From contig JAPDKB010000007.1 of the NCBI GenBank assembly GCA_029258795.1, forward strand, positions 243,070 to 307,069: a DNA stretch of 64,000 nt, given 5' to 3'. The notes under the pieces are model-generated. The model saw only the letters and a list, made by a program, of their open reading frames with translations, was not told the origin of the DNA and did no database searches. This stretch comes from an archaeon (GTDB taxonomy: Archaea > EX4484-52 > WAPT01). The stretch's first letter is position 1; each line of letters opens with the position of its first letter. Shown here in pieces: positions 1 to 64,000 of this stretch. Position numbers and translations under genes: made by a program.

Positions 1-2
1 GC

Positions 3-191
3 GTTACAGAGGTGACCATAAGAAACAGGTACAAGGATCTGGTGGAGAAGCTGGGCATAGAGGAGGAAGTGGAAAGAAAAGCTCAGGAAGGTGTGAAGCC
101 AAAGGAGGAAGAAGAGGCGGCAGAGGAAAAAGAGAGTGAAGAGAAAAATGAAAAAACGGAAGGAGAAAAGAAGAAGATCGTGCTGGAGTAA
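3..191 (+). CDS. tfb: Transcription initiation factor TFB (TFIIB homologue), C-terminal end only
   Basis: The open frame entering from the left edge begins VTEVTIRNRYKDLVEKLGI, which matches the last helix of the second cyclin fold of archaeal TFB (usual form TEVTVRNRYKEL). TFB bridges the TBP-TATA complex and RNA polymerase at promoters. The start lies outside the window. After the cyclin fold there is an extension of about 35 residues rich in Glu and Lys, which most archaeal TFBs lack; they stop soon after this helix. It ends with TAA at 189-191. The identification rests on a short segment but the motif is distinctive. Confidence 0.75.
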   Translation, partial: VTEVTIRNRYKDLVEKLGIEEEVERKAQEGVKPKEEEEAAEEKESEEKNEKTEGEKKKIVLE

Positions 192-225
192 AAATCTACC
201 CTCTTTTCCCTTTTTATTTCCTTCT

Positions 226-1395
226 TCAAAGCACCTCGATGTTTCTCATCAGCTCCGCTATCTCATCGATTCTCGCGTCAGTTTTGATGGCTGTTGCATT
301 CAGATGGGTTCTCGATGCCCGATATCCGTGTGCCTTTAACTCTTCAATAACGCGTTCAAGTGGGGGAACGTGCTTGATCTTCCACTTCTTGCAGATGAAG
401 TGTGTATCGTAAACCAGCCCACCTCTCACCTTCGATTCCTCAGCCATCACGCTCAGGAGTTTTATACTCTTCTCATTTATCCAATCCTCCTCTTTTTCCG
501 CAATTTTCAGCATATCATTGCATAGTTTATCATCGATAAGCTCTCCCGTCCACAAGGGTCCGAGTGTTTTTATTTTCTCATTCTTGCAGACTTCACAAAT
601 GTCATGCTTTTCATCCACAATCTCTCGATGTCCGCATTTCTCGCAGTAAGCAATGTATCCGATATGATTTAAGAGGAGGTCGTCCACAATCTTCAGTTTC
701 CTTTCAACCTCCCCCTGTACCCTAAAGAAATGCTCCATACCAAAGCAGAGGACAGGTTTGAAAGCTTTTTCGTGCTTTGCAAAGCTTCTTATGATAAATC
801 CCGACAGTATTCTAAGACCTGCTTCATACATACCATCGTACCTGTAAGATTTTGCAAGATATTTCCTATAACATGCAATAGGATACGTGCCGCAGAGCGG
901 AGCGGTGTCTGTGGCGGTAACACCAAGCATGGAAATCTTGGTGAGGGATTCTGCGCTGCAGTCGATGTATTTGGAAGGAGAGCCGAACGGATCTATGTCC
1001 ACAAGAGCACAAGCATTGCGCAGCTTTATCATTGCCACCCTCGCGTCTTCCCGCATCAGCTCAACCTTGCTTTTGTCAATTCCGTTGAGCTTGAGGTTGT
1101 GCTTTATCCATTCCAGAGCTTTGGGATTCAGGTCGTTGAAAACCACTTTGGATACATGATCCTCACACTCAAGGAGATAGCGTATCCCCCTTATGCCTGA
1201 TGCGGCAAAGGCATCCAGCACAACAGCGTTCTTCATGTTGTGCCTTTCAAAAAAGCTCAGAGCCGATAAAACGCTCAAATCCCTGCACACGAGCATGCGC
1301 GGATTGTAGAACACCTCATCGCTTTTGCTCACCTTCCCTGCTGGCACTTCCAGTTTGACAAGGCCTTCCCGCACCTCCACAACCTCCCCTTTCAT
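226..1395 (-). CDS. trm1: tRNA (guanine-26-N2) dimethyltransferase Trm1
   Basis: A class I SAM-dependent methyltransferase that dimethylates G26 of tRNA. Visible motifs are the SAM-binding DAFAASGIRGIRYL, the catalytic-region motif DIDPFGSPSKYID, and a C-terminal zinc ribbon (CEKCG...CEVCKNEK). The frame is open further upstream, but I take ATG at 1395 (protein begins MKGEVVEVREGL, 389 aa). Homologues start here, and the upstream extension covers a C/D-box RNA and is low-complexity. The gene runs convergently toward the TFB fragment, with 34 bases between the stops. Confidence 0.92.
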   Translation of the reverse strand: MKGEVVEVREGLVKLEVPAGKVSKSDEVFYNPRMLVCRDLSVLSALSFFERHNMKNAVVLDAFAASGIRGIRYLLECEDHVSKVVFNDLNPKALEWIKHNLKLNGIDKSKVELMREDARVAMIKLRNACALVDIDPFGSPSKYIDCSAESLTKISMLGVTATDTAPLCGTYPIACYRKYLAKSYRYDGMYEAGLRILSGFIIRSFAKHEKAFKPVLCFGMEHFFRVQGEVERKLKIVDDLLLNHIGYIAYCEKCGHREIVDEKHDICEVCKNEKIKTLGPLWTGELIDDKLCNDMLKIAEKEEDWINEKSIKLLSVMAEESKVRGGLVYDTHFICKKWKIKHVPPLERVIEELKAHGYRASRTHLNATAIKTDARIDEIAELMRNIEVL

Positions 1396-1479
1396 GATAA
1401 GTGGTTTGTATGCCAAGCTTTTAATTTTAAAAATCAGCAAAAAACAAGATAAGTTACTGGCTGAACCGGGCCCAGGCAA

Positions 1480-1550
1480 ACGAGTGATGAGCGCTAGCAC
1501 TTCTGACCTGCGTGCCTGCAGGAATGATGAGCGACCTACGGGCTGAACGC
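1480..1550 (+). ncRNA. C/D-box guide sRNA with two 12-nt guides
   Basis: Boxes occur in perfect archaeal order: C box GTGATGA at 1484-1490, D' box CTGA at 1503-1506, C' box ATGATGA at 1524-1530, D box CTGA at 1543-1546. The guides between C and D' (1491-1502) and between C' and D (1531-1542) are both exactly 12 nt, the spacing expected for symmetric archaeal C/D sRNPs (L7Ae, Nop5, fibrillarin) that direct 2'-O-methylation. By the D+5 rule the second guide would target the U in CCCGUAGG. I could not assign the rRNA or tRNA target by eye. The gene lies upstream of and opposite to trm1, and the ends are approximate. Confidence 0.85.
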
Positions 1551-1565
1551 AGAAAGAAAATGTTA

Positions 1566-2003
1566 TCACATCCTCTCAAACTTTTTGAGGTATTCGTCCA
1601 CTATTTTACACAGCTTGTTTCTGCATGCGCCACGTATCCCCTTCAGATCCTCGGCAATCTCACGGCATATTTCTGCTTGTCTGAGGTCTCTCTCCAGCTC
1701 TACTCTTTGTCCATCCTCCAAGTATCTCAGCTTTTCTTTACAATACATGATGTGATCTTCGAGCATTCCTTTCGACTCTTCCACCCAAGGAGAAAGGAAA
1801 TCCTTTCCGAGCTTGTAAGCTTCATTCCTGAAGTCGTGCGTCATATGTTTGAATCGATCCACAAGCTCTTCGTTTTTTCCCGTGTTTTTACATTCTCCAC
1901 ATATCTCGCTGATATTCACTCTTATTCTATCGGTAAGGTCGGAGATGTAAGGGTGTGGTTTTTGTCGGTAAATGTTGAAGGTTTTGGTTGTCGAACTAAC
2001 CAT
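1566..2003 (-). CDS. Hypothetical protein, helical, charged
   Basis: A 145-residue protein if ATG at 2003 is used (begins MVSSTTKTFNIY). A longer frame to 2072 exists, but its extra N-terminus is Lys/Ser-rich and an AT-rich TATA-like stretch lies inside it. The sequence is mostly charged helix with scattered cysteines (CGEC around residue 36 and isolated Cys later). No domain is recognised. It is transcribed divergently from the restriction-like operon's far end and stops 16 bases from the C/D sRNA. Function unknown. Confidence 0.55.
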   Translation of the reverse strand: MVSSTTKTFNIYRQKPHPYISDLTDRIRVNISEICGECKNTGKNEELVDRFKHMTHDFRNEAYKLGKDFLSPWVEESKGMLEDHIMYCKEKLRYLEDGQRVELERDLRQAEICREIAEDLKGIRGACRNKLCKIVDEYLKKFERM

Positions 2004-2296
2004 ACTTTTGTTTATCTTACATGAAAAATAAAAATCCTGCCTTTTCAGTTTCGTGGAGCTTTTCTTTTTCAATGATTGATTTTTTCTAGGAGAGAAAGGC
2101 GAGTGTGTAACGTTGGCTGAGGGTCCGGCTCTTGCTTTGCTGTTAGCATATGCCGTGAAACAAGCTTGAGCTTGCCGAACATGCTCGTAATTAGGAAAGT
2201 TCTGGGAACCAAGAAAACAGCAGTTTACGTTATGCTTATTGTTGTTTACTCCACAATTTGTGGTGTTTGTTTGGGAGGGTTTGAGAATAAGAAAAA

Positions 2297-3262
2297 TTAT
2301 GTATAATTGTCATTTTTTTCCGAGCAATATTCAACTAATGAAGCATTTTCTACTTTTTTCAAAGTTATTTCTTTTTCTTCTATTTTTTTTGGATCTGAAG
2401 GAATCATAAATACTTTTTTTATTTTTTCCCAATCTTTATCTCTAATTGTGACTATTTTTCCAAGGTATATACTCACATAGCAATCATTAATTTTAGTAGG
2501 TCTGGTGTGCTCTAATTTTCTTTTTGTTATTTCCACATATTTGGGGTCTATATCTATCGCTATATATTTTCTTCCCAATCTTTTCGCAGCAACCGCTGTT
2601 GTTCCGGTCCCCACAAATGGGTCAAGAACAACATCACCTTCATCCGTCGTCATTAAAATTAATCTTTCTAATAACGGGACGGGCAATTGGCAAGGATGTT
2701 CGTCTCTTCTTTTTTTATGTCTTATTCTATGAATATCTGTCCAGACATCAGAAATTAAAGGGCCATATGGGTGCATTTGATTTTTCTTTCCCCCGTAGTC
2801 TTGTAAGACAACCCCACACTTCCTACATCTCGGATGTCTTCCGCGAATGTCATAGAATTTGAATCCTTTTGGTTGTTTTGTATACCATAAAATACCATAA
2901 TGAGTAGGTAATAATGTCTTTCCTAAAGGTGCGCCCATTGCATTCCATGCTATCCAGTGCCTAAAATGAGCTATTTCATTGAGATATGATGCAAAATAAG
3001 TAAGCCATCTAGGGATATTATGAACAAATATAGAGCCTGTCGGTTTAGTGATCCTTACCATTTCCTTTAACCATAATTTGCACCATTCTATGTATTCATC
3101 AACATCTTTTTTATCATAATAGCTATTGTATTTTTTACCCAAATTGAATGGTGGGTCGGCGAAAGTCATATCTACCGAATTATCTGGAATTTGTCGCATT
3201 ACCTCTATTGCATCCCCTTCTATTACCTTATTAATGAACTCATCTATATTTTCAGATCCCAT
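2297..3262 (-). CDS. DNA methyltransferase, beta-type (DPPF motif), probable N6-adenine specificity
   Basis: Motif IV (FADPPFNLGKKYNS, near residue 35) precedes the target-recognition region, and motif I (VLDPFVGTGTTAVAAKR, near residue 215) is C-terminal, which is the permuted beta order. EHPCQLPVPLLERLI is the conserved segment before motif I. DPPF favours N6-adenine over N4-cytosine (usually SPPY). A CRKCG pair sits in the recognition region. The ATG at 3262 overlaps the end of the DUF262 gene by 19 bases. Last gene of an AT-rich operon and the presumed protective partner of the nuclease upstream. Confidence 0.88.
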   Translation of the reverse strand: MGSENIDEFINKVIEGDAIEVMRQIPDNSVDMTFADPPFNLGKKYNSYYDKKDVDEYIEWCKLWLKEMVRITKPTGSIFVHNIPRWLTYFASYLNEIAHFRHWIAWNAMGAPLGKTLLPTHYGILWYTKQPKGFKFYDIRGRHPRCRKCGVVLQDYGGKKNQMHPYGPLISDVWTDIHRIRHKKRRDEHPCQLPVPLLERLILMTTDEGDVVLDPFVGTGTTAVAAKRLGRKYIAIDIDPKYVEITKRKLEHTRPTKINDCYVSIYLGKIVTIRDKDWEKIKKVFMIPSDPKKIEEKEITLKKVENASLVEYCSEKNDNYT

Positions 3263-4899
3263 ATTTTTATCGCCCTTCCCGCGAATTCTTTTTGTCGTTC
3301 TTCTATTTCAGAAGGTGTCCAATCGTCATACTTTGCTAGATCCCGAGTAATTACTAGTTCAGAGTTTATGTAAATTGATTTTTTATTCTTAAAAGGGCCA
3401 TTACCTATATCGCTATTCATCGTTTTATCTAATAGAGTAAGATTCCCGATTTTACGATAATATGTTTTATGTAAATTTTCATCAAAACTTGGCCAATCTC
3501 TTTGTAAATCAGTCGGATTTACTGGCAATATATGTTCCAAATTAGCTTTTTCTGGATTTTTAATAGGTTCGAGTTCTGCGGTAGTTCTATATGTTTGTTC
3601 CAGTTTTCTTAAATAGTACCGCGCGATGTAGGCTTTGGAAACCGTAGCTATTTCGAAAGCTGTTTTAAATTCCTCATCTGTAGGTATTAAGTGTTTTATG
3701 GAATTTAGTAATTTTTTTGCACTGTTTATCTCTCCTTCATTAATGAGTTTTGCCTGTTTTGAAAATTCTTTCTCAAGCGTACCTGATCCAATCTTACCAG
3801 TTATAAGATTTCTAACTGACCAAGACACTATAAGTTTTAATGCTTTTTTCACTTCTTCAGGTTTATCTTTCCATATCTCAAGCAAGGCAATTAAAAGTGG
3901 TCTATTTTGGACCAGTCTCAATTCCAATAACTCTGATATGTATTCGGAACATTCAGGCGGAAAATTATTCCAAAGAGGATGATTTGGATTTAAGATTGCA
4001 AGGTAGACTTCAGAATTCTTCTCTAAATTACTGAGAAATGTGATAGATTGATTCTTATTTTTTATTTTTTCTTTTATATTTTTATAAAGTTCTTTTTCAC
4101 GAGTTAATCCGTATTTTGAAGACCAATAATATCGTATATAGTTCAAAATCTCTTCCTCATTTATTCCTGATTCTATAGCTCCTGTAAATCTTGTCCATTT
4201 GTCTTTAGCTTCCTCAATTCTATCTCCTGCTTTGTTAAATAAATAATTTTTTATAAGATCGGTTTGTGATAAAATCAATCCTCGGTCATTTAATGTTTCA
4301 AAAACAGTAAAAGCGTTTACATCATCAGACACAGTAACGGTTATTATCAATAATTTATCCTTCAAAAAATCAACTAAGTCTAATAAACCATTGAGATTTT
4401 CACTTTTGTACTTATTCTCAATATGCACTTTCAAAAAATTGTAAGCATCCATAAGTCTATTATGTGAGGCTCTTAAGGGTTCTATGGACTCATTACCTAT
4501 TAATGCTCTTACATAAAATTCGTTATCTACATCATTAAGGGTTAATTTTTGCTTTATTTCTTTATCGCGGTAACTTCGCTTGAATATAAATTCTCTTTCA
4601 ATTTCAGTTGCTCTATCTTCTTCACCTATTTCTTTAAGAAAATCTCTTACTGCAATAAAAAACAAACTTACTGTGGCTAATCTTTGCTGCCCGTCTACGA
4701 TTTCCAAATAATCGCCTCTGTCTGTAACTACTATTGTGCCTATGAAATATTCATCTGGATATGAATTCGTAATGTCATCAAAAAGTTCCTTAACATTCTC
4801 CACTTCCCAAGCAAACGATCTTTGGTAAAGAGGGACTTTTAAAAAGTTGTCCGACAAAAAATGCCCTATTCCATCATGCTTAAAGTCTATTTTAGACAT
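3244..4899 (-). CDS. DUF262/DUF1524 (GmrSD-like) nuclease-associated protein
   Basis: The N-terminal DUF262 ParB/sulfiredoxin-like fold is shown by VPLYQRSFAW (about residues 23-32) and the EIVDGQQRLATV motif (near residue 67), the nucleotide-binding DGQQR. The C-terminus is a DUF1524 HNH-type nuclease: NLEHILPVNP, KIGNLTLLDKTMNS, then N/F/K residues. Single-chain proteins with both domains act in type IV-like restriction (GmrSD, BrxU). Here it sits between a PD-(D/E)XK-like nuclease and a DNA methyltransferase with overlaps on both sides. The start ATG at 4899 follows GGAGGT with 7-base spacing. Codon use is much more AT-rich than the flanking housekeeping genes. Confidence 0.85.
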   Translation of the reverse strand: MSKIDFKHDGIGHFLSDNFLKVPLYQRSFAWEVENVKELFDDITNSYPDEYFIGTIVVTDRGDYLEIVDGQQRLATVSLFFIAVRDFLKEIGEEDRATEIEREFIFKRSYRDKEIKQKLTLNDVDNEFYVRALIGNESIEPLRASHNRLMDAYNFLKVHIENKYKSENLNGLLDLVDFLKDKLLIITVTVSDDVNAFTVFETLNDRGLILSQTDLIKNYLFNKAGDRIEEAKDKWTRFTGAIESGINEEEILNYIRYYWSSKYGLTREKELYKNIKEKIKNKNQSITFLSNLEKNSEVYLAILNPNHPLWNNFPPECSEYISELLELRLVQNRPLLIALLEIWKDKPEEVKKALKLIVSWSVRNLITGKIGSGTLEKEFSKQAKLINEGEINSAKKLLNSIKHLIPTDEEFKTAFEIATVSKAYIARYYLRKLEQTYRTTAELEPIKNPEKANLEHILPVNPTDLQRDWPSFDENLHKTYYRKIGNLTLLDKTMNSDIGNGPFKNKKSIYINSELVITRDLAKYDDWTPSEIEERQKEFAGRAIKIWDLKI

Positions 4900-5863
4900 C
4901 TTCTTCTACCTCCATGATATTTCTCAACAAAGCTTTAAATTTACTGAGTTCGTCTGCTCTAAAAGTAAAAACAAAATCGTATGCCTCGACCATTCTTCTC
5001 AAGTCTCCTCTCCTTACGTACCATCCAATTCCGTCTACAAAGCCTACAAATATCGAATTTGGATAATGTTTTTTGATTGCTTCAGCCACTCTCTGTTCAG
5101 TTTTAGCTTTGTCACCCATTCCCGAGCTCGTAGTAACGACATAAGAGCACTCAATGATTACTTTTGGTGAACGTTTACTCGGGATTATGAAATCAAGCGT
5201 TCGTGGAACATTATCCAGTTCTCCTTTTTCAAACGGATAGCGTAACTCGTTCAGGATTTTCTCAATAACAACTTCAGGGTTATTTCCTTTACTTGCTGAA
5301 TAAGAACCCTTAGTTTTATATCGTATTATTGTGTCTATCAAAGATTCTATAGAGAAACTAAGCTTATTTATATCCAGTTTCTTAAATTCAAAAAGTGGGA
5401 TAACCCTTCTCAAAATTGGAACTGTTGAACCTTTGAAAAATAAATTGACTATGCCTTCTGCGAATTTTCTGTTGCTTCTCACATATGACTTGATTTTTTC
5501 CAATGTCCATTCTTTTTCAAAATCTTCGTTTGGCCAATATTCTTTATTAACAATCTTGTTTAATTCCTCATCATCTATAACTCGAATGAACGTTATTAAA
5601 CGTAACAAACTCTCTTTTGAAAATCCTGTAAGAGTTAATAACGCATCTAGTCCATTCTCCAGATTCATGATATGCTCTACGAAAATTTCTTCTTTCAAAC
5701 CTTCTTGTTCAACCCTCTTTTTGAGAATAAAGAGATTCTGTGCTAATGAGGAAATATATGCTTCATATTCCTCTTCAAATTCTACATTTTGGAAATAAAA
5801 TGTATTTTTTTCTATCACTGTATTAAATTTTGTCTCATCATCCGGGAATTGTAAGTTAGTCAT
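4892..5863 (-). CDS. DpnII-like type II restriction endonuclease (probable)
   Basis: 323 residues from ATG at 5863, which follows GAGGTG by 5 bases (a GTG six bases upstream is also in frame). The C-terminal half has a PD-(D/E)XK-like core: RTLDFIIPSKRSPKVIIECSY, with TSSGMGDKAKTEQR and then VGFVDGIGWYVRRGDLRRM. These resemble the DpnII/MboI-type family, in which the Lys of the motif is often replaced. The N-terminal half is helical and not recognised. It overlaps the DUF262 gene by 8 bases. The presence of a DNA methyltransferase in the same operon supports a restriction role. Family assignment is by motif only. Confidence 0.65.
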   Translation of the reverse strand: MTNLQFPDDETKFNTVIEKNTFYFQNVEFEEEYEAYISSLAQNLFILKKRVEQEGLKEEIFVEHIMNLENGLDALLTLTGFSKESLLRLITFIRVIDDEELNKIVNKEYWPNEDFEKEWTLEKIKSYVRSNRKFAEGIVNLFFKGSTVPILRRVIPLFEFKKLDINKLSFSIESLIDTIIRYKTKGSYSASKGNNPEVVIEKILNELRYPFEKGELDNVPRTLDFIIPSKRSPKVIIECSYVVTTSSGMGDKAKTEQRVAEAIKKHYPNSIFVGFVDGIGWYVRRGDLRRMVEAYDFVFTFRADELSKFKALLRNIMEVEEDV

Positions 5864-5915
5864 TCTCACACCTCTTTTCTAAATATCAATACGAATTCCT
5901 CATGCATTGTATTTC

Positions 5916-6170
5916 TTATTTCTTTAAAAGATTTAATCCGTGTATTTTGCCAAATTCTTTAATTTTGTTTTCAAGTCTTATACCTCCTGTCTGTATATCG
6001 TTTGATTCGATTATTATCACCGCATGTTTTGATAGGATTTTTGATTCATAATAAGCAAATTCTAATTCAAAAACTTCTGTTACACTAGGTAATAATTCAA
6101 ACCAATTAGGAAATAACATTTCATGAATTGTTGGCAAATCTAAAGTAGATATGCGCGTTTCATTACTCAT
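5916..6170 (-). CDS. Small hypothetical protein at head of defence operon
   Basis: 84 residues from ATG at 6170, preceded by GGTGA 6 bases upstream. The sequence contains a strand-rich centre (FELEFAYYESKILSKHAVIIIES) followed by a charged helix. No family recognised. It has the same AT-rich composition and strand as the three restriction-type genes downstream and lies 52 bases upstream of the nuclease. It is therefore likely the first gene of that operon, possibly a specificity or control protein, though nothing in the sequence (no HTH) proves it. Confidence 0.5.
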   Translation of the reverse strand: MSNETRISTLDLPTIHEMLFPNWFELLPSVTEVFELEFAYYESKILSKHAVIIIESNDIQTGGIRLENKIKEFGKIHGLNLLKK

Positions 6171-6311
6171 CACTTTTCACCTTTTGGTTTGATCCTTCCA
6201 TTAAAATAATCTATAGCAACTTATTTAATTTATCTAATTTTCATTTGACAATTGGCAATATATGCCCCACCAAAACCCTTTTAACTTTCCCGCACTTAAT
6301 TTTTCAACATC

Positions 6312-6695
6312 ATGATGAGCAGGGACGAGCTGGAGAGGTTTTTGCTTCTTGTGGAAAAGCTGAGGTGTGATGAGAGGTTGATTATTGTTGAGGGAAAGGA
6401 AGACAGGGTGAGTTTGGAGAGAATGGGGATAGATAGCGCGAGAATAATAGAAGTAAGCAAAAAACCGAGGCATGAGCTGATGGATGTTTTTGAGGAAAAA
6501 AACGCAAGAAGTGTGATAAGCTTTCTGGATGATGACAAGGCGGGAAAAGCGCTGCTCAAAAGGATGAAAACTTGGTTCCCTCACGTAAGCTTTGATGAAA
6601 GCTACTCCTCCAAAATTTACGGCATGCTGCATGTCAGCTTTGCGGCAGATATCTCAAAAGCGGTTGAAAGGCACATAACAAACTATTTTTTCTGA
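6312..6695 (+). CDS. Small stand-alone Toprim domain protein
   Basis: 127 residues forming a single Toprim fold: glutamate motif IIVEGKEDRVSLERMG (residues 24-39) and DxD motif FLDDDKAG (near residue 76), so all metal-binding acidic residues are kept. Toprim domains occur in primases, topoisomerases, OLD nucleases and RNase M5. Short archaeal versions are widespread but their exact role is unsettled. A TATA-like CCCTTTTAAC lies about 27 bases upstream, implying a leaderless mRNA from the first or second ATG (6312 or 6315). It ends 13 bases inside the convergent nucleotidyltransferase gene. Confidence 0.8.
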   Translation: MMSRDELERFLLLVEKLRCDERLIIVEGKEDRVSLERMGIDSARIIEVSKKPRHELMDVFEEKNARSVISFLDDDKAGKALLKRMKTWFPHVSFDESYSSKIYGMLHVSFAADISKAVERHITNYFF

Positions 6696-8314
6696 GATTC
6701 ATCTTGTGGTGGAGAGGTTTCCTGTGTTTCCAAATTTTCCCTTGATTGAGTCAGGGTGGGTTTGGAAGGCATATCGCTCTTTCCCTTAACCTTCTTTTTT
6801 TCCAGCAATTTCTCCAATGCTTCCACAAACTCCTTCGTTTTCTCCCTTATCTCGTAAATCTTCTCCTCCGGGATATCCTCTTCCTTGCCCTCCTTGACCA
6901 TCTCCAGATACTTCATCATGATGTTGAACAGATACTCGTGCTGCTCCCTGACCTCTGGAAAGGTGCTGTGCATTACCGCGGGCAAGTCCTTCAGTTCTTC
7001 AGGCGGCTCTATGCCAACACGCCTCAGGGCAACAACATCCGCCTTCAAAAACATCTTGTAGGTTTCTATCAGCACATTACCCTTGTGGCGCATCCCCATA
7101 CTGTCTATCAGGCTCTTAATGGCATCAACAACCTTTCTTGCTCTCTCTATATATTCATCCACCATCTTCCCTATGTCCTTACTCTCCTCAGGAGGCATGT
7201 ACTCAACATCTTTTGCAAACTTGTGCACAGCCCTTATATCATCAACCACGCTCCTGTCAAGCATTCCTCTTGCCACAAGAGTTGCCTCCAAAGCGTCAGC
7301 CACCTCCTCCTTGTTCACGGGAAGGCGGCCTATCATCATCAACGCTGCATTTCCAGCTGACGCTACCGCTTGCTCAAGGTAGTGAGCTGCCGATTTAACG
7401 CGGGAGACAGCATAATCCACAAACTTCGGAGCAGCTGAAATCTTCTTGTCCACAGCTTCTTTGGTGGTTGGCACCATGCCACGCTGTACCATGCGCTTTG
7501 CGGGCATGAAGACGCCAACATCATAGACAGGGATGCCGTATCTCAAAATGGAGATAAGCACCGGCTCCGCCATTCTCAAATTGTCCCAGAACTCCGTGAG
7601 GAACATGAATGCCTGAATGGTTATGCGCTCATCAACATCCCTTGCTATTCTCACCAGCTCATCCCATATCTGGTCCTTAATCTGATCCGGAACTTCCTCC
7701 TCTATGCCCGTATCATCCATCACCACGAAAATGTCAAGATCACTCTTCTCATGATGCGTACCTTTAGCCGTTGAGCCGTAAACCACAACCGCTTTAACCC
7801 TCTTCTTGTACTTCTGGATTAACTTGGCTGCGTACCTCCTTGCTACCTCCATCCTCTTCTCAAAATCCTTCTTTCTCTTCTCCTCCTGCAGTTTTTTGGC
7901 CATCTCCTCGATCTTTTTCTCCTCCTGCTTAGCAATCTTGATTATCTCCTCCGCTCTTTCTTCAGAAATGCCAGCATTCACAAGTTCCTTGAGTTTTGCT
8001 GAAGCAAGAGCGTTTATAGTTGTTATGCCTGCTGCCTTCAACTTTGCCTTCTCCTCCTTGCTCAAGAAATCGAACTTCTCAATAGACCTGCCGTTTGCAG
8101 CCAGTTCCTTCAGCTTTTTCTCCTCCCTACTTACCATGTATTTCTCAATTATCGCTCTCTTCTTCTCATCAACCACCGAGGCACGGATAGCATCCTTACC
8201 ATTAGAGTTTTTATTTTTCGAGTTTTCTTGTTTGCCTTTATTATTCTTCACATTATCACCCCTATCGGATTGAGAAGTATTCTCACCAACAACAGCTTCT
8301 CTTATCTCCTCCAT
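6683..8314 (-). CDS. Pol-beta-type nucleotidyltransferase with HhH-like and helical C-terminal domains
   Basis: 543 residues from ATG at 8314 with GGTGG just upstream; TTG/GTG codons further up are less likely. The order is: Lys/Asn-rich N-terminus; a helix-hairpin-helix-like segment (LKAAGITTINALASAKLKEL, then AGISEERAEEIIKIA); a long charged coiled coil; a nucleotidyltransferase core with GSTAKG and KSDLDIFVV (GS...DxD intact); then about 250 residues of helices resembling HEPN/PaNTase-associated domains; and a disordered Lys/Pro/Ser tail. The catalytic motif is complete, so nucleotide transfer activity is plausible. The substrate is unknown. Its TATA box is at 8363-8376. Confidence 0.75.
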   Translation of the reverse strand: MEEIREAVVGENTSQSDRGDNVKNNKGKQENSKNKNSNGKDAIRASVVDEKKRAIIEKYMVSREEKKLKELAANGRSIEKFDFLSKEEKAKLKAAGITTINALASAKLKELVNAGISEERAEEIIKIAKQEEKKIEEMAKKLQEEKRKKDFEKRMEVARRYAAKLIQKYKKRVKAVVVYGSTAKGTHHEKSDLDIFVVMDDTGIEEEVPDQIKDQIWDELVRIARDVDERITIQAFMFLTEFWDNLRMAEPVLISILRYGIPVYDVGVFMPAKRMVQRGMVPTTKEAVDKKISAAPKFVDYAVSRVKSAAHYLEQAVASAGNAALMMIGRLPVNKEEVADALEATLVARGMLDRSVVDDIRAVHKFAKDVEYMPPEESKDIGKMVDEYIERARKVVDAIKSLIDSMGMRHKGNVLIETYKMFLKADVVALRRVGIEPPEELKDLPAVMHSTFPEVREQHEYLFNIMMKYLEMVKEGKEEDIPEEKIYEIREKTKEFVEALEKLLEKKKVKGKSDMPSKPTLTQSRENLETQETSPPQDESQKK

Positions 8315-8362
8315 GCCACCGCTGTTGCCCACAAAAATCACCAAAGAAATGTTGTGTTCTCA

Positions 8363-8376
8363 CATTTATATAAATG
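8363..8376 (-). promoter_or_regulatory. TATA box, 14-bp perfect palindrome
   Basis: CATTTATATAAATG is its own reverse complement. The centre lies 55 bases before the ATG at 8314, leaving room for a leader of about 30 bases with the GGTGG site. Almost the same 14-mer recurs at 10981 and 19145. Confidence 0.7.
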
Positions 8377-8408
8377 AGCCAACCACAATTTTGAAATTCA
8401 GAGCCAAA

Positions 8409-10967
8409 TCACCACCTGAACTTGTTCCTGATCCACTGGGCAAGGCGGTTCATTTCCTTGGCTCTCTCTCCCAAGAACGTGTAGCTGTGCTCCGGAAGTG
8501 TCAGCAAGCCCTCTATCGGGTCCATTGCATGCATTTTCACCGCCTGATACTGTGCGGCTTCAAACTCCGGCCCGAGTCCGTAGAAGTCTGGAGGTAGCTT
8601 GTCGGGAGGTACTTCTTCCTCAAGATGCTTTACCATCAGCCTCAAAGCTACAGCGCTGTCTTCTGGTGGTCCTGCAGCACCCCACTCCCAAATCATATAC
8701 GCGTCCTTCATACCTTTCTTTCTTAACAACCATAACCATTTATAAAGTATGTACATGTCCAAGCTGAAGAGCTGAATCTGTCCGTGCAAGCCACCATAAG
8801 GGCGTGGCGCATTTATATGCACCATCCTCACATATTTGGCATCCCCCTCCCTTATGTTCTCCTCCACATCCTTGATGGGGTCAATGAGGTTGGTGGTGAG
8901 GTGCTCAAAATCAATGGTGTATGATATGTGCTCGCCTTTCTCTATGCTTTTAACCAGAGCTATGTGGTGGTGTGCATGCATTACTCTAAGCTGACCTTCA
9001 AGTCCCGGAGCCGGTTGCTCAGTCTCCACAAAAATGTGGATTTTGTTTTTCTTGCAGTACTCGTAGATGGAAAGATCCATTTCGTCATTTTCCAGATCCC
9101 TCAGAATTCTGCTGTCCATTACACTACCCTTATCCTGCTCTTTTTCTATTCTCCACTCTCTGACCTGCTCCGGCAATCCACCCATATTCCATGGAGGTGT
9201 TTTCACAAGCAAGTGTCCCTGAATGTACTTGCATGCAACTGCGGTGATTATAAGCTCGATTATCTTCTGCACGGGTATTTTGGCCCTGTTGCCTTTATCA
9301 TCTTCATAAACGGATTCTCCCTTGTTCGCACGGTCTATGGCCACGTCAGGTTTTATTCTACAACCTGCTTCCCTCTCCACTATCTCCTTCCAGAGGAAAT
9401 CTCCTGTTTCGGACATGTACTTGGCAACCACCTCATAGCTTACCCTTTCCTGTGCCTCACTTCCCTGCTGTTTCCACAGTTCAAAAAGCTGGTCGAAATC
9501 CATGTTTAGCACAGTTCTAATCACATCACTGCAAAGCATGAAATGCTTGTAAGCTCTGGAAAGTCCTACCGCACCATTCCCTTTTCTCAACGCTTCTTCG
9601 GGAGCTACACCATTGTTCAGCACCCTCGTAAATATTCTGTAAACGATGCTATACCTCAAAAGTTCCTCAATTTCTTCCCTCAATTTGTTCTCATCGGGAA
9701 TCCTGCTTTCATCACACATCTCGACCTTGTGTTTGATAACATAGTAGTTTTTCAGTTCCTCATTAAGTGCTTGAAAATATCCTGCTTTGCTGGGGTCTCG
9801 CTGTCTTTGTTGTGCCTTTTCTTTGATCCCCTCAGCTTCTATTTGTAGCTCGTTTATTTTTCTTTCATTACTCTCCTTTCTTTCTTCTAGTTTCCTAATT
9901 TCGTTAATGATGTTTTCTTTTTCTTCTTCTTTGCTTACAACTTCAAGTTGATACCCAAGATCCCTGATCATTTTCTCAATTTGCGTTATTTCTGATTTTA
10001 ACGCAATAATTTGGGCGTTGATTTCAGAAAGTCTTTTCCTTTCATCAGGAGTAAGATCTAGCAGTTTCTCAGCTTCCTTCGTTTTATTCTCAAGTTCCCT
10101 TATCTTCTTATCAAGTTCTTCCAGAATTTTTGGTCTTGCTAACTTCCAGTACTTTAATTTCATTCTGTTCAGCTCTCTCGCTGCAAACACAACTCTTTCT
10201 TTAAAATCCCTACCCGGATATTTGGGCCCTTCATCAGTCTCTATTTGCTCAGTTGTGCTCAAAAAGTATGAAACCTCGGCGTTTGGCACGCTACCAAGCA
10301 CTCGGTATAGGACGTTCACGAATCTTGCCTTGAACCATTCCTTAAACCAGGGTATATGTTTCTTCTTGCCATCTGATGGATCTTTAAATTTCCCTTCAGA
10401 GACCTTCTCAATCCACATAGCCAAATTTTCACCCGTAAATGAGTACTGTGGAACAGGATACTCATGGGCTGCAAGATAATAGACAAGGCCGGGTCTCGGT
10501 TTGTGGGAAGTGTGAAACAGAATAAATTTGGCACCCGTTTTTTTTGCTATTATCGCTGTTCTCTGCACATTGCGGTGGTGTCTTTCCCATTCATAAGCAT
10601 TTGCCACACCCAAATCTATGGCAATTTCTCCAGTTACAGGAGCGTGTATTCCGAATCCAAAGTATGGGCCCTGAGCTTCAATCACCCTTTTTACCTCGTC
10701 CTCCACGCCATGCTCATAAGCCTCCGCTATACTCTCAAAATCAACTTCCACAAAATCAAAACCCTGTCTTGCTCCAAAAGCAATTTTTCTGGCTATCCCG
10801 GAGAGAGCCATTCTCTCTGCTCCCTGCCTGAACTGGGCAAATCCAGGGGTAACTCCTATTATATAGCCGATGGGTCTGTTGTGTTCGTCCCACCTTCCCT
10901 GCGGCTTCTTTTCCGTTGGATTGGCATTGCTCTTTTCCTTTGGCTTTTTAAGTTTGTCCAGCACCAT
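8409..10967 (-). CDS. Large xylose-isomerase-like TIM-barrel protein split by a coiled-coil insert
   Basis: 852 residues. The N-terminal part (about 30-240) looks like the first strands of an AP-endonuclease-2/xylose-isomerase-type barrel: IGYIIGVTPGFAQF, GFDFVEVDFESI, GFGIHAPVTGEI, GAKFILFHTSH. Residues about 280-400 are a long Glu/Lys coiled coil. The barrel resumes near 650 with IHIFVETEQPAPG, HAHHHIALVKS, YTIDFEHLTTN, MVHINAPRPYGGLHGQ and YMIWEWGAAG, supplying His, Glu and Asp residues typical of metal sites. Endonuclease IV or sugar isomerase activity is possible, but the size and insert are unlike known enzymes. It is transcribed from the shared promoter at 10981-10994. Confidence 0.65.
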   Translation of the reverse strand: MVLDKLKKPKEKSNANPTEKKPQGRWDEHNRPIGYIIGVTPGFAQFRQGAERMALSGIARKIAFGARQGFDFVEVDFESIAEAYEHGVEDEVKRVIEAQGPYFGFGIHAPVTGEIAIDLGVANAYEWERHHRNVQRTAIIAKKTGAKFILFHTSHKPRPGLVYYLAAHEYPVPQYSFTGENLAMWIEKVSEGKFKDPSDGKKKHIPWFKEWFKARFVNVLYRVLGSVPNAEVSYFLSTTEQIETDEGPKYPGRDFKERVVFAARELNRMKLKYWKLARPKILEELDKKIRELENKTKEAEKLLDLTPDERKRLSEINAQIIALKSEITQIEKMIRDLGYQLEVVSKEEEKENIINEIRKLEERKESNERKINELQIEAEGIKEKAQQRQRDPSKAGYFQALNEELKNYYVIKHKVEMCDESRIPDENKLREEIEELLRYSIVYRIFTRVLNNGVAPEEALRKGNGAVGLSRAYKHFMLCSDVIRTVLNMDFDQLFELWKQQGSEAQERVSYEVVAKYMSETGDFLWKEIVEREAGCRIKPDVAIDRANKGESVYEDDKGNRAKIPVQKIIELIITAVACKYIQGHLLVKTPPWNMGGLPEQVREWRIEKEQDKGSVMDSRILRDLENDEMDLSIYEYCKKNKIHIFVETEQPAPGLEGQLRVMHAHHHIALVKSIEKGEHISYTIDFEHLTTNLIDPIKDVEENIREGDAKYVRMVHINAPRPYGGLHGQIQLFSLDMYILYKWLWLLRKKGMKDAYMIWEWGAAGPPEDSAVALRLMVKHLEEEVPPDKLPPDFYGLGPEFEAAQYQAVKMHAMDPIEGLLTLPEHSYTFLGERAKEMNRLAQWIRNKFRW

Positions 10968-10980
10968 GATAACTCACATT

Positions 10981-10994
10981 CATTTATATAGATG
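10981..10994. promoter_or_regulatory. Near-palindromic TATA element between divergent genes
   Basis: CATTTATATAGATG lies between the starts at 10967 (minus) and 11027 (plus). Being nearly palindromic it can act as a TATA box in both directions. The centre is about 20 bases from the minus start, suggesting a leaderless mRNA, and about 39 from the plus start. Confidence 0.6.
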
Positions 10995-11026
10995 AATGCT
11001 CAAAATAAAACTTTGGGTGTTTGACA

Positions 11027-11710
11027 GTGGGTCTGGCAGATAAGCTGGGAGGAATCACCTCAAAATTCAAGAGGAAATCTCTCGACCAGAAGATAGATGA
11101 AGCTCTGAAAAGTCAATCTTCCACTAACAGAATGAGCGATTTTTCAAGCACTTTCTCACAGCTAAACAAAAACGCTGCTGAAAGGTTCAGAAGTGAGGTG
11201 AGTGGAGCTGGCAAGGCCATGTTCACGAGAGCTGAGGAGAGATTTGATTCAAACTACCCCGCGATAGAAAAAGCTCCTTTTGGAGATATGACTCAGGAAA
11301 GCCCTTTGACCAGGGACTTCGATAAGTTCCCATCAGGAGATAACTTTCAAAGCGGTTTTGAAAGAATGGAAACAAAGAGAGAGCCCGCTGCGCCAATGGA
11401 AGAGAATCCCTTCATGCATGCAGCAACGTCCATGCCCTCCCTACCTGAGGAAAATAATGCTCAACCTCAACCCCCATTTCAGCAGGAAAGCGCACGTTCC
11501 TTCTCAACCACTGAGGTCTCTTCTCATCCCGGTGTTGAGACAAGAGCAAGGGAAAGTTTTGGTGAAACCTCCCTTCCTTTATCATCTCCGCATCCCACAA
11601 GCACCACCCAAGCCGATATTTCCGCGGTTCTGAGGGAGTTGCAGGCCATCAGGGAGCAGAATGCCGTAATTCTTGAAAAGCTGAAAAGAATCGAGGAGCG
11701 GTTGAGGTGA
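11027..11710 (+). CDS. Hypothetical disordered protein with C-terminal coiled coil
   Basis: 227 residues from GTG at 11027, preceded by GGGTG with 7-base spacing (an in-frame TTG at 11021 is the alternative). The body is rich in Ser, Pro, Glu, Gln and Phe with little predicted fold. The last 35 residues (ISAVLRELQAIREQNAVILEK onward) form a regular heptad helix ending in a basic stretch. It may be an oligomerising adaptor, but nothing identifies a function. It is divergent from the TIM-barrel gene. Confidence 0.6.
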   Translation: MGLADKLGGITSKFKRKSLDQKIDEALKSQSSTNRMSDFSSTFSQLNKNAAERFRSEVSGAGKAMFTRAEERFDSNYPAIEKAPFGDMTQESPLTRDFDKFPSGDNFQSGFERMETKREPAAPMEENPFMHAATSMPSLPEENNAQPQPPFQQESARSFSTTEVSSHPGVETRARESFGETSLPLSSPHPTSTTQADISAVLRELQAIREQNAVILEKLKRIEERLR

Positions 11711-11759
11711 AGAGCAGGAGCTGAATGGAAAACAGAATAATGAGAGTGCACTCAAACAC

Positions 11760-12293
11760 TCAGTAGTTGAATCCTGCTCCTTTGGGCACGGTGACGCGTT
11801 CCGTCTTCTGAACCGGTATGCCGAGCATCTCTCTCAACGCGTTCTCTATCGTCATCAGCATCTTTTTGGAAACTTCGAAATATTTGGTGCGCTGCTTGTT
11901 GTAGAATAGGTAGGAATATGTCCACCAGAAGCTCTTGTGTATGCTGTGAGAATAAGGCACCCTCGTTTCAAGCACACCTCCGTATTTCAGAGTCATGTGT
12001 CCCATTTTTTGCGGGTCATCTCCCTGCTGACCCCAGGCACGCATCTTGAACTTGAGAGATGTCCATCTGTCAAAAGCTCTGTTTGCCTCAACTTCATAAT
12101 AAAAGCTGCCATCGGTGGTGTCCCACCTCACATCCTTTTCCCATACATCGGGACTTCCTATCTCCAGCACATGTTTGAGCAGCTCCACCATCTTATCCTT
12201 AAAACCCAAGGGATTTGGTCCTCTATAGGTTATTTTTTTCATTTCATGCGGTGCGAAGACCATGTCGGAATAGTAAAGCTCTTTGTTAGCCAT
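11760..12293 (-). CDS. Uncharacterised protein, paralogue of the upstream gene
   Basis: 177 residues. It shares the layout and spaced identities of its upstream neighbour: FAPHEMKKITYRGPNP against FEPHEEIFINYSGPHP at the N-terminus, a beta-rich centre with Trp and charged residues, and near the end WWTYSYLFYNKQRTKYFEVSKK against FWHTVFYHKKRMEYIQIGRR. The pattern suggests an alpha/beta fold with a long C-terminal helix. No family recognised. The ATG overlaps the upstream stop by 8 bases, so the two are co-translated and may form a heterodimer. Confidence 0.65.
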   Translation of the reverse strand: MANKELYYSDMVFAPHEMKKITYRGPNPLGFKDKMVELLKHVLEIGSPDVWEKDVRWDTTDGSFYYEVEANRAFDRWTSLKFKMRAWGQQGDDPQKMGHMTLKYGGVLETRVPYSHSIHKSFWWTYSYLFYNKQRTKYFEVSKKMLMTIENALREMLGIPVQKTERVTVPKGAGFNY

Positions 12294-12801
12294 GTTCCCT
12301 CAACTCCTCCATATACTTCTTTACTTCTTCTTCCAGCTTCCTCACTATCCTTCTCCCAATCTGAATGTATTCCATCCTTTTTTTGTGGTAAAACACGGTG
12401 TGCCAGAAGCGTCTAGCCATCTCGTAAAAGATGGATTGCTGGAGCAGCGTGTCCTGCGGGTACTCGGTTATTAGCGCGGCATCTATGGAGATGGTCACTG
12501 GGCCCTTTCCGTTTTTGGAAAAGCCCTTCATCTTTATGTCAGCGCGAATGTGGGAATAGACGTCCATCTGCTTTATTACGCGCCACCACACGTTGAATTT
12601 TATCTCGTTCTCACTTGGCGTTTCCCATGTAAAAGCTATCTCCTGAATATGGCTTCTGGGGATGTTGAATATGACCGGCATGAGTTCCTGCATTTTGGAA
12701 TACAGCCTTTCGGGGTGGGGTCCGGAATAATTTATGAATATCTCTTCATGGGGTTCAAAGAGGTCGTCATAAATCACAAGCTTGGTCCTTGCCCATACCA
12801 T
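12286..12801 (-). CDS. Uncharacterised protein, first of a tandem paralogous pair
   Basis: 171 residues. It begins MVWARTKLVIYDDLFEPHEE and then INYSGPHPERLYSKM, matching the downstream paralogue (see 11760-12293). The centre has alternating hydrophobic strands (EIKFNVWWRVIKQM, SHIRADIKMKGF). The C-terminus is a basic amphipathic helix ending KKYMEELREHG. It is transcribed from the palindromic TATA box at 12826-12835, 29 bases from the ATG, implying a leaderless or nearly leaderless mRNA. Function unknown. Confidence 0.65.
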   Translation of the reverse strand: MVWARTKLVIYDDLFEPHEEIFINYSGPHPERLYSKMQELMPVIFNIPRSHIQEIAFTWETPSENEIKFNVWWRVIKQMDVYSHIRADIKMKGFSKNGKGPVTISIDAALITEYPQDTLLQQSIFYEMARRFWHTVFYHKKRMEYIQIGRRIVRKLEEEVKKYMEELREHG

Positions 12802-12825
12802 GATAATAATAAGAGGTAATAGCTA

Positions 12826-12835
12826 TTTATATAAA
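12826..12835. promoter_or_regulatory. Perfectly palindromic TATA box serving two divergent genes
   Basis: TTTATATAAA is its own reverse complement. Its centre is about 29 bases from the minus start (12801) and about 26 from the plus start (12857). One TATA box could therefore place leaderless transcripts in both directions. Confidence 0.65.
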
Positions 12836-12856
12836 TTGCAAGAAAATAGTAAAAGT

Positions 12857-13249
12857 ATGGAGCTGGAAACCCTGGAAGTTATTGTGGGGCTGTTGCTTCT
12901 TTTCTTTGGAATATACCTTCTCTACTTTATGGATGTGATTTCCCATATCGTTGGTGTGTTTAAACTAGGGAAGAAAAGGGAGATCAAGCCGGGAGATATC
13001 CATCTCACCATCATCATGCTTCTCGGAATAGTTTTTGTGGTTGCAGGTGCGTGGATGCTCGTTGATGTCGTTGGGATCAGAAGGCTCATGGTAAAATTTG
13101 CAGGCCTAGTGTCATTTCTCTTTGCAAGTTTCCTCGTGTTCCACTTCCCTGACAGTAAAAAGTATCAGCCAGCTGGCTTTGAAACCATAGCCGTGCTTTT
13201 GGGAATTGTGTTTTATGCCATTGCTCTCTACCTGCTGATATTCGCGTGA
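12857..13249 (+). CDS. Four-helix membrane protein, hypothetical
   Basis: 130 residues from ATG at 12857; the frame extends upstream but that part spans the TATA box and so cannot be translated. Four hydrophobic segments are clear (VIVGLLLLFFGIYLLYFM, IIMLLGIVFVVAGAWMLV, GLVSFLFASFLVF, IAVLLGIVFYAIALYLLIF), with a short basic loop KLGKKREIKPG after the first. No family recognised. Divergent from the paralogous pair. Confidence 0.65.
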   Translation: MELETLEVIVGLLLLFFGIYLLYFMDVISHIVGVFKLGKKREIKPGDIHLTIIMLLGIVFVVAGAWMLVDVVGIRRLMVKFAGLVSFLFASFLVFHFPDSKKYQPAGFETIAVLLGIVFYAIALYLLIFA

Positions 13250-13267
13250 GAGAAGAATGCGTGGGGC

Positions 13268-14077
13268 TCAAGAGGTTATGCGCTTCTTTCTCCACATCGC
13301 AATCCCTGCAAGCAGAGCAACAACCGCTGCTCCAGCCCCTAAAGCTGAATAGTGTAGCGCCGTAAAGCCGGTGATCGCTGATGATACGCTGCCTGATGGC
13401 AATGATGCGAGCTGATCCTTCTTTACGTTGTCACTCTCAACGATGCTGCACGGCTGCACCTCAAGCGGTTTGTTCAGATCGGTGCCGCAGTTGTTCACAT
13501 CCTCGCAGCTTCTCGTCTGCATTCCGTCCTTGCAGGAGCTCCACTCCGTGCATACCCACCTTTCAACACATTCACTGGTGGTGGTTGAGGCGGTATTCTC
13601 GTTCTCACTCCCATTCGGCTCTTCAGTTGTGGTTGTTGGTGGTGATGATGCTGCGCCTGCTGTTGCAGCCCCTCCAGATGTTGAGGTCTGGCTTTCTGGA
13701 GAGATGGTGCCACCTTCCTCTCTGGTGATGGTTAAGTCCAGTCGCGTTACACACCCATTGCAAAAGTAGTAAGTAGCTGCCAACGTGCCATCAACATAAA
13801 TCTTGATTTCCTTACCGCTCATGTCGTTGTTGGGATCATCCACGTAGAATATCGGGTCATAACCATATTTTCCATCACTAACTGTGGTTTTGGCCACCAC
13901 CTTTCCATCCACCTCGGCAGTGATCACCGTACCATCCGGAGCTATATTTCCATTTATGTACACGCTCCCATAAAAAGCGTGAGGTACTCCCGGAATGGCA
14001 AGCACCGCTCCGGTCATCAAGCTGAGCAACACAAATGCAGAGACAACCATTCCAACAGAGTTTTTCGAACCTATCAT
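13268..14077 (-). CDS. Surface protein with a thrombospondin-like repeat and C-terminal anchor
   Basis: 269 residues. ATG at 14077 follows GAGGTG by 7 bases; in-frame ATGs 15 and 33 bases upstream are less likely. There is a signal peptide (MVVSAFVLLSLMTGAVLA), then a beta-sandwich resembling archaeal carboxypeptidase-regulatory-like domains (YGSVYINGNIAPDGTVITAEV). Next come a Ser/Thr/Gly/Glu linker, a TSP1-like module CVERWVCTEWSSC...QTRSC...NNC...C, and a C-terminal membrane helix followed by RKKR. It is probably exported and anchored by its C-terminus, exposed on the cell surface. It lies downstream of the giant surface protein with a hairpin between them. Confidence 0.7.
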   Translation of the reverse strand: MIGSKNSVGMVVSAFVLLSLMTGAVLAIPGVPHAFYGSVYINGNIAPDGTVITAEVDGKVVAKTTVSDGKYGYDPIFYVDDPNNDMSGKEIKIYVDGTLAATYYFCNGCVTRLDLTITREEGGTISPESQTSTSGGAATAGAASSPPTTTTEEPNGSENENTASTTTSECVERWVCTEWSSCKDGMQTRSCEDVNNCGTDLNKPLEVQPCSIVESDNVKKDQLASLPSGSVSSAITGFTALHYSALGAGAAVVALLAGIAMWRKKRITS

Positions 14078-14105
14078 TTTTGAACACCTCATAAAATCAA
14101 AGAGA

Positions 14106-14126
14106 AGCACAGCGTTGCGCTGTGCT
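14106..14126 (-). other. Intercistronic hairpin
   Basis: AGCACAGCG-TTG-CGCTGTGCT gives a 9-bp GC-rich stem with a 3-base loop between the two surface-protein genes. There is no strong U-tract after it on the minus strand, so it may be an mRNA processing or stabilising element rather than a terminator. Confidence 0.5.
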
Positions 14127-14155
14127 CCCAGTCCTATCGATCATTCTTACGGCTT

Positions 14156-17100
14156 TCACCATCCGCCTATGCATTTAAAATCCCTGTTCCAGACGCAGGT
14201 GGTTGCTGGAGCGTACAGCTCTTCTTCATCCAGTTCTATCCAGTACCCCTTCCCTGCATACATCCTGTTGTCAAAGCACCTGTCTCCGTACGGACATGCG
14301 TTCAGCGGGATCCACCAAGTGTAGCCGTTTCCGCAGTTAAGGTATGTCCACAGCGAGCTCCATTTTGGATAGCCCTCATGTGTGTTTATCAGTGAGTTGA
14401 GCGCACAGTACACCTTATCTCCGTAGATGTAACGGTTGTGGTATCCATATCCATGGCCACAGTAGTCCCACATGTCATCCCAACCGTACATCTGCCACTT
14501 TATGCCATAGTAGCCTATCAGGTTCCAGCCCTTGGCGAGCTTTCTGCTTGGTGGTGTTGTTGCCGGGCTGAATAAACTTCCACCAATGGTGAGCCATACA
14601 GGATTCTCTGCACTTCCGTTCATTGAAAGTACCCAGTAGCCGTAACCCGGTTCTATGGTGTTGAAGTCCTTGGGACCATCATCGTCAGGAGTCCACACAT
14701 ACCATGTACCGTTCTCGTATTTCCACACTGCAAGTATGCTATCCTCTATGTCGTGGAACACCACATCTATGTTGCTGTTGAGCAGCACAAATGGCACGGA
14801 TATGAGGTTCCACTTTTTGTAGAGCGGAATGTCGAGCTTTGTTCCCTCAACCTTGAACTTCTCAACATCCAGCAAGCTTCTGTTCACATTACCAACTCTG
14901 TCCACACAGTAATACTCGAGCTCATGCTCTGTCTCTTCCAGGAAGTAGAAGGACTGCATCTCTCCTTCCCATGCCATGCAGCAAAAGCCATCTCCACTTG
15001 AGTTGTATGCACCTCCGTACTCCTCACAGTATCTTTCCGTTACGTCATCTCCGTCCATGCTTACTTTAAAGCATGCTATTTCGGCTCCAGCCGGATGTTC
15101 GCCAGTATCCTCACACCCAAGCGTTATTGGTGTGAGCATGGTCACCTGCCAGCACTCCAACGCATCGCTATCATTTATCCAGCACCTTTCGTTAGCTTCT
15201 GGATAAAAGTTGCTCTCTGGATCGTTGTTCTTGCCCGGAGTCCACATATCGCTTGGTTTGCCCACTTCCTTGAGAGGAGTTGGTGCTGTGGTATCCACAA
15301 AAATGCATCTCTTGCTAATATTGGCGGTTTTATTCACATTATCAACGCTGTAGTACTCGATCAGGTGGCATGACTCCTCGCCTATTATGAATGGAGTACC
15401 ATTCCAGAGCTGGAAGCTGCCGTTTCCTTCCGCGTCGCTACACATGCTGGTGTTGTAGCAGTATTCATCATCCACAAGCGTCACACGATAATATGTGGAG
15501 TTCACTCCGCTTGGATGTGGGCCCAGATCAACAGCATGCAGTGTGAATTCTGTAGTTGCTCCAACCCATTCGGATGTTCCATTGGTGTAGTACGGCACAC
15601 CAACTTCAAGCTCTGTGGTTGGAGGTGTCTTATCCACGATAAAAGCGCCAAATATCTCGTCATCGTTATGAAGTCCGTCCTCGCACCACACTCTGAGCAG
15701 ATATGCATGCTCCTCCGGCAGTATTATGTTGAAACTTGCTCCTTCATCCGTAACCTCACTTTCCTCATCATCATCCACATCGTAGTACTGCCATTTACAG
15801 CTCACCATGTCAACAGGATGTGGTTGCTGATCGTACGCCTCAACATGAATATAGCTTGCAGTGTCTATCATGCAGAACTCTCCCTTGTCCTGCCCCCCTA
15901 TACTGCAGTTTCCGTACTTTGGTCCAACAACGGTGATGTTCATGTAGGGTGGTGTGTTGTCCACAACATCAATCTCGCTCTCCACCTCATTGCTGTTCTG
16001 AAGCGCGTCCGTACAGTAATACTCGACTAGGTGGCATGACTCTTCCGGCAAAGTTATGCTTTCTCCGCTTGCTACCTCCGTCCATTGGGTTGGCTCGCTC
16101 CAATTCTGGCAGTCGTTGCTGATTGCATACCTGTAATAAATCACTTCTCCACCAACCGGATGCTCACCCGTATCCTCACACATGAAGGTTATCGGAGTTG
16201 TGGTGGAAATGTAAGTCATGTTGTCCTCCTCAATTTTAGGATCGCCTATTACTTTGTCCATAGTGGGTGGCGTGTTATCCACAAAAACACACTGCTTTTT
16301 TATGGTTTCCACATTCCCGATCTCATCAACGCTGTAGTACTCGATCAGGTGGCATGACTCCTCGCCTATTATGAATGGAGTACCATTCCAGAGCTGGAAG
16401 CTGCCGTTTCCTTCTGCATTCTGGCAGTCATAATTGCTCCAGCAAGGAGTATTGCTGTCCATCAGGGTTACGCGGTAATGGGTGGAATTGACGCCAGAAG
16501 CACATGTTGTTCCTTCGGGGTTGTCCACCGCATCAAGCACCAGTCTGGTAGAGCTGCTTATCCACCTAACAACATTACCATCATTATTCTCGGTGTATGT
16601 TTCGCCATCATAAGTTTTGGTTGTGGTTGGTGCTTCACTATCCACATAAAACTTCTCTTCATCCACCTTACAGTTATCAAGAGCATCACAACATGTAACC
16701 TTGAGTGTGTGCTCCGTGCTCTCAGCAAATCTAACCCTGCAGAAGTTCTGGTTGTCACATTCGGTTATGGAAATGAACGGGTTATCATCCACGCTGTATT
16801 CGAAAGTACACTTCACATCATTCACAGCACATCCCGCGCTTGCATCATCCTGAGCCGATACATTGACCTCTGTGGCATGGGCGCCTCCTCTAACGCGGCA
16901 GACGTCCTGCTCGCTTGTGGGCGGGCATACACCAATCTTAGGCTCACCCACACCCTTGCTTATCACGGGTGGTCTGGAATCCACCTTGAAGATTTCGGAA
17001 TCCTCAGTACCCTTGTTGCCTAAGGCGTCCATACAGAAGAACGTTAAGTTATGAGATGAGTCCTCCATGAACTCGAACGAGTACTTATTATCTCCAACTT

Positions 17101-18559
17101 CATAACAGCACCATTCCTCCCCATCTATCGTTTTCGTGCTGCCTCCATAGTCGGAACAGTAAGATGATGTTAAGTCCTGCGCACCATCAAGCGTGATGCG
17201 ATAACATAAAACATTGTTGTTGACCGGGTGATCCCCCGTATCACTGCAGCTCAATCCTATTTCCGTCTGATTTGAAACGTAATAGTCGCAGGAATCATCT
17301 CCGATGGCTTCGCAAGGGACCTGCGGATTGCCCACAGATTTCTCGCCAGCGGGTGGTGTGTTATCCACAAAAACACACTGCCACCTGTATCCGTCTTCCG
17401 CCTCTCTGTTGCCAAGGAGATCAACGCTGTAATATTCTATCACATGGCACGACTCTTCATTTATCGTGAAAGCTCCGCTGTATTCCTGAAATTCCCCTTT
17501 ACCGCCACATTCCAAGTACTGATCATAAACTTCCGGGTGGCACGCACTTCTGCAAACCTCATCATTCGTAACCCGGAAAACGCGATAATAAATCTTGTCC
17601 ACACCAACCGCACATATGGCTCCGTTATCTTCAGCTGATAGAGTTATCGTGCTCGATGATGTGATCCAGTGAGGGTAATTAGCGTCGCTATTGATATCCA
17701 ATGGAAAGTACGGCTTATCATACACCTTCGTGGTGGTCGGTGCCTCACTATCCACCTTAAATGTCTCGACATCACTCACCACGTTTCCTGCTCGATCCTT
17801 ACAGGTTATGTTGAGTTCATGAACCGAGTCCTCACCAAAATTGAAGCTGTACTGCCACGAATAAACATCTTCATCAAATTCCTTGTAAATGATCTCGTGC
17901 TCATCATTGCCATCGAGAACATAAGAGATTCTGCACCATTCCAGCCCGCTCATCCCGCAATTGCCCTGTTCTTGAACATCAACATTGATGGTTGTGTCCT
18001 GTGTTAGCCAGCAGTCCTGGCCTGCTGACGGAGGACAAGTGCCATAGGTCTCACCCTCCAAAGTTTTCGTTATAGAAGGTGCCAGGTCATCAACACTCGT
18101 GGTATCATTCACATAAACTATCGAGCCGGGTTGTGGTTCTGTCTGATCTCTTGTTTCAAACCACCAGACCCACTCACACCCGCTATCTGGTGTTGTGGCG
18201 GAAAAATGAAAGGTCTCGCATGATCCCGGAGCTATCGAATTCAGGCTGCTCGCAACGTACTGGCATGCATCCTTGGTAGAAACGGTATCAAGCTCCCATC
18301 CGGCTTTCCCTTCGCATTGAAGGTTGGAATAACCATCACTCTTGTAGATGCGGATTTCATCAATATCATGCGTGCTGCCCACATCATTACAGATATTAAC
18401 TGAATATTCCACATTTTCACCAGCAGGAGACCATTCCGGCTGGAGCTCAACGCTTGAAGTGTGCGTTGCAAACGACACTCCAGAACTCAAAAATATCGAA
18501 AAAATCAAACCAATCGCGACAATAAAACTAAAATTTCGACAATACCAACAACTATTCAT
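14156..18559 (-). CDS. Giant secreted surface protein with repeated Cys-rich Ig-like modules
   Basis: 1467 residues. A signal peptide (FIVAIGLIFSIFLSSGVSFA) follows the start, which has GGTGA 6 bases upstream. The body consists of many related modules of about 90-110 residues with hallmarks such as VDNTPPxxxK, EESCHLIEYYSVDxxGN, CEDTGEHP and FKVDSxxP, each with conserved Cys pairs. The C-terminus is different: YKKWNLISVPF...WKYENGTWYVW...GYGYWV, a domain common at the ends of archaeal exported proteins. No C-terminal membrane helix is visible. It is likely an S-layer-like or adhesive cell-surface protein. Two modules share a 90-bp identical DNA segment. Confidence 0.75.
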   Translation of the reverse strand: MNSCWYCRNFSFIVAIGLIFSIFLSSGVSFATHTSSVELQPEWSPAGENVEYSVNICNDVGSTHDIDEIRIYKSDGYSNLQCEGKAGWELDTVSTKDACQYVASSLNSIAPGSCETFHFSATTPDSGCEWVWWFETRDQTEPQPGSIVYVNDTTSVDDLAPSITKTLEGETYGTCPPSAGQDCWLTQDTTINVDVQEQGNCGMSGLEWCRISYVLDGNDEHEIIYKEFDEDVYSWQYSFNFGEDSVHELNITCKDRAGNVVSDVETFKVDSEAPTTTKVYDKPYFPLDINSDANYPHWITSSSTITLSAEDNGAICAVGVDKIYYRVFRVTNDEVCRSACHPEVYDQYLECGGKGEFQEYSGAFTINEESCHVIEYYSVDLLGNREAEDGYRWQCVFVDNTPPAGEKSVGNPQVPCEAIGDDSCDYYVSNQTEIGLSCSDTGDHPVNNNVLCYRITLDGAQDLTSSYCSDYGGSTKTIDGEEWCCYEVGDNKYSFEFMEDSSHNLTFFCMDALGNKGTEDSEIFKVDSRPPVISKGVGEPKIGVCPPTSEQDVCRVRGGAHATEVNVSAQDDASAGCAVNDVKCTFEYSVDDNPFISITECDNQNFCRVRFAESTEHTLKVTCCDALDNCKVDEEKFYVDSEAPTTTKTYDGETYTENNDGNVVRWISSSTRLVLDAVDNPEGTTCASGVNSTHYRVTLMDSNTPCWSNYDCQNAEGNGSFQLWNGTPFIIGEESCHLIEYYSVDEIGNVETIKKQCVFVDNTPPTMDKVIGDPKIEEDNMTYISTTTPITFMCEDTGEHPVGGEVIYYRYAISNDCQNWSEPTQWTEVASGESITLPEESCHLVEYYCTDALQNSNEVESEIDVVDNTPPYMNITVVGPKYGNCSIGGQDKGEFCMIDTASYIHVEAYDQQPHPVDMVSCKWQYYDVDDDEESEVTDEGASFNIILPEEHAYLLRVWCEDGLHNDDEIFGAFIVDKTPPTTELEVGVPYYTNGTSEWVGATTEFTLHAVDLGPHPSGVNSTYYRVTLVDDEYCYNTSMCSDAEGNGSFQLWNGTPFIIGEESCHLIEYYSVDNVNKTANISKRCIFVDTTAPTPLKEVGKPSDMWTPGKNNDPESNFYPEANERCWINDSDALECWQVTMLTPITLGCEDTGEHPAGAEIACFKVSMDGDDVTERYCEEYGGAYNSSGDGFCCMAWEGEMQSFYFLEETEHELEYYCVDRVGNVNRSLLDVEKFKVEGTKLDIPLYKKWNLISVPFVLLNSNIDVVFHDIEDSILAVWKYENGTWYVWTPDDDGPKDFNTIEPGYGYWVLSMNGSAENPVWLTIGGSLFSPATTPPSRKLAKGWNLIGYYGIKWQMYGWDDMWDYCGHGYGYHNRYIYGDKVYCALNSLINTHEGYPKWSSLWTYLNCGNGYTWWIPLNACPYGDRCFDNRMYAGKGYWIELDEEELYAPATTCVWNRDFKCIGGW
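15341..15430. repeat. 90-bp direct repeat, copy 1, inside giant surface gene
   Basis: Identical base for base to 16325-16414, 984 bp away and in frame. It encodes the module core around EESCHLIEYYSVD. Identity at third codon positions points to recent duplication or gene conversion. Confidence 0.85.
16325..16414. repeat. 90-bp direct repeat, copy 2, inside giant surface gene
   Basis: Second identical copy of 15341-15430. Both flanks diverge immediately (t/c before, cgcgtc/tgcatt after). Confidence 0.85.
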
Positions 18560-18575
18560 AAATTTTCACCAAATT

Positions 18576-18595
18576 TTCCATTCTTACAAATGGAA
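18576..18595 (-). promoter_or_regulatory. Hairpin in the leader of the giant surface gene
   Basis: TTCCATT-CTTACA-AATGGAA forms a 7-bp stem in the untranslated leader just upstream of the GGTGA site. A TATA-like ACATTTAAATA lies near 18622-18634. Confidence 0.35.
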
Positions 18596-18716
18596 CTTTT
18601 AAATTATTTTTAAAAACGAAGTTATTTAAATGTTTGAAAAAATTTTATACAAAATTTGTCCTAATATTAAACAAAAATAGAAAAATAAGTTCGAAAATCG
18701 CAACTAAGAAAATAAA

Positions 18717-19124
18717 TCATTTTCTAAAGCTCTTGTTTTTGTTTGAAAGTTCGGTCAATTCAGCCGGAGTGTACATCTCGGTGAGATAAGAATGTACAAC
18801 CTGTAAAATGGTGGGATAGTTCAGATTGAGCTGCCACACATTCCTTTTGGATGAGGAAGCGGCATGCTTGATGGGTACAACAAGCTTCCACCCATGTAGT
18901 TTGTCCAGATGATAGAGCACTAGAGAATGCCTTACACCCATTCTCTCGGCCATTCTCTCCACCTGCATTGAGTAGTTGGTCTGAGGGCTTCGAAAGAGCA
19001 TGAACAATATAGTGGCTCTGACTCTATTTCTGAGAATTAAATCGAGCTGTGTTCTGATTGAAAACAGAATTTTGTGTTCATCTTCGAAATTTTCAGCATT
19101 TTTTTCATGAAAATTTTCTGACAT
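18717..19124 (-). CDS. Winged-helix transcriptional regulator
   Basis: 135 residues. After a charged N-terminus, the segment LILRNRVRATILFMLFRSPQ...RMAERMGVRHSLVLYHLDKLHGW is an ArsR-like winged helix with a recognisable recognition helix (HSLVLYHLDKL) and a wing containing SSSKRNVWQL. The C-terminal helices may dimerise. The target is not evident. The gene faces away from rps3ae's coding region, on the same strand as the giant surface gene, and could regulate it. It has its own strong TATA at 19145-19158. Confidence 0.7.
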   Translation of the reverse strand: MSENFHEKNAENFEDEHKILFSIRTQLDLILRNRVRATILFMLFRSPQTNYSMQVERMAERMGVRHSLVLYHLDKLHGWKLVVPIKHAASSSKRNVWQLNLNYPTILQVVHSYLTEMYTPAELTELSNKNKSFRK

Positions 19125-19144
19125 TTAGATATTTTGGTGAAGAA

Positions 19145-19158
19145 CATTTATATAGATG
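19145..19158 (-). promoter_or_regulatory. TATA box of the wHTH gene
   Basis: CATTTATATAGATG on the plus strand, identical to the element at 10981-10994. The centre is about 27 bases before ATG at 19124, predicting a leaderless mRNA. Confidence 0.7.
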
Positions 19159-19199
19159 TTTAAATCTTGCAAAAAGAAAAAGATACGGGGTATTCAAGT

Positions 19200-19778
19200 T
19201 TACAATTTGTATGTCTCCTTTACCTCCACTTTTCTGATTTCAACAGAGTTTATTGGATGTATCTTGACCGCTTTTGAGAATATGAGTTTCTGAGTTATTC
19301 CGTCGAACATCTCCTTGAGCAGATCTGGCAGTTTTCTGCTGCTAACATATTCGTCCAGAAATGCTTCTACTTCCTTTCTTATCGCGCTCTGTACGGAAGT
19401 GTTGGCTCTTCCGTGGGTAATTATGATCGGTTTAACGCGCAATTTGACGCCATCAGCCGTTGTTACATCCTTTATGATATCTATCCTCGATGTTCTCTTC
19501 CTCACCATCCTGGTGACTCTATCTCTAGAAAGCTCATGTCCCCAGTAAATGGTCTTGGCAACGCTATCCTCTGTCTCAACTATCCTGAGAGCTATGTTGA
19601 TGAAAACATGCCTTATGTTGTTGGTGACCATGTTAAGAGGAATAACAACCACTCTGTCGATGGGAGTGCCATGTTTGGTTACGGGCGTTTCTCCTATTAT
19701 TCCTCCACCCAGATACTCCGGTGCTTTTATCTGGTACCAGCTCAGCTTCACTTTTCTTCTGCTCTGCGGCCTTGCCAA
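19200..19778 (-). CDS. rps3ae: Small ribosomal subunit protein S3Ae (eS1)
   Basis: 192 residues matching archaeal/eukaryotic S3Ae: KLSWYQIKAPEYLGG near the N-terminus, IDRVVVIPLNMVTNN, RMVRKRTSRIDIIKDVTTADG and a C-terminal KVKEIHP-like segment (SKAVKIHPINSVEIRKVEV). The start is TTG at 19778: no ATG is in frame, and GGGGTGAT lies about 5 bases upstream. A TATA-like GATTAATAAAAC precedes it by roughly 55 bases. Located downstream of recJ, the usual euryarchaeal arrangement, but separated from it by a structured RNA candidate. Confidence 0.93.
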   Translation of the reverse strand: MARPQSRRKVKLSWYQIKAPEYLGGGIIGETPVTKHGTPIDRVVVIPLNMVTNNIRHVFINIALRIVETEDSVAKTIYWGHELSRDRVTRMVRKRTSRIDIIKDVTTADGVKLRVKPIIITHGRANTSVQSAIRKEVEAFLDEYVSSRKLPDLLKEMFDGITQKLIFSKAVKIHPINSVEIRKVEVKETYKL

Positions 19779-19860
19779 ACAGCATCACCCCGTTTTCGGA
19801 AACACATGTAAGTTTGACAGAAAGTTTTATTAATCTTGTTCTATGCCGAACTTAGCGGAA

Positions 19861-19990
19861 TAAAAATTAAAAAATTAATCCCATGGATTGATTTTTAGCA
19901 AGCATTTCATGCTCGCCCCCTTCACCGGCTGGGGCGAGAGGAACCGGTGTACACCGCGGCGCACCGGTTCCACCCATATCTCGCCCTGAT
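19861..19990 (-). ncRNA. Structured non-coding RNA candidate between recJ and rps3ae
   Basis: This is a GC-rich block in AT-rich surroundings. On the minus strand it folds into an 18-bp hairpin: GGGCGAGA-type outer stem (19979-19986 with 19932-19939), a 7-base one-sided bulge, then the 10-bp inner stem GGAACCGGTG (19962-19971 with 19940-19949). A second hairpin at 19898-19916 (8 bp, 3-base loop) is followed by T-rich sequence (19861-19880), like an archaeal terminator. The T-tract after the hairpins supports the minus strand. No coding frame fits. It is not a tRNA: it has no T-loop or anticodon arm. Family unknown. Confidence 0.55.
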
Positions 19991-20004
19991 TTGGCTTCCT
20001 GCAA

Positions 20005-21363
20005 TCATATCAAACCATCAACCACTTCTATGAACTTCATCTCACTTCCCAGAGGTATTTTTGCTCCTGCTGCCGTTCTGTGGCCACCGCCTTCTCCACC
20101 CACAACCTCACATGCTTTTCTTATCGCAAGTCCGAGATTCACGTTGCCATCATCCTTTTTTGCTCTTGCCGAAACTTTAACTCCGTTACATGAGTTTGCA
20201 AAGGAAAAACCAAATTTCGTCTTTATCTTGGATTTCATGGAGATGGAGAGCACGGTACCTATTATCGTGTCGCTTATCTTGTCTCCTGCTATGATGTATG
20301 TGGCTTTTTCCGTCACTATGAAGCGCTTTCTGTTCCTTGAGATCCATGCAAGTGCGGAGGATATCATCTTTCGGTAACTTGCATACAGCTCTTCCACATC
20401 GTTTCTCATTCCAAGGCAGAACTTGATACCTTCCATCGGCTTACCTATCCTGCCACATGCGTTGAGAAATGTGGCGAATTCCCTCACCTCATACTTTCCC
20501 TTGATTTTATACACATCCCCTATTATAGAAGTGATTTTCTCGATGGATAAGTCGTTTGCTGCACTTTCTATTACCAGAGCAGTTGCCAGCTTTTTCTCCT
20601 CCTTCCTCGTCAGATCACAAAGCCTTCTGAAGTTACCGTGCTCATCAATGATGGGTATGCCGAGCTCCGCAAGTAATTGCACCACAGCCGATTCATTCCC
20701 GCTTATTCCCTCGATGTATGGATCCATGGACTGACTGAGAGCTTTGTGAATGGGCTTGGTATATCTCCCAAAAATGTTTATACCCTTTCCTTTTTTCACG
20801 AGTCCAAAAAGTTCAGCATCTTCATACAGCAGCTTGTTCACACCGATCAGCCGGTTTTTGACGAGTTGCACATCAGCAAAAGCACCCACAACCGGCAGGT
20901 CAAGATGCTCCTTGACCTTTTCATCAAGACTTCTGGCAACAAGATATGTCATGCCAGATCCGCTTATTTCCAAGCTACCATCTATGCCAAAAAAATAGGG
21001 ATTGATGTGCGCGAGCCCCTTCCACCTCAACTCTTCTGGTTGATGGTGGTCTATAACCACAACATCCTTACCATCAAGCCACTCCTTTATGGTTGAAAGC
21101 TGACCGCTGCCGAGGTCAAGAAAAATGTAATGGTCTATTCCTTCCTCCACCACATCCTGCATCGCATCCCTTTCCAGCTGCTTCAAAAACACCACATCAA
21201 AATCTTTACCCCGTTCTTTCAGGGCGCGAAACATGAGAGATGCAGCACATATTCCATCTGCATCGTGATGGCTAACAACCCTTATCCTGCCACGCCACTT
21301 CGCTATGATGGATGCCATTCTTGCAGCTTCATCAGCCAGCTTTATAACTCGAGAGAAGGACAT
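20005..21363 (-). CDS. recJ: Archaeal RecJ-like DHH phosphoesterase (GAN-type)
   Basis: 452 residues. DHH-family motifs: RVVSHHDADGICAASLM (motif I, near residue 30), IFLDLGSGQ (motif II), VVIDHHQPEE (DHH motif near residue 98), and the C-terminal DHHA1 GGxGGHRTAAGAKIP. Archaeal RecJ/GAN associates with the CMG replicative helicase and GINS or acts as a 5'-3' exonuclease in repair. All metal ligands appear present. The length is normal for the family. Confidence 0.88.
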   Translation of the reverse strand: MSFSRVIKLADEAARMASIIAKWRGRIRVVSHHDADGICAASLMFRALKERGKDFDVVFLKQLERDAMQDVVEEGIDHYIFLDLGSGQLSTIKEWLDGKDVVVIDHHQPEELRWKGLAHINPYFFGIDGSLEISGSGMTYLVARSLDEKVKEHLDLPVVGAFADVQLVKNRLIGVNKLLYEDAELFGLVKKGKGINIFGRYTKPIHKALSQSMDPYIEGISGNESAVVQLLAELGIPIIDEHGNFRRLCDLTRKEEKKLATALVIESAANDLSIEKITSIIGDVYKIKGKYEVREFATFLNACGRIGKPMEGIKFCLGMRNDVEELYASYRKMISSALAWISRNRKRFIVTEKATYIIAGDKISDTIIGTVLSISMKSKIKTKFGFSFANSCNGVKVSARAKKDDGNVNLGLAIRKACEVVGGEGGGHRTAAGAKIPLGSEMKFIEVVDGLI

Positions 21364-21411
21364 AGAAAGATAGATATATTGAGGTGGTATTTAACTATTT
21401 TGATGCTGCAC

Positions 21412-22044
21412 TCAAGCCATCACCATCTCTTTTATAGCTTCTCTGCTTTTTCTGTCCGCATCATGTAGCGGCATGATCAAGTTGTCCTGCACACATACCT
21501 TGACGATGTTCATAGCCCCATTCAAATCCACTTCATGGCCGGGTGAGAGGTAGAAATTCCTGTTGTTGAGCTTTATTACCTTACTCCTCACCTCTCCATC
21601 CACCACCACATCATCTCCCTTCAATTCCCCGCACAGCAATGACTTTGCAACACCTATTGTGGGCTTTTTCAGCTTCACGCCCACATAGCATGCTATCCCC
21701 GCTTTTCTTGGATGCAATATGCCATTTCCATCAACCAGCACCACATCCACCTTGTGCTTTATCAGCTTAACGGCATTGACCATTATGTCGCCTTCTCGAA
21801 ACAGAAAAAAGCCAGGGATGTAGGGAAACATGTCTCGTGTGCTTTTGAAGAGAAAGGCGCGCTCCACGATTCTCCTGAGTTTAACATCATAGAGGGATGC
21901 GCAACAACAGCAAAGCTCAGCTTTTCTACTATAAGAAACATCCACTCCCACCACAAATCTTAAAGCGTTAATATTAAAGCTCGAGTCCAATCTCACCTTT
22001 CTGGCTAGCTCCTCCTGAAAATTTATAAGTTTTGTGAGATTCAT
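21412..22044 (-). CDS. nfi: Endonuclease V (deoxyinosine-specific)
   Basis: 210 residues, normal for the family. Catalytic motifs: FVVGVDVSYS (first Asp), VDVVLVDGNGILHPRKAGIACYVG (the usual DGHG is DGNG here) and PTIGVAKSLLCGE. It cleaves the second phosphodiester bond 3' to deoxyinosine in DNA, removing deaminated adenine. The His-to-Asn change in the DGHG segment is a small departure. It lies 48 bases upstream of recJ on the same strand, consistent with a repair cluster. Confidence 0.9.
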   Translation of the reverse strand: MNLTKLINFQEELARKVRLDSSFNINALRFVVGVDVSYSRKAELCCCCASLYDVKLRRIVERAFLFKSTRDMFPYIPGFFLFREGDIMVNAVKLIKHKVDVVLVDGNGILHPRKAGIACYVGVKLKKPTIGVAKSLLCGELKGDDVVVDGEVRSKVIKLNNRNFYLSPGHEVDLNGAMNIVKVCVQDNLIMPLHDADRKSREAIKEMVMA

Positions 22045-22108
22045 AGAACTCTATTGATTCTTTTGATTCTTAAATTTCCAAAACTGTTAAGTATATGGGT
22101 GTGATACC

Positions 22109-22360
22109 ATGGGCAGGAAGTTCAAGATATGTGATGTGTGTAAGAAGAGATTTCACAGGGAGCAGGAAAACCGGCTTCAGATAATAAAAAGGTTGAGGAA
22201 GGGTAAGGTGGAGTTCTGGGTGTGCAACAAATGTTCCCCTGCTGTTGCCAAGATGCTGAGGGAGCAGTTCGGAATCAAGATCATCATTTCGGAGAAGGAG
22301 GAAAAGGGAGAAGAAAAACCATCCAAGGATGAAGCGACTGAAGAGAATAAAAATGAATGA
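22109..22360 (+). CDS. Small zinc-ribbon protein with charged tail
   Basis: 83 residues. CDVCKKRF near residue 8 and CNKCSPAV near residue 39 make a C-x2-C...C-x2-C zinc ribbon. After this come a helix (VAKMLREQFGIKIIIS) and a 25-residue Glu/Lys tail. Not assigned to a family. Its size and basic ribbon suggest a nucleic-acid-binding or ribosome/polymerase-associated protein. It starts 64 bases from the divergent endonuclease V gene and ends 7 bases from the convergent UDG gene. Confidence 0.7.
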   Translation: MGRKFKICDVCKKRFHREQENRLQIIKRLRKGKVEFWVCNKCSPAVAKMLREQFGIKIIISEKEEKGEEKPSKDEATEENKNE

Positions 22361-22367
22361 GCTGTTT

Positions 22368-22952
22368 TTAGGCGTGCTTTTTCATACCGTCCAGCTTTTT
22401 GAAGTATTTGGAGAGGACTGCGTGCCTCATATGCTCTATAAAGTTGTTCTCGTACTCTCCCCTGAACCTCATGACAAATGCTGGATGGTACGTGAGCATC
22501 ACATGTGTCCCGTTGCAGTTCAAAAGTGTGCCTGCTTCCTTCTTAATTTCAACTTCCCGTCCCAGCACGCTATATGCAGCACATTTACCCAAACATATGA
22601 GCACTTTTGGCTTGATTATCTCGATTTGCTTTAAAAGGTAAGGTCTGCATGCATCCAGTTCTTTTTTGGTGGGCTTTCGATTGTTTGGGGGTCTGCATTT
22701 GACAGCATTGGTCATGTATGTCTCCACTCTATCCACGCCAATTTCCCGGAGTATATTGGTAAGGTATATACCGGCTGCTCCCACAAACGGTCTTCCCTCT
22801 TTGTCTTCATTCTTCCCTGGTGCCTCTCCTATAAGCATTATGGATGCCTGCTCATCGCCCTCTCCAACAACCGGCTTTGTTCTGTATTTGTGGAGAGGGC
22901 ACTTCTTACATTTCTCTACTTCTCGCGCAAGCTTGATAAGTTCGGCAATCAT
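22368..22952 (-). CDS. Uracil-DNA glycosylase, family 4 (iron-sulphur)
   Basis: 194 residues from ATG at 22952. A longer frame to 23024 exists, but its extra part overlaps the ttuA-like gene end, and TATA-like CTTTTTATGC lies about 30 bases upstream of 22952. Catalytic motif IGEAPGKNED and C-terminal motif TYHPAFVMR. The four Fe-S cysteines are visible: KCKKCPLH (C-x2-C) and KCRPPN...DAC with 15 residues between. It removes uracil from DNA to start base-excision repair. The adjacent endonuclease V and RecJ genes also act on damaged DNA. Confidence 0.9.
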   Translation of the reverse strand: MIAELIKLAREVEKCKKCPLHKYRTKPVVGEGDEQASIMLIGEAPGKNEDKEGRPFVGAAGIYLTNILREIGVDRVETYMTNAVKCRPPNNRKPTKKELDACRPYLLKQIEIIKPKVLICLGKCAAYSVLGREVEIKKEAGTLLNCNGTHVMLTYHPAFVMRFRGEYENNFIEHMRHAVLSKYFKKLDGMKKHA

Positions 22953-23007
22953 ATGGTTTAAATTAAGGAGGGCTCTTGCATAAAAAGATTTTCTTAAGCG
23001 CCCGCCT

Positions 23008-23907
23008 CTACTTGCTTCCCGCAATCGAGCAGAAAAGGCAGACCTCTCTGCCTTTGAGCGTTGGCATCCCGCACCTTTTACAGTTCACCAGCTCAACATC
23101 GTGCTTTTTCTTTTCCAGCAGCGGCTTCATCCTCCTCAAAAACCCGAAATAGAACTGCTGCTTTATGGAGGGATTTTTCTTTTCCATCTCGTTGAAAAAT
23201 TCCTTGAATTTATTCTGGATTGCGTTTTTGGAATAAGGACACTTTGCATGTGTGTACTCTATGTTATTAAGCTCAGCATAAATTCCACATTCCTCATCCG
23301 TCAGCCTGCAGAGCGGCTTCGCTTTCCTTTTAAGCCGGTTTTCTGCAGGAAGCACAACGTCCTGCCTCACCATCTGCTCCACATCCCAGCTGAGCACGGA
23401 TGCCATGAGAAAGGCGCAGCAATCATCGAGTGTGTGGCCTGTAACAACACAATCAAAATCCTGCTCAATCGCGATTCTGTTAAGGAGGTATCTTTTTATC
23501 GTGCCGCAGAGAGAACAAGGAATTCTGTTTTTGTGCTTCCTGACAATTTCGGGTAGAGATGCTCCATGAGCTTTTTTCAGATCATGAACTATGAGATTTC
23601 CCCCAACCATATCTTTCATCTTCAACACAACACTGAGCGAGTCGTTTGAATAGCGCTCTATACCCAAGTTTATGTGCAGAGCTGTGACATTATAACCGAG
23701 CTTTGCAAGCACGTGCCACAGAACCATGCTGTCCTTGCCGCCCGATACAGCTATCAAGATTCTTTCATTCTTGGAGAACATTTCAAATTCCTCTATCGCC
23801 CTTTCCACCTGCCTCTCAAAGTAAACGTTAAAACATTCCTTGCAAAACTTGGCTCTATGCCTCCTCACAACAATTTCCGCCTTTTTCCCGCATCTCACGC
23901 ACTTCAT
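23008..23907 (-). CDS. tRNA 2-thiolation enzyme, TtuA/Ncs6 family
   Basis: 299 residues. N-terminal zinc finger CVRCGKK...FCKECF, PP-loop ATPase motif IAVSGGKDSMVLWH (near residue 52), catalytic PCSLCGTIKRYLLN, GHTLDDCCA, a later CPYS cysteine, and C-terminal zinc finger CKRCGMPTLKGREVCLFC. Enzymes of this family activate tRNA uridine with ATP and transfer sulphur, using a [4Fe-4S] cluster held by the CxxC/Cys set. The substrate (U54 for TtuA, U34 for Ncs6) cannot be told by eye. The ATG overlaps the trmI stop by 4 bases, so the two tRNA modifiers are co-translated. Confidence 0.88.
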   Translation of the reverse strand: MKCVRCGKKAEIVVRRHRAKFCKECFNVYFERQVERAIEEFEMFSKNERILIAVSGGKDSMVLWHVLAKLGYNVTALHINLGIERYSNDSLSVVLKMKDMVGGNLIVHDLKKAHGASLPEIVRKHKNRIPCSLCGTIKRYLLNRIAIEQDFDCVVTGHTLDDCCAFLMASVLSWDVEQMVRQDVVLPAENRLKRKAKPLCRLTDEECGIYAELNNIEYTHAKCPYSKNAIQNKFKEFFNEMEKKNPSIKQQFYFGFLRRMKPLLEKKKHDVELVNCKRCGMPTLKGREVCLFCSIAGSK

Positions 23908-24686
23908 GCTGTCCGCCTCGCAACCAGAATGAAGCCGGTGTGAGCAACCATCCTTTCCTTCGGGCGTGCTCTTCTTTCATCAACTATCCACTCTCTCATG
24001 AGCACCTCAAAGCACTTTATGTTGGTGTATGTTTCAAGCTCGTGCATCTTTTCCACCGTTTTCTGCACCTGCGGAACATTGGTGAGGTAGCATATCAGCA
24101 TGCCACCCTTTGCAAGCATCTCCGTCACGTTTTCCAGAGCGTTCCACGGATCGAGCATGTCAAGCACAACCCTGTCAAATGTTTGGAAAAAGCTCATCTG
24201 CTTGATGTCCCCCACCACAAGTTTCAGCTGTTCGGGCAGAGCACCAAAAAATCTTTCGATGTTGTTCATCGCGACTTTCATAAAGCCCTTTCTTCTTTCA
24301 ACAGAAACAACCATCCCGTCATTACCCACAGCTTCCGCAAGAAAACATGTAAGCGCTCCGGAGCCCGTTCCTGCTTCAAGCACCTTCATGCCTTTCCTTA
24401 CATCACCGAAGGTCAGAATCGCTCCCGCATCTTTCGGATAGATTATCTGTGCTCCTCTCTTCAGCTTGAGCGCGTACTCATGCAGAGCCGGCCTGAAAAC
24501 GTGTAGCTTGTGCGATTTGGTGGTGAAAATACAGCTTCCGTAACTCTTACCTATGACATCATCCATTTTAACCTTGCCCAGATGAGTGGCGAGCTCTTTC
24601 CCCTTTTTTACTTTCATCATCCAGCACTTTCCCGTCTCACTTACGAACATGACCAGCTCATTTTCCTTAACACTATATTTGGTCAT
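23904..24686 (-). CDS. trmI: tRNA (adenine-57/58-N1) methyltransferase TrmI
   Basis: 260 residues. N-terminal beta domain, then QIIYPKDAGAILTFGDVRKG, the family signature where the N-terminal and Rossmann domains meet. The SAM motif is VLEAGTGSGALTCFLA (near residue 101), followed by VLDMLDPWNALENV (the DxPxPW-like active-site loop). It methylates A57/A58 in the T-loop of tRNA. Next to it is a T-loop or anticodon thiolase gene, a sensible functional pair. Confidence 0.92.
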   Translation of the reverse strand: MTKYSVKENELVMFVSETGKCWMMKVKKGKELATHLGKVKMDDVIGKSYGSCIFTTKSHKLHVFRPALHEYALKLKRGAQIIYPKDAGAILTFGDVRKGMKVLEAGTGSGALTCFLAEAVGNDGMVVSVERRKGFMKVAMNNIERFFGALPEQLKLVVGDIKQMSFFQTFDRVVLDMLDPWNALENVTEMLAKGGMLICYLTNVPQVQKTVEKMHELETYTNIKCFEVLMREWIVDERRARPKERMVAHTGFILVARRTA

Positions 24687-24730
24687 GAAAAACTAGCTTG
24701 AAGGGAAAAATTAAATGGGTTTGCATCATA

Positions 24731-25771
24731 TCACACAGCTTTTAGACCGATAAGAATTAGCGCGGAAATAACTATCATGAAAATGTGTTGAAGCTCTATC
24801 CCGGGCATCCCTCCTGCTTCCTCACCTCCGAGCTCCACAACATTCAAAGTGATCCATTCATCCCCCTTCCCTCCATAATCATCTTCCCATTCGACTTTAA
24901 TTGTGTATATCCCATTTATTGGAGGCACAACACTCGCCACAACATATTTTGTGTCTCCAGGGCCTAAGAACACCTCCGTTTCTGTCATTCCCTCCCGGGC
25001 GTACTTTTTGGATGTGAAATAAACGTTACCATACAGCGCTACCTCCTGTGGTACGAGTTTGAGTTTCACCCTTCCCTCCAGAGAACCGCGATTTCGCGCA
25101 GTTATCAAGAATCTCATCTCCCTGCCTTCGTAAGCCGTAATGCTGGATGGAACAGTAATTTCAGGTATGAAAGCTCTAAGATTCGTGACTGAAACAAGCT
25201 TTATTGTAAGATTCATACATATCTTCTGTCCGTAGGGTGAGGAACAATTTCCGACATGTGCGTTGGTATATCCACTCAAAGCAATTATACAATTTGAGTT
25301 AGAGGAGCAAGTAGTGATGTCGAAATGATCTATTTTTATGCTGGGGTGTTGGGGCACAGGTTTCACGCAGATAAAATAAGGGTAGTTGCTCTTGCTGCAT
25401 AGCTCCGCATGCGCATTTGTTGCGGAGCTGAGGTGCAGAAGGCATTCATATCCACTTGTACAGCTTCCACTTTCGTTTTTCACATCAAACTTTATTTTGT
25501 AACCCCAAGCACTGGCATTACAGCAGAGGAGATAACCATAATTATTGAGAGTGGGAACTTCCGCGTGAGCGTTGGTAAAATCGGACATTCTCAAGAATAG
25601 GGAATATCCTGAGGGACAAGATGATTGCTGAACCACAACACAGTTCACAGGAATATTCAGGGTTGGTGTGGGAAGGGAAGGTCCTTGAGAAAACGCCGGA
25701 GTGGTCAGCTGAAGAAAAAATGCTACTGCAATCGATAATATTAAAAGTTGTTGTGTTTTGAGAATTTGCAT
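24731..25771 (-). CDS. Secreted protein with three TNAH repeats and C-terminal membrane anchor
   Basis: 346 residues. Signal peptide LLILSIAVAFFLQLTTPAFS. Three repeats of about 50-60 residues share the pattern LSxxTNAHxxx(8-10)YxxxxC (MSDFTNAHAEVP, LSSATNAHAELC, LSGYTNAHVGNC). A beta-sandwich follows (ITVPSSITAYEGREMRFLITARNRGSLEG is spread over it, here cited in parts), then a C-terminal hydrophobic helix IFMIVISALILIGLKAV. Such proteins are typical of archaeal cell surfaces; binding partner unknown. Its divergent partner is pus10. Confidence 0.7.
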   Translation of the reverse strand: MQILKTQQLLILSIAVAFFLQLTTPAFSQGPSLPTPTLNIPVNCVVVQQSSCPSGYSLFLRMSDFTNAHAEVPTLNNYGYLLCCNASAWGYKIKFDVKNESGSCTSGYECLLHLSSATNAHAELCSKSNYPYFICVKPVPQHPSIKIDHFDITTCSSNSNCIIALSGYTNAHVGNCSSPYGQKICMNLTIKLVSVTNLRAFIPEITVPSSITAYEGREMRFLITARNRGSLEGRVKLKLVPQEVALYGNVYFTSKKYAREGMTETEVFLGPGDTKYVVASVVPPINGIYTIKVEWEDDYGGKGDEWITLNVVELGGEEAGGMPGIELQHIFMIVISALILIGLKAV

Positions 25772-25865
25772 GGTTTTATTCTATTTTTCAATTCATATAA
25801 AGGTTTGGTTTTTGTGTGCAAGTGAGGAAGGCATTTAAAAAGTTTGGCAGAATAGAAAAAGCTGT

Positions 25866-27200
25866 ATGGCGGAAGTAAGCGTTCTGGAGCTCGCGAGGAA
25901 AATCATGGCAAAGGGCTATATCTGCAATCATTGCTTGGGTAGGCAGTTCGCCGAGCTTCTTAGTGGGACAAACAATGAGGAGAGAGGCAGGGCAATAAGG
26001 ATGGCTATTGCGATGGAGATTGATGCGGGAAATGTGGAAGTATGTCAGAAAAAAGATTCGGGTGGCAAAAAGGTTTTGGTGGAGAATTTTGTGGAGATGA
26101 ACTTTCATCTCAACAAAAAAGTAAACAAAATGCTGGAAAAGGTCAGCAAGGATGATGTGGAATGCTTTCTGTGCAGAAATCTGATGGATAAGCTGGATGA
26201 GATGGCGCAGAACGTTGTGAGAGAGCTTGAGAACTACGAATACGAAACGTTTCTGGTGGGTGTGAAGCTTCCCGAACATCTGGAAAATGCGGAGAACAAC
26301 TTGTGGGAGGAAGTCGGGAATGCTTATGCTGAAAGTATAAGAGGTGAGATAACGAGAGAGGTTGGCAAAAGAGTTCAGCAGATTACGGGCAAGATGGTTG
26401 AGATGAAAAGTCCTGACATAACTATAATTTTAAACCTCCAGAGAAATGTGATTGAGCTTGTTGTAACACCACTCTACATCTACGGCAGATATAACAAATA
26501 CAAGGAGATGCCTCAGGCCAGATGGGTGTGCAGACACTGCAATGGGATTGGATGCGAAAAATGTGAGTGGAAAGGAAAGCTCTACGAAGATAGCGTGCAG
26601 GATAGGATTGGGGAAGTGCTTGTTAATATGGCTCGCGGTGTAGATACGAAAATACACGGAGCGGGAAGGGAAGATATAGATGCGTTATGTACTGGATGGA
26701 GGGAGTTCGTGATAGAGGTGCTGGAGCCGAAAAAAAGAAGCATCGACCTGAAAAAAGCTGAGAAAGAGATAAACAAGCGTAATAAAGGTGTGGTGGAGGT
26801 TAAGGACCTTAAATTTGTTGATAAGAACTTCGTGAGATTGCTGAAGGAAAAAAGAACCTGGAAGGTTTATGAAGCCGTTGTGAAGTTTGAAAGCGAGGTG
26901 GATGAGGAAGAGCTAAGGAAGTTGAAGGGGTATGAAGCAGTCATATCTCAAAGAACTCCAAATCGTGTGCTGCACAGGAGGAGTGATAAAGTGAGGAAGA
27001 GGAAGGTCAGGATAATGGATGTGAAGAAGATAGATGATGTAAGAGCTAGGATAACCATTGAGGCGGAAGCTGGCACTTACATAAAGGAGTTTGTGAGCGG
27101 TGATGAGGGCAGGACAAAGCCGTCTGTTGCTGAGTTGGTTGGCAAGAAGTGTGAGGTTGAGAAGCTGATCGTGGTGGGTTTCATAGATAAGGAAAGCTGA
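25866..27200 (+). CDS. pus10: tRNA pseudouridine synthase Pus10
   Basis: 444 residues. N-terminal zinc site CNHCLGRQFAELL and CFLCRNLMDKL, THUMP-like middle, second CxxC pair (CRHCNGIGCEKCEWKG), and the catalytic-domain signature GAGREDIDALCTGWREFVIEV containing the catalytic Asp. It converts U54 and U55 of tRNA to pseudouridine in archaea. It starts a rightward run with L21e, RpoF, DUF655 and KsgA, an order conserved in many euryarchaea. Confidence 0.93.
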   Translation: MAEVSVLELARKIMAKGYICNHCLGRQFAELLSGTNNEERGRAIRMAIAMEIDAGNVEVCQKKDSGGKKVLVENFVEMNFHLNKKVNKMLEKVSKDDVECFLCRNLMDKLDEMAQNVVRELENYEYETFLVGVKLPEHLENAENNLWEEVGNAYAESIRGEITREVGKRVQQITGKMVEMKSPDITIILNLQRNVIELVVTPLYIYGRYNKYKEMPQARWVCRHCNGIGCEKCEWKGKLYEDSVQDRIGEVLVNMARGVDTKIHGAGREDIDALCTGWREFVIEVLEPKKRSIDLKKAEKEINKRNKGVVEVKDLKFVDKNFVRLLKEKRTWKVYEAVVKFESEVDEEELRKLKGYEAVISQRTPNRVLHRRSDKVRKRKVRIMDVKKIDDVRARITIEAEAGTYIKEFVSGDEGRTKPSVAELVGKKCEVEKLIVVGFIDKES

Positions 27201-27278
27201 AAGTACAGCAGCTTCCTGCACCTTTAAAAATTTATTGCCCATATATTTTGTGGTATCTTCTGTATTGGGGTGAAGTGA

Positions 27279-27584
27279 ATGGGCAGAAAGGCAAAGGGCC
27301 CTAGAGCTGGTACAAGAAGGTTGCTTGCAAGGAAGGAAAAAAGGAAGTTGACAGTTAATGATGTGATGAAGCAGTTTGACATCGGAGATTATGTTGCCAT
27401 CAAGATAAACCCGTCTGTGCAGAAAGGTATGCCTCACCCGCGCTTTTACGGAAGGACTGGCAGGATTGTGGAGAAGCGCGGTATGGCTTATGTTGTGGAA
27501 GTGAGAGATGGAGGTAAAATGAAGAAAATTATCGTAAGGCCAGAGCATCTTAAAGCTGTGCAGGTACAGGTTAAGAATGAGTAA
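27279..27584 (+). CDS. rpl21e: Large ribosomal subunit protein L21e (eL21)
   Basis: 101 residues. Matches the family throughout: KGPRAGTRRLLARKEKRK near the N-terminus, VNDVMKQFDIGDYVAIKINPS, and GMPHPRFYGRTGRIVEKRG. Located 78 bases downstream of pus10 and 21 bases before rpoF, as usual. Confidence 0.95.
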   Translation: MGRKAKGPRAGTRRLLARKEKRKLTVNDVMKQFDIGDYVAIKINPSVQKGMPHPRFYGRTGRIVEKRGMAYVVEVRDGGKMKKIIVRPEHLKAVQVQVKNE

Positions 27585-27605
27585 AATGGAAGGTGTGTGA
27601 TTGCT

Positions 27606-28049
27606 ATGAAGGTTGTTGAGGAAACTCCCGTAACCTTTGCTGAAGCGAAGGAAATAATGGAAAATCTGGAGAAGGAAAGGGAAGAGCTTGGTTATGAGCA
27701 AAAGATCACTCTTGATTTCTTCAAAAGCTGTGTAAATGTCAGTGTCGAAGATGTTAGGAAGGCGAGAGAAGAGTTAAAGAAAGAAATTCCCGAGCTTAAA
27801 GACCATCAGATAGTTATGATACTTAACATACTGCCCGAGAATGAGGAGGATGTGAAAATAATCTTTGCCAAGGAAAGGATGGAGCTGGACGATGCAAAAA
27901 TCAAGAAGATTCTTGAAATAGTGGACAAGATAAGGCCTGAGGAAAGGATAACCTACAAGCCGTTTGGAGCTTCTCGAAAGGAGGAGAAAAGTGAAGAGGA
28001 ATCAGAGAGCGAGAATGGCGAGGAGCAAAAAGAGGAAGAAAGCGGCTGA
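27606..28049 (+). CDS. rpoF: RNA polymerase subunit F (Rpo4) with acidic tail
   Basis: 147 residues from ATG at 27606, which follows AAGGTG by about 10 bases; a GTG at 27597 overlaps that site and is less likely. VVEETPVTFAEAKEIMEN and ILEIVDKIRPEERITYKPF match archaeal RpoF, which pairs with RpoE to form the polymerase stalk. About 25 extra residues at the C-terminus are almost all Glu/Ser/Lys, longer than most homologues. Confidence 0.92.
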   Translation: MKVVEETPVTFAEAKEIMENLEKEREELGYEQKITLDFFKSCVNVSVEDVRKAREELKKEIPELKDHQIVMILNILPENEEDVKIIFAKERMELDDAKIKKILEIVDKIRPEERITYKPFGASRKEEKSEEESESENGEEQKEEESG

Positions 28050-28066
28050 TTCTGAAAGGTTGTATG

Positions 28067-28078
28067 AATTTATAAAAG
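28067..28078 (+). promoter_or_regulatory. TATA box before the DUF655 gene
   Basis: AATTTATAAAAG, centred near 28072. A start site about 25 bases downstream (near 28098) would exclude the GTG at 28083 as initiation codon and favours ATG at 28116. Confidence 0.6.
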
Positions 28079-28115
28079 TTTAGTGACGAAAATAAAGTGT
28101 AGCGGGGTGTTGGTC

Positions 28116-28688
28116 ATGATGTTTCCTCGAAAACCCAAAGAAGAATGGGCATATGTGCTGGATTTCTTGCCCGTGGGACATCCCGCTAACAGAGAGAAAA
28201 GGCCCATAGCTCAGGTCATAGGAGTGGACTATTTCACCCTTCTCAAGGTAGCGCCCAAGCCGGGCGTGAAGCTGGACGTTATGGAAAAGGTTTACATCGG
28301 GGAAGGAAAGAGAGATAAAATAGCAAGCATTATAGGCAGGATCAATGTTTCCGAGCTTACTGCCTCTGCTTACGCTGAGCTCGAATACGCAATCCAGAAG
28401 ATTGTGGAAGAAAATGAGAGGAAGTTTGTGGAGTTTTTCAACACAGCTGGACCTTTAACAACCAAGCTGCATCAGCTTGAACTCTTGCCAGGAATAGGCA
28501 AGAAGCACATGTGGGAGATAATAGAGGAGAGGAAGAAGAAGCCGTTTGAGAGCTTTGAAGATATAAAGAAGAGAGTAACCACTCTGCCAGATCCAAAAAA
28601 AGCGATAGTCAAAAGGGTGATGGAAGAGCTGGAAGGTACGGATGAAAAGTGGTTCCTGTTCGTGCCACGAAAGCCAAGGGAGTTCTGA
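28116..28688 (+). CDS. DUF655 helix-hairpin-helix protein
   Basis: 190 residues from ATG at 28116 (GGGGTG about 8 bases upstream). The N-terminal half is an OB-like beta region (EEWAYVLDFLPVGHPANREKR), and the C-terminal half holds tandem HhH motifs (LELLPGIGKKHMWEIIEERKKKPF and IKKRVTTLPDPKKAIVKRV, cited in part). This archaeal family is nearly always next to ksgA and rpoF. It binds nucleic acid by inference; a role in ribosome assembly has been assumed from context. Confidence 0.85.
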   Translation: MMFPRKPKEEWAYVLDFLPVGHPANREKRPIAQVIGVDYFTLLKVAPKPGVKLDVMEKVYIGEGKRDKIASIIGRINVSELTASAYAELEYAIQKIVEENERKFVEFFNTAGPLTTKLHQLELLPGIGKKHMWEIIEERKKKPFESFEDIKKRVTTLPDPKKAIVKRVMEELEGTDEKWFLFVPRKPREF

Positions 28689-28744
28689 AGGTTTAACTTG
28701 CGGAATAATTATTGCAATATCTTCGTTGCTGTGATGATGCCGCT

Positions 28745-29587
28745 ATGCGTGCAGCCGAAATTATGAGAAGATACGGTATAAAGCCCGATAAAGCTCTAGG
28801 ACAGCACTTTCTGGTGGATAAAAACATAATAAAGAAGGAAGTTGAGCTCGCAGAAGTGAGTAAGGATGACGTTGTGCTTGAAATAGGCGCGGGTTTTGGG
28901 ATGTTGACTGAAGCGCTGGTTGGTGTGGCTAAGAAAGTTGTGGCTGTGGAAAAGGATGTTGCTCTTGCCAACATTCTCAGGCAGGAGTTTGAGGATGAAG
29001 TAAAGGCAGGCAAGCTTGAAGTTGTGGAGGGTGACGCTCTTTTGGTTGATTTTCCTCCTTTTGATAAGTGCGTATCCAACATCCCATACAACATTGCTTC
29101 TGAAATCGTGGAAAAGCTATGCCACTATGCAAAGGACACCACGCTCTGCGTGCAGAAAGATTTTGGTGAGAGGCTGGTTGCGAAGCCGGGAGATAAGAAC
29201 TATTCCAGAATAAGTGTGCTTGTCAGGTTTCATTTTGAGCCATACTATATCTACACGGTCTCACGCTTCTGTTTCATCCCTACCCCAAAAGTTGATTCAT
29301 GCATAGTGAGGTTGATACCGAAAAAGGAACGGGTTGTTGGGGATGAGGAAAAGGAGGGGTTCTTCAACATGATCAGAGCTCTATTTGTTCACAGGAAGAA
29401 GAGCGTTAAAAACGCTTTTATTGCATCACGTGGCATGGCCAGTCTGAAAAAGGATGAAGCGAAAAAGGTTTTTGAAGCTGTGCCCTATGGGGATAAAAAG
29501 GTGTTCCGGCTTAGTGTTGAGGAGCTGGCCGAGCTCTTTGAGTGGTGCAAAGGTCAAAAGTTAAATTTCAGCAAGACCAATGGATAG
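28745..29587 (+). CDS. ksgA: 16S rRNA dimethyladenosine transferase KsgA/Dim1
   Basis: 280 residues from ATG at 28745 (begins MRAAEIMRRYGIKPDK). KALGQHFLVDKNIIKKE, SAM motif VLEIGAGFGMLTEAL, and catalytic SNIPYNIASEIV (NIPY) are all present. It dimethylates the two adjacent adenines in helix 45 of 16S rRNA during 30S assembly. Earlier in-frame TTG/other codons give an unlikely Cys-rich leader. It is followed after two bases by the S4-domain gene. Confidence 0.93.
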   Translation: MRAAEIMRRYGIKPDKALGQHFLVDKNIIKKEVELAEVSKDDVVLEIGAGFGMLTEALVGVAKKVVAVEKDVALANILRQEFEDEVKAGKLEVVEGDALLVDFPPFDKCVSNIPYNIASEIVEKLCHYAKDTTLCVQKDFGERLVAKPGDKNYSRISVLVRFHFEPYYIYTVSRFCFIPTPKVDSCIVRLIPKKERVVGDEEKEGFFNMIRALFVHRKKSVKNAFIASRGMASLKKDEAKKVFEAVPYGDKKVFRLSVEELAELFEWCKGQKLNFSKTNG

Positions 29588-29589
29588 TT

Positions 29590-30243
29590 ATGAAGCTTGT
29601 TGACCATTTGAAAGAGAAGTTTAGTGTGGTGGATGATGAGCTCGTTCTTGCCTACATAAAATCGGGATATGTGAAAGTTGGTGGAGATGTTGTTACCAAT
29701 CCCCACTTCGAGCTGAAGGACAGAAAAGTGGAGTTGGAAAAGCCGGAGTTGCTTGAAAAGGGGAAGGATTACTGGTGCATGAACGAGGTGATTGATCTCT
29801 GCAACATTAGAGAGCTTGACAGGGTGCTTGGTTTTGAGATGAAGCAAGAACATGTGGATGCGATGCTTGAAAAAAGGGCTGAAGTTGTGGTGCTCAATTT
29901 TCAGGATTACGGACTTGAGAATTATGTTCAGTGTCATGTCGGTAATCTGTTTTATGATGATTTCACATCTCTGCTGAAGGGAAAGTTCGATGTGATGGTC
30001 AGTTTTGTTAAGTCAAATCCCGTGCGCGTTTTTGGGATAGTGGAGCGTTATCTACCATTGATGATGGAGAACTTCAGGGTTGTGGTTGTCTCAAGCGGGG
30101 CAGCGTTTGATTCACTAAGCGAGATGAAAGAAGCTTATAGCAATGCGGCAAGCTTGCTTTTGCTCGAGCTTAAGAAAGCGAGAACGTTTCCGTTTGATGA
30201 GCTCGTTGCCATGGTTTTTGAAAAGAAGAAGGTGGTGCTGTAA
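29590..30243 (+). CDS. S4-domain protein with degenerate methyltransferase-like C-terminus
   Basis: 217 residues from ATG at 29590, two bases after the ksgA stop. Residues 15-45 (LVLAYIKSGYVKVGGDVVTNP) look like an S4 RNA-binding domain. The rest alternates strands and helices like a Rossmann methyltransferase (EVVVLNFQDYGLEN, FDVMVSFVKSNPVR, NFRVVVVSSGAAFD) but no glycine-rich SAM loop is visible. S4 plus FtsJ-like (TlyA-type) rRNA methyltransferases have this layout, so this may be an inactive or divergent relative. Co-transcription with ksgA points to ribosome biogenesis. Confidence 0.55.
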   Translation: MKLVDHLKEKFSVVDDELVLAYIKSGYVKVGGDVVTNPHFELKDRKVELEKPELLEKGKDYWCMNEVIDLCNIRELDRVLGFEMKQEHVDAMLEKRAEVVVLNFQDYGLENYVQCHVGNLFYDDFTSLLKGKFDVMVSFVKSNPVRVFGIVERYLPLMMENFRVVVVSSGAAFDSLSEMKEAYSNAASLLLLELKKARTFPFDELVAMVFEKKKVVL

Positions 30244-30591
30244 ATGTACCTTGAATTGCTCGTAATTCTTCTTTCAGTCGCGTGCTTTTTTCTGACTGTG
30301 CTTCTTGTTGAGACGAGAAGGAAGGTTAAGCAGTACGAATCCGAGCTGTTGAGCAAGCGTGTTCTCCACGGCAAAATCGTGGAGCAGCTCGCGCCATTCT
30401 TAGAGAGGTTCAGGGGTGCTTTAAGGGACTTCCGTTTCATAGGGTCTCCGATAGATGGCATAATATTTGGAGAAGATGAGATTGTATTTGTGGAAGTGAA
30501 AACGGGAAATGCAAAGCTAACCGAGAAACAGAAAAGGATAAAAAGAATGGTGGAGGAAAAGAGAGTAAGGTGGGAGGAGGTAAGGTTATGA
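30244..30591 (+). CDS. Membrane-anchored Holliday-junction-resolvase-like endonuclease
   Basis: 115 residues. One N-terminal membrane helix (LLVILLSVACFFLTVLLV) is followed by a PD-(D/E)XK core: FIGSPIDGIIFGEDEIVFVEVKTG, with D, E-x-K and then KLTEKQKRIK. It resembles the archaeal family described as distantly related to Hjc. The biological substrate is unknown. ATG follows the previous stop directly (30241-30243), and its own stop TGA overlaps the next ATG (ATGA). Confidence 0.75.
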   Translation: MYLELLVILLSVACFFLTVLLVETRRKVKQYESELLSKRVLHGKIVEQLAPFLERFRGALRDFRFIGSPIDGIIFGEDEIVFVEVKTGNAKLTEKQKRIKRMVEEKRVRWEEVRL

Positions 30592-31163
30592 TGCGCTTCT
30601 ACTTCGATAAAAGAGAGGTGGAGGAGCTGCTCATCTCGGCTGCTGTTGCTGCTTTCGTCTTCAGCTTTCGTGAGCTGCTTCATGCTGATTATTACGGAGC
30701 GTTGAGTGTGAGCTTAGCTGTGTTTCTGGGTTTTGTGCTGCATGAGAGTGCTCACAAAATCACGGCCATAAAATACGGAAATTATGCCAGATTCGTTATG
30801 TGGAAGGAGGGGCTTGCCATAGCACTTTTACTCGCTTTCGTCACGCTCGGGAAGTTTGTTTTCCTTGCGCCGGGAGCGGTGATGATAGGTACGCTGCGCG
30901 GAACCCTGAGTTCGAGGGAGAATGCCGTTATCTCGGCTGCCGGACCCATGACCAACATCCTGATAGCAGCTGCATGCTACCTCCTCGCTTTGTTCATCCC
31001 CATCCAGATGTTGAGGTTGATAGTGGTAATCAACGGCTACATAGCATTCTTCAACCTTCTTCCCATTCCTCCACTTGACGGCTCCAAGATAATATGGTAC
31101 AGCATAGTGGTGTGGATTGCGCTTATGGCTGTAGCGTGTTTCTTTGCATTTTTCGCATTCTAA
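30588..31163 (+). CDS. Site-2-type intramembrane metalloprotease (M50 family)
   Basis: 191 residues from ATG at 30588, with GGAGG about 8 bases upstream, overlapping the previous stop by 4 bases. VLHESAHKITAIKYG holds the HExxH-like zinc site (HESAH), and FNLLPIPPLDGSKI the conserved NxxPxxxLDG that brings the third ligand. Several hydrophobic segments surround these. It would cut proteins within the membrane. The substrate is not evident, and there is no PDZ domain. Confidence 0.88.
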   Translation: MMRFYFDKREVEELLISAAVAAFVFSFRELLHADYYGALSVSLAVFLGFVLHESAHKITAIKYGNYARFVMWKEGLAIALLLAFVTLGKFVFLAPGAVMIGTLRGTLSSRENAVISAAGPMTNILIAAACYLLALFIPIQMLRLIVVINGYIAFFNLLPIPPLDGSKIIWYSIVVWIALMAVACFFAFFAF

Positions 31164-31245
31164 AATTTTGATGATGGCGGCAACTTTTTGGATTGCTCGT
31201 GAAAAAGAAAAAGTTTTATAATGTGGCTCAGTTCAATAATTCATC

Positions 31246-31539
31246 ATGCTTTTTGAAATTCTTGAGCTTTTCAAAGAAATGCTGTTCACCATGGGCAGCA
31301 GTGCTGTCGGCACTGGTGGTAAAATAGTGTCATTGTTCCTTAAAATCATAGATGTGATAAGGACGGGATTACCGACAGCATCCCCGGTGGAAATATTTCT
31401 GACTGTGATCTTCTTTGGTTTAATAGTGATGATCGTGCTGAACACCGTGATGGGGTCGATAAGAACCCTATTTATGATTGGAGTCATAGTTATAGGAATG
31501 CTCTTATTTCTTTCCATTCTTACTGGGGGGCTTTTTTGA
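31246..31539 (+). CDS. Small membrane protein, hypothetical
   Basis: 97 residues. An amphipathic N-terminal helix (MLFEILELFKEMLFTMG) is followed by two membrane helices (IFLTVIFFGLIVMIVLNTV and LFMIGVIVIGMLLFLSIL). A TATA-like GTTTTATAATG lies about 30 bases upstream (near 31215), implying a leaderless mRNA. It overlaps the convergent small gene by 36 bases. No family recognised. Confidence 0.6.
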   Translation: MLFEILELFKEMLFTMGSSAVGTGGKIVSLFLKIIDVIRTGLPTASPVEIFLTVIFFGLIVMIVLNTVMGSIRTLFMIGVIVIGMLLFLSILTGGLF

Positions 31540-31812
31540 AGAGAAGATATCTCTCAACAACGAGCATTCAACTTTTATCGAGTATCCTCCTGCTGACTTT
31601 TTTTTCATCAGCTTCCTAACTTTCAAAAGGAGTTTTATCAGCTTAACATTTCTCAGAAGTTTGATCACATTAGCCCTTTTGATTCGAATTGTTCTGCTCT
31701 GCGGATTGATTTCAAGAGAGCATAATCTCGCTCCCTCCTCATCAATGATGTTGACCTCCATCCCGACTTTAGAAGCTTCCAGAAGTTCGAGCAATTCCCT
31801 AACATTTTCCAT
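31504..31812 (-). CDS. Small hypothetical protein, basic C-terminus
   Basis: 102 residues. An N-terminal helix (VRELLELLEAS), a beta segment (GMEVNIIDEEGARLCSLEI), and a Lys/Leu-rich helical end with KKKSAGG and KKPPSKNGKK. Not recognised. It overlaps the membrane-protein gene tail-to-tail by 36 bases. The real gene of the two could be questioned, but both have plausible composition and starts. Confidence 0.5.
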   Translation of the reverse strand: MENVRELLELLEASKVGMEVNIIDEEGARLCSLEINPQSRTIRIKRANVIKLLRNVKLIKLLLKVRKLMKKKSAGGYSIKVECSLLRDIFSSKKPPSKNGKK

Positions 31813-31872
31813 TTGGGGAAATTAGGAGGTTATATTTAAAATTTAATTAGTCGTGTTCCCAAATTAAACCAC

Positions 31873-33144
31873 ATGCACAAGATTATTGTGGGGAGAGACC
31901 AGTGGGATGTTGAGAAGTATGGTGAATTAGGTACTGGATTTATAGGCAAGAACTATGTGGGAGAGAAAAAGGAGGCACGCCTCACCATCCCCATCCGGAT
32001 TGATCTTGCCAGACCCCATGTAATAGGAATATTTGGAAAGAGAGGTATGGGTAAATCCTACACCATGGGAACGCTTGTGGAAGAGATCATGCTCCTGCCC
32101 GAAAACGTCAGGAAAAATGTTAGCGCTTTGGTTATAGACACCATGGGTATCTTCTGGAGCATGAAGTATCCGAACGACAAGGATTTCAAAGTTCTGCTTT
32201 CGTGGAATCTGCACCCCCGCGGCTTTCCAATAGAGGTGCTCGTTCCGGAGGGCTTGGAGGAGGAGTACCGGAGGGAGGAGATACCATACGACGGTACTTT
32301 TTCATTTAAAGCAAGTGATCTGACCGCTGAGGACTGGGCTTACACCTTTGAGATCGATTTGATGGGTGAGGTAGGTGTGTTCCTTGATAGATTCATAAAG
32401 GATTTGAAGGAGGAAGAACAGGATTACACTCTGGAAACGCTGATTTACCGGCTGGAGGAGATGCCGAAGAGCTACATAAGAGATGCGCTCATAAACCGAT
32501 TCAGCGTGGCTGAAGAATGGGGGATTTTCAGCGCTGCCGGAACGGATATGAAGGAGCTTGTAAAGCCGGGGAAGGTTGTGGTGCTCGACATCTCGCTGCT
32601 GGGCTCGTTCTCGCTGGGATGGAATGTCAAAACGCTGGTTGTGGGGCTGCTTGCAAGAAAACTGCTTTATGAAAGAATGAAAGCCAGGAGAAAGGAGGAG
32701 CTTGACAGCATGAGCGGGATAGAGAAATCTCACATGCCGATAGTGTGGATGTTTCTGGATGAGGCGCATCAGTTCCTGCCGTCTGAAGGTAAAACTGCCG
32801 CAACAGACCCTCTCGTGCAGTGGGTGAAGCTCGGGAGAGAGCCCGGCGTTTCTCTTGTGCTGGCGACGCAGCAGCCAAACAAGCTGCACGAAGCTGCGAT
32901 AAGCCAGATGGATGTTGTGATCTCTCATCGTCTGACGGCACGCTCGGATCTTGAAGCGCTGAGAAACATAATGCAAACTTATCTCAAATACGACCTTGCA
33001 GCTTACATCGACATGCTTCCCCGTGTGAAGGGTGCTGCCGTGATTCTGGACGATAACTCGGAGAGAATTTATGCTGCGCAGATGAGGCCCCGCATTTCCT
33101 GGCATGCTGGAGGCACACCCATAGCAATAAAAGAAGTGGAGTAA
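31873..33144 (+). CDS. HerA/VirB4-like P-loop ATPase
   Basis: 423 residues. N-terminal strand region typical of HerA-like (DUF87/DUF853) ATPases, Walker A GIFGKRGMGKSYTMG (near residue 53), Walker B IVWMFLDEAHQFLP (near residue 290), and the RecA-like segment LVLATQQPNKLHEAAISQMD. HerA pumps DNA in end resection with NurA and Mre11-Rad50. No nurA or mre11 gene is near, so this may be one of the other HerA-like translocases common in archaea. Confidence 0.8.
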   Translation: MHKIIVGRDQWDVEKYGELGTGFIGKNYVGEKKEARLTIPIRIDLARPHVIGIFGKRGMGKSYTMGTLVEEIMLLPENVRKNVSALVIDTMGIFWSMKYPNDKDFKVLLSWNLHPRGFPIEVLVPEGLEEEYRREEIPYDGTFSFKASDLTAEDWAYTFEIDLMGEVGVFLDRFIKDLKEEEQDYTLETLIYRLEEMPKSYIRDALINRFSVAEEWGIFSAAGTDMKELVKPGKVVVLDISLLGSFSLGWNVKTLVVGLLARKLLYERMKARRKEELDSMSGIEKSHMPIVWMFLDEAHQFLPSEGKTAATDPLVQWVKLGREPGVSLVLATQQPNKLHEAAISQMDVVISHRLTARSDLEALRNIMQTYLKYDLAAYIDMLPRVKGAAVILDDNSERIYAAQMRPRISWHAGGTPIAIKEVE

Positions 33145-33150
33145 AAGCCA

Positions 33151-34266
33151 TTACTTTTTCTTTCTCCTAGTCCTCTTCTTTTCATTCTTGGGTTGAGAAG
33201 TGCCCTCATTAGCTGGAGGCATCGAATTTCCAAAATAAAGCTTCCTCACAGGCCATGAAATCTCTATGCCTTCCTCATCGAACCTCTTTTTGAGATCTTT
33301 TATGAACTCGTGCATGATTGTGTAGCGGTAAGCATAATCCTTTGCTCTCAGTATTATGGCAAATTCTATGTTGGAATCGCCAAAGTTGTTGTACCTTACC
33401 AAAGGTTCCCATGATGTTTCGCACATATCTGCAAGCTTTTCCTGCGTTTTCCTTGCAACCTCCTTGACAATCCTCTCCACCCTTTCCAGGTCGGAGTCGT
33501 AAGCCACACCACAATTCACTATGACGTTTGTGGGCTTGACAGGCATCGCATAATTGATTATTTTACTCTGCGAAAGCTTGGAGTTCGGGATTATGATGGT
33601 GTAGTCTCCAAGCGCCCTTATTCTGGTGGAACGCCACCCCACATCATCCACATAGCCTATGGTGCCATCTTCCAGCTCAACAAAATCGCCAACTCTTATT
33701 GGTTTGTCGGACATGATATGGAGACCCGCAAAGAAGTCTGAAAGAGTGCTCTGTAAAGCCAGACCCACTGCTAAGCTACCCACACCGAGAGTGGCTATTA
33801 GGGGTGAGAGAGCTATATTGAAGTAGTCAAGGATGGTTAGGAAACCTATAGTAAAGACGAAAAGATATATAACCTTAGAAATGACTCCCGGTAGCTTGAC
33901 CTTCTTTTCCTTCTCAAACCAGAAAGTTGCGAAGAACACGAAAATCTCTGCAACCATCCACGAAGCCACAAGAACTCCAACCACAAAGAAAAACTTGTCC
34001 AGATTGATAAGGAAGGTTAATTTCGATGAAAGTATTTCGGATGAGGTGTAGAGGCCGATGAGCACTACCAGCGCGACCAGAGGACGGGAGATTATATCAA
34101 GTAGGATATCATCCAGATCACTCTTTGTGCGCTTTGCAACCCTCCTGAAGTAGGGTATGATTATGTTTCTTATCACCAAAATCAGGAAAATGAAAACTCC
34201 GAGATTCAGCAAAGCGAGACCTTCTGGTGTGTGGAGTAAGAATCTGGACACCAAATTTGAAACCAT
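33151..34266 (-). CDS. mscS: Small-conductance mechanosensitive channel, MscS family
   Basis: 371 residues. Four hydrophobic segments, the last being the pore helix region SPLIATLGVGSLAVGLALQSTLSDFFAG, then the MscS beta domain (RVGDFVELEDGTIGYVDDVGWRSTRIRALGD). The C-terminus ends in Lys/Arg-rich sequence. It opens under membrane tension to release solutes after osmotic down-shock. It ends 6 bases from the convergent HerA-like gene. Confidence 0.92.
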   Translation of the reverse strand: MVSNLVSRFLLHTPEGLALLNLGVFIFLILVIRNIIIPYFRRVAKRTKSDLDDILLDIISRPLVALVVLIGLYTSSEILSSKLTFLINLDKFFFVVGVLVASWMVAEIFVFFATFWFEKEKKVKLPGVISKVIYLFVFTIGFLTILDYFNIALSPLIATLGVGSLAVGLALQSTLSDFFAGLHIMSDKPIRVGDFVELEDGTIGYVDDVGWRSTRIRALGDYTIIIPNSKLSQSKIINYAMPVKPTNVIVNCGVAYDSDLERVERIVKEVARKTQEKLADMCETSWEPLVRYNNFGDSNIEFAIILRAKDYAYRYTIMHEFIKDLKKRFDEEGIEISWPVRKLYFGNSMPPANEGTSQPKNEKKRTRRKKK

Positions 34267-34395
34267 AAATTAGAATTTCAAGTATGAAAAGATAAAAAGG
34301 TTTTGCGAAGCTGAAAGAAGAAAAAAGAAAAGGGAGGAAAGTTGTGGGGCTCGGACGGTGGCATTAATAGCGGTGGAGGGTTCATCCAGCAAATC

Positions 34396-34656
34396 TCAAC
34401 TAACGACACCTCCTTTCCTTCCTGCAATGGTCCATAGCCAGTCCTGCATCACCTTTTCCTTCTCATACTTGCCGAATGCATGGGGGAACATGTCTGCCAG
34501 CTCCTCTATCCTTTTCCTCGCCTCCTCCTTTGCTTTCTGGAATTTTTTTTCGTGCTCAATTGATAGATTTCTGAACTCATACAGGAACATGTCTTTTGGG
34601 TTTAATCCCATTTCCTTCAACTTGTTCTTGATCAAAATGATCTCATCTCCCATCAT
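34396..34656 (-). CDS. Small helical hypothetical protein
   Basis: 86 residues from ATG at 34656, with GGAGG 8 bases upstream. Almost wholly charged helix (IKNKLKEMGLNPKDMFLYEF, EHEKKFQKAKEEARKRIEE) with a C-terminal MQDWLWTIAGRKGG. No family recognised. Downstream partner of the 61-residue gene, separated by 18 bases. Confidence 0.55.
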   Translation of the reverse strand: MMGDEIILIKNKLKEMGLNPKDMFLYEFRNLSIEHEKKFQKAKEEARKRIEELADMFPHAFGKYEKEKVMQDWLWTIAGRKGGVVS

Positions 34657-34674
34657 CAACACCACCTCCCAAAA

Positions 34675-34860
34675 TCATACTTTTGCATAGGCAGCTATGG
34701 TCTGCTGCACCGGCTGGTTGTGTAACTGGTGGAGTGGCTTACCATTCACGTAAACGGGATACACCTTGCTCAGCTCAATCAGCATCTGCCTTATTTTCCT
34801 CACCTGTTGTGGGTTCACACGCCCCCGCCTTCCATGAGTTCTGGAGTGGCTCACCACCAT
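34675..34860 (-). CDS. Small basic hypothetical protein
   Basis: 61 residues from ATG at 34860, which has GGAGGTGAG just upstream (an in-frame GTG overlaps that site). The N-terminus is basic (MVVSHSRTHGRRGRVNPQQ), then comes a helix (VRKIRQMLIELSKVYPVYV). A TATA-like CTTAAATACC lies near 34894-34904. Possibly an RNA- or DNA-binding peptide; function unknown. Confidence 0.55.
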   Translation of the reverse strand: MVVSHSRTHGRRGRVNPQQVRKIRQMLIELSKVYPVYVNGKPLHQLHNQPVQQTIAAYAKV

Positions 34861-34990
34861 CTTGCTCACCTCCGTGTTAGAAGAAGTGAATCTGAGGGTA
34901 TTTAAGGTAGAGCATATAGGTTTGCCGTTATACGTGCTTTCATGCCGATAGAAGGAGGTTGAATGGTGTGTTTGTATTTACTTTCAGATT

Positions 34991-35566
34991 TTATTCCAGC
35001 AGGTGTTTTCCCTCTTCCTTTATGAAGTTGATGAAGGATTGAGTTGCTCTTTTTCTATGAGACACCTGATTTTTGTATTCGTAATCCTCAGCAAAGGTTC
35101 TGTCATGCCCTTCGGGAATGAAAATGGGGTCAAACCCAAACCCTTCTTTTCCGCGCTGCTTTTCAGCTATCATGCCATGACATTCTCCAGTGAAAATCCT
35201 CACATCATCCTGACTTAAAGCCAGTGCTATGACTGCCTTAAACTTTGCAGCTCTGTTCTCCACACCCTCCATTAGTTTGAGCACACCTTCATTGCCTATG
35301 GTTCTGTACACGTAGGAAGAATAAACCCCCGGAAAGCCCTTGAGAGCGTGGATAAAGAGTCCTGCATCTTCCACCATCACCGGATGTCCCACAAGTCGGT
35401 AAGCTTCCTTTGCCTTGAATTCAGCCACCTTCTCCAGCTCATCCGCCTGAATTTCCGTTAGCTCAAGCTCAATGTGCTTTACATCCACGCCGTATTTTTG
35501 CAAAGCGTTTCTTATTTCCACCGCTTTGTGGGGATTGGAGGTTGCAAAGTAAATATGGAGTGGCAT
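34991..35566 (-). CDS. rdgB: XTP/dITP pyrophosphatase (RdgB/HAM1 family)
   Basis: 191 residues from ATG at 35566 (begins MPLHIYFATSNPHKAVEI), preceded by GGTGAT; the frame is open upstream, but a TATA box (CCTATAAAAAT near 35607-35618) lies within that part. Motifs: FATSNPHKAVEI, VMVEDAGLFIHALKGFPG, GFGFDPIFIPEG, FAEDYEYKNQVSHR. It hydrolyses non-canonical purine triphosphates to keep them out of DNA and RNA. Confidence 0.93.
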   Translation of the reverse strand: MPLHIYFATSNPHKAVEIRNALQKYGVDVKHIELELTEIQADELEKVAEFKAKEAYRLVGHPVMVEDAGLFIHALKGFPGVYSSYVYRTIGNEGVLKLMEGVENRAAKFKAVIALALSQDDVRIFTGECHGMIAEKQRGKEGFGFDPIFIPEGHDRTFAEDYEYKNQVSHRKRATQSFINFIKEEGKHLLE

Positions 35567-35656
35567 GTTTCCATCACCATAATCGATAGTCAGGTATTTG
35601 AGAAAAATTTTTATAGGTGTTGTGCAATAATTCATGCCTTATTGGTGGTTTGTATT

Positions 35657-36196
35657 ATGGATCAGGGGGATGACCCTCACCATTGTAAAAGCAAGTGCTG
35701 TGTGGTGGGGGAGGATAGGGATCGTGCATTTCTGATTTATGATTCTGGCTATGATCTGGAAAATGATGAAGTAGAGGAAGATGTGGAACGATGTGTTAGG
35801 AAGCTTCTGAGTTCAAATGACCCTAAGTTGATGAACATAAAAATTGTCCTCATCGCAAAGTATAAACGGAACGTATCAAACGGTTCTAACTTTGAGGTTG
35901 AAGTTTATTCGAAAGACGAACCCGATTCTGTTATTAAAGCCCGTGAGATCTACGATCAGATGGTCAAGAACATGAACGGGCAGTTCGAGGCTCAAAAAGA
36001 AAACGTAAGCATTGGGAAATGCGACGGTAACTCGTGTGTTAGAATTGGAAGAATAGCGTACAGGAACAAAGTTCTAATATACGAGACAAGTGACCCAGAA
36101 ACATGTGAGAATCTGACAAAGGAGTGTATTTTCAGAGTATATTCTAAGGATTATCCTGATGCGGGTGAGATTAAAGAAATGAGGAAGTATCTGTGA
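35657..36196 (+). CDS. Hypothetical protein with Cys-rich N-terminus
   Basis: 179 residues from ATG at 35657 (begins MDQGDDPHHCKSKCCV). The frame continues upstream, but TATA-like TTTTTATAGG at 35607-35616 lies inside it, so that part cannot be translated. Predicted alternating strands (AFLIYDSGYDL, IKIVLIAKYKR, VLIYETSDPE, CIFRVYSKDYPDAGEI), with repeated short motif VYSKD(E/Y)PD at two places suggesting an internal duplication of about 80 residues. Family unknown. It ends 7 bases before tRNA-Gly's 3' end. Confidence 0.6.
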   Translation: MDQGDDPHHCKSKCCVVGEDRDRAFLIYDSGYDLENDEVEEDVERCVRKLLSSNDPKLMNIKIVLIAKYKRNVSNGSNFEVEVYSKDEPDSVIKAREIYDQMVKNMNGQFEAQKENVSIGKCDGNSCVRIGRIAYRNKVLIYETSDPETCENLTKECIFRVYSKDYPDAGEIKEMRKYL

Positions 36197-36203
36197 TTTC
36201 TTG

Positions 36204-36277
36204 TGGTGCGCCGGCCGGGAATTGAACCCGGGCCTCCGCCGTGGCAGGGCGGTATCATACCACTAGACTACCGGCGC
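36204..36277 (-). tRNA. tRNA-Gly (GCC)
   Basis: On the minus strand: acceptor stem GCGCCGG with CCGGCGC, D-arm GTCTAGTGGTATGAT, anticodon stem CCGCC/GGCGG with loop CTGCCAC (anticodon GCC), T-arm with GGTTCAATTCC, discriminator A and an encoded CCA. There is no intron. TATA-like TTTTTAAAAC lies about 45 bases upstream. Confidence 0.97.
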
Positions 36278-36380
36278 GCAACCAAGCTGGATGGAGTTAT
36301 AATTGTCTGAACAAGTTTTAAAAATGTTGACTCTCGTGTTCCATCTGAGAGCTTAAGAAAACTCGCATAGCTTGAGGTTT

Positions 36381-36596
36381 TCACTTTTTCCTCGTTGCGA
36401 CAGCAACGCCAACTTTCTTTTTGGTCTGCCAGCTGTAGCTCCTCAACCTCTTGCTCCTCCCGAATCCGCATGCTGCGCAATACTTCTTTGTTATGTGGAA
36501 CGCGTGCCTACCACACCTTCTGCATCTTTTGTGTGTCTTCTTCTGCCTCTTTCCAAAGGACGGCCTTCCAGCTGTGTATCTTCTTACTGCTGCCAT
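36381..36596 (-). CDS. rpl37e: Large ribosomal subunit protein L37e (eL37)
   Basis: 71 residues. [20 protein letters not shown] and [18 protein letters not shown] carry the two CxxC pairs of the zinc finger and match the family closely. The N-terminus is about 7 residues longer than usual (MAAVRRYTA). It is located 22 bases downstream of the LSm gene, the standard archaeal pair. Confidence 0.95.
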
Positions 36597-36618
36597 AGAA
36601 ACTCACACCCCAACAGCA

Positions 36619-36861
36619 CTATTTTGACACGTTTTCTTCAGGAGATGCGAAAACAACTGTATCTCCCCTGATAAGCACATCTCCTATCCGTTTGACTCCC
36701 TCTTCATCAGTAAGCTCGGCATTGCTCAGCCACAGATTCAGATGCATGTCCAGCGCTTCAAGCACACCGTTTATTCTGTTCCCGTTCTTTAACCTCACCA
36801 AAATCCTCTTGCCCTTTGACTTATCAAGCACGTCTATAGGTCTTTTGTCCGGCACGTTCAA
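36619..36861 (-). CDS. Sm-like archaeal protein (LSm/SmAP)
   Basis: 80 residues. Sm1 motif KRILVRLKNGNRINGVLEALDMHLNLWL and Sm2 motif GDVLIRGDTVVFASP (IRG conserved) are intact. It forms heptameric RNA-binding rings. It precedes rpl37e in one operon. Confidence 0.95.
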   Translation of the reverse strand: MNVPDKRPIDVLDKSKGKRILVRLKNGNRINGVLEALDMHLNLWLSNAELTDEEGVKRIGDVLIRGDTVVFASPEENVSK

Positions 36862-36956
36862 ATCACCACCAAAATATGCTCGCTAAAAACCACACAATAA
36901 ATAATGAGGAAACATATTTAAAGATTTAGTTGAATTAAACCCAAGTGTGATGCGGC

Positions 36957-37352
36957 ATGGCTATCTGGCACTCAAGATCAAGGAGGAAGCCAACTGGAGG
37001 TCGGCTCAGACCGCACAGAAAGCACAAAAAGTATGAGCTCGGTAGATTACCTGCAAGAACAACCATTGGAGAGAGAAAGCTGGAGATTATAAGAGTCAGG
37101 GGTGGAAACTACAAGTTCAGGCTTAAGAAGGTTGATTATGCCAACGTGGTTTATGAAGGCGGGAAGGTTGAAAAGAAGAAAGTCGTGGATGTTGTTGAAA
37201 ACAAAGCCAATCCTCACTTTGTGAGGGAGAAGATAATAACCAAAGGCGCAATAATAAAGCTTGAGGATGGCACACTGGCGAGAGTGACAAGCCGCCCGGG
37301 ACAGGATGGCGTGATCAATGTGGTTGTCATCAAAACTTCTGCCAAGGCGTGA
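36957..37352 (+). CDS. rps8e: Small ribosomal subunit protein S8e (eS8)
   Basis: 131 residues. [23 protein letters not shown] and [22 protein letters not shown] match archaeal S8e. ATG follows TATA-like CATATTTAAAGA by about 38 bases. The stop TGA overlaps an in-frame GTG of the next gene. Confidence 0.95.
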
Positions 37353-37354
37353 GC

Positions 37355-37762
37355 ATGAAGCTCCGGGTTTTTGGGGTCGAGATTTGGGTGGATGAACGCC
37401 ACATCCTTTCTCCTTCTCCACAAGAAATTGAGAAACAAGTGAAGGAGTATCTTGAGGGCAATCGTTTCAGGTTTGATGTTAAGCTGGATTATTCGAAACT
37501 TTCAGCGGACATGGCCAGATTCATGAAAGCTCTGCAACAAGTCGAGTATGGAGAAACGATAACTTATGGTGAGCTGGGTAAAATTTTGGGTATGCACCCC
37601 CGCAAGGTTGGCGTGCTTTGCGCGAGAAACCCTCTGCCCCTTATAGTTCCGTGCCACAGGGTTGTGGGTGCTTCAGGGCTGGGTGGTTATGCTTACGGTG
37701 TTGAGTTGAAGAAAAAGCTTCTTGAGCTTGAGCAAAAGAATTCCCGAAAATGGAGAGAGTGA
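37355..37762 (+). CDS. ogt: O6-alkylguanine-DNA alkyltransferase (Ogt/MGMT family)
   Basis: 135 residues from ATG at 37355 (GTG at 37349 overlapping the S8e stop is possible). The active-site motif IVPCHRVVGASGLGGYAYG holds the alkyl-accepting Cys (PCHRV), and ITYGELGKILGMHPRKVGVLCARNP is the HTH DNA-binding part. The N-terminal domain is short. It transfers alkyl groups from O6-guanine to itself. Alkyltransferase-like proteins replace the Cys; here it is kept. Confidence 0.92.
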   Translation: MKLRVFGVEIWVDERHILSPSPQEIEKQVKEYLEGNRFRFDVKLDYSKLSADMARFMKALQQVEYGETITYGELGKILGMHPRKVGVLCARNPLPLIVPCHRVVGASGLGGYAYGVELKKKLLELEQKNSRKWRE

Positions 37763-37766
37763 TAGC

Positions 37767-38540
37767 TTACCTCAAATGCACATGGACTTCCGTCTTTAAC
37801 AATGAGATTAGCTTTTCTGTAAAGCTTTCCTTTGGAGGGTTCTCCTCCAGCAGGAGATAAGCTATCTTTCTTATCTCGCGGGACGGCTTTATGTAGGGAT
37901 CAACCAGATAGACGGGTATGCCTTTAGATATGGCTCCTCTAACTTTACCGTGCTCCTTAACCACGCCCAGCACTCTTGCGTTCAGCACGCTCTCTATATC
38001 ATGGGGTTTGAGTTCATGCTTCTCTCCTCTATGCATATTAACTATCACTCCTGCAACCTCCTTGCCGAGCTTTCTGACAAAATCGGCAGCCATTTTGGCA
38101 TTTTGCACGGATGGTAACTCTGGGGTGGTTACCAGCACAACCTCATCGCTCGCTTCAACCGCAGCCCTCACTTCGTCATTCACGCCCGGTGCGGAATCTA
38201 TGAGAATGAGGTCATAAACACCTATGAGCCTCGATAGATGTTTCTCAAGCCCGCCAAGCTCTGCTTCCAGCTCCGCCATGGATGCAGGGATAACCTTGAA
38301 GCCAACGGGATGCTGGTATATAGCGTGTAATATGTACGCTTCATTCTTTATCACATCATTTAGGGTTACGGGATGTGTTTCGGGCACGCCAAGATGGGTT
38401 GCGAGGTTTGGACCGCTCACATTGCCATCTATTACCAGAACATGCTTGCCTGCCTTTGAAAGCGCAGCCGCAATATTTGAAACGATGGTGGTTTTACCCA
38501 CACCCCCCTTTCCGGAGATTACGGCAACGATTTTCGTCAT
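37767..38540 (-). CDS. MinD/ParA-family deviant Walker ATPase
   Basis: 257 residues. Deviant Walker A SGKGGVGKTT (near residue 9), switch I VLVIDGNVSGPNL (Asn replaces the usual Asp in DxD), and LILIDSAPGVNDEV (Walker B/switch II). It belongs with archaeal MinD-like ATPases that position or load partners on membranes. No partner gene is adjacent. ATG at 38540 faces the PAP2-kinase gene with a shared AT-rich promoter region. Confidence 0.85.
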   Translation of the reverse strand: MTKIVAVISGKGGVGKTTIVSNIAAALSKAGKHVLVIDGNVSGPNLATHLGVPETHPVTLNDVIKNEAYILHAIYQHPVGFKVIPASMAELEAELGGLEKHLSRLIGVYDLILIDSAPGVNDEVRAAVEASDEVVLVTTPELPSVQNAKMAADFVRKLGKEVAGVIVNMHRGEKHELKPHDIESVLNARVLGVVKEHGKVRGAISKGIPVYLVDPYIKPSREIRKIAYLLLEENPPKESFTEKLISLLKTEVHVHLR

Positions 38541-38594
38541 GTGTTTTATGTTAAATTGTCAAAAATATAAAGGTTAGTTCTGCTATCTCAAAAC

Positions 38595-39719
38595 ATGCTT
38601 TATTTCGGCTGGGAGAAGGAAGTTGTCATGATACTCTACTCCATCCCATCCCTCTTCAAACTCAGCACTCTCGTGTCCCACTCCTTTTATCTCATGTTCG
38701 TGATATGGCTCATTCTCCTCTACAAAAAGAAAAGAAACGAACTCCCTTTACATCTTCTCGGATTGGTGTCAACCTTCCTTCTCGTTAATATCATCAAGCA
38801 CACCACGGCAGTTCCCAGACCATTTGAGGTTTATGGAATAACCAACAGTGTGATGCATTTCGGTTCTTCGTTTCCGTCAACGCATGCAGCACTCTCATCA
38901 TTCATGGCTGCGTCCATTGCTCTTTTTTGGAGAGGTGGGAAGAAGGGTAGAAATGAAGGAAAGCGTGCAGTTATAGCTGGATTTTTCCTTTGGGCTCTCC
39001 TGATTTCTCTGTCCCGCTGGGTTCTGCTGCTGCACTACCTTGTTGATGTGGCGGTAGGATGGGCGATTGGAACAGGAATTCCGCTCCTTTTCTGGATTGT
39101 GATGAATGAGAGGGTAAGCAGTGAAATTGTGAGGAAGGGGATTCACATTGGTGTTGGGTATGGTGTTGCGCTTGTTGTGTTTAAGTACGGCTCTTACGTC
39201 GCTCCCGCGTTACTGCTCATAGCGCTGGTTTCAATCATTGTGACGGCTCTCCTCAAAAAGAACCTCCTGCCTCGGAGCATTTTGATGCTCGTTGGAAAAG
39301 CTGAAAGGAGGGAAGACCTCGAAAGCTTTCCCTTGAGGGGTGTCGTGTTCTTCTTCCTGTCCTCGGGCATCGTAAGCGCTGTTTTTTCAAATGAGATTGC
39401 TGCTTCTGCTATAGCAGCTCTTGCGGTTGGAGACGGGATGGCGACGCTGATTGGGAGGAAGTGGGGTAAACACAAGTTGAAATACAACATGAGGAAGAGT
39501 GTTGAGGGTACGGTTGCATGCTTCCTGTTTTCATTTCTTGCTTCTCTACCCATTCTCGGAGTTTCACTTTCCATAATAAACGGTGTGGTTGCCAGCATTG
39601 TGGAGTCATTGCCTCACAGAGAACATACAAGGTTGGGCTTGTTGCTCGATGACAATTTCACCATTCCGTTGGCGTGCTGCTCTGTCCTGTATCTGACCAA
39701 AATCTTTATATCGGGGTGA
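38595..39719 (+). CDS. PAP2 phosphatase fused to dolichol-kinase-like CTP transferase
   Basis: 374 residues, very hydrophobic. Residues about 55-160 carry the three PAP2 motifs: KHTTAVPRP, SFPSTHAALS and SRWVLLLHYLVDVAVG. From about 180 the protein becomes a dolichol kinase/phytol kinase-type cytidylyl-dependent kinase: ALAVGDGMATLIGRKWGKHKL, KSVEGT, ASIVESLP and DDNFTIPL. The two halves act on opposite reactions of polyprenyl phosphate (dephosphorylation and rephosphorylation), fitting lipid-carrier recycling for glycosylation. TATA-like AAAATATAAAGG sits about 27 bases before the first ATG. Confidence 0.8.
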   Translation: MLYFGWEKEVVMILYSIPSLFKLSTLVSHSFYLMFVIWLILLYKKKRNELPLHLLGLVSTFLLVNIIKHTTAVPRPFEVYGITNSVMHFGSSFPSTHAALSSFMAASIALFWRGGKKGRNEGKRAVIAGFFLWALLISLSRWVLLLHYLVDVAVGWAIGTGIPLLFWIVMNERVSSEIVRKGIHIGVGYGVALVVFKYGSYVAPALLLIALVSIIVTALLKKNLLPRSILMLVGKAERREDLESFPLRGVVFFFLSSGIVSAVFSNEIAASAIAALAVGDGMATLIGRKWGKHKLKYNMRKSVEGTVACFLFSFLASLPILGVSLSIINGVVASIVESLPHREHTRLGLLLDDNFTIPLACCSVLYLTKIFISG

Positions 39720-39735
39720 GAGTAAAACCACTTTC

Positions 39736-40386
39736 ATGGGGATTGTGTCCAAACTTCTCGCACCTTTTAGAAGCACACTGGAAAATGATGTGTTTAAGGC
39801 GCTGGTTGAGCTTGCAAATCTGTCCAGCACAACATGTTCCATGTTAATCAGGATGATTGAGAGTGATAACAAGAACCTTGTGAGAAAAATATCGAAAAAT
39901 GAGAGGCACGGGGATGAAATAAGGAGAAATGTTGAGAAGCTGTTGTTTGAAGGGGCGTTTCTTCCTCAATCAAGACCTCTCTTTTTCACACTTGCCGAGA
40001 GGATGGACAGCGTGATAGACAGCATTGAGGACTGCGCCAAGATATACGAGGCAGCACAACAAATTGATGAGGAGATAAAGAGGCGTGTGCTCCACATTCT
40101 CGACGTAACTAAAGAGGCATGCGATTGTTTCTGTGATGCATTGCTAAGCTTTTTCAGGGGAGACGAAAGGAGAATGCAGGAAAAAATAGCAGTGATAAAC
40201 GAGATTGAAGCGAGGATAGATGATGTGAAACATGAGGTGTTCAAGAGCATGGTAAGGAGCAGGGATAAGTGCTTCTGGAAGGAAAAGTGTATGGAAGATT
40301 TTGTTGACAGCGCGGAGGAAATCAGCGACAAATTGCAAGATGCTGCTGATACATTAAGCGTCATAGCTGCTAGCATGAAGGTGTGA
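39736..40386 (+). CDS. DUF47 (PhoU-like) regulator of phosphate transport
   Basis: 216 residues, all helical, in two PhoU-like bundles: ISKNERHGDEIRRNVEKLL and ERMDSVIDSIEDCAKIYE in the first, INEIEARIDDVKHEVFKSM and DSAEEISDKLQDAADTL in the second, carrying the acidic metal-binding E/DxxxD motifs. Family members pair with PiT-type transporters. Here the stop overlaps the start region of the PiT-like gene. Confidence 0.88.
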   Translation: MGIVSKLLAPFRSTLENDVFKALVELANLSSTTCSMLIRMIESDNKNLVRKISKNERHGDEIRRNVEKLLFEGAFLPQSRPLFFTLAERMDSVIDSIEDCAKIYEAAQQIDEEIKRRVLHILDVTKEACDCFCDALLSFFRGDERRMQEKIAVINEIEARIDDVKHEVFKSMVRSRDKCFWKEKCMEDFVDSAEEISDKLQDAADTLSVIAASMKV

Positions 40387-40388
40387 AG

Positions 40389-41324
40389 ATGATGGTGTTG
40401 CATTTTGATGGTGAGCTAACCCTGCTCTTACTCTCTCTCGCTGCGGTATGCATTCTCAATCTGCCCTTGCTTGCTGTGATGCCAGTAAGGTGTGAGGTGC
40501 TTGGGAAAAAAAGTTCCATTGCGATGTTCTTGGTTGCGATACTCCTCGGTTTTTATGTGAGTGGAAACAAAGTCATGACGACTGTGAGCAGTGAGATAGC
40601 CAAAATTGATAGCACCGGGTTTTTGATGGCAAGTGCGCTAACATTCCTCATCATGATAACACTCAGCCTGCGCGACATACCCGCCTCAGTACAGCAGGTT
40701 ATGGTGATGTGTATAGCGGGAATAGCTGTGGGAAGTTGTGCTGCTATCAACACAGGAAAAATTGTGGAGATCGTTCTCTCCTGGATTGGAAGCATTCTTC
40801 TTTCAGCTTCAATCAGTTTGTTGCTCTATCCGCGGTTGCGCTCAGTATTCAACAGTCTCACTCCATTGAAAAGAGAAGCAGGGATGAGGGTGTTTATGAT
40901 TCTGGTACTTTTCTTGCTTTCTATGGCATCCGGCTCAAGCACGGTTGCAACGGCTGTGTCGCCACTTTCAATCGTAACGGACAGCAAAGCTGTTCTTGCA
41001 GGAGTTGTGATGGTTTTCGCTTTTTTCGGAGTTATTGCAAGATATTGGCTATTTCATGCAATTCCTCCTCGACTGCTGGACAATCTGGATGTGAGTGCTG
41101 TGGCGTTGGTGCAGATGAGCGCTGCCCTTTCCGTGTTTTTGTTCTCGCTGGTGGGTATGCCTGTATCCATAAACCACGCTGTTTTTGCATCGTTGTTTGT
41201 GGTCAGCTACCTGAAGGACATCAGGATTCTGGAGAGGAAGGTGATCAGAAATTTCGTGAGGAATGGATTGGGGGTGCCTCTCCTCTCCTTTATTGCTGGG
41301 GCGGTTGTTTCAGCCATCATGTGA
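40389..41324 (+). CDS. PiT-family phosphate permease homologue with degenerate signature
   Basis: 311 residues, about nine membrane helices, beginning MMVLHFDGELTLLLLSLAAV. The gene partner and repeat layout (PVSINHAVFASLFVV near the end) identify the PiT family. But the two GANDVAN signatures read YVSGNKVMTTVSS and MASGSSTVATAVSP, so the invariant Asp is missing in both. The transporter may have another substrate, act as a sensor or be inactive. ATG at 40389 follows AGGTG. Confidence 0.75.
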   Translation: MMVLHFDGELTLLLLSLAAVCILNLPLLAVMPVRCEVLGKKSSIAMFLVAILLGFYVSGNKVMTTVSSEIAKIDSTGFLMASALTFLIMITLSLRDIPASVQQVMVMCIAGIAVGSCAAINTGKIVEIVLSWIGSILLSASISLLLYPRLRSVFNSLTPLKREAGMRVFMILVLFLLSMASGSSTVATAVSPLSIVTDSKAVLAGVVMVFAFFGVIARYWLFHAIPPRLLDNLDVSAVALVQMSAALSVFLFSLVGMPVSINHAVFASLFVVSYLKDIRILERKVIRNFVRNGLGVPLLSFIAGAVVSAIM

Positions 41325-41359
41325 AAGATTTATAAGCAGGTTAAGCTTATAGAAAAGCT

Positions 41360-41587
41360 ATGCAACTGGAAGGATTGCGCGAGATGAAGGAAGGTAGATT
41401 TGTGTTGTTCTGGGTGCTCGGAGCGCTGCTCATGCTTGTGGGGAGCTGGATAGCTGGACACGTGGAATGGACGGTGGGTACAACGAAAGCAGCTTATTAT
41501 GGTGCCATAGTCCTTGCGTTCCTGCTGTTTCTGCTTGCAGGGCTCTGCTGGGTGGGTGTGGCTGTAGGTGTGAGCAAGCATGTTTGA
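41360..41587 (+). CDS. Small two-helix membrane protein
   Basis: 75 residues. Two membrane helices (FVLFWVLGALLMLVGSWIAG and YYGAIVLAFLLFLLAGLCWVGVAVG) follow an amphipathic N-terminus. TATA-like ATTTATAAGC lies near 41331-41340, about 25 bases upstream. It overlaps the HD gene by 8 bases. No family recognised. Confidence 0.6.
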   Translation: MQLEGLREMKEGRFVLFWVLGALLMLVGSWIAGHVEWTVGTTKAAYYGAIVLAFLLFLLAGLCWVGVAVGVSKHV

Positions 41588-42197
41588 AGGGCTTGGGTTG
41601 AGCAATAAGGAAGTTGAGCTGCTGGAAAAGCTAGATGAGTTCGTAAAGCAGGAGCTTGAAACCAAGGAGGAGCAGAGTGTGGCACATCGTTACGACCATC
41701 TTAGGAGAGTTTTGAGGAACGCGCTCATGCTGGCTCAGCAGGAAGGTATGGAGGTTGATTACTTCGTTCTTTGCGCGGCATGCCTGCTTCATGACATAGA
41801 TTCGCCCTACGAGAGGAAGAATGAGCATGTTGAGCTTTCTGCAAGACGTGCAAGAGAGATCATGGAAGAGCTGAAGTTTCCTCAGGACAAGATGGAAAGG
41901 GTTGTGCGAGTTATAGAGCAGCATTCAACTGAAAAGCCGGCCGAAATAGTTGATCTCGAGGCAAAGCTGCTTTTCGATGCTGACAAGCTGGATGGTGTTG
42001 GTGCTGTTGGTGTGGCGAGGGTGTTTCTTTACTGCGGGCAGAAGGGTATGAGCATTGAGGAAGCTGCGGAATGGTACAGAAAGAAGATGGAGATTGCCGC
42101 CGGAATGATTCAAACGGGAACTGGAAGAAAGCTGATGGAAAAAAGAGCAAAGCTCACACTGGAATTTCTGGAGATGCTGGAAAAAGAAATGGGATGA
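41580..42197 (+). CDS. HD-domain phosphohydrolase
   Basis: 205 residues. HRYDHLRRVLRNALML supplies the first His, CLLHDID the HD doublet, VIEQHSTEKP a further His, and FDADKLDGVGAVGVARVF the final Asp. This matches the COG1418-like HD superfamily, whose members cleave phosphate esters of nucleotides. The specific substrate is not known. Co-translated with the small membrane protein. Confidence 0.82.
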   Translation: MFEGLGLSNKEVELLEKLDEFVKQELETKEEQSVAHRYDHLRRVLRNALMLAQQEGMEVDYFVLCAACLLHDIDSPYERKNEHVELSARRAREIMEELKFPQDKMERVVRVIEQHSTEKPAEIVDLEAKLLFDADKLDGVGAVGVARVFLYCGQKGMSIEEAAEWYRKKMEIAAGMIQTGTGRKLMEKRAKLTLEFLEMLEKEMG

Positions 42198-42207
42198 AAG
42201 CGCTCTG

Positions 42208-42867
42208 CTACCCTTTTCCAATTGGCTCCAGCTCCACAACGCTTACCTCGCTGCTCACCATGCTCCCGAACTTTTCAGCGCTCGCCGGCAGATCTATATC
42301 CCTCCACTTTCCAAAATGCATCGGCACAGCGTATCTTGGTTTTATGGTGTTTGCCGCCTTAGCTGCCTGCTCCTCATCCATCACGTAGGTGCCGCCGATT
42401 GGCAGGAGTGCAATATCGATGTTTTCGGAGGCAAGCTCCCCCATCTCCGGAATGAACTCTGTATCGCCAGCGTGATAAACCTTGATGCCGTCAACCACGA
42501 AAACAAAGCCCACATGTCCTTTCTCCTTTGGATGGAATGGCTTTGTGGGGTTGTAAGCAGGCACAGCTCTTATTTTTACGCCCTTTACCTCTACCTCATC
42601 TCCCGGCTTCACCGTAACGCTGTTCTCATAATCCTTTGTGACGCTTTCCGGGCCAACCACAACCGTGTCATCCTTACTTATTTTTGCTATGTTCTCATCG
42701 TCCTTGTGGTCGAAGTGCTCGTGGCTCACAAGCACGATGTCCGCCTTTGCCGGATTCTCATCCAGAACATAGGGATCTGTGTAGATAACCACGTCCTTGC
42801 CAGCAATCCTGAACGAAGCGTGGCCCAGCCATTCCACCTTTACTCCATTAATTTCGAGCACGCGCAT
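42208..42867 (-). CDS. Metallo-beta-lactamase-fold hydrolase (UPF0173-like)
   Basis: 219 residues. VEWLGHASFRIAGKDVVIYTDPY at the N-terminus, the zinc motif VLVSHEHFDHKD (HxHxDH), and later KVYHAGDTEFIPEM and YAVPMHFGKWRD with the remaining ligands. It is typical of the UPF0173 family of small stand-alone MBL proteins. Substrate unknown. Confidence 0.9.
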   Translation of the reverse strand: MRVLEINGVKVEWLGHASFRIAGKDVVIYTDPYVLDENPAKADIVLVSHEHFDHKDDENIAKISKDDTVVVGPESVTKDYENSVTVKPGDEVEVKGVKIRAVPAYNPTKPFHPKEKGHVGFVFVVDGIKVYHAGDTEFIPEMGELASENIDIALLPIGGTYVMDEEQAAKAANTIKPRYAVPMHFGKWRDIDLPASAEKFGSMVSSEVSVVELEPIGKG

Positions 42868-42941
42868 GCTTTGAATTTCGGGTTGAAAGGATAAAAATGT
42901 GATGGCTAAGCTCAGCCGGCGTGGCCGAAACCTTTAAATAG

Positions 42942-42984
42942 ATGTAAAGCTTACTTTACATCAGATGTAAAGAAAACTTTACAT
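42942..42984. promoter_or_regulatory. Tandem palindromic operators next to a TATA box
   Basis: Two 20-bp palindromes with the same arms: ATGTAAAGCTTACTTTACAT at 42942-42961 and ATGTAAAGAAAACTTTACAT at 42965-42984, centre-to-centre 23 bp. A TATA box (CTTTAAATAG, 42932-42941) abuts the first. The predicted transcription start lies between them and the GAGGTGAG ribosome site follows. The layout is a classic repressor site controlling the membrane-protein/XRE operon, most likely bound by the XRE protein at 43373-43567. Confidence 0.85.
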
Positions 42985-42995
42985 GAGGTGAGAAT

Positions 42996-43376
42996 ATGGA
43001 GCTTGCGGATCGGGATAAGCTGAGGGGTGTGCTTAATATTGTGGTGTTAATGCTCGCGGGTTATGTGATGGGTACTGCCTCCGAAAAAGGCGATGTTCTG
43101 ACTTTTACATGCACTTTGATCCTTGCGACGGTGGCTGTTGGTATCATATCCGTGGTACTCGGACCCATGCAGAGGGGAGATGAGAGAATGCTCAAGCGTT
43201 CCGAGGAAGCTGCATTGCTGTCGGTCAGGATATGCGCGTTTGCGGGATTGCTGGCTTTTGCTTATTCCGCGATGCTGGAATTTGAAAAGATGAGTTTGCT
43301 CTTCCTTGGAATGGCCGTGCCGGGTATGGTGTGGGTCGTGCTTTATTTCGTGCTGGTGTGGAGGGATGTGCGGTGA
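42996..43376 (+). CDS. Four-helix membrane protein paired with an XRE regulator
   Basis: 126 residues. Four membrane helices ([78 protein letters not shown]). DUF2178-like membrane proteins are found next to small XRE repressors in many archaea and bacteria. Its stop (TGA) overlaps the GTG of the regulator. Transcribed from the doubly-operated promoter upstream. Function unknown, perhaps stress- or peptide-related. Confidence 0.75.
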
Positions 43377-43567
43377 AGAACAGGGTGAAGGAGCTGAGAG
43401 AAAAGCGCGGGATGACGCAGGAAGAACTTGCCAGAGCTCTTGGGGTTACAAGGCAGACAATAATAGCAATAGAGAAAGGGAAGTATGATCCCTCGTTGAA
43501 GCTTGCCTTAAAGATAGCGAGGTTCTTTGGGGTGAGGGTGGAGGATGTGTTTGAGGTGGAGGAGTGA
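43373..43567 (+). CDS. XRE-family HTH repressor
   Basis: 64 residues from GTG at 43373, overlapping the preceding stop in GTGA. The whole protein is one Cro/[65 protein letters not shown]. Such proteins bind palindromes as dimers, so the tandem sites at 42942-42984 are the obvious target, giving autoregulation. Confidence 0.93.
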
Positions 43568-43574
43568 GCAGATA

Positions 43575-44021
43575 TTATTTTTTAATATTCTTTTCCATTA
43601 TCAGTACAGTTTCATCTTCATCCTCCTTCAGCACGCCTGCCATTCTGTAACCGTTCTTCTCATAAAATTCCTTTACGTTTGAAGCCACTCCAGCTGAGAT
43701 CCTTTCAATGCCTGAAGTGTTTGCGACATCTTCCAAAGCTCTCAGGAGCTTGGTACCGATGCCCTTCCTCCAGTAAGAAGACAAAACTGCAATCGCCTCG
43801 AGTATTAACTCGTTGTTTTGCTGACGCGCAAAAACGATCCCTACGATTTTTTCTTCGTCGCCATCCTTCTTGTAACATCCAAGGAAGAATCTGGGATTTT
43901 CATGAAACCATTCCCTCACTACTGATAGAGGCACATTATTGTTTACATAATCCCTGTAAATGGAATAAACTTCATCGAGATCTTTTTCTGAGATTTGCTT
44001 GATGGTTATGTTTTCTGTCAT
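43575..44021 (-). CDS. GNAT-family N-acetyltransferase
   Basis: 148 residues from ATG at 44021 (GTG at 44033 is the alternative). Acetyl-CoA loop AVLSSYWRKGIGTKLLRALED (R-x2-G-x-G), then NVKEFYEKNGYRMAGV. It transfers acetyl to an amine; substrate unknown. Downstream of and convergent with the XRE operon. Confidence 0.88.
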   Translation of the reverse strand: MTENITIKQISEKDLDEVYSIYRDYVNNNVPLSVVREWFHENPRFFLGCYKKDGDEEKIVGIVFARQQNNELILEAIAVLSSYWRKGIGTKLLRALEDVANTSGIERISAGVASNVKEFYEKNGYRMAGVLKEDEDETVLIMEKNIKK

Positions 44022-44188
44022 GAATTTGTACACTGGTGGTTCAAAAATAAAAAATCATAAGACACGAGTTTGAAATGTTCGGAAACTGTGAGAGAATTGA
44101 GTTGAAAAATGTGAGGATAGGGAATGAGCATTTGTTGGTGTGAAGCTCGCAAATCTATTTTTAAATTTTAGTAACTAACGAGTGATTA

Positions 44189-45691
44189 ATGATGTTGGAA
44201 AAGGTGCCAGTACCTTCCCAAATGAGGAGAATCCTCCTTTCAAGTGGGATAGATAATGCTCGAGAGATAGATAAGGAAGTCTACAGATACTGGACAGAAG
44301 TGATGCATCCGGCTGTTGCTCACGGTCCCGCGCATAAAGATAGAGCATCCTATTTCGGGTTAGAGTTCTACTTAGAAAACGCGTTCGTGGGAAAGGAGAA
44401 GATAGAGCCAGATATGGTCGTCAATGCGCTGCAGCTTCATGATATTCATAAAAGCGGTGGTGTAACCAGCACGAAAGACGCAAAGATAAGCGCCGAGATA
44501 GCTTATGACATTCTGAGAAAGTATTATTCCGGTAATGAGCGTGACAAGTTAGATAGAATATGCGGGGCTATAGAATCTCACAGTGATCCATTTGAAGATA
44601 AAGAGCCTGAGGAGGCGGATCCTCTAGTCATACTGGTTTACATTGGAGATAAGATGGATATGAGTTATGATAGACTGTGTGCATATATCAGTTGGCTGGA
44701 TTATCTGATGGAAAAAGGGGAGGGTGAGAAAAAGTATACCACTACACCCTATCGAGTGCTCAGTGCATGGTTTAGAAGGATGGAGAAAACCGCAAGGATA
44801 TTTGAGCAGATAGAAAGAATAATACCTGAAGCGTCATACATCGTTCTAGGTTTGAGAAATGAACGATACTCTATGAATTTTGGGGCGCCAGGGAGATACC
44901 ATGGCACAGGAGGAAAAAGGCCGACCACTCTGGAGGAATTATTTGAGATTATCGGGAAAGACTGCGGTGCCAAACAGGCTGAAAATCTCAAAGGATTCGT
45001 AGAAAGGTATGAAATAAGTGATGATGTACTGCTCAGCGGAGACTTTCTCTTCATGCAGATGAAGAACGAGGTAAGCAATGATTATTACCTTGATGGAATT
45101 CTTATCCCAAACATAAAGAGAGATGATGCCAAAATCATACTTAATGTGTTATGGACGCAGAGCGATCTGTCTCCCTCCCGTATGAAAGTGGATGAGATAT
45201 ACAAGACTCACCAAAAGACAACATTTGACGTTCTTAACAGTATGGGTGATAAAGAAGACTGGCGTGCTTGGTTGAGGTGGGGGTTGGTTAGAGACATGAT
45301 ATCTAACATAAGGCACATGAAATCCGCTAGAATAAAGAAAGAGAAATATCCAGTAATTCTTCAAGAGTATAAGAACGTATTATGGGGTGTGCCTCCAAAG
45401 ACCGAGGTTATAGACGGATCTGTAGAGATGGGTGGTATCTCTATCCCTATCAAAGAGTGGGATGAGTTTATCAAAGGGATGCAGGAATTTGATATTAGAA
45501 CATTTTTACTGGGACTCGAGTTGGAAAGAACATCAACAATCGGAAAACCCGAAATTACTGAGAAAGATATGAAATTAATAAAGTACGTAATTTTTGGTGA
45601 CGAGAATTATGATCTACGCCCACGAGCCGGGGATTTTGGATATATTGTCGGCATTTTTAAGTTTCTTGAATTCCTTGAATCAATTTATTAA
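44189..45691 (+). CDS. HD-domain protein with large uncharacterised C-terminus
   Basis: 500 residues from ATG at 44189 (second ATG at 44192). The N-terminal 180 residues form an HD domain: HGPAHKDRASYFGLEFY, ALQLHDIHKSGG, AIESHSDPF, YIGDKMDMSYDRL. The following 320 residues are helical and charged and match no family I know. A TATA-like TTTTTAAATTTT lies about 25 bases before the start. The single long gene stands alone between GNAT and tRNA-Gln. Possibly a nucleotide phosphohydrolase. Confidence 0.7.
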   Translation: MMLEKVPVPSQMRRILLSSGIDNAREIDKEVYRYWTEVMHPAVAHGPAHKDRASYFGLEFYLENAFVGKEKIEPDMVVNALQLHDIHKSGGVTSTKDAKISAEIAYDILRKYYSGNERDKLDRICGAIESHSDPFEDKEPEEADPLVILVYIGDKMDMSYDRLCAYISWLDYLMEKGEGEKKYTTTPYRVLSAWFRRMEKTARIFEQIERIIPEASYIVLGLRNERYSMNFGAPGRYHGTGGKRPTTLEELFEIIGKDCGAKQAENLKGFVERYEISDDVLLSGDFLFMQMKNEVSNDYYLDGILIPNIKRDDAKIILNVLWTQSDLSPSRMKVDEIYKTHQKTTFDVLNSMGDKEDWRAWLRWGLVRDMISNIRHMKSARIKKEKYPVILQEYKNVLWGVPPKTEVIDGSVEMGGISIPIKEWDEFIKGMQEFDIRTFLLGLELERTSTIGKPEITEKDMKLIKYVIFGDENYDLRPRAGDFGYIVGIFKFLEFLESIY

Positions 45692-45722
45692 ACATTAAAA
45701 AACAGTGAAGATCGATAACAGG

Positions 45723-45798
45723 TGGTAGCCCCGCCAGGATTCGAACCTGGGTCTGGGGGTCCAGAGCCCCCCATGCTTGGCCGCTACACCACGGGGCT
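45723..45798 (-). tRNA. tRNA-Gln (CTG)
   Basis: On the minus strand: acceptor AGCCCCG with CGGGGCT, D-arm GTGTAGCGGCCAAGCAT, anticodon stem GGGGG/CCCCC with loop CTCTGGA (anticodon CTG), T-arm CAGGTTCGAATCCTG, discriminator A and encoded CCA. There is no intron. Confidence 0.95.
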
Positions 45799-45871
45799 GC
45801 TCAGCACGCGAGGACAAAAATCTTAATCTGCAGAAGAATTTTTAAAATTTAAGTCCATCTAAGTCACCACA

Positions 45872-46269
45872 TCACAACGTCAAGTTCTCGTGAAACCTTC
45901 TGATCTTCATGAAATCATTGTCCGTGGTTGCCAGCTTCTCCTTGGCATTAATGGCGGTAGCTGCAATCATTACATCAGCGTCGTTCACTGTTAAGCCCTT
46001 CTCCTTCAACTTAGCCCATATAACTGCTGCGTGCTTAGTGTTTTTGGCGGTGAATGGCAATATTCCCATGGCATCGATCAGCCTCAAGATCACGTTGAGC
46101 TCTTTCTCGCTCCCATCTCGAATTTTCTTGTATGCAGCATCCCCTGATAAGTTCATATACGGTTATAGAGCTGATTTTCAAGTACTCTTCATTTATCTCT
46201 CGCGCCATTCTCTCAAAAAAACTTCCTGTCCTTTAAGATTCTCAAAACAACCGAGGTATCAAGCAACAA
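45872..46269 (-). pseudogene. vapC: VapC-type PIN-domain toxin, two frameshifts
   Basis: Read across frames, the minus strand encodes a full PIN domain: LLDTSVVLRILKDRK, then ERMAREINEEYLKISSITVY, ELIRG, and DAAYKKIRDGSEKE... ending TVNDADVMIAATA...LATTDNDFMKI. All PIN acidic residues are kept. Two single-base changes in homopolymers break it: one extra T in a run of seven (plus-strand A's 46215-46221), and one G too few in a run of four (plus-strand C's 46141-46144). An intact ORF of 94 codons remains (stop at 45872, ATG 46156), lacking the N-terminus. Start TTG near 46269 overlaps the vapB end. Confidence 0.8.
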
Positions 46270-46479
46270 AATCCCTCACCCTGAACTTGGTTCTCTTCTT
46301 AAGTACAATGTCCTCAATATCGCTCTCACTCAGCGATCCGGCAACCTCCTCCAGAACCTCCATGGTTCTTGATTTTCTGGCATCAAGCAGTTTCTCTATT
46401 ACGTCTGAGAAGGATTTTTATCTCGTTTTAACTTCCGCAACCTTTCGTATATTTCGTCTCTCACCAGTATTGTACGCAT
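46259..46479 (-). pseudogene. vapB: VapB-type antitoxin, one frameshift
   Basis: From ATG at 46479 the minus strand reads MRTILVRDEIYERLRKLKRDK, then a run of five A's (plus T's 46415-46419). One more A is needed to reach SFSDVIEKLLDARKSRTMEV and EEVAGSLSESDIEDIVLKKR, ending in FVA* at 46259. The length and sequence are typical of the archaeal VapB/DUF217 antitoxin family. Without the missing base, TAA TAG stops follow at once. Confidence 0.78.
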
Positions 46480-46493
46480 GTATGTATACATGC
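46476..46493. promoter_or_regulatory. Palindrome at the vapB start
   Basis: GCATGTAT-GT-ATACATGC, 8-bp arms and a 2-base centre, overlaps the predicted vapB start codon. This is the usual place for toxin-antitoxin autoregulation. Confidence 0.6.
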
Positions 46494-46590
46494 ATAAAAA
46501 TTAAATCATCTTAGTTTCATGTCTGTTTGCAGGTTATTGGAAAGTTCGTTCCGTTAATTATATTTAATGGATTGTGTTATAAAAACCCTT

Positions 46591-47703
46591 ATGGAAAATG
46601 ATCTGGAGTCGTGGCTCCGGTACTATCTCGCGCAGAACTACTCTCCAGAATATTTGAAAACTTATCTGATCCGAGCGGGTTATGATGAAAGAACAGTGGA
46701 TGATGCGATTAATAGAGTGTTGGGCAGAGAGCCTTCACAAACGAAAAAAGAAAAGCTGAACAAGAAGAAAGTTCTCATTTCGCTCCTTGTGCTTTATTTA
46801 ATAATTTTGTGTGGGAATTTTTTCTACGTCTCAAAAATAGAGGAAAAGGCAACAAAAGAGATTCAGATGTTTTCTCAAGCACAAAGTAAACGCTCGGAGC
46901 TCGATTTTTGTTTCAAGGAATTTTTTGAATGTTCTCCTGCAGAGTGTGTCATGAAGTTTGCTGAGGAGGACTGCCGAACTTTTGTTGACAAGGCAAAAGA
47001 GTCGCTTGGAAACCCCAGTAGCGAGGAAAGTGTGGAGTTCAACTGTCATGTAGAAACCGTATGCGATATCCGTAATTGGAGGGGTAAAATTGTTATGGCT
47101 CCCTACTTCGGAGACCTTGAATTTGACGAAAATGAAATCCAGAATGGTGATGCTTACACCAAATGCGTGAATTTCTTGAAAAAAGAAATGCCAAAATCGT
47201 ACTTCAAATGCCCGAATTTACTCTCGTTGGAATACATCACTACGGTAGGCATGGAAGTATGGAAGGGCCAGCTTCGCGCCAATGTGTGGAACCCTGCTCT
47301 TTTCGTGACGGACTTCAGGCGTGCTGCTGGTTCCCTCTTAAGAGCTCAGCAGCATGCTAAGGATGTGTACCATAACATAGATAAGCTTGTAGCAAACCAG
47401 TATCATTCAGCAATACAGACAAGACCAGACAAAGAGATCGAAATCGTGAATAACTGCTACACCCGAATGTTCGAGAACTTATGTTCGTTTGCGAGTGATG
47501 TGTCTGAGGAAGTTATAGAGGCTCGAATCAAAGACAAGATAATGAAGGAGATCGCACTAAATGCTTATCATGACTTGAAAGAAGGATGCAAAATTAATGA
47601 GAAGCGAAAGATAATCGGTGCTGGCTACACTCTTGTTGCCCTGCTCTCTGAGAGTCCGGAGGAAGGCTTCTCCATCGTATATGGAGACTGTTTCTCCGGC
47701 TGA
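46591..47703 (+). CDS. Membrane-anchored protein, Cys-containing exterior domain
   Basis: 370 residues from ATG at 46591, leaderless: TATA-like TTATATTTAAT is centred about 30 bases upstream. The N-terminal 60 residues (MENDLESWLRYYLAQNYSPE, YDERTVDDAINRVLG) are helical and cytoplasmic, followed by one membrane helix (VLISLLVLYLIILCGNFFYV). The exterior part has scattered cysteines (CFKEFFECSPAECVMKF, CRTF, CHVETVCDIR). No family recognised. Similar N-terminal helix-plus-TM layouts occur in many DPANN proteins. Confidence 0.6.
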   Translation: MENDLESWLRYYLAQNYSPEYLKTYLIRAGYDERTVDDAINRVLGREPSQTKKEKLNKKKVLISLLVLYLIILCGNFFYVSKIEEKATKEIQMFSQAQSKRSELDFCFKEFFECSPAECVMKFAEEDCRTFVDKAKESLGNPSSEESVEFNCHVETVCDIRNWRGKIVMAPYFGDLEFDENEIQNGDAYTKCVNFLKKEMPKSYFKCPNLLSLEYITTVGMEVWKGQLRANVWNPALFVTDFRRAAGSLLRAQQHAKDVYHNIDKLVANQYHSAIQTRPDKEIEIVNNCYTRMFENLCSFASDVSEEVIEARIKDKIMKEIALNAYHDLKEGCKINEKRKIIGAGYTLVALLSESPEEGFSIVYGDCFSG

Positions 47704-47777
47704 CAAGTTGATATTCCAAGCTCGCAAACTGCAACCTTTTAAATATTTTTCTTACCTTTCTTTCTACGTGATGCTTC

Positions 47778-49646
47778 ATGCGCGTGCTTTTAATCCATGC
47801 CGATCACATCGAGTTCGAGCCGAAGAAGAAAGCTCTGAAGGCTGCGGAAGAAGCCAAGCTGGAGAAGGTCAGGGTGGATGAGGCATTGGTTGTTTTCGTT
47901 TCTGTGGAAAAGGGAGATGAAGCGGATCCTGAAGGCGTAACTGACGCTCTTGTTAAAGAAGTGGAAAGTGTAGCGGAGCAGGTGAAAGCTGAAAGAATCG
48001 TGCTTTATCCGTGGGTGCATCTCAGCAGCGAGCCCGCTCAGTCGGGAGATGCTCTCAGAATTCTGAAAATAGCGGAGCAGAAGCTGAAGTCCAAGTTTAA
48101 GGAGGTTGTTAGGGCTCCTTTTGGATGGTACAAGGCATTCGAGCTGAAGTGCAAGGGTCACCCGCTTGCTGAGCTGAGCAGGACGATAAGGGCTGGGGAG
48201 AAAAAGGAAGGCGAGCAGGAGGAAGTGAGTGAAGCGCTGAAAGCTGAGGAGAAGCTGAAGTCCTACTGGTATATCATGACTCCAGATGGAGAGCTTGTCC
48301 CTGTTGATCAGTTTGATTTCACCGGCTACGAGGAGCTGAAGAAATTTGCCAACTATGAAATCTCAAAGGTGAGGGCTGTTGATAGGGTTCCTCCTCATGT
48401 CAAGCTGATGAGGGAAATGGAACTTGTTGATTATGAGCCGGGGAGCGATCCCGGAAACCTGAGATGGTATCCGAAGGGTGAGCTCATAAAGAACCTGCTG
48501 GAAGATCATGTTACAAACTTGCTTATTCAATATGGGGCTATGAAGGTTGAAACCCCGATCATGTATGATTTCAACCACCCCAATCTTTCCAAATACCTCC
48601 ACAGATTTCCAGCAAGGCAGTATGTTGTTTATTCTGGGAGTGATAGGTACTTTTTGAGGTTTGCTGCTTGCTTCGGGCAGTATTTGATAAAGCACGACAT
48701 GACCATCTCCTACAAACACCTGCCCGTCAGGCTTTACGAGCTGACCCACTACAGCTTCAGGAGGGAGCAGAAGGGAGAGCTTGTCGGGCTCAGGAGGCTG
48801 AGATGCTTCACCATGCCCGATATGCACACGCTTGTTGCTGATATAGAGCAGGCAAAGCAGGAGTTCGTTAATCAGATGAAGCTTGCCATGAAATGGATGG
48901 AGGACTTGCAGCTTGACTATGAAGTTGCGATAAGGTTTGTGCGCGAGTTTTATGAGGAGAACAAAGAGTTCATTAAGGAGCTTGTTAAAATGCTTGGAAG
49001 GCCGGTTCTCATAGAGATGTGGGACGAGAGGCCGTTCTACTTCATTCTGAAATTTGAGTTCAACGTGGTTGACAGCTTGGATAAAGCTTCAGCACTTTCA
49101 ACAGTGCAGATAGACATCGAGAATGCTGAGCGTTTCGGCATAACCTACGTGGATAAGGATGGGAAGAAAAAGCACCCCCTCATTTTGCACGCGAGCATAA
49201 GCGGGAGCATAGACAGAAATCTCTATGCAATTCTGGAAAAGCAGTGGATGAGGAAGGAGAAGGGGGAGAAGCCGTGCTTCCCGGTCTGGCTGGCTCCGAT
49301 CCAGGTAAGGCTGTGTCCTGTGAGCGATGAGTATGTGGATAAAGCCGTGGAGTTAATGGAGAAGATAAAAGCGAGCAACATAAGGGTGGATGTTGACGAC
49401 AGGGATTTGACGCTGGGCAAGAAGATTATGGAGGCGGAGAGAGAATGGGTACCTTACGTCGTGGTGCTCGGCCAGAAGGAAGCCGAGAGCGGGAAGCTTT
49501 CCGTGAGAATAAGAGAGAGCAACGAGCAGAAAGAGATGAGTTTGGAGGAGCTGATAGCTGAAATAAGGAAGCACATGGAAGGCAAGCCCTTCAGACCACT
49601 TTACCTGCCAGAACTTCTTTCCAAGAGGCCGCAGTTCGTGGGGTAG
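47778..49646 (+). CDS. thrS: Threonyl-tRNA synthetase, archaeal type
   Basis: 622 residues. The N-terminal domain ([20 protein letters not shown]) is the archaeal D-aminoacyl-tRNA-deacylase-like editing domain, absent in bacterial ThrRS. The class II core has [41 protein letters not shown] (motif 2) and SISGSIDRN (motif 3, GSIDR). The C-terminal anticodon domain is [15 protein letters not shown]. It edits Ser-tRNA and charges tRNA-Thr. TATA-like TTTTAAATATTT is about 40 bases upstream. Confidence 0.95.
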
Positions 49647-49651
49647 CTTTT

Positions 49652-50776
49652 TTACTCGGTTTTGAGAGCGCACCATCCTACAGGCTGATTGCTGGATGTC
49701 AGCTTGATGGAGAGGGGGAATTTTCTCCAGTTGTACGCTGATCTTCTCCAGTAATTTCTTACGAGCTGCTCGTAAAGCCAAGAGTTGCGATCTTTTATTA
49801 TAGAGAGTATTGTTTTGTACAGGATGCTCGTGTGTGCTCCAAGTCTTACCAGCACCTTATCATCTTCCTGCTTCAGTTCCATATCCCCCATTTCGAAATG
49901 ATGATCATTTTTTATGACAAAATTCGTGAATTCCTTCACGATCTTCAGTGTTCTGTTAATGAACTCTTCCTTTTCCACCTTTTCTCCGAAGATATTCTTC
50001 ACCACTTCATCAAACTCTTTCTTGTATTTGTTTCTAACCACATCGAAGTTCGGAGCGATGAGCATTTCTCCCTCGAAGGTTCCTTCCACGCACTCCACCA
50101 GAAAGTTACCTCTTCTGCTCCTAGATCTATTAACCTTTTCTATTCTGATTTCTTCCAGCAGAAGAGTATAGTTTACAGGGCGCATATCCCTCAAAATGAG
50201 GAGTTTGAGAAGATCTTTCTGTGGGTCGTACTTGCTTTCCTTCTCATCAAATTTAGTTTGTCTTTCGAGTGAAAGTAGTATGTCGAGGTATTTCTGAACA
50301 TATTTTGGTAATTCCTTTCTATTCTGGACATATCTCTCAATCAAAGACTCTAGTCTCATATAAGCAGAACTATTGTTCTGAAGGATGCTCCATACAAATG
50401 CTGTTCTTATGTATCCTTTAAGAGAACTTCCCGGGATATAAGGAACGTAATTAACATCCTTCATGAACTCCTTAACCTGTCTAGGAGATGATATTCTGCT
50501 GGAAGTGTTTGCGGGCAGCTTTATCTCATAGATTGCATGCTTTTCATCCTTCCTCGCTTCGAGCTTGTTCAAGAGCTGCTCTATCCCTCCTCTGATATCT
50601 GAAGATTTCGCAACTTCTTCAACAAGATCCATATTTTCCTCCAAAAGCTTGGATAAGGAGATCCTGTAAGCAGTGTTACCTTTCACCAGCAATTCTGATG
50701 TCAGATAGACCTTATCTGTGCCTGCACCTATGAAGAGAGGAGTTATTGTACTTAACTCTATTCTCATTCTACTCAC
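49652..50776 (-). CDS. csm5: Csm5, type III-A effector subunit (RAMP)
   Basis: 374 residues. LSTITPLFIGAGTDKVYLTSE and YIPGSSLKGYIRTAFVWSIL are the Csm5 RAMP motifs (glycine-rich loop and SSLKG). Csm5 caps the crRNA 3' end. The ATG overlaps the csm4 stop by 4 bases. Last gene of the csm operon, ending 5 bases from the convergent thrS. Confidence 0.92.
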   Translation of the reverse strand: MSRMRIELSTITPLFIGAGTDKVYLTSELLVKGNTAYRISLSKLLEENMDLVEEVAKSSDIRGGIEQLLNKLEARKDEKHAIYEIKLPANTSSRISSPRQVKEFMKDVNYVPYIPGSSLKGYIRTAFVWSILQNNSSAYMRLESLIERYVQNRKELPKYVQKYLDILLSLERQTKFDEKESKYDPQKDLLKLLILRDMRPVNYTLLLEEIRIEKVNRSRSRRGNFLVECVEGTFEGEMLIAPNFDVVRNKYKKEFDEVVKNIFGEKVEKEEFINRTLKIVKEFTNFVIKNDHHFEMGDMELKQEDDKVLVRLGAHTSILYKTILSIIKDRNSWLYEQLVRNYWRRSAYNWRKFPLSIKLTSSNQPVGWCALKTE

Positions 50777-51810
50777 CTCAGTTCAGCAGCAACATCCCGC
50801 CAGTCTGGGAAGGGTAAAGTGAGAGGTTTTCCCACGAGCGTGTAATTTATCTTCGAGTCCTCATGGACAACTATTTCATAAGAGTAATCCGCCCGTAAAA
50901 TGGAGCCAGGATGAAGGAAGGGTGTGAGTCTTATCCTCTCTCCAACCCTGTTGTAGCCGTAGCACACGGAATAAGTGTAAAGGTTACCATCATCCTTCCA
51001 CGGCTTGCTGTTTTTACCCAAAACCCCGTTGGAAAGGAGCATAATGAAGGGATATTTTTCTTTTTTCTCGAAAAGTTTCGAGTCCCATTTTTCCTCTATC
51101 TGCGTTATCCTGAATTTTCCGAAGCCCTCCGTGATTCTCTTACCCAGTCCCCAGTCCTGAAGGAGCTGGAATGCGGAGCACACAATATCGAAGATTTTCC
51201 TTTTCTCGTATTCTATGAGGATGGAGTAGCTGAGAAGTATTTTTCGGGCGCCCATTTCTATTTCCAAGGATGTGGCTGCTTTCTCATAATAGGGTGTTGC
51301 CATCACCGGCAATCTTTTCATGACATTTTTTGGTATGTCTATCCGCTTAAACCCTGCTCTCAGTAATTGAGGCGGCTCTGCGTTTTTTTCTGTTTCGTTT
51401 TTACCCTCCATCTTTTCGAGCAAGTTCTTGAACTGTTCCATTATTTTTTCCGTGCTTCCCGATTCCAGAGAATCGAGCAGTGCTTTCAGTTGTTCCTCAG
51501 ATATGTATTTTATTTCTTTCATCTTTTTAGCTTTCTTTCCTCTTTCCGGATCCTCTTCACCAAAAGCGAGGCTCAGTATCCTAAAGAGTTTTGGCACGGG
51601 AAAGTACTGCACATCCAGATCTTTTGTCACGAGCCTCGGCAGGATAGTAGACATTCTCACTTTATCTTTCTGCAACGCTGAGTAAAGAGCTTCCCCTTTC
51701 TCTCTTTCCATTTCATAAGCAGCTCTCAAAACTGCTCCGTAGAGCTTGAAGGAATCTATTCTTCCCGCTACAGGAGATTCAAACTGCAGAGTGATTCTGC
51801 CCAATGACAT
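50773..51810 (-). CDS. csm4: Csm4, type III-A effector subunit (Cas5-like RAMP)
   Basis: 345 residues. The N-terminal RRM (GRITLQFESPVAGRIDSFKLYGAVLRA) and C-terminal LGKRITEGFGKFRI (glycine-rich loop) are typical of Csm4, which binds the crRNA 5' handle and Cas10. Several Lys/Glu-rich loops (GEEDPERGKKAKK, EGKNETEKNAE) are insertions. It lies 28 bases after csm3's stop. Confidence 0.9.
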   Translation of the reverse strand: MSLGRITLQFESPVAGRIDSFKLYGAVLRAAYEMEREKGEALYSALQKDKVRMSTILPRLVTKDLDVQYFPVPKLFRILSLAFGEEDPERGKKAKKMKEIKYISEEQLKALLDSLESGSTEKIMEQFKNLLEKMEGKNETEKNAEPPQLLRAGFKRIDIPKNVMKRLPVMATPYYEKAATSLEIEMGARKILLSYSILIEYEKRKIFDIVCSAFQLLQDWGLGKRITEGFGKFRITQIEEKWDSKLFEKKEKYPFIMLLSNGVLGKNSKPWKDDGNLYTYSVCYGYNRVGERIRLTPFLHPGSILRADYSYEIVVHEDSKINYTLVGKPLTLPFPDWRDVAAELR

Positions 51811-51838
51811 GGATACCTCCCGTAATTCATTGGGAAAT

Positions 51839-52564
51839 TTAAGGTGAGTAGTTTTCTTCCGTCTTCTCTTCCCTCTCCGTGATCGTTATCTTAACTTTTC
51901 CGTATCCTCTGGTTCCGTGTCCGCCAAGGTAATCGTCGTTGAGCCTTTTAATTGCCTCTCTTACCAGATTCTCGATTTTCTGCTCATCATCTCCCTCATA
52001 TATTCTCAGGACAAATTCCACTTTGAACTTACTTCCTGCAGGGACTCGCTCTATGAATCGTGGATTGGCTCTTGAGAGAATCCTGTTTATCGAGTTCTCA
52101 GCCTTTATTTCGCCTCCTTCCACGATTTCATCCTGCTGGTTCCACCATTTTATGGTTTCTAGCGTGGGTACCGCATCTCTAACTATCAGTCTGGTGGGAG
52201 CGTCCTTTACCTTCACCTTCTCCGAAGCCGGGTGACCGAAAACCTTGCAGATGAGACAATCGTCTCCGTTCTCCAAACAATCTGTTTTGGTCTCTCCTAT
52301 CCTGTCCTTATTCTTGGTATCTATGTGTCCGTATGCTAGATCCAGCAGAGAGCGCATCTTGCCTTTCAGAGAGCTTCCCGGAATTATGGGCAGGTACTGG
52401 CATTCTCCCGTTTCCTGAATAAATACGGGTGCTCTGATAACCGGAGAGTCGACACCACCTATTTTCAGATATTCTCCAGCACCACCTATGTGCAAACCGG
52501 TCAGCACCTCGAGCTCTCCCCTCAGTATTATGTTCTTTTTCCACTTTAATCCGTTCGAGTCCAT
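51839..52564 (-). CDS. csm3: Csm3, backbone RNase subunit of type III-A complex
   Basis: 241 residues from ATG at 52564, preceded by GAGAGGTGA 6 bases upstream (an in-frame GTG at 52573 is less likely). VLTGLHIGGAGEYLKIGGVDSPVIR contains the conserved Asp (GGVDSP) that cuts target RNA every 6 nt in this family. YLPIIPGSSLKGKMRSLLD and GHGTRGYGKVKI are the RAMP loops. Active-site Asp appears intact. Confidence 0.94.
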   Translation of the reverse strand: MDSNGLKWKKNIILRGELEVLTGLHIGGAGEYLKIGGVDSPVIRAPVFIQETGECQYLPIIPGSSLKGKMRSLLDLAYGHIDTKNKDRIGETKTDCLENGDDCLICKVFGHPASEKVKVKDAPTRLIVRDAVPTLETIKWWNQQDEIVEGGEIKAENSINRILSRANPRFIERVPAGSKFKVEFVLRIYEGDDEQKIENLVREAIKRLNDDYLGGHGTRGYGKVKITITEREEKTEENYSP

Positions 52565-52569
52565 ATTTT

Positions 52570-53022
52570 TCACCTCTCAGTTTTGTTTTCTTTTTCTTTT
52601 TTCCCTTTTTTTGATTGATTTTCGAAGAATTTGTGATAAGCCACCAAGGCTTTCGTTATTTCATGAAGCTCTTCGAGGTATTTTACCTTTTTATTTTGAT
52701 CGTTTTCGTCGAGGATTTGCTGAATATAATACTCGAAGAAACTGTGTAATTTCAGCGGTACTGGCTGGTTTTTTCTACCAGCCGCGTAGTATATTTTGGT
52801 TAAGAACTTAACGAGTTCTACGTCTATATTCGCTCTCCCCTTCTTGCTTTTTTCTCTGATATCGCTGAGAGCATCATAAATTTTTCTGAGCTGAGTACTG
52901 CTTATTTCTTTCTTTTCTCCCAGGTCTTTTGCTAGCCTGAATATTTCTCCCCCAGGTCGTATGATTTCCGGTAATTTTTCTGCTACTTCATCCAGGCTCG
53001 GCAACTCGTATTGGTTACCCAT
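52570..53022 (-). CDS. csm2: Csm2, small helical subunit of type III-A complex
   Basis: 150 residues, all helical: AKDLGEKKEISSTQLRKIYD, IDVELVKFLTKIYYAAGR, FFEYYIQQIL, ending in a Lys-rich tail. Identification uses the Csm2-like centre (SSTQLRKIYD...YAAGR) and its position between csm1 and csm3. It overlaps csm1 by 8 bases. Confidence 0.88.
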   Translation of the reverse strand: MGNQYELPSLDEVAEKLPEIIRPGGEIFRLAKDLGEKKEISSTQLRKIYDALSDIREKSKKGRANIDVELVKFLTKIYYAAGRKNQPVPLKLHSFFEYYIQQILDENDQNKKVKYLEELHEITKALVAYHKFFENQSKKGKKEKENKTER

Positions 53023-55552
53023 TCACAATCACCTCATCCAGTTTTATTGCCGGAATGAAATCCAAGCCGAAACGAGTTAACACGAGAAACATTTTGAGGG
53101 CAAAGGAAAGGTAACCTCCTTCTTTATAAGCCCTGCTAGCTTTTCTGACCTTTTCTATGAATTCTTTCATCTCTTCCACATTATTCCCTCTCCAGTTTCG
53201 CGAAATGATGTAGTAAATGTAAATCTCCGGCACTACTATTACGGGTCTGCCACGCGCCAGCTTTTTTGTTTGCTCTTCTTCATTGTAGGGAAGCGTTAGA
53301 TTCTCCACCGTGAGAAGCTTGTAGAACACACTTCTAGAAAGCGCTCTCTCTTTATCCGCTTTGTCATTGGAAAGTGCTGCGAAGGTGTGGTAAAGCTCGA
53401 TCGCTTTCCAAAACTTCTCCCATTGAAGATTTTCGTTCTCATCGAACATTGTTATCCTGTTTTTCTCACCTTCCTTGGAGAGGTCAAGAAAGCGGGATGC
53501 ATTCTCAACCATTCTGAATATCGGGAACTTGTGAGAGTTGAAATAAAAGCCAGCTGAAATTCCTATTTTTTCATTTCCGCCGCACCACGTGTGGAAGAGT
53601 TTTCTCATATCATGCGTAAAGGAGAGTAGCCTGTCAATTCTCCCCACAACAGTGAGATCGTCTCCTCCCGAAAACACCACATAACAATCATGAACTCTTG
53701 CAACTTCATTGACGATTTTGGTGAAAAATAGATCGAGCTGAAAACTGAGGGTTGCCAGTCTGGAAGGAGATAACCTGTCCACAAATCCGAACCTGAAGAC
53801 ATGGCCAAGGTTATCCACATCAGCTTTGAGCATTGCGAGATAGGCATTTCTCTTTTCTTCATCCACCCGAGCCCCATCCACCCAAGTCAGTTCCTCCAAT
53901 GTTTTAACTCTAACGCTCTTTCCGTCTTCCCCTTTCTCTACCGGTGTGTAGCTGCCAGTGATGAAGTAACCGTGAACACCTTGGCTGCTTTGAGAGGGTT
54001 TCAGGAGAAGCACTAGATCCGCTCCTTCGCTTTTTCCATCAAGATAATATCGTATGGAGAAATCGCCAAACTTGAATGCTATGTGCGATCTCTCCTCCTC
54101 AAAATCGTTTATTCTTGCTCTCAAAAAGCTTGACCTCACAACTCTCCCACCAACCATTTCCAGCTGGAAGCACTTCTCACATTTCTGAAACTCGTCATCT
54201 TCTCCTTCCTGCCTCACCTTTCTAAGCCCGCACACCCTGCAGGTTTCATCCTCTCCAGTGGGCGCGTCCTCCCTGTCAAGCTCCTTCCTACCAAACATCT
54301 CAAACCTCAGCTTTTTCATTTCGGTGTCGATTCTGGCCTTTTTAAGAAGGCTTGAGAACCATCCCTCCTTATTTATATCCTCAACGCCAACTCCGATGGC
54401 TATTTTCAGTATTCCTCCGTGGCGGGAGTAGAGGAACCTGTTCACATTTTCCTGAAACTCTCTAACCATCTTCTCCAGTTCATTGGTATAGGGTGCTAGG
54501 ATCATGAAGTGTCCTCCCGCCTTGGAAACTATGTTGAAGGGTGTCAGCCTCAGCTCGTGCAGGATGTAGCGGACAACAGCATCCGAAAGCAGGGAGACGT
54601 AGAAGCTCCTTCCTCTCAGCCTTTTCGATGCTCCCTTCTCCGATCCTTCTCCCCTGTATGTGTAGAAGATGAAGTCCTGAATTCCGGATACATCTCCCTC
54701 TATCAGAGCGATTTTGTTTTTGTGAGGGGTGTTTCTGCTTCTGAAGAGGATTAAAGCTATGGCTGCCGTCATTTTGAGGTGATGGTAAAGAGGTATGTCA
54801 GGTACATCAACATAAACCGCTGAGGGGACGAATATTAGGTGGTTCATCAGCACGGCATCCAGAGCATCGAGAAAGTAGGGATCGCTGTAATCCAGAGAGT
54901 TCAGTGCCTTGAGAAGTCTCTCATTTATTATTTTGTAGCACTCGGTTAGAGTTTGTGATTCCTTGTTCTCTATTATTGCACGCGAAACCCTTACTGCCTG
55001 TGCCTTTTCAGCCGGCATGAAGCGTTTGTAACCCTCTTTGTAACTCTCCTCAATGTTGAATTTCCCGAGAAAGTCCTCAAGAGATATCATCGGAAAGAAT
55101 TTGAGCGTGCTCTGATTTGCTTCTCTCATACCATTTCTCACATCACTCTCGCTCATCCCGATGGTGGAGATGATGGAGAGGAGTGGCGTGTCCTCTCTCC
55201 TACCCCTGATGTCTTCTTCTTTCTCCTCCTCACCCTTCAGTTTGGTTCTTTCCGCTCTCGCAGAAATTATGTCAGCCTGCTTTATTATTTTCAACTCCTC
55301 CCTATCGATGTTCTCATGATGGTTTATGACAACATCCGCGATGTACTTCCTCAGCTCTTCCGGGAGAGATTTCACCTTCTCTATGAACTTTGATCCGCAT
55401 TTTCCGTGATCTTCTTTCAGAAAGACTGTGCTCACCTTCCCGATGTCGTGAAAAACTGCTGCGAGAACGAGCCTTTCTTCGTCAGAAGTCAGCCCGTAAT
55501 GAAAGGTTTTACCCCCTATGACCACCACCGATTTGATTTTGTCGGGTTTCAA
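53015..55552 (-). CDS. csm1: Csm1 (Cas10), type III-A signature subunit with HD and GGDD
   Basis: 845 residues. HD nuclease motif LAAVFHDIGKV (near residue 35, then HHENIDRE), first palm-like region YVSLLSDAVVRYIL, zinc-ribbon CRVCGLRKV...CEKC (about 434-463), and the cyclase palm motif CYVVFSGGDDLTVVG (near residue 628). GGDD is complete, so cyclic oligoadenylate synthesis is expected. HD is also complete, so ssDNA cutting may occur. It starts the csm operon at ATG 55552, with TATA-like AATTTAAATTTT upstream and a palindromic operator at 55588-55608. Confidence 0.95.
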   Translation of the reverse strand: MKPDKIKSVVVIGGKTFHYGLTSDEERLVLAAVFHDIGKVSTVFLKEDHGKCGSKFIEKVKSLPEELRKYIADVVINHHENIDREELKIIKQADIISARAERTKLKGEEEKEEDIRGRREDTPLLSIISTIGMSESDVRNGMREANQSTLKFFPMISLEDFLGKFNIEESYKEGYKRFMPAEKAQAVRVSRAIIENKESQTLTECYKIINERLLKALNSLDYSDPYFLDALDAVLMNHLIFVPSAVYVDVPDIPLYHHLKMTAAIALILFRSRNTPHKNKIALIEGDVSGIQDFIFYTYRGEGSEKGASKRLRGRSFYVSLLSDAVVRYILHELRLTPFNIVSKAGGHFMILAPYTNELEKMVREFQENVNRFLYSRHGGILKIAIGVGVEDINKEGWFSSLLKKARIDTEMKKLRFEMFGRKELDREDAPTGEDETCRVCGLRKVRQEGEDDEFQKCEKCFQLEMVGGRVVRSSFLRARINDFEEERSHIAFKFGDFSIRYYLDGKSEGADLVLLLKPSQSSQGVHGYFITGSYTPVEKGEDGKSVRVKTLEELTWVDGARVDEEKRNAYLAMLKADVDNLGHVFRFGFVDRLSPSRLATLSFQLDLFFTKIVNEVARVHDCYVVFSGGDDLTVVGRIDRLLSFTHDMRKLFHTWCGGNEKIGISAGFYFNSHKFPIFRMVENASRFLDLSKEGEKNRITMFDENENLQWEKFWKAIELYHTFAALSNDKADKERALSRSVFYKLLTVENLTLPYNEEEQTKKLARGRPVIVVPEIYIYYIISRNWRGNNVEEMKEFIEKVRKASRAYKEGGYLSFALKMFLVLTRFGLDFIPAIKLDEVIVNG

Positions 55553-55587
55553 TCTGGCCTCTAAAATTTAAATTGGTATTTCTAATG

Positions 55588-55608
55588 GTTTAGATTTTCA
55601 GTCTAAAC
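55588..55608. promoter_or_regulatory. Palindromic operator in the csm1/cas1 divergent promoter
   Basis: GTTTAGA-TTTTCAG-TCTAAAC (7-bp arms, 7-base centre) sits between the TATA boxes of csm1 (minus, near 55565-55580) and cas1 (plus, GCATAAAATAG near 55618-55628). The core TTAGA-N7-TCTAA recurs at 62483-62499 with identical spacing. Confidence 0.75.
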
Positions 55609-55651
55609 GTTTGCAGAAAAGCATAAAATAGATGCGGGATAGCCAATCCTG

Positions 55652-56599
55652 ATGAAAGAGCACATCTACGTTGTTTCCAGCGGCGTGATCTACAGGGAGA
55701 GGAACACGCTGGTCATAGCGGGAGAGGAAAAGGTCGTTCTGCCGGTGAAGAGGGTCGCGTCCCTTCACATCTACGGCAACGTTTCCATAGCATCTCCCAC
55801 GCTCAGGCTGCTGAGCGAGAACAACATTCCGGCTTACTTTTTCTCCAGAAATTACACTTACCACGGCGCTTTCATTCCAGCGGGATGGAAGGAGAACGGC
55901 AGGGTATTGCTGGCGCAGAGCAAGGCGTATTTTGATAAGCGCATTCATCTGGCAAGGTTCTTCGTGGAGAGTGTGAAGAACAGCATGCTTCTCTTTCTCA
56001 AAAACCATTACGATGCCGAGATTGTTAAGGAGATCAAAGGTGTGCGCCTCGAAGCTGCTTCCACCGTGCACGAGCTTCTCGGCATGGAGAGCGTGCTGTG
56101 GAAGCATTTTTACAGTTTTCTGCGTGATCATCTTGAATTTCTCGAGTTCGAGAGAAGGGTTTACAGACCTCCACCGGACAGTGGAAATGCTGTCATAAGC
56201 TTCGTTAACTCCCTTCTCTACGGCGCGGTTCTAAACGAGATATACAACTCTGCCCTATCTCCATCCATCGGATATCTCCACGAGGTGGATGAGTGGAGGC
56301 ATGCGCTCGTTCTGGACGTGGCGGACGTGTTCAAACCGGTGATATGCGCACCCGTTCTGCTGAGAGCTGATAAGGTGCTCGGGGAGGAGCATTTTGAAAA
56401 GAGGGGATGTGCTGTCTATCTAACTCGTGAGGGCAGATCTGCTGTGGTTGAGCTTTTCGAAAGGAAAATGAAAAGCACCGTGAGAATAAAGCGAACGGGA
56501 AAGACATCGAGCGTGAGAACTGCCATAAGATCCTTCTGCGTGGGGCTCAAGGACAGTCTCCTCAGGAAGAAAGAAATTTATCCTTACACCCCGTGGTGA
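55652..56599 (+). CDS. cas1: Cas1 integrase
   Basis: 315 residues. N-terminal beta domain (YVVSSGVIYRERNTLVIAG), then the helical catalytic domain: SFVNSLLYGAVLNEIYNSAL, SPSIGYLHEVDEWRHALVLDVADVFKP with Glu, His and Asp catalytic residues. It inserts spacers with Cas2. Stop TGA overlaps cas2's ATG by one base. Confidence 0.95.
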   Translation: MKEHIYVVSSGVIYRERNTLVIAGEEKVVLPVKRVASLHIYGNVSIASPTLRLLSENNIPAYFFSRNYTYHGAFIPAGWKENGRVLLAQSKAYFDKRIHLARFFVESVKNSMLLFLKNHYDAEIVKEIKGVRLEAASTVHELLGMESVLWKHFYSFLRDHLEFLEFERRVYRPPPDSGNAVISFVNSLLYGAVLNEIYNSALSPSIGYLHEVDEWRHALVLDVADVFKPVICAPVLLRADKVLGEEHFEKRGCAVYLTREGRSAVVELFERKMKSTVRIKRTGKTSSVRTAIRSFCVGLKDSLLRKKEIYPYTPW

Positions 56600-56868
56600 T
56601 GGCTGTGTACTGCATAGTGGTTTACGATGTGGATGTGAGCAGGGTGGACAGGGTTCACAAGTTTCTCAGGCAGTATCTGTTCTGGATTCAGAACTCCGTT
56701 TTCGAGGGGGAACTCACCGCTCAGGAGTTCAGGGAGGTAGTTAGGGGTTTGAAATCCATAATAGATGAAAGCAAGGACAGCGTTGTTATCTACGTGCTGA
56801 GGGATGCGAGCCTCATAAAGAGATCCATCATAGGACAGGACAAGAACAGATTCTCCCGGATAATATGA
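56599..56868 (+). CDS. cas2: Cas2
   Basis: 89 residues from ATG at 56599 (upstream GTGs are in frame but overlap cas1 more). AVYCIVVYDVDVSRVDRVHKF with the conserved Asp, and FLRQYLFWIQNSVFEGELT. Structural partner of Cas1. It is followed by the array leader. Confidence 0.93.
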   Translation: MAVYCIVVYDVDVSRVDRVHKFLRQYLFWIQNSVFEGELTAQEFREVVRGLKSIIDESKDSVVIYVLRDASLIKRSIIGQDKNRFSRII

Positions 56869-56986
56869 TCGCTTACAATTATACCAATATGACCTACGTT
56901 TCAAGCACAGCGCAAAGATTAACCAGAAAATCAAGATGGAAAGACATTTAAAACTCAGATGCGCGAAATAACCATCGCAGGCGAGG
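56869..56986 (+). promoter_or_regulatory. CRISPR leader with TATA box
   Basis: 118 AT-rich bases between cas2 and the first repeat. TTTAAAA at 56947-56953, about 37 bases before repeat 1, is a TATA box reading into the array. The repeats next to it are invariant, and degenerate ones lie at the other end, so this is the leader end. Confidence 0.7.
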
Positions 56987-59369
56987 GTTTGAGAAGAACT
57001 AGATAGTGTGGGAGCGCAAATATTACTTAATAGCTTGGTGGCTTTATTTTCCAAGTTTGAGAAGAACTAGATAGTGTGGGAGTTCCCACCTAAAGCTAAA
57101 CTTTGTGCCACCACATTCCTTAGTTTGAGAAGAACTAGATAGTGTGGGAGTTAATCATCTTCATCCTCTATTTTCCTAACTACAATTAAAGTTTGAGAAG
57201 AACTAGATAGTGTGGGAGCCAGCTAAAATACGGCAAGGCAACACACCCAAAACCAACCGTTTGGTTTGAGAAGAACTAGATAGTGTGGGAGCCTGGCTTT
57301 TCCTTTTTTCTTTCTTGGGTCCTTAACTATGTTCAGTTTGAGAAGAACTAGATAGTGTGGGAGCCGCTTCATTTTTGGCGTTACACTTATCCTTGCCTTT
57401 TTGTGTTTGAGAAGAACTAGATAGTGTGGGAGTTCCCTGAAAACTCCGTAACTCTGTCCCTAACGCTATATTGTTTGAGAAGAACTAGATAGTGTGGGAG
57501 TGTGAATTGATTTTAAAGCTTCATCATGAATACGCTTAAAATCGTTTGAGAAGAACTAGATAGTGTGGGAGACATTGGCTTCTGAGCTTAAACTTAGAAA
57601 TGGACAAACGGTAAGTTTGAGAAGAACTAGATAGTGTGGGAGCTTTTTTACATTAGTCCAACACTTTGGGTAGGGTGCTGGTTTGAGAAGAACTAGATAG
57701 TGTGGGAGTCCCCTAAATATCGGTAACCCACTTCTACCTTATATCGTGTTTGAGAAGAACTAGATAGTGTGGGAGTCGGCGATGAACTCGTCCCATGTCA
57801 TAACTCCTCACCTGCTCCGTTTGAGAAGAACTAGATAGTGTGGGAGCAGACCTTTTGTTTAATTTCTGTTACGTATATCGATTTTCCTGTTTGAGAAGAA
57901 CTAGATAGTGTGGGAGTGTTTTGTTTTTGAAATGTAGCGTTATTTGTGTCATGCTAGTTTGAGAAGAACTAGATAGTGTGGGAGTTTTCCCATTTTTCTC
58001 GTGTGATTTTAGTCATCACATCACCTCGTTTGAGAAGAACTAGATAGTGTGGGAGTGCGATGGATTGGGTAATCTCTGAGCATCGCGTACGCACATGTTT
58101 GAGAAGAACTAGATAGTGTGGGAGTATACCTCTTTATCTCAAAAAAATCTATCGCTCTTTTCATCCCCGTTTGAGAAGAACTAGATAGTGTGGGAGCGTT
58201 TTCGTCAACACCAAGAGATTTCAAGAACTGGGGTGGAAGGGTTTGAGAAGAACTAGATAGTGTGGGAGTTTCGTTATTGTGTTTAAAAGCCGTGTTGTTA
58301 AGTTCCTGTCCGTTTGAGAAGAACTAGGTAGTGTGGGAGAAGGTAAGAATTCCAGAAAAAACAACAGAAAGATTGGCAAGTTTGAGAAGAACTAGATAGT
58401 GTGGGAGAATGTTTCTATTGCATATATCCTATCCTCGACCTCAATGGTTTGAGAAGAACTAGGTAGTGTGGGGGTGTTTTTTTGTTTTTATTATTTTATC
58501 TAATGCTTCATTCATATGTTTGAGAAGAACTAGGTAGTGTGGGAGTCCTTGTCCATCCCTTTCTTAATTCTGTCAAGCTCAAGAGTTTGAGAAGAACTAG
58601 ATAGTGTGGTAGTGTAATTACAAACCCAACGGCAGCTAATATCAAAGCTGCTTGTGTTTGAGAAGAACTAGATAGTGTGGTAGATTACCCATCTTTACCT
58701 GCTTCACTACCTTCCTGCTGACCGTTTGGTTTGAGAAGAACTAGATAGTGTGGGAGTTGCCCAGCCACCACTTTTTTGTTCCTCAAACACTCCGCTTGTT
58801 TGAGAAGAACTAGATAGTGTGGAAGTCACCTTCATGCCTGATCTCAAGGCTGGCCTTACTCAACAGTTTGAGAAGAACTAGGTAGTGTGGTAGCCTCAGC
58901 ATGCTTTCCTTATCTCTATATGGACAGATCCGTGGTTTGAGAAGAACTAGATAGTGTGGTAGGTACTTTCCATGTTGCAATGACACCACAACTTCTGCGT
59001 TTGTTTGAGAAGAACTAGATAGTGTGGTAGGACACCACAACCTTATCGTTTCCATCTCTGCATCACCTTTGTTTGAGAAGAACTAGATAGTGTGGTGGTT
59101 GATTGTATGCTCGGATGTGCGAGGTTCAATTCATCGGTTTGAGAAGAACTAGATAGTGTGGTGGTCGAACTTTTCCGATTTTAGTGCGTGCTTTATAGGA
59201 TTGTGTTTGAGAAGAACTAGATAGTGTGGAAGTTTCCGTTAATTCCATGCTTGCTATACCGCTCGCTTTCCAGTTTGAGAAGAACTGGGTAGTGTGGAAG
59301 AGTTGGAACGTTCTGAAGCCTTCTCGTCACACATAAAATTGAGTTTAAGAAGAACTAGATAGTGTGAAG
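56987..59369 (+). CRISPR. CRISPR array, 35 repeats and 34 spacers
   Basis: 28-bp repeats, beginning GTTTGAGAAG and ending GTGTGGGAG in the consensus, separated by spacers of 38-45 nt. Repeat 1 is at 56987-57014. Variants appear from about repeat 20 on: AGGTAG for AGATAG, then GTGGTAG, GTGGTGG or GTGGAAG endings. Repeat 34 (59273) has two changes, and the last (59343-59369) is one base short. The gradient puts new spacers at the left. Short open frames on either strand inside the array are not genes. Confidence 0.98.
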
Positions 59370-59465
59370 TTCAAAATCCTTGCCGGAAATGTTTTGAGCG
59401 TGAGATCGGGATTTGAGAGAGTTAAGCATGAAGGTTAGCATGCAAAACACTATTTCTTCAGCCGC

Positions 59466-59475
59466 TTTTATATGA
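59466..59475 (+). promoter_or_regulatory. TATA box of the csm6-like/cas6 operon
   Basis: TTTTATATGA lies about 90 bases before the start at 59558. It would give a leader of about 60 bases that contains the half-site ACACTTAGAT at 59534-59543. Confidence 0.5.
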
Positions 59476-59557
59476 AGTGTGCAGCCTAACGTGAAGAGAA
59501 AGTCCGTAACACAGAAATTGTAAATAGCACTGGACACTTAGATATTATTTTTCTTTG

Positions 59558-60910
59558 ATGTTCATAAGAAACCTCGGCAATGTTTTTAAAATTTTTGAGG
59601 ACATACTACCTCTGATGTTTGAAAAAACTCCAAAAAGTGGACTGATAATAAGCGTTGGGGTCGGTCAGGGAATAGAAAGCGCGATCTGCTACTCCATATC
59701 GGTCTCTCACCCCGACAAAGTTATTTTTCTGGTCACGCCGCAAAGCGAGAAGGACACGATGGAAAGAGTGCAGAAGGAATGCGCAAAAAAGGACGTCGAA
59801 ATACCCGAAAGCGAGCTGATTCTGATTGAAAATGAGAATGATGTTGAAGCTGTGTTTAAGAAAGCAAGGGAAGCCATAAAAAGAATGAGAAAAAGCGATA
59901 TCCCTCCTGCGAACATAACGGTGGATTACACTTACGGCACGAAATCCATGTCTGCAGGACTCCTCTATGCCACGATACTAGAAAGGTGTGGTCATATAAG
60001 GTATGTAACCGGTAAGCGAGATTCAAAAACAGGGAGAGTTATCCCGGGTACGGAGAAGGAACTCACAACCAGCATTCGGGATCTTCTTGCTCCTATAGTG
60101 ATAAAGGACGCTATATCATTCTTCAACCTCTACCAGTTTGCTGCGGCAAAACGTGTTCTGGAAAGTTTTCTTGAAGGGATGGATGAGGAAAGTGCCATGA
60201 AAGTCTACCCATCCATCTGTCGGCTTTTCAAGCTGTGCGAGGTTTACAGGCATTGGGATGCCTTCAACCACGAAGATGCTTTGAAGGCATTTGAAGAAGT
60301 CGACAGAGAAGCTATAAGGAATATTGCTCCGCAGATAGGTGTAAATAAGGGCTGGCTGGGGAAAATAGTTAACGGGTTAAAAGGAGAAGAAGGTTTGAAT
60401 TTCGCGGAAGAACTACTTGTAGATCTCTGGATGAACGCAAGGAGAAGGATGGAGGAGGAAAGGTACGTTGATGCGGTTTCAAGGTTTTACAGACTCACAG
60501 AAATGATAGCACAGCACCAGCTGGAAAAGAACTACGGAATCGACACAAGAAATGTAGATATTGAGAAGGTTCCGGAAAATCTAAGAAATGAGCTGGGAAA
60601 TTACAGAGATGAGAAGGGAAAAATCAAAATCCCTCTCTTCAAGGCATATGAGCTTCTAGCAAGTTTGGGAGACCCACTGGGCAAAAAAGTTATGGAAGAC
60701 GAAAATACTTACAAACTCTTCAGGTCAGTCATCAGTTTCAGAAACAACTCAATCGCTGCTCACGGAACCCAGCTAGTTGGAAAGGACTTCGCCGAAAAGT
60801 TTGAAAAATTCGTCGAGGAGCTGTTGAAGGAGGCGATTGGAGAAAGGAAGCTGGAGAAGATGGAGAAGGAAGCTGCTTTCCCAAAACTTGACCCCCAAAA
60901 AATAAGCTAA
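59558..60910 (+). CDS. Csm6-like CARF-HEPN ribonuclease (Cas_Cas02710 family)
   Basis: 450 residues from ATG at 59558 (the preceding TTG is in frame but unlikely). The N-terminal CARF domain has LIISVGVGQGIESAI and ITVDYTYGTKSMSAGLLYA as its ligand-binding strands. The C-terminal helical part ends with FRSVISFRNNSIAAHGTQL, an R-x6-H HEPN RNase motif. It is predicted to be switched on by cyclic oligoadenylate from Csm1 and to degrade RNA. Family assignment to Cas02710 rests on the YGTKSMSAG and RNNSIAAHG motifs. It is followed by cas6 after 21 bases. Confidence 0.85.
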   Translation: MFIRNLGNVFKIFEDILPLMFEKTPKSGLIISVGVGQGIESAICYSISVSHPDKVIFLVTPQSEKDTMERVQKECAKKDVEIPESELILIENENDVEAVFKKAREAIKRMRKSDIPPANITVDYTYGTKSMSAGLLYATILERCGHIRYVTGKRDSKTGRVIPGTEKELTTSIRDLLAPIVIKDAISFFNLYQFAAAKRVLESFLEGMDEESAMKVYPSICRLFKLCEVYRHWDAFNHEDALKAFEEVDREAIRNIAPQIGVNKGWLGKIVNGLKGEEGLNFAEELLVDLWMNARRRMEEERYVDAVSRFYRLTEMIAQHQLEKNYGIDTRNVDIEKVPENLRNELGNYRDEKGKIKIPLFKAYELLASLGDPLGKKVMEDENTYKLFRSVISFRNNSIAAHGTQLVGKDFAEKFEKFVEELLKEAIGERKLEKMEKEAAFPKLDPQKIS

Positions 60911-60931
60911 GCTCTGTGAGGGAGTTACGGG

Positions 60932-61678
60932 ATGAGAATAGTGATCCTTCTCAAACCACTCACGAATGCATCTTATGATGCGATAAACAAGCATCACATC
61001 CAAGCTACAATATACTCCCTCCTTAGATCCACACCTTTTGATATCATCCATGAGCTCAGAGGGTTTAAGTACTTCACCTTCTCTGACATAATGCCTCCCA
61101 CAGATTTTAAAGAAGGTGAGCCAAAGCACATGCTCTTCAGCTCGCCCATGTCTTCACTGGTCAAATTCCTGAAAAACAGAATAAAAGAGGTGGGACGTGT
61201 CAAAATAAAAGATATATGGTTCGAGGTTGATGTGAAAACCGTACCTCAGAAATTCACCACAAGATGGATCACCGCAAGCCCCATAGTGCTTTATAAAGAT
61301 TCGAGGAAAAATGTTTACTTCTCCTTTTACCGGGACACGAATCTCCAGTTCTTCCTGGACAGGCTGAAGGAAAATGCTCTGAAGAAATACAACATCTACT
61401 ACAACGATGAGCTGAATTTTGAAGAGCCCCTCTTCGACATCATGAAATTCAACAAATCCGTATCGGTAGAGCTGACCAAAGATAAGAAAAAGTTCATAAT
61501 CATAGGGAGCACATGGAAACTCCTTGAAAAGATCAGGGTGCCCCGGCATCTCAGAAAGTTCTACAGATTTATATTTGATTGCGGACTCGGAGAAAAGAAC
61601 AGCCTTGGTTTCGGTTGTCTGAACGAACATCCCAGCCTCAGGAAACACTCTTCTCGATCTCGTAAATCTCAAGCATAG
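60932..61678 (+). CDS. cas6: Cas6 pre-crRNA endonuclease
   Basis: 248 residues. Start ATG follows GGGAG. It begins MRIVILLKPLTNASYDAINK and ends with the glycine-rich loop CGLGEKNSLGFGCL that defines Cas6. His46-type catalytic residues are hard to place by eye; HHIQ near residue 21 is a candidate. It cuts the array transcript in each repeat. The 3' end overlaps the convergent CARF regulator by 41 bases. Confidence 0.9.
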   Translation: MRIVILLKPLTNASYDAINKHHIQATIYSLLRSTPFDIIHELRGFKYFTFSDIMPPTDFKEGEPKHMLFSSPMSSLVKFLKNRIKEVGRVKIKDIWFEVDVKTVPQKFTTRWITASPIVLYKDSRKNVYFSFYRDTNLQFFLDRLKENALKKYNIYYNDELNFEEPLFDIMKFNKSVSVELTKDKKKFIIIGSTWKLLEKIRVPRHLRKFYRFIFDCGLGEKNSLGFGCLNEHPSLRKHSSRSRKSQA

Positions 61679-62285
61679 CCCTGCCTATATCCGTCAGGTA
61701 CACCACCTTTCTCTTGCCATCATACCTGTAATCGATCATACCCCATGTTCTCATTTTCTCCAGGTGTGTTTTTACGGTTGTGTCTGTGAGGTTAAGCTCT
61801 CTCGAGATTTCGTGCTGTGTAAGGATGCGCTCTCTCAGAAGCCTTGCTATTCTGTATCTCTGTCCCCTCAAACCGAAAAACGGCGATGTGTCGAGCTTTG
61901 GTGAGGGCACTTCCACATACTCCATCGTACCGTCCTTTCTCCTGAAAATGTAGAAAGCCTTTCCCCCCACGATCATGGTGTAGATGTAGAGCGCGAGAAC
62001 CATGATCTTTGTTCCGCCGGTGATGTTTGAGATCACATCATCTCCCACTCTGTATTTCACGCTCTTCCTCAGATCTGTTAGAATGACGTCAAGCCGGGAA
62101 GCATCGCTCACTATCACCTCAACTTCTCTGTAGAGTTTCTCGATGGCATTCCTGATGTCCTCGGCCATTCCGAATGTTTCCTGAGAACAGAGCAGGTAAA
62201 CTCTGTCTATCCTGCTGTGATATCTGAAACCCTCCAGAACGGGTGATTCCTGCTCACCAACGCTGCAGATCATTATCCTTTTCAT
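61638..62285 (-). CDS. CARF-wHTH transcriptional regulator (Csa3-like)
   Basis: 215 residues. The N-terminal CARF domain (KRIMICSVGEQESPVLEGF, SNITGGTKIMVLALYIYTM with the ligand-binding GGTK loop) is joined to a C-terminal winged helix (LLRERILTQHEISRELNLTD, TTVKTHLEKMRTWGMIDYRY). Csa3-type proteins sense cyclic oligoadenylate and control cas or adaptation genes. It is the best candidate to bind the TTAGA-N7-TCTAA sites. ATG at 62285 has GGTGAGG upstream. Confidence 0.87.
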   Translation of the reverse strand: MKRIMICSVGEQESPVLEGFRYHSRIDRVYLLCSQETFGMAEDIRNAIEKLYREVEVIVSDASRLDVILTDLRKSVKYRVGDDVISNITGGTKIMVLALYIYTMIVGGKAFYIFRRKDGTMEYVEVPSPKLDTSPFFGLRGQRYRIARLLRERILTQHEISRELNLTDTTVKTHLEKMRTWGMIDYRYDGKRKVVYLTDIGRAMLEIYEIEKSVS

Positions 62286-62294
62286 GACCTCACC

Positions 62295-62363
62295 GCGGAC
62301 AGCACCCTTTCAAATAGAAGCTAGCGTTTCCATTTTTATTAAATTTTGCCGGGTGCTGTCCGC
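62295..62363. repeat. 13-bp perfect inverted repeat flanking the CARF-regulator promoter
   Basis: GCGGACAGCACCC at 62295-62307 and its exact reverse complement GGGTGCTGTCCGC at 62351-62363 enclose 43 AT-rich bases. These contain a minus-strand TATA (AAATTTAATAAAAATGG, about 62335-62350). One arm lies in the mRNA leader next to the ribosome site. Confidence 0.8.
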
Positions 62364-62482
62364 TCGGTCGGAGAAGTCAGATTCCTCCCGTGATCTTTTC
62401 CCCACATTTTTCTTCCATCACCTCCGCGAGAGCTTTTGATAAAAAACTGGATTCGCCACTTTAAAGGCTCTTTTCTAAACAC

Positions 62483-62499
62483 TTAGATTTTGAATCTAA
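62483..62499. promoter_or_regulatory. Second copy of the CRISPR operator palindrome
   Basis: TTAGATT-TTG-AATCTAA. The core TTAGA-N7-TCTAA equals the site at 55588-55608. An extra TCTAAAC half-site adjoins at 62474-62480. It lies about 200 bases upstream of the CARF-wHTH start, downstream of the membrane-protein gene. Confidence 0.65.
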
Positions 62500-62570
62500 A
62501 TATTAAGAGAAACAACAGAAAAACAGAAAAGAGATAAAAAAGAAAACAAACCTCTCAACTTTGGTTTGAG

Positions 62571-63224
62571 TTACTTCTTCTTTTTTCTTGCTGCGGGTTT
62601 GCTCTGGTTTTTCATGTATTCCCTGAAGTAGCTCTCCGCCATTTCCTTCACTATGTCCTTGAGGCCGAGACCTATCGCTATTGCCAAGCCAAAGGCAAAG
62701 GCACCGACTATCAGCAGCAGGAGGTAGTTGAGCAGGTCAGTGGGTATGTGCAGCAGCTGTAGTGATGTTGTTATTCCCACGTACAGTATGAAGAGGAAAA
62801 TCAGCTTACCCAGAAGGTTGCCATAGAATTCCCTAGAGCGGAAAATATCGTCCTTGATGTACAATCCAATACCGTAGCTACCCAGCAGCACCGCTGTAGC
62901 ACCTATAACTCCCGGAAGTATTGAGATTACTGCTCCCATCAGGTTAACCAGCGCGTCTATCTTTGCTATATTCGCCGCATACTGTAAGAAGTAAAGTATG
63001 GTTGCCCACTTAAATATCAGCGAAAATATGAACGCCACACTCAAATATGTACGCTCCCTGTAAAACCTCTCAACTGCCGTGCTGCTGATCAATCTGTAGG
63101 ATATAGTTTCCACTATCTTCCCCGCTATGTAGCCGCCCACCACCACCAGCAGCGCAAGCACGAGGTTTGGCAGGTATTCCACTGTCTTCTGTGCCAGCAT
63201 CGAAGGCATTTCTCCCAGAGGCAT
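62571..63224 (-). CDS. Membrane protein with conserved TM-helix motif (mechanosensitive-channel-like)
   Basis: 217 residues. Five or so membrane helices: NLVLALLVVVGGYIAGKIVE, FIFSLIFKWATILYFLQYA, LPGVIGATAVLLGSYGIGLY, GKLIFLFILYVGITTSLQLL, LLLLIVGAFAFGLAIAIGLGLKD. The last resembles the MscS pore helix, but no MscS beta domain follows. It ends in KPAARKKKK. Related to PF05552-type proteins. ATG follows AGAGGTGAAC. Confidence 0.8.
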   Translation of the reverse strand: MPLGEMPSMLAQKTVEYLPNLVLALLVVVGGYIAGKIVETISYRLISSTAVERFYRERTYLSVAFIFSLIFKWATILYFLQYAANIAKIDALVNLMGAVISILPGVIGATAVLLGSYGIGLYIKDDIFRSREFYGNLLGKLIFLFILYVGITTSLQLLHIPTDLLNYLLLLIVGAFAFGLAIAIGLGLKDIVKEMAESYFREYMKNQSKPAARKKKK

Positions 63225-63303
63225 GTTTGTTCACCTCTAAATATATTGATGTTTTCAGTTTGGATTCCATGATTTATAAGTTTTCACCCTCACATTTTTT
63301 GGC

Positions 63304-64000
63304 ATGAAGGGAGGGGAGGATAAGATAAAAATCATAGAAAAAAGAAAGGAAGACCACCTGAAGCTTTGTTTGCGGGATGAGGTTGAGACAGATTTTTCTG
63401 CCGGGTTTGAAGATGTTCATCTCATCCATATGTCTGTGCCGGACTTCGATTTTGATGATGTGGACACCTCCTGCAATTTGTTTGGAAAAAAGATGGATGC
63501 TCCGATAATAATTGAGGCGATGACTGGTGGGGCAGAGATAGCCCACAAGGTCAACACGAACATTGCCAGAGCGGCTGAGGAATGTGGTGTAGCTATGGGT
63601 GTTGGTTCTGTCAGAGCTGCCATCGAGAACAAGGAGCTCTGGTACACGTATCAGGTGAGAGAAGTTGCACCATCCATCCCGCTCATATCCAACCTCGGGC
63701 TGGTGCAGTTCTCAAACGGATACGGGCTGGATGAAATGGTGGAAGCTGTGGAAGCCATGGAGGCAGATGCTCTTGCCATCCACCTCAACCCGTTGCAGGA
63801 GGTTGTGCAGCCGGAAGGAGATAGGAAATGGAAGAACTCGCTTGATATGGTGTCTGACCTCATGAACCATGTTAACTTCCCCGTAATAGCCAAGGAGACA
63901 GGAGCTGGAATCTCTAGGGAGGTTGCAGTTAAGCTTGAGAAGGCAGGATTTAAAGCCATAGATGTTGGCGGAGTTGGAGGAACTTCATTTGCCATGGTTG
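63304..64000 (+). CDS. fni: Isopentenyl-diphosphate delta-isomerase, type 2 (5' part)
   Basis: The open frame from ATG at 63304 runs off the window (232 codons seen of about 350). KRKEDHLKLCLRDEVE, IEAMTGGAE, MGVGSVRAAIENKELWYTY, SNLGLVQF, AIHLNPLQEVVQPEGDR and VIAKETGAGISREVA are the FMN- and substrate-binding motifs of type 2 IDI. It interconverts IPP and DMAPP for archaeal isoprenoid lipids. TATA TTTATAAG is about 27 bases upstream. Confidence 0.95.
   Translation, partial: MKGGEDKIKIIEKRKEDHLKLCLRDEVETDFSAGFEDVHLIHMSVPDFDFDDVDTSCNLFGKKMDAPIIIEAMTGGAEIAHKVNTNIARAAEECGVAMGVGSVRAAIENKELWYTYQVREVAPSIPLISNLGLVQFSNGYGLDEMVEAVEAMEADALAIHLNPLQEVVQPEGDRKWKNSLDMVSDLMNHVNFPVIAKETGAGISREVAVKLEKAGFKAIDVGGVGGTSFAMV

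Follow-up and report, generated by a model that had tools for sequence, protein, structure and literature searches.

Antisense-biased spacers in a standalone type III-A CRISPR locus of an uncultured archaeon whose assembly lacks a reverse transcriptase

The CRISPR array in the window, the 64,000-nucleotide stretch of archaeal DNA analysed here, has a real antisense bias: 28 of its 34 spacers (82%) score as coding on the minus strand under a codon model (binomial P = 2e-4), and the array would be transcribed on the plus strand. Probably, a standalone type III-A system free of reverse transcriptase makes plus-strand crRNAs antisense to virus or plasmid transcripts, and the bias came from selection, not from RNA capture. 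An original prediction, made from this DNA, had proposed both that crRNAs transcribed from the leader side would pair with mRNA and that selection could explain the orientation; the spacer count supports the former if crRNAs come from the plus strand, and the latter stands as the best explanation, with a published case in Thermus (PMC7515739). The sequences and positions quoted in that prediction, and its total of 34 spacers, were all present in the window.

A type III-A locus and the orientation of its array

The array is flanked by cas1-cas2 on one side and by csm6 and cas6 on the other, with csm5-csm2 and cas10 on the opposite strand (window coordinates):

49652-53022, minus strand: csm2, csm3, csm4 and csm5, over curated cut-offs
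53015-55552, minus strand: cas10/csm1, with HD and GGDD motifs
55652-56599, plus strand: cas1, 315 aa, single-domain, without a fused reverse transcriptase
56593-56868, plus strand: cas2
56869-56986, plus strand: leader, from cas2 to the first repeat, conserved in a genome of the same genus (G002)
56987-59370, plus strand: CRISPR array, 35 repeats of 28 nt and 34 spacers of 38-45 nt
59555-60910, plus strand: csm6, with CARF and HEPN domains and an RNNSIAAH motif
60932-61678, plus strand: cas6
61638-62285, minus strand: Csa3-like CARF-HTH regulator, scoring under the curated cut-off of the Csa3 model

With all five of Cas10/Csm1 and Csm2-Csm5 above curated cut-offs, and with its own Cas1-Cas2 and Cas6 adjoining the array, the locus is, judged by gene content, a complete, standalone type III-A system with ordinary adaptation genes of its own. 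The effector components carry the expected motifs, with HD at residue 35 of Cas10, GGDD (taken as the motif for cyclic oligoadenylate) at residue 629, and RNNSIAAH in the CARF-HEPN Csm6. The assembly, from an uncultured archaeon with a small genome, comprises 1.17 Mb, is 96% complete, and contains one array with the repeat GTTTGAGAAGAACTAGATAGTGTGGGAG (28 nt), one Cas1 and one Cas10. No Cas3 above cut-off and no reverse transcriptase domain were found in the assembly, which agrees with the earlier statement that no reverse-transcriptase Cas1 is present and places the locus outside the type III systems that have one. The closest named genome is a DPANN-group archaeon MAG (contig JALVWC010000018.1), and among named genomes this contig, that of G002, was the only one with relatives of the Cas1.

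The leader holds a TATA-like ATTTAAA box, approximately 35 bases upstream of the first repeat, that is kept in G002, and the repeats decay toward the right (distal) end of the array, the last being the most altered. The decayed distal repeats and the conserved leader together put the leader on the left, and the array would be transcribed on the plus strand, from the leader adjoining cas2. The repeat itself is uninformative on the transcribed strand, since folding gave no stable hairpin on either strand; a scan for bacterial promoters and terminators was likewise uninformative, the host being an archaeon.

Repeats 22-35 (58447-59370) differ mostly at positions 26-27, where GGGAG is replaced by GGTAG, GGAAG or GGTGG. 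On the plus strand these positions would belong to the 8-nt handle of the crRNA, and identical variants reappear in adjacent repeats. The two longest spacers (45 nt), spacers 4 (57219-57263) and 25 (58684-58728), both finish with the five bases that open the repeat (GTTTG), possibly through imprecise integration or partial duplication of a repeat.

Strand bias of the spacers

The codon model was trained on the window's long reading frames and is correct for 78% of host 41-mers; given that accuracy, the data are compatible with an antisense fraction of 0.85-1.0. Much of the minus-coding signal used by this classifier is purine content. The purine fraction of the spacer plus strands is 0.387, versus 0.569 in host coding strands (Wilcoxon P = 7e-5). 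This skew persists in the middles of the spacers (0.39, P = 3e-4) and is therefore not an end motif; older and newer spacers show it alike (0.397 in the distal half of the array, 0.378 in the leader-proximal half). The strand bias is more than chance on these counts.

When composition was held by shuffling, the codon-level strand signal was weak (22 of 34 minus, P = 0.19), and a count of open frames with composition held was added after this result. Of the 34 spacers, 33 had one or more open frames on the minus strand, versus 27.4 expected from mononucleotide shuffles (P < 0.0025) or 28.7 from dinucleotide shuffles (P = 0.0075), in keeping with the earlier remark that other spacers are open in this same sense. 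On the plus strand there was no excess (32 spacers; 31.9 and 32.2 expected, respectively). Some six spacers appear to be sense instead, and spacer 20 is a clear case. One spacer likely derives from a gene end, and its acidic KIEDEDD-stop reading, also proposed earlier, was confirmed:

57151-57190, minus strand: spacer 3, best minus frame VRKIEDEDD, then a stop

We infer the coding strand and the targets of the spacers from these frames and from composition. No protospacers were found for either the window array or the G002 array in the collections searched. All window spacers joined gave weak matches only against phages and plasmids (E 0.03-0.4) and nothing above chance against 34 genomes of the order and phylum; the G002 spacers, searched against order and phylum genomes, matched their own arrays only. 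Searches of viral contigs covered part of the window array (spacers 1, 2, 12, 15, 16 and 27, and the peptides of eight spacers). There, the degenerate pattern of spacer 15 and the exact 18-19-mers of spacers 1, 2, 16 and 27, and of a G002 region hit twice (see below), had no match, and none was confirmed for the joined peptides of the eight spacers. Two viral contigs matching the degenerate pattern of spacer 12 were rejected as chance: they share only the short peptide with the spacer, there are several synonymous differences, and no ribosome site lies upstream. All spacers compared with those two contigs (blastn-short) gave chance words only.

Spacers at translation starts

The original prediction called it striking that three of the 34 spacers hit translation starts, and four spacers are relevant to this claim:

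57776-57818, minus strand: spacer 12, AGGTGA, six bases, ATG, frame MTWDEFIA
57917-57956, minus strand: spacer 14, reads MTQITLHFKNKT (MTQIT), with no ribosome site inside the spacer
57985-58027, minus strand: spacer 15, GAGGTGA, four bases, ATG, frame MTKITREKWE
59031-59070, minus strand: spacer 30, AGGTGAT, six bases, ATG, frame METIRLWC

The MTWDEF and MTKIT frames of spacers 12 and 15 follow ribosome sites (AGGTGA and GAGGTGA) as described. Spacer 14 has the MTQIT frame attributed to it, but just four bases precede its ATG, so it has no ribosome site and was rejected as the third start. The total of three on the minus strand nevertheless holds, with spacer 30, missed earlier, in its place. 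With a ribosome-site match of at least five bases plus ATG required, these three were found on minus and none on plus, where 0.5 (shuffles) or 0.74 (host sense 41-mers) would be expected; the resulting P of 0.02-0.04 is post hoc, as the test was picked after the data had been seen. A four-base match gave no enrichment (3 versus 2.0-2.7 expected). The signal of special enrichment at translation starts is therefore weak and marginal, such enrichment is not established, and "striking" is too strong a word for it. Because viral genes are often shorter than those of their hosts, spacers should include more starts, and three start-site spacers is a number that short viral genes alone could yield. 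No sign that these spacers block translation appeared in this analysis.

The related array in G002 and the origin of the bias

The G002 array (L030, L051 and L052; JALVWC010000018.1) has the repeat GTTTAAGAAGAACTAGATAGTGTGGAAG, nearly the same as that of the window; the leader is conserved, the Cas1 proteins are 60% identical, and Cas1-Cas2 lie beside the array in both. Despite these similarities, its 27 complete spacers showed no significant bias, with strand calls of 16 minus to 11 plus and a maximum-likelihood antisense fraction of 0.65 (0.37-0.88). The plus strand had more open frames than expected, and so, less markedly, did the minus strand. Several G002 spacers are clearly sense, including a plain start site in sense orientation (AAGGAGGTGGTAGGAAAATGAAAAAAATCAA), and start sites number one in each orientation. 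The two arrays differ in purine content (P = 0.008) and, less clearly, in strand counts (P = 0.08), a comparison of small samples (34 versus 27 spacers). A fixed uptake preference ought to appear in both arrays, and selection by different virus histories fits better, within the limits of these small samples.

Two G002 spacers, one in L030 (reverse strand, 11371-11413) and the other in L051 (reverse strand, 219-262), have 28 bases in common, TCTACGAAATTACATTCGTGGAATCCAA, in the same orientation; this overlap is one target region sampled twice. Of the 61 spacers pooled from the window and G002, just 2 carry G as the third base counted from the 3' end (family-wise P = 0.014), possibly a weak signature of uptake. 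In a third genome of the genus, G001, we found only two decayed repeats and one spacer (L053:2002-2096) and no Cas1 match; the flank past the last repeat resembles that of G002, and the CRISPR system seems to have been lost.

The explanation that we consider probable would begin with transcription of the window array on the plus strand from the leader adjoining cas2. Cas6 would then process this transcript, giving crRNAs that are antisense to coding sequence over their spacer part. Cas1-Cas2 would most likely capture DNA fragments in both orientations, and a cell that had taken up a spacer complementary to a virus or plasmid transcript would gain Csm/Cas10/Csm6 immunity and survive, so that antisense spacers would accumulate. 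Spacers spanning a ribosome site and start codon would be chance overlaps with gene starts. In this account three points are deduced from the genomic patterns described above: that the spacers come from genes of viruses or plasmids, which strand the crRNAs have, and that selection caused the bias.

The bias could instead arise at uptake, if the adaptation machinery prefers a strand or sequence feature, such as the pyrimidine-rich strand, a DNA end, or the template strand of transcribed regions or gene starts. A bias so strong and so even along both halves of the array would fit such a preference, as would the shortage of G near the spacer 3' end and the uptake near gene starts reported for type III-A in Streptococcus thermophilus (PMC9048733). 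However, the skew extends beyond the spacer ends, the S. thermophilus uptake near starts concerns the encoding strand, the reverse of what the window array shows, and type III of Thermus, also without reverse transcriptase, takes up both strands when selection is absent (PMC7515739). The unclear bias of G002, despite its conserved leader and related Cas1, also speaks against a fixed preference, and we regard a bias set at uptake as unlikely. Its more specific form, in which adaptation without reverse transcriptase senses the template strand or gene starts and so places spacers antisense, is very improbable; if true, nearly every new spacer would be functional.

Pyrimidine richness might also have a non-coding cause, for example crRNA folding or loading, with the reading frames as a by-product. 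The classifier leans mostly on purine content, and the codon-level strand difference left after shuffling is weak, as this would predict, but the minus strand, unlike the plus strand, avoids stop codons when mono- and dinucleotide content is kept fixed, and on the minus strand spacer 3 looks like the end of a gene and spacers 12, 15 and 30 like gene starts. We find a non-coding cause quite improbable. It is hardly credible that spacers were chosen or kept because they cover ribosome sites and start codons and would let the crRNA complex block translation: the minus-only start-site spacers (three to none) would suit this idea, but their test was post hoc, a four-base site gave no enrichment, short viral genes could supply the count, and G002 has one start site per orientation.

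Selection on crRNAs complementary to transcripts also accords with published systems, and the window array is a strong example of the known type III coding-strand pattern. In a survey of mapped spacers, the coding strand was matched by 65% of type III spacers on average and by 88% of those of Moraxella III-B, a preference that the survey interpreted as selection for RNA targeting (PMC8482600); the direction is the same as in the window, where the 82% comes from a reading-frame score and not from mapped targets. Thermus type III systems take up spacers from both strands, and their strong bias comes from the survival of cells with transcript-targeting spacers (PMC7515739). Like the window locus, the III-A and III-B systems of Thermus thermophilus under phage infection have an ordinary Cas1, no reverse transcriptase, and a predominance of transcript-complementary spacers, although the bias in Thermus was established from mapped phage protospacers and traced to selection, whereas that of the window, from an uncultured archaeon, comes from tests of reading frame and composition (PMC7515739). 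Naive type III-A uptake in S. thermophilus, reviewed in PMC9048733, concentrates on the encoding strand, 10-50 bp downstream of start codons. That system too lacks reverse transcriptase and has spacers near start codons, but they are sense, while those of the window are antisense and only marginally enriched (PMC9048733).

Antisense spacers are what an RNA-targeting type III system needs to recognise virus messages. The general principle has already been published; the window array adds an uncultured archaeon with a small genome and a standalone type III-A locus to the systems with transcript-favouring spacers, and its contrast with G002 offers a natural comparison for telling selection from uptake preference.
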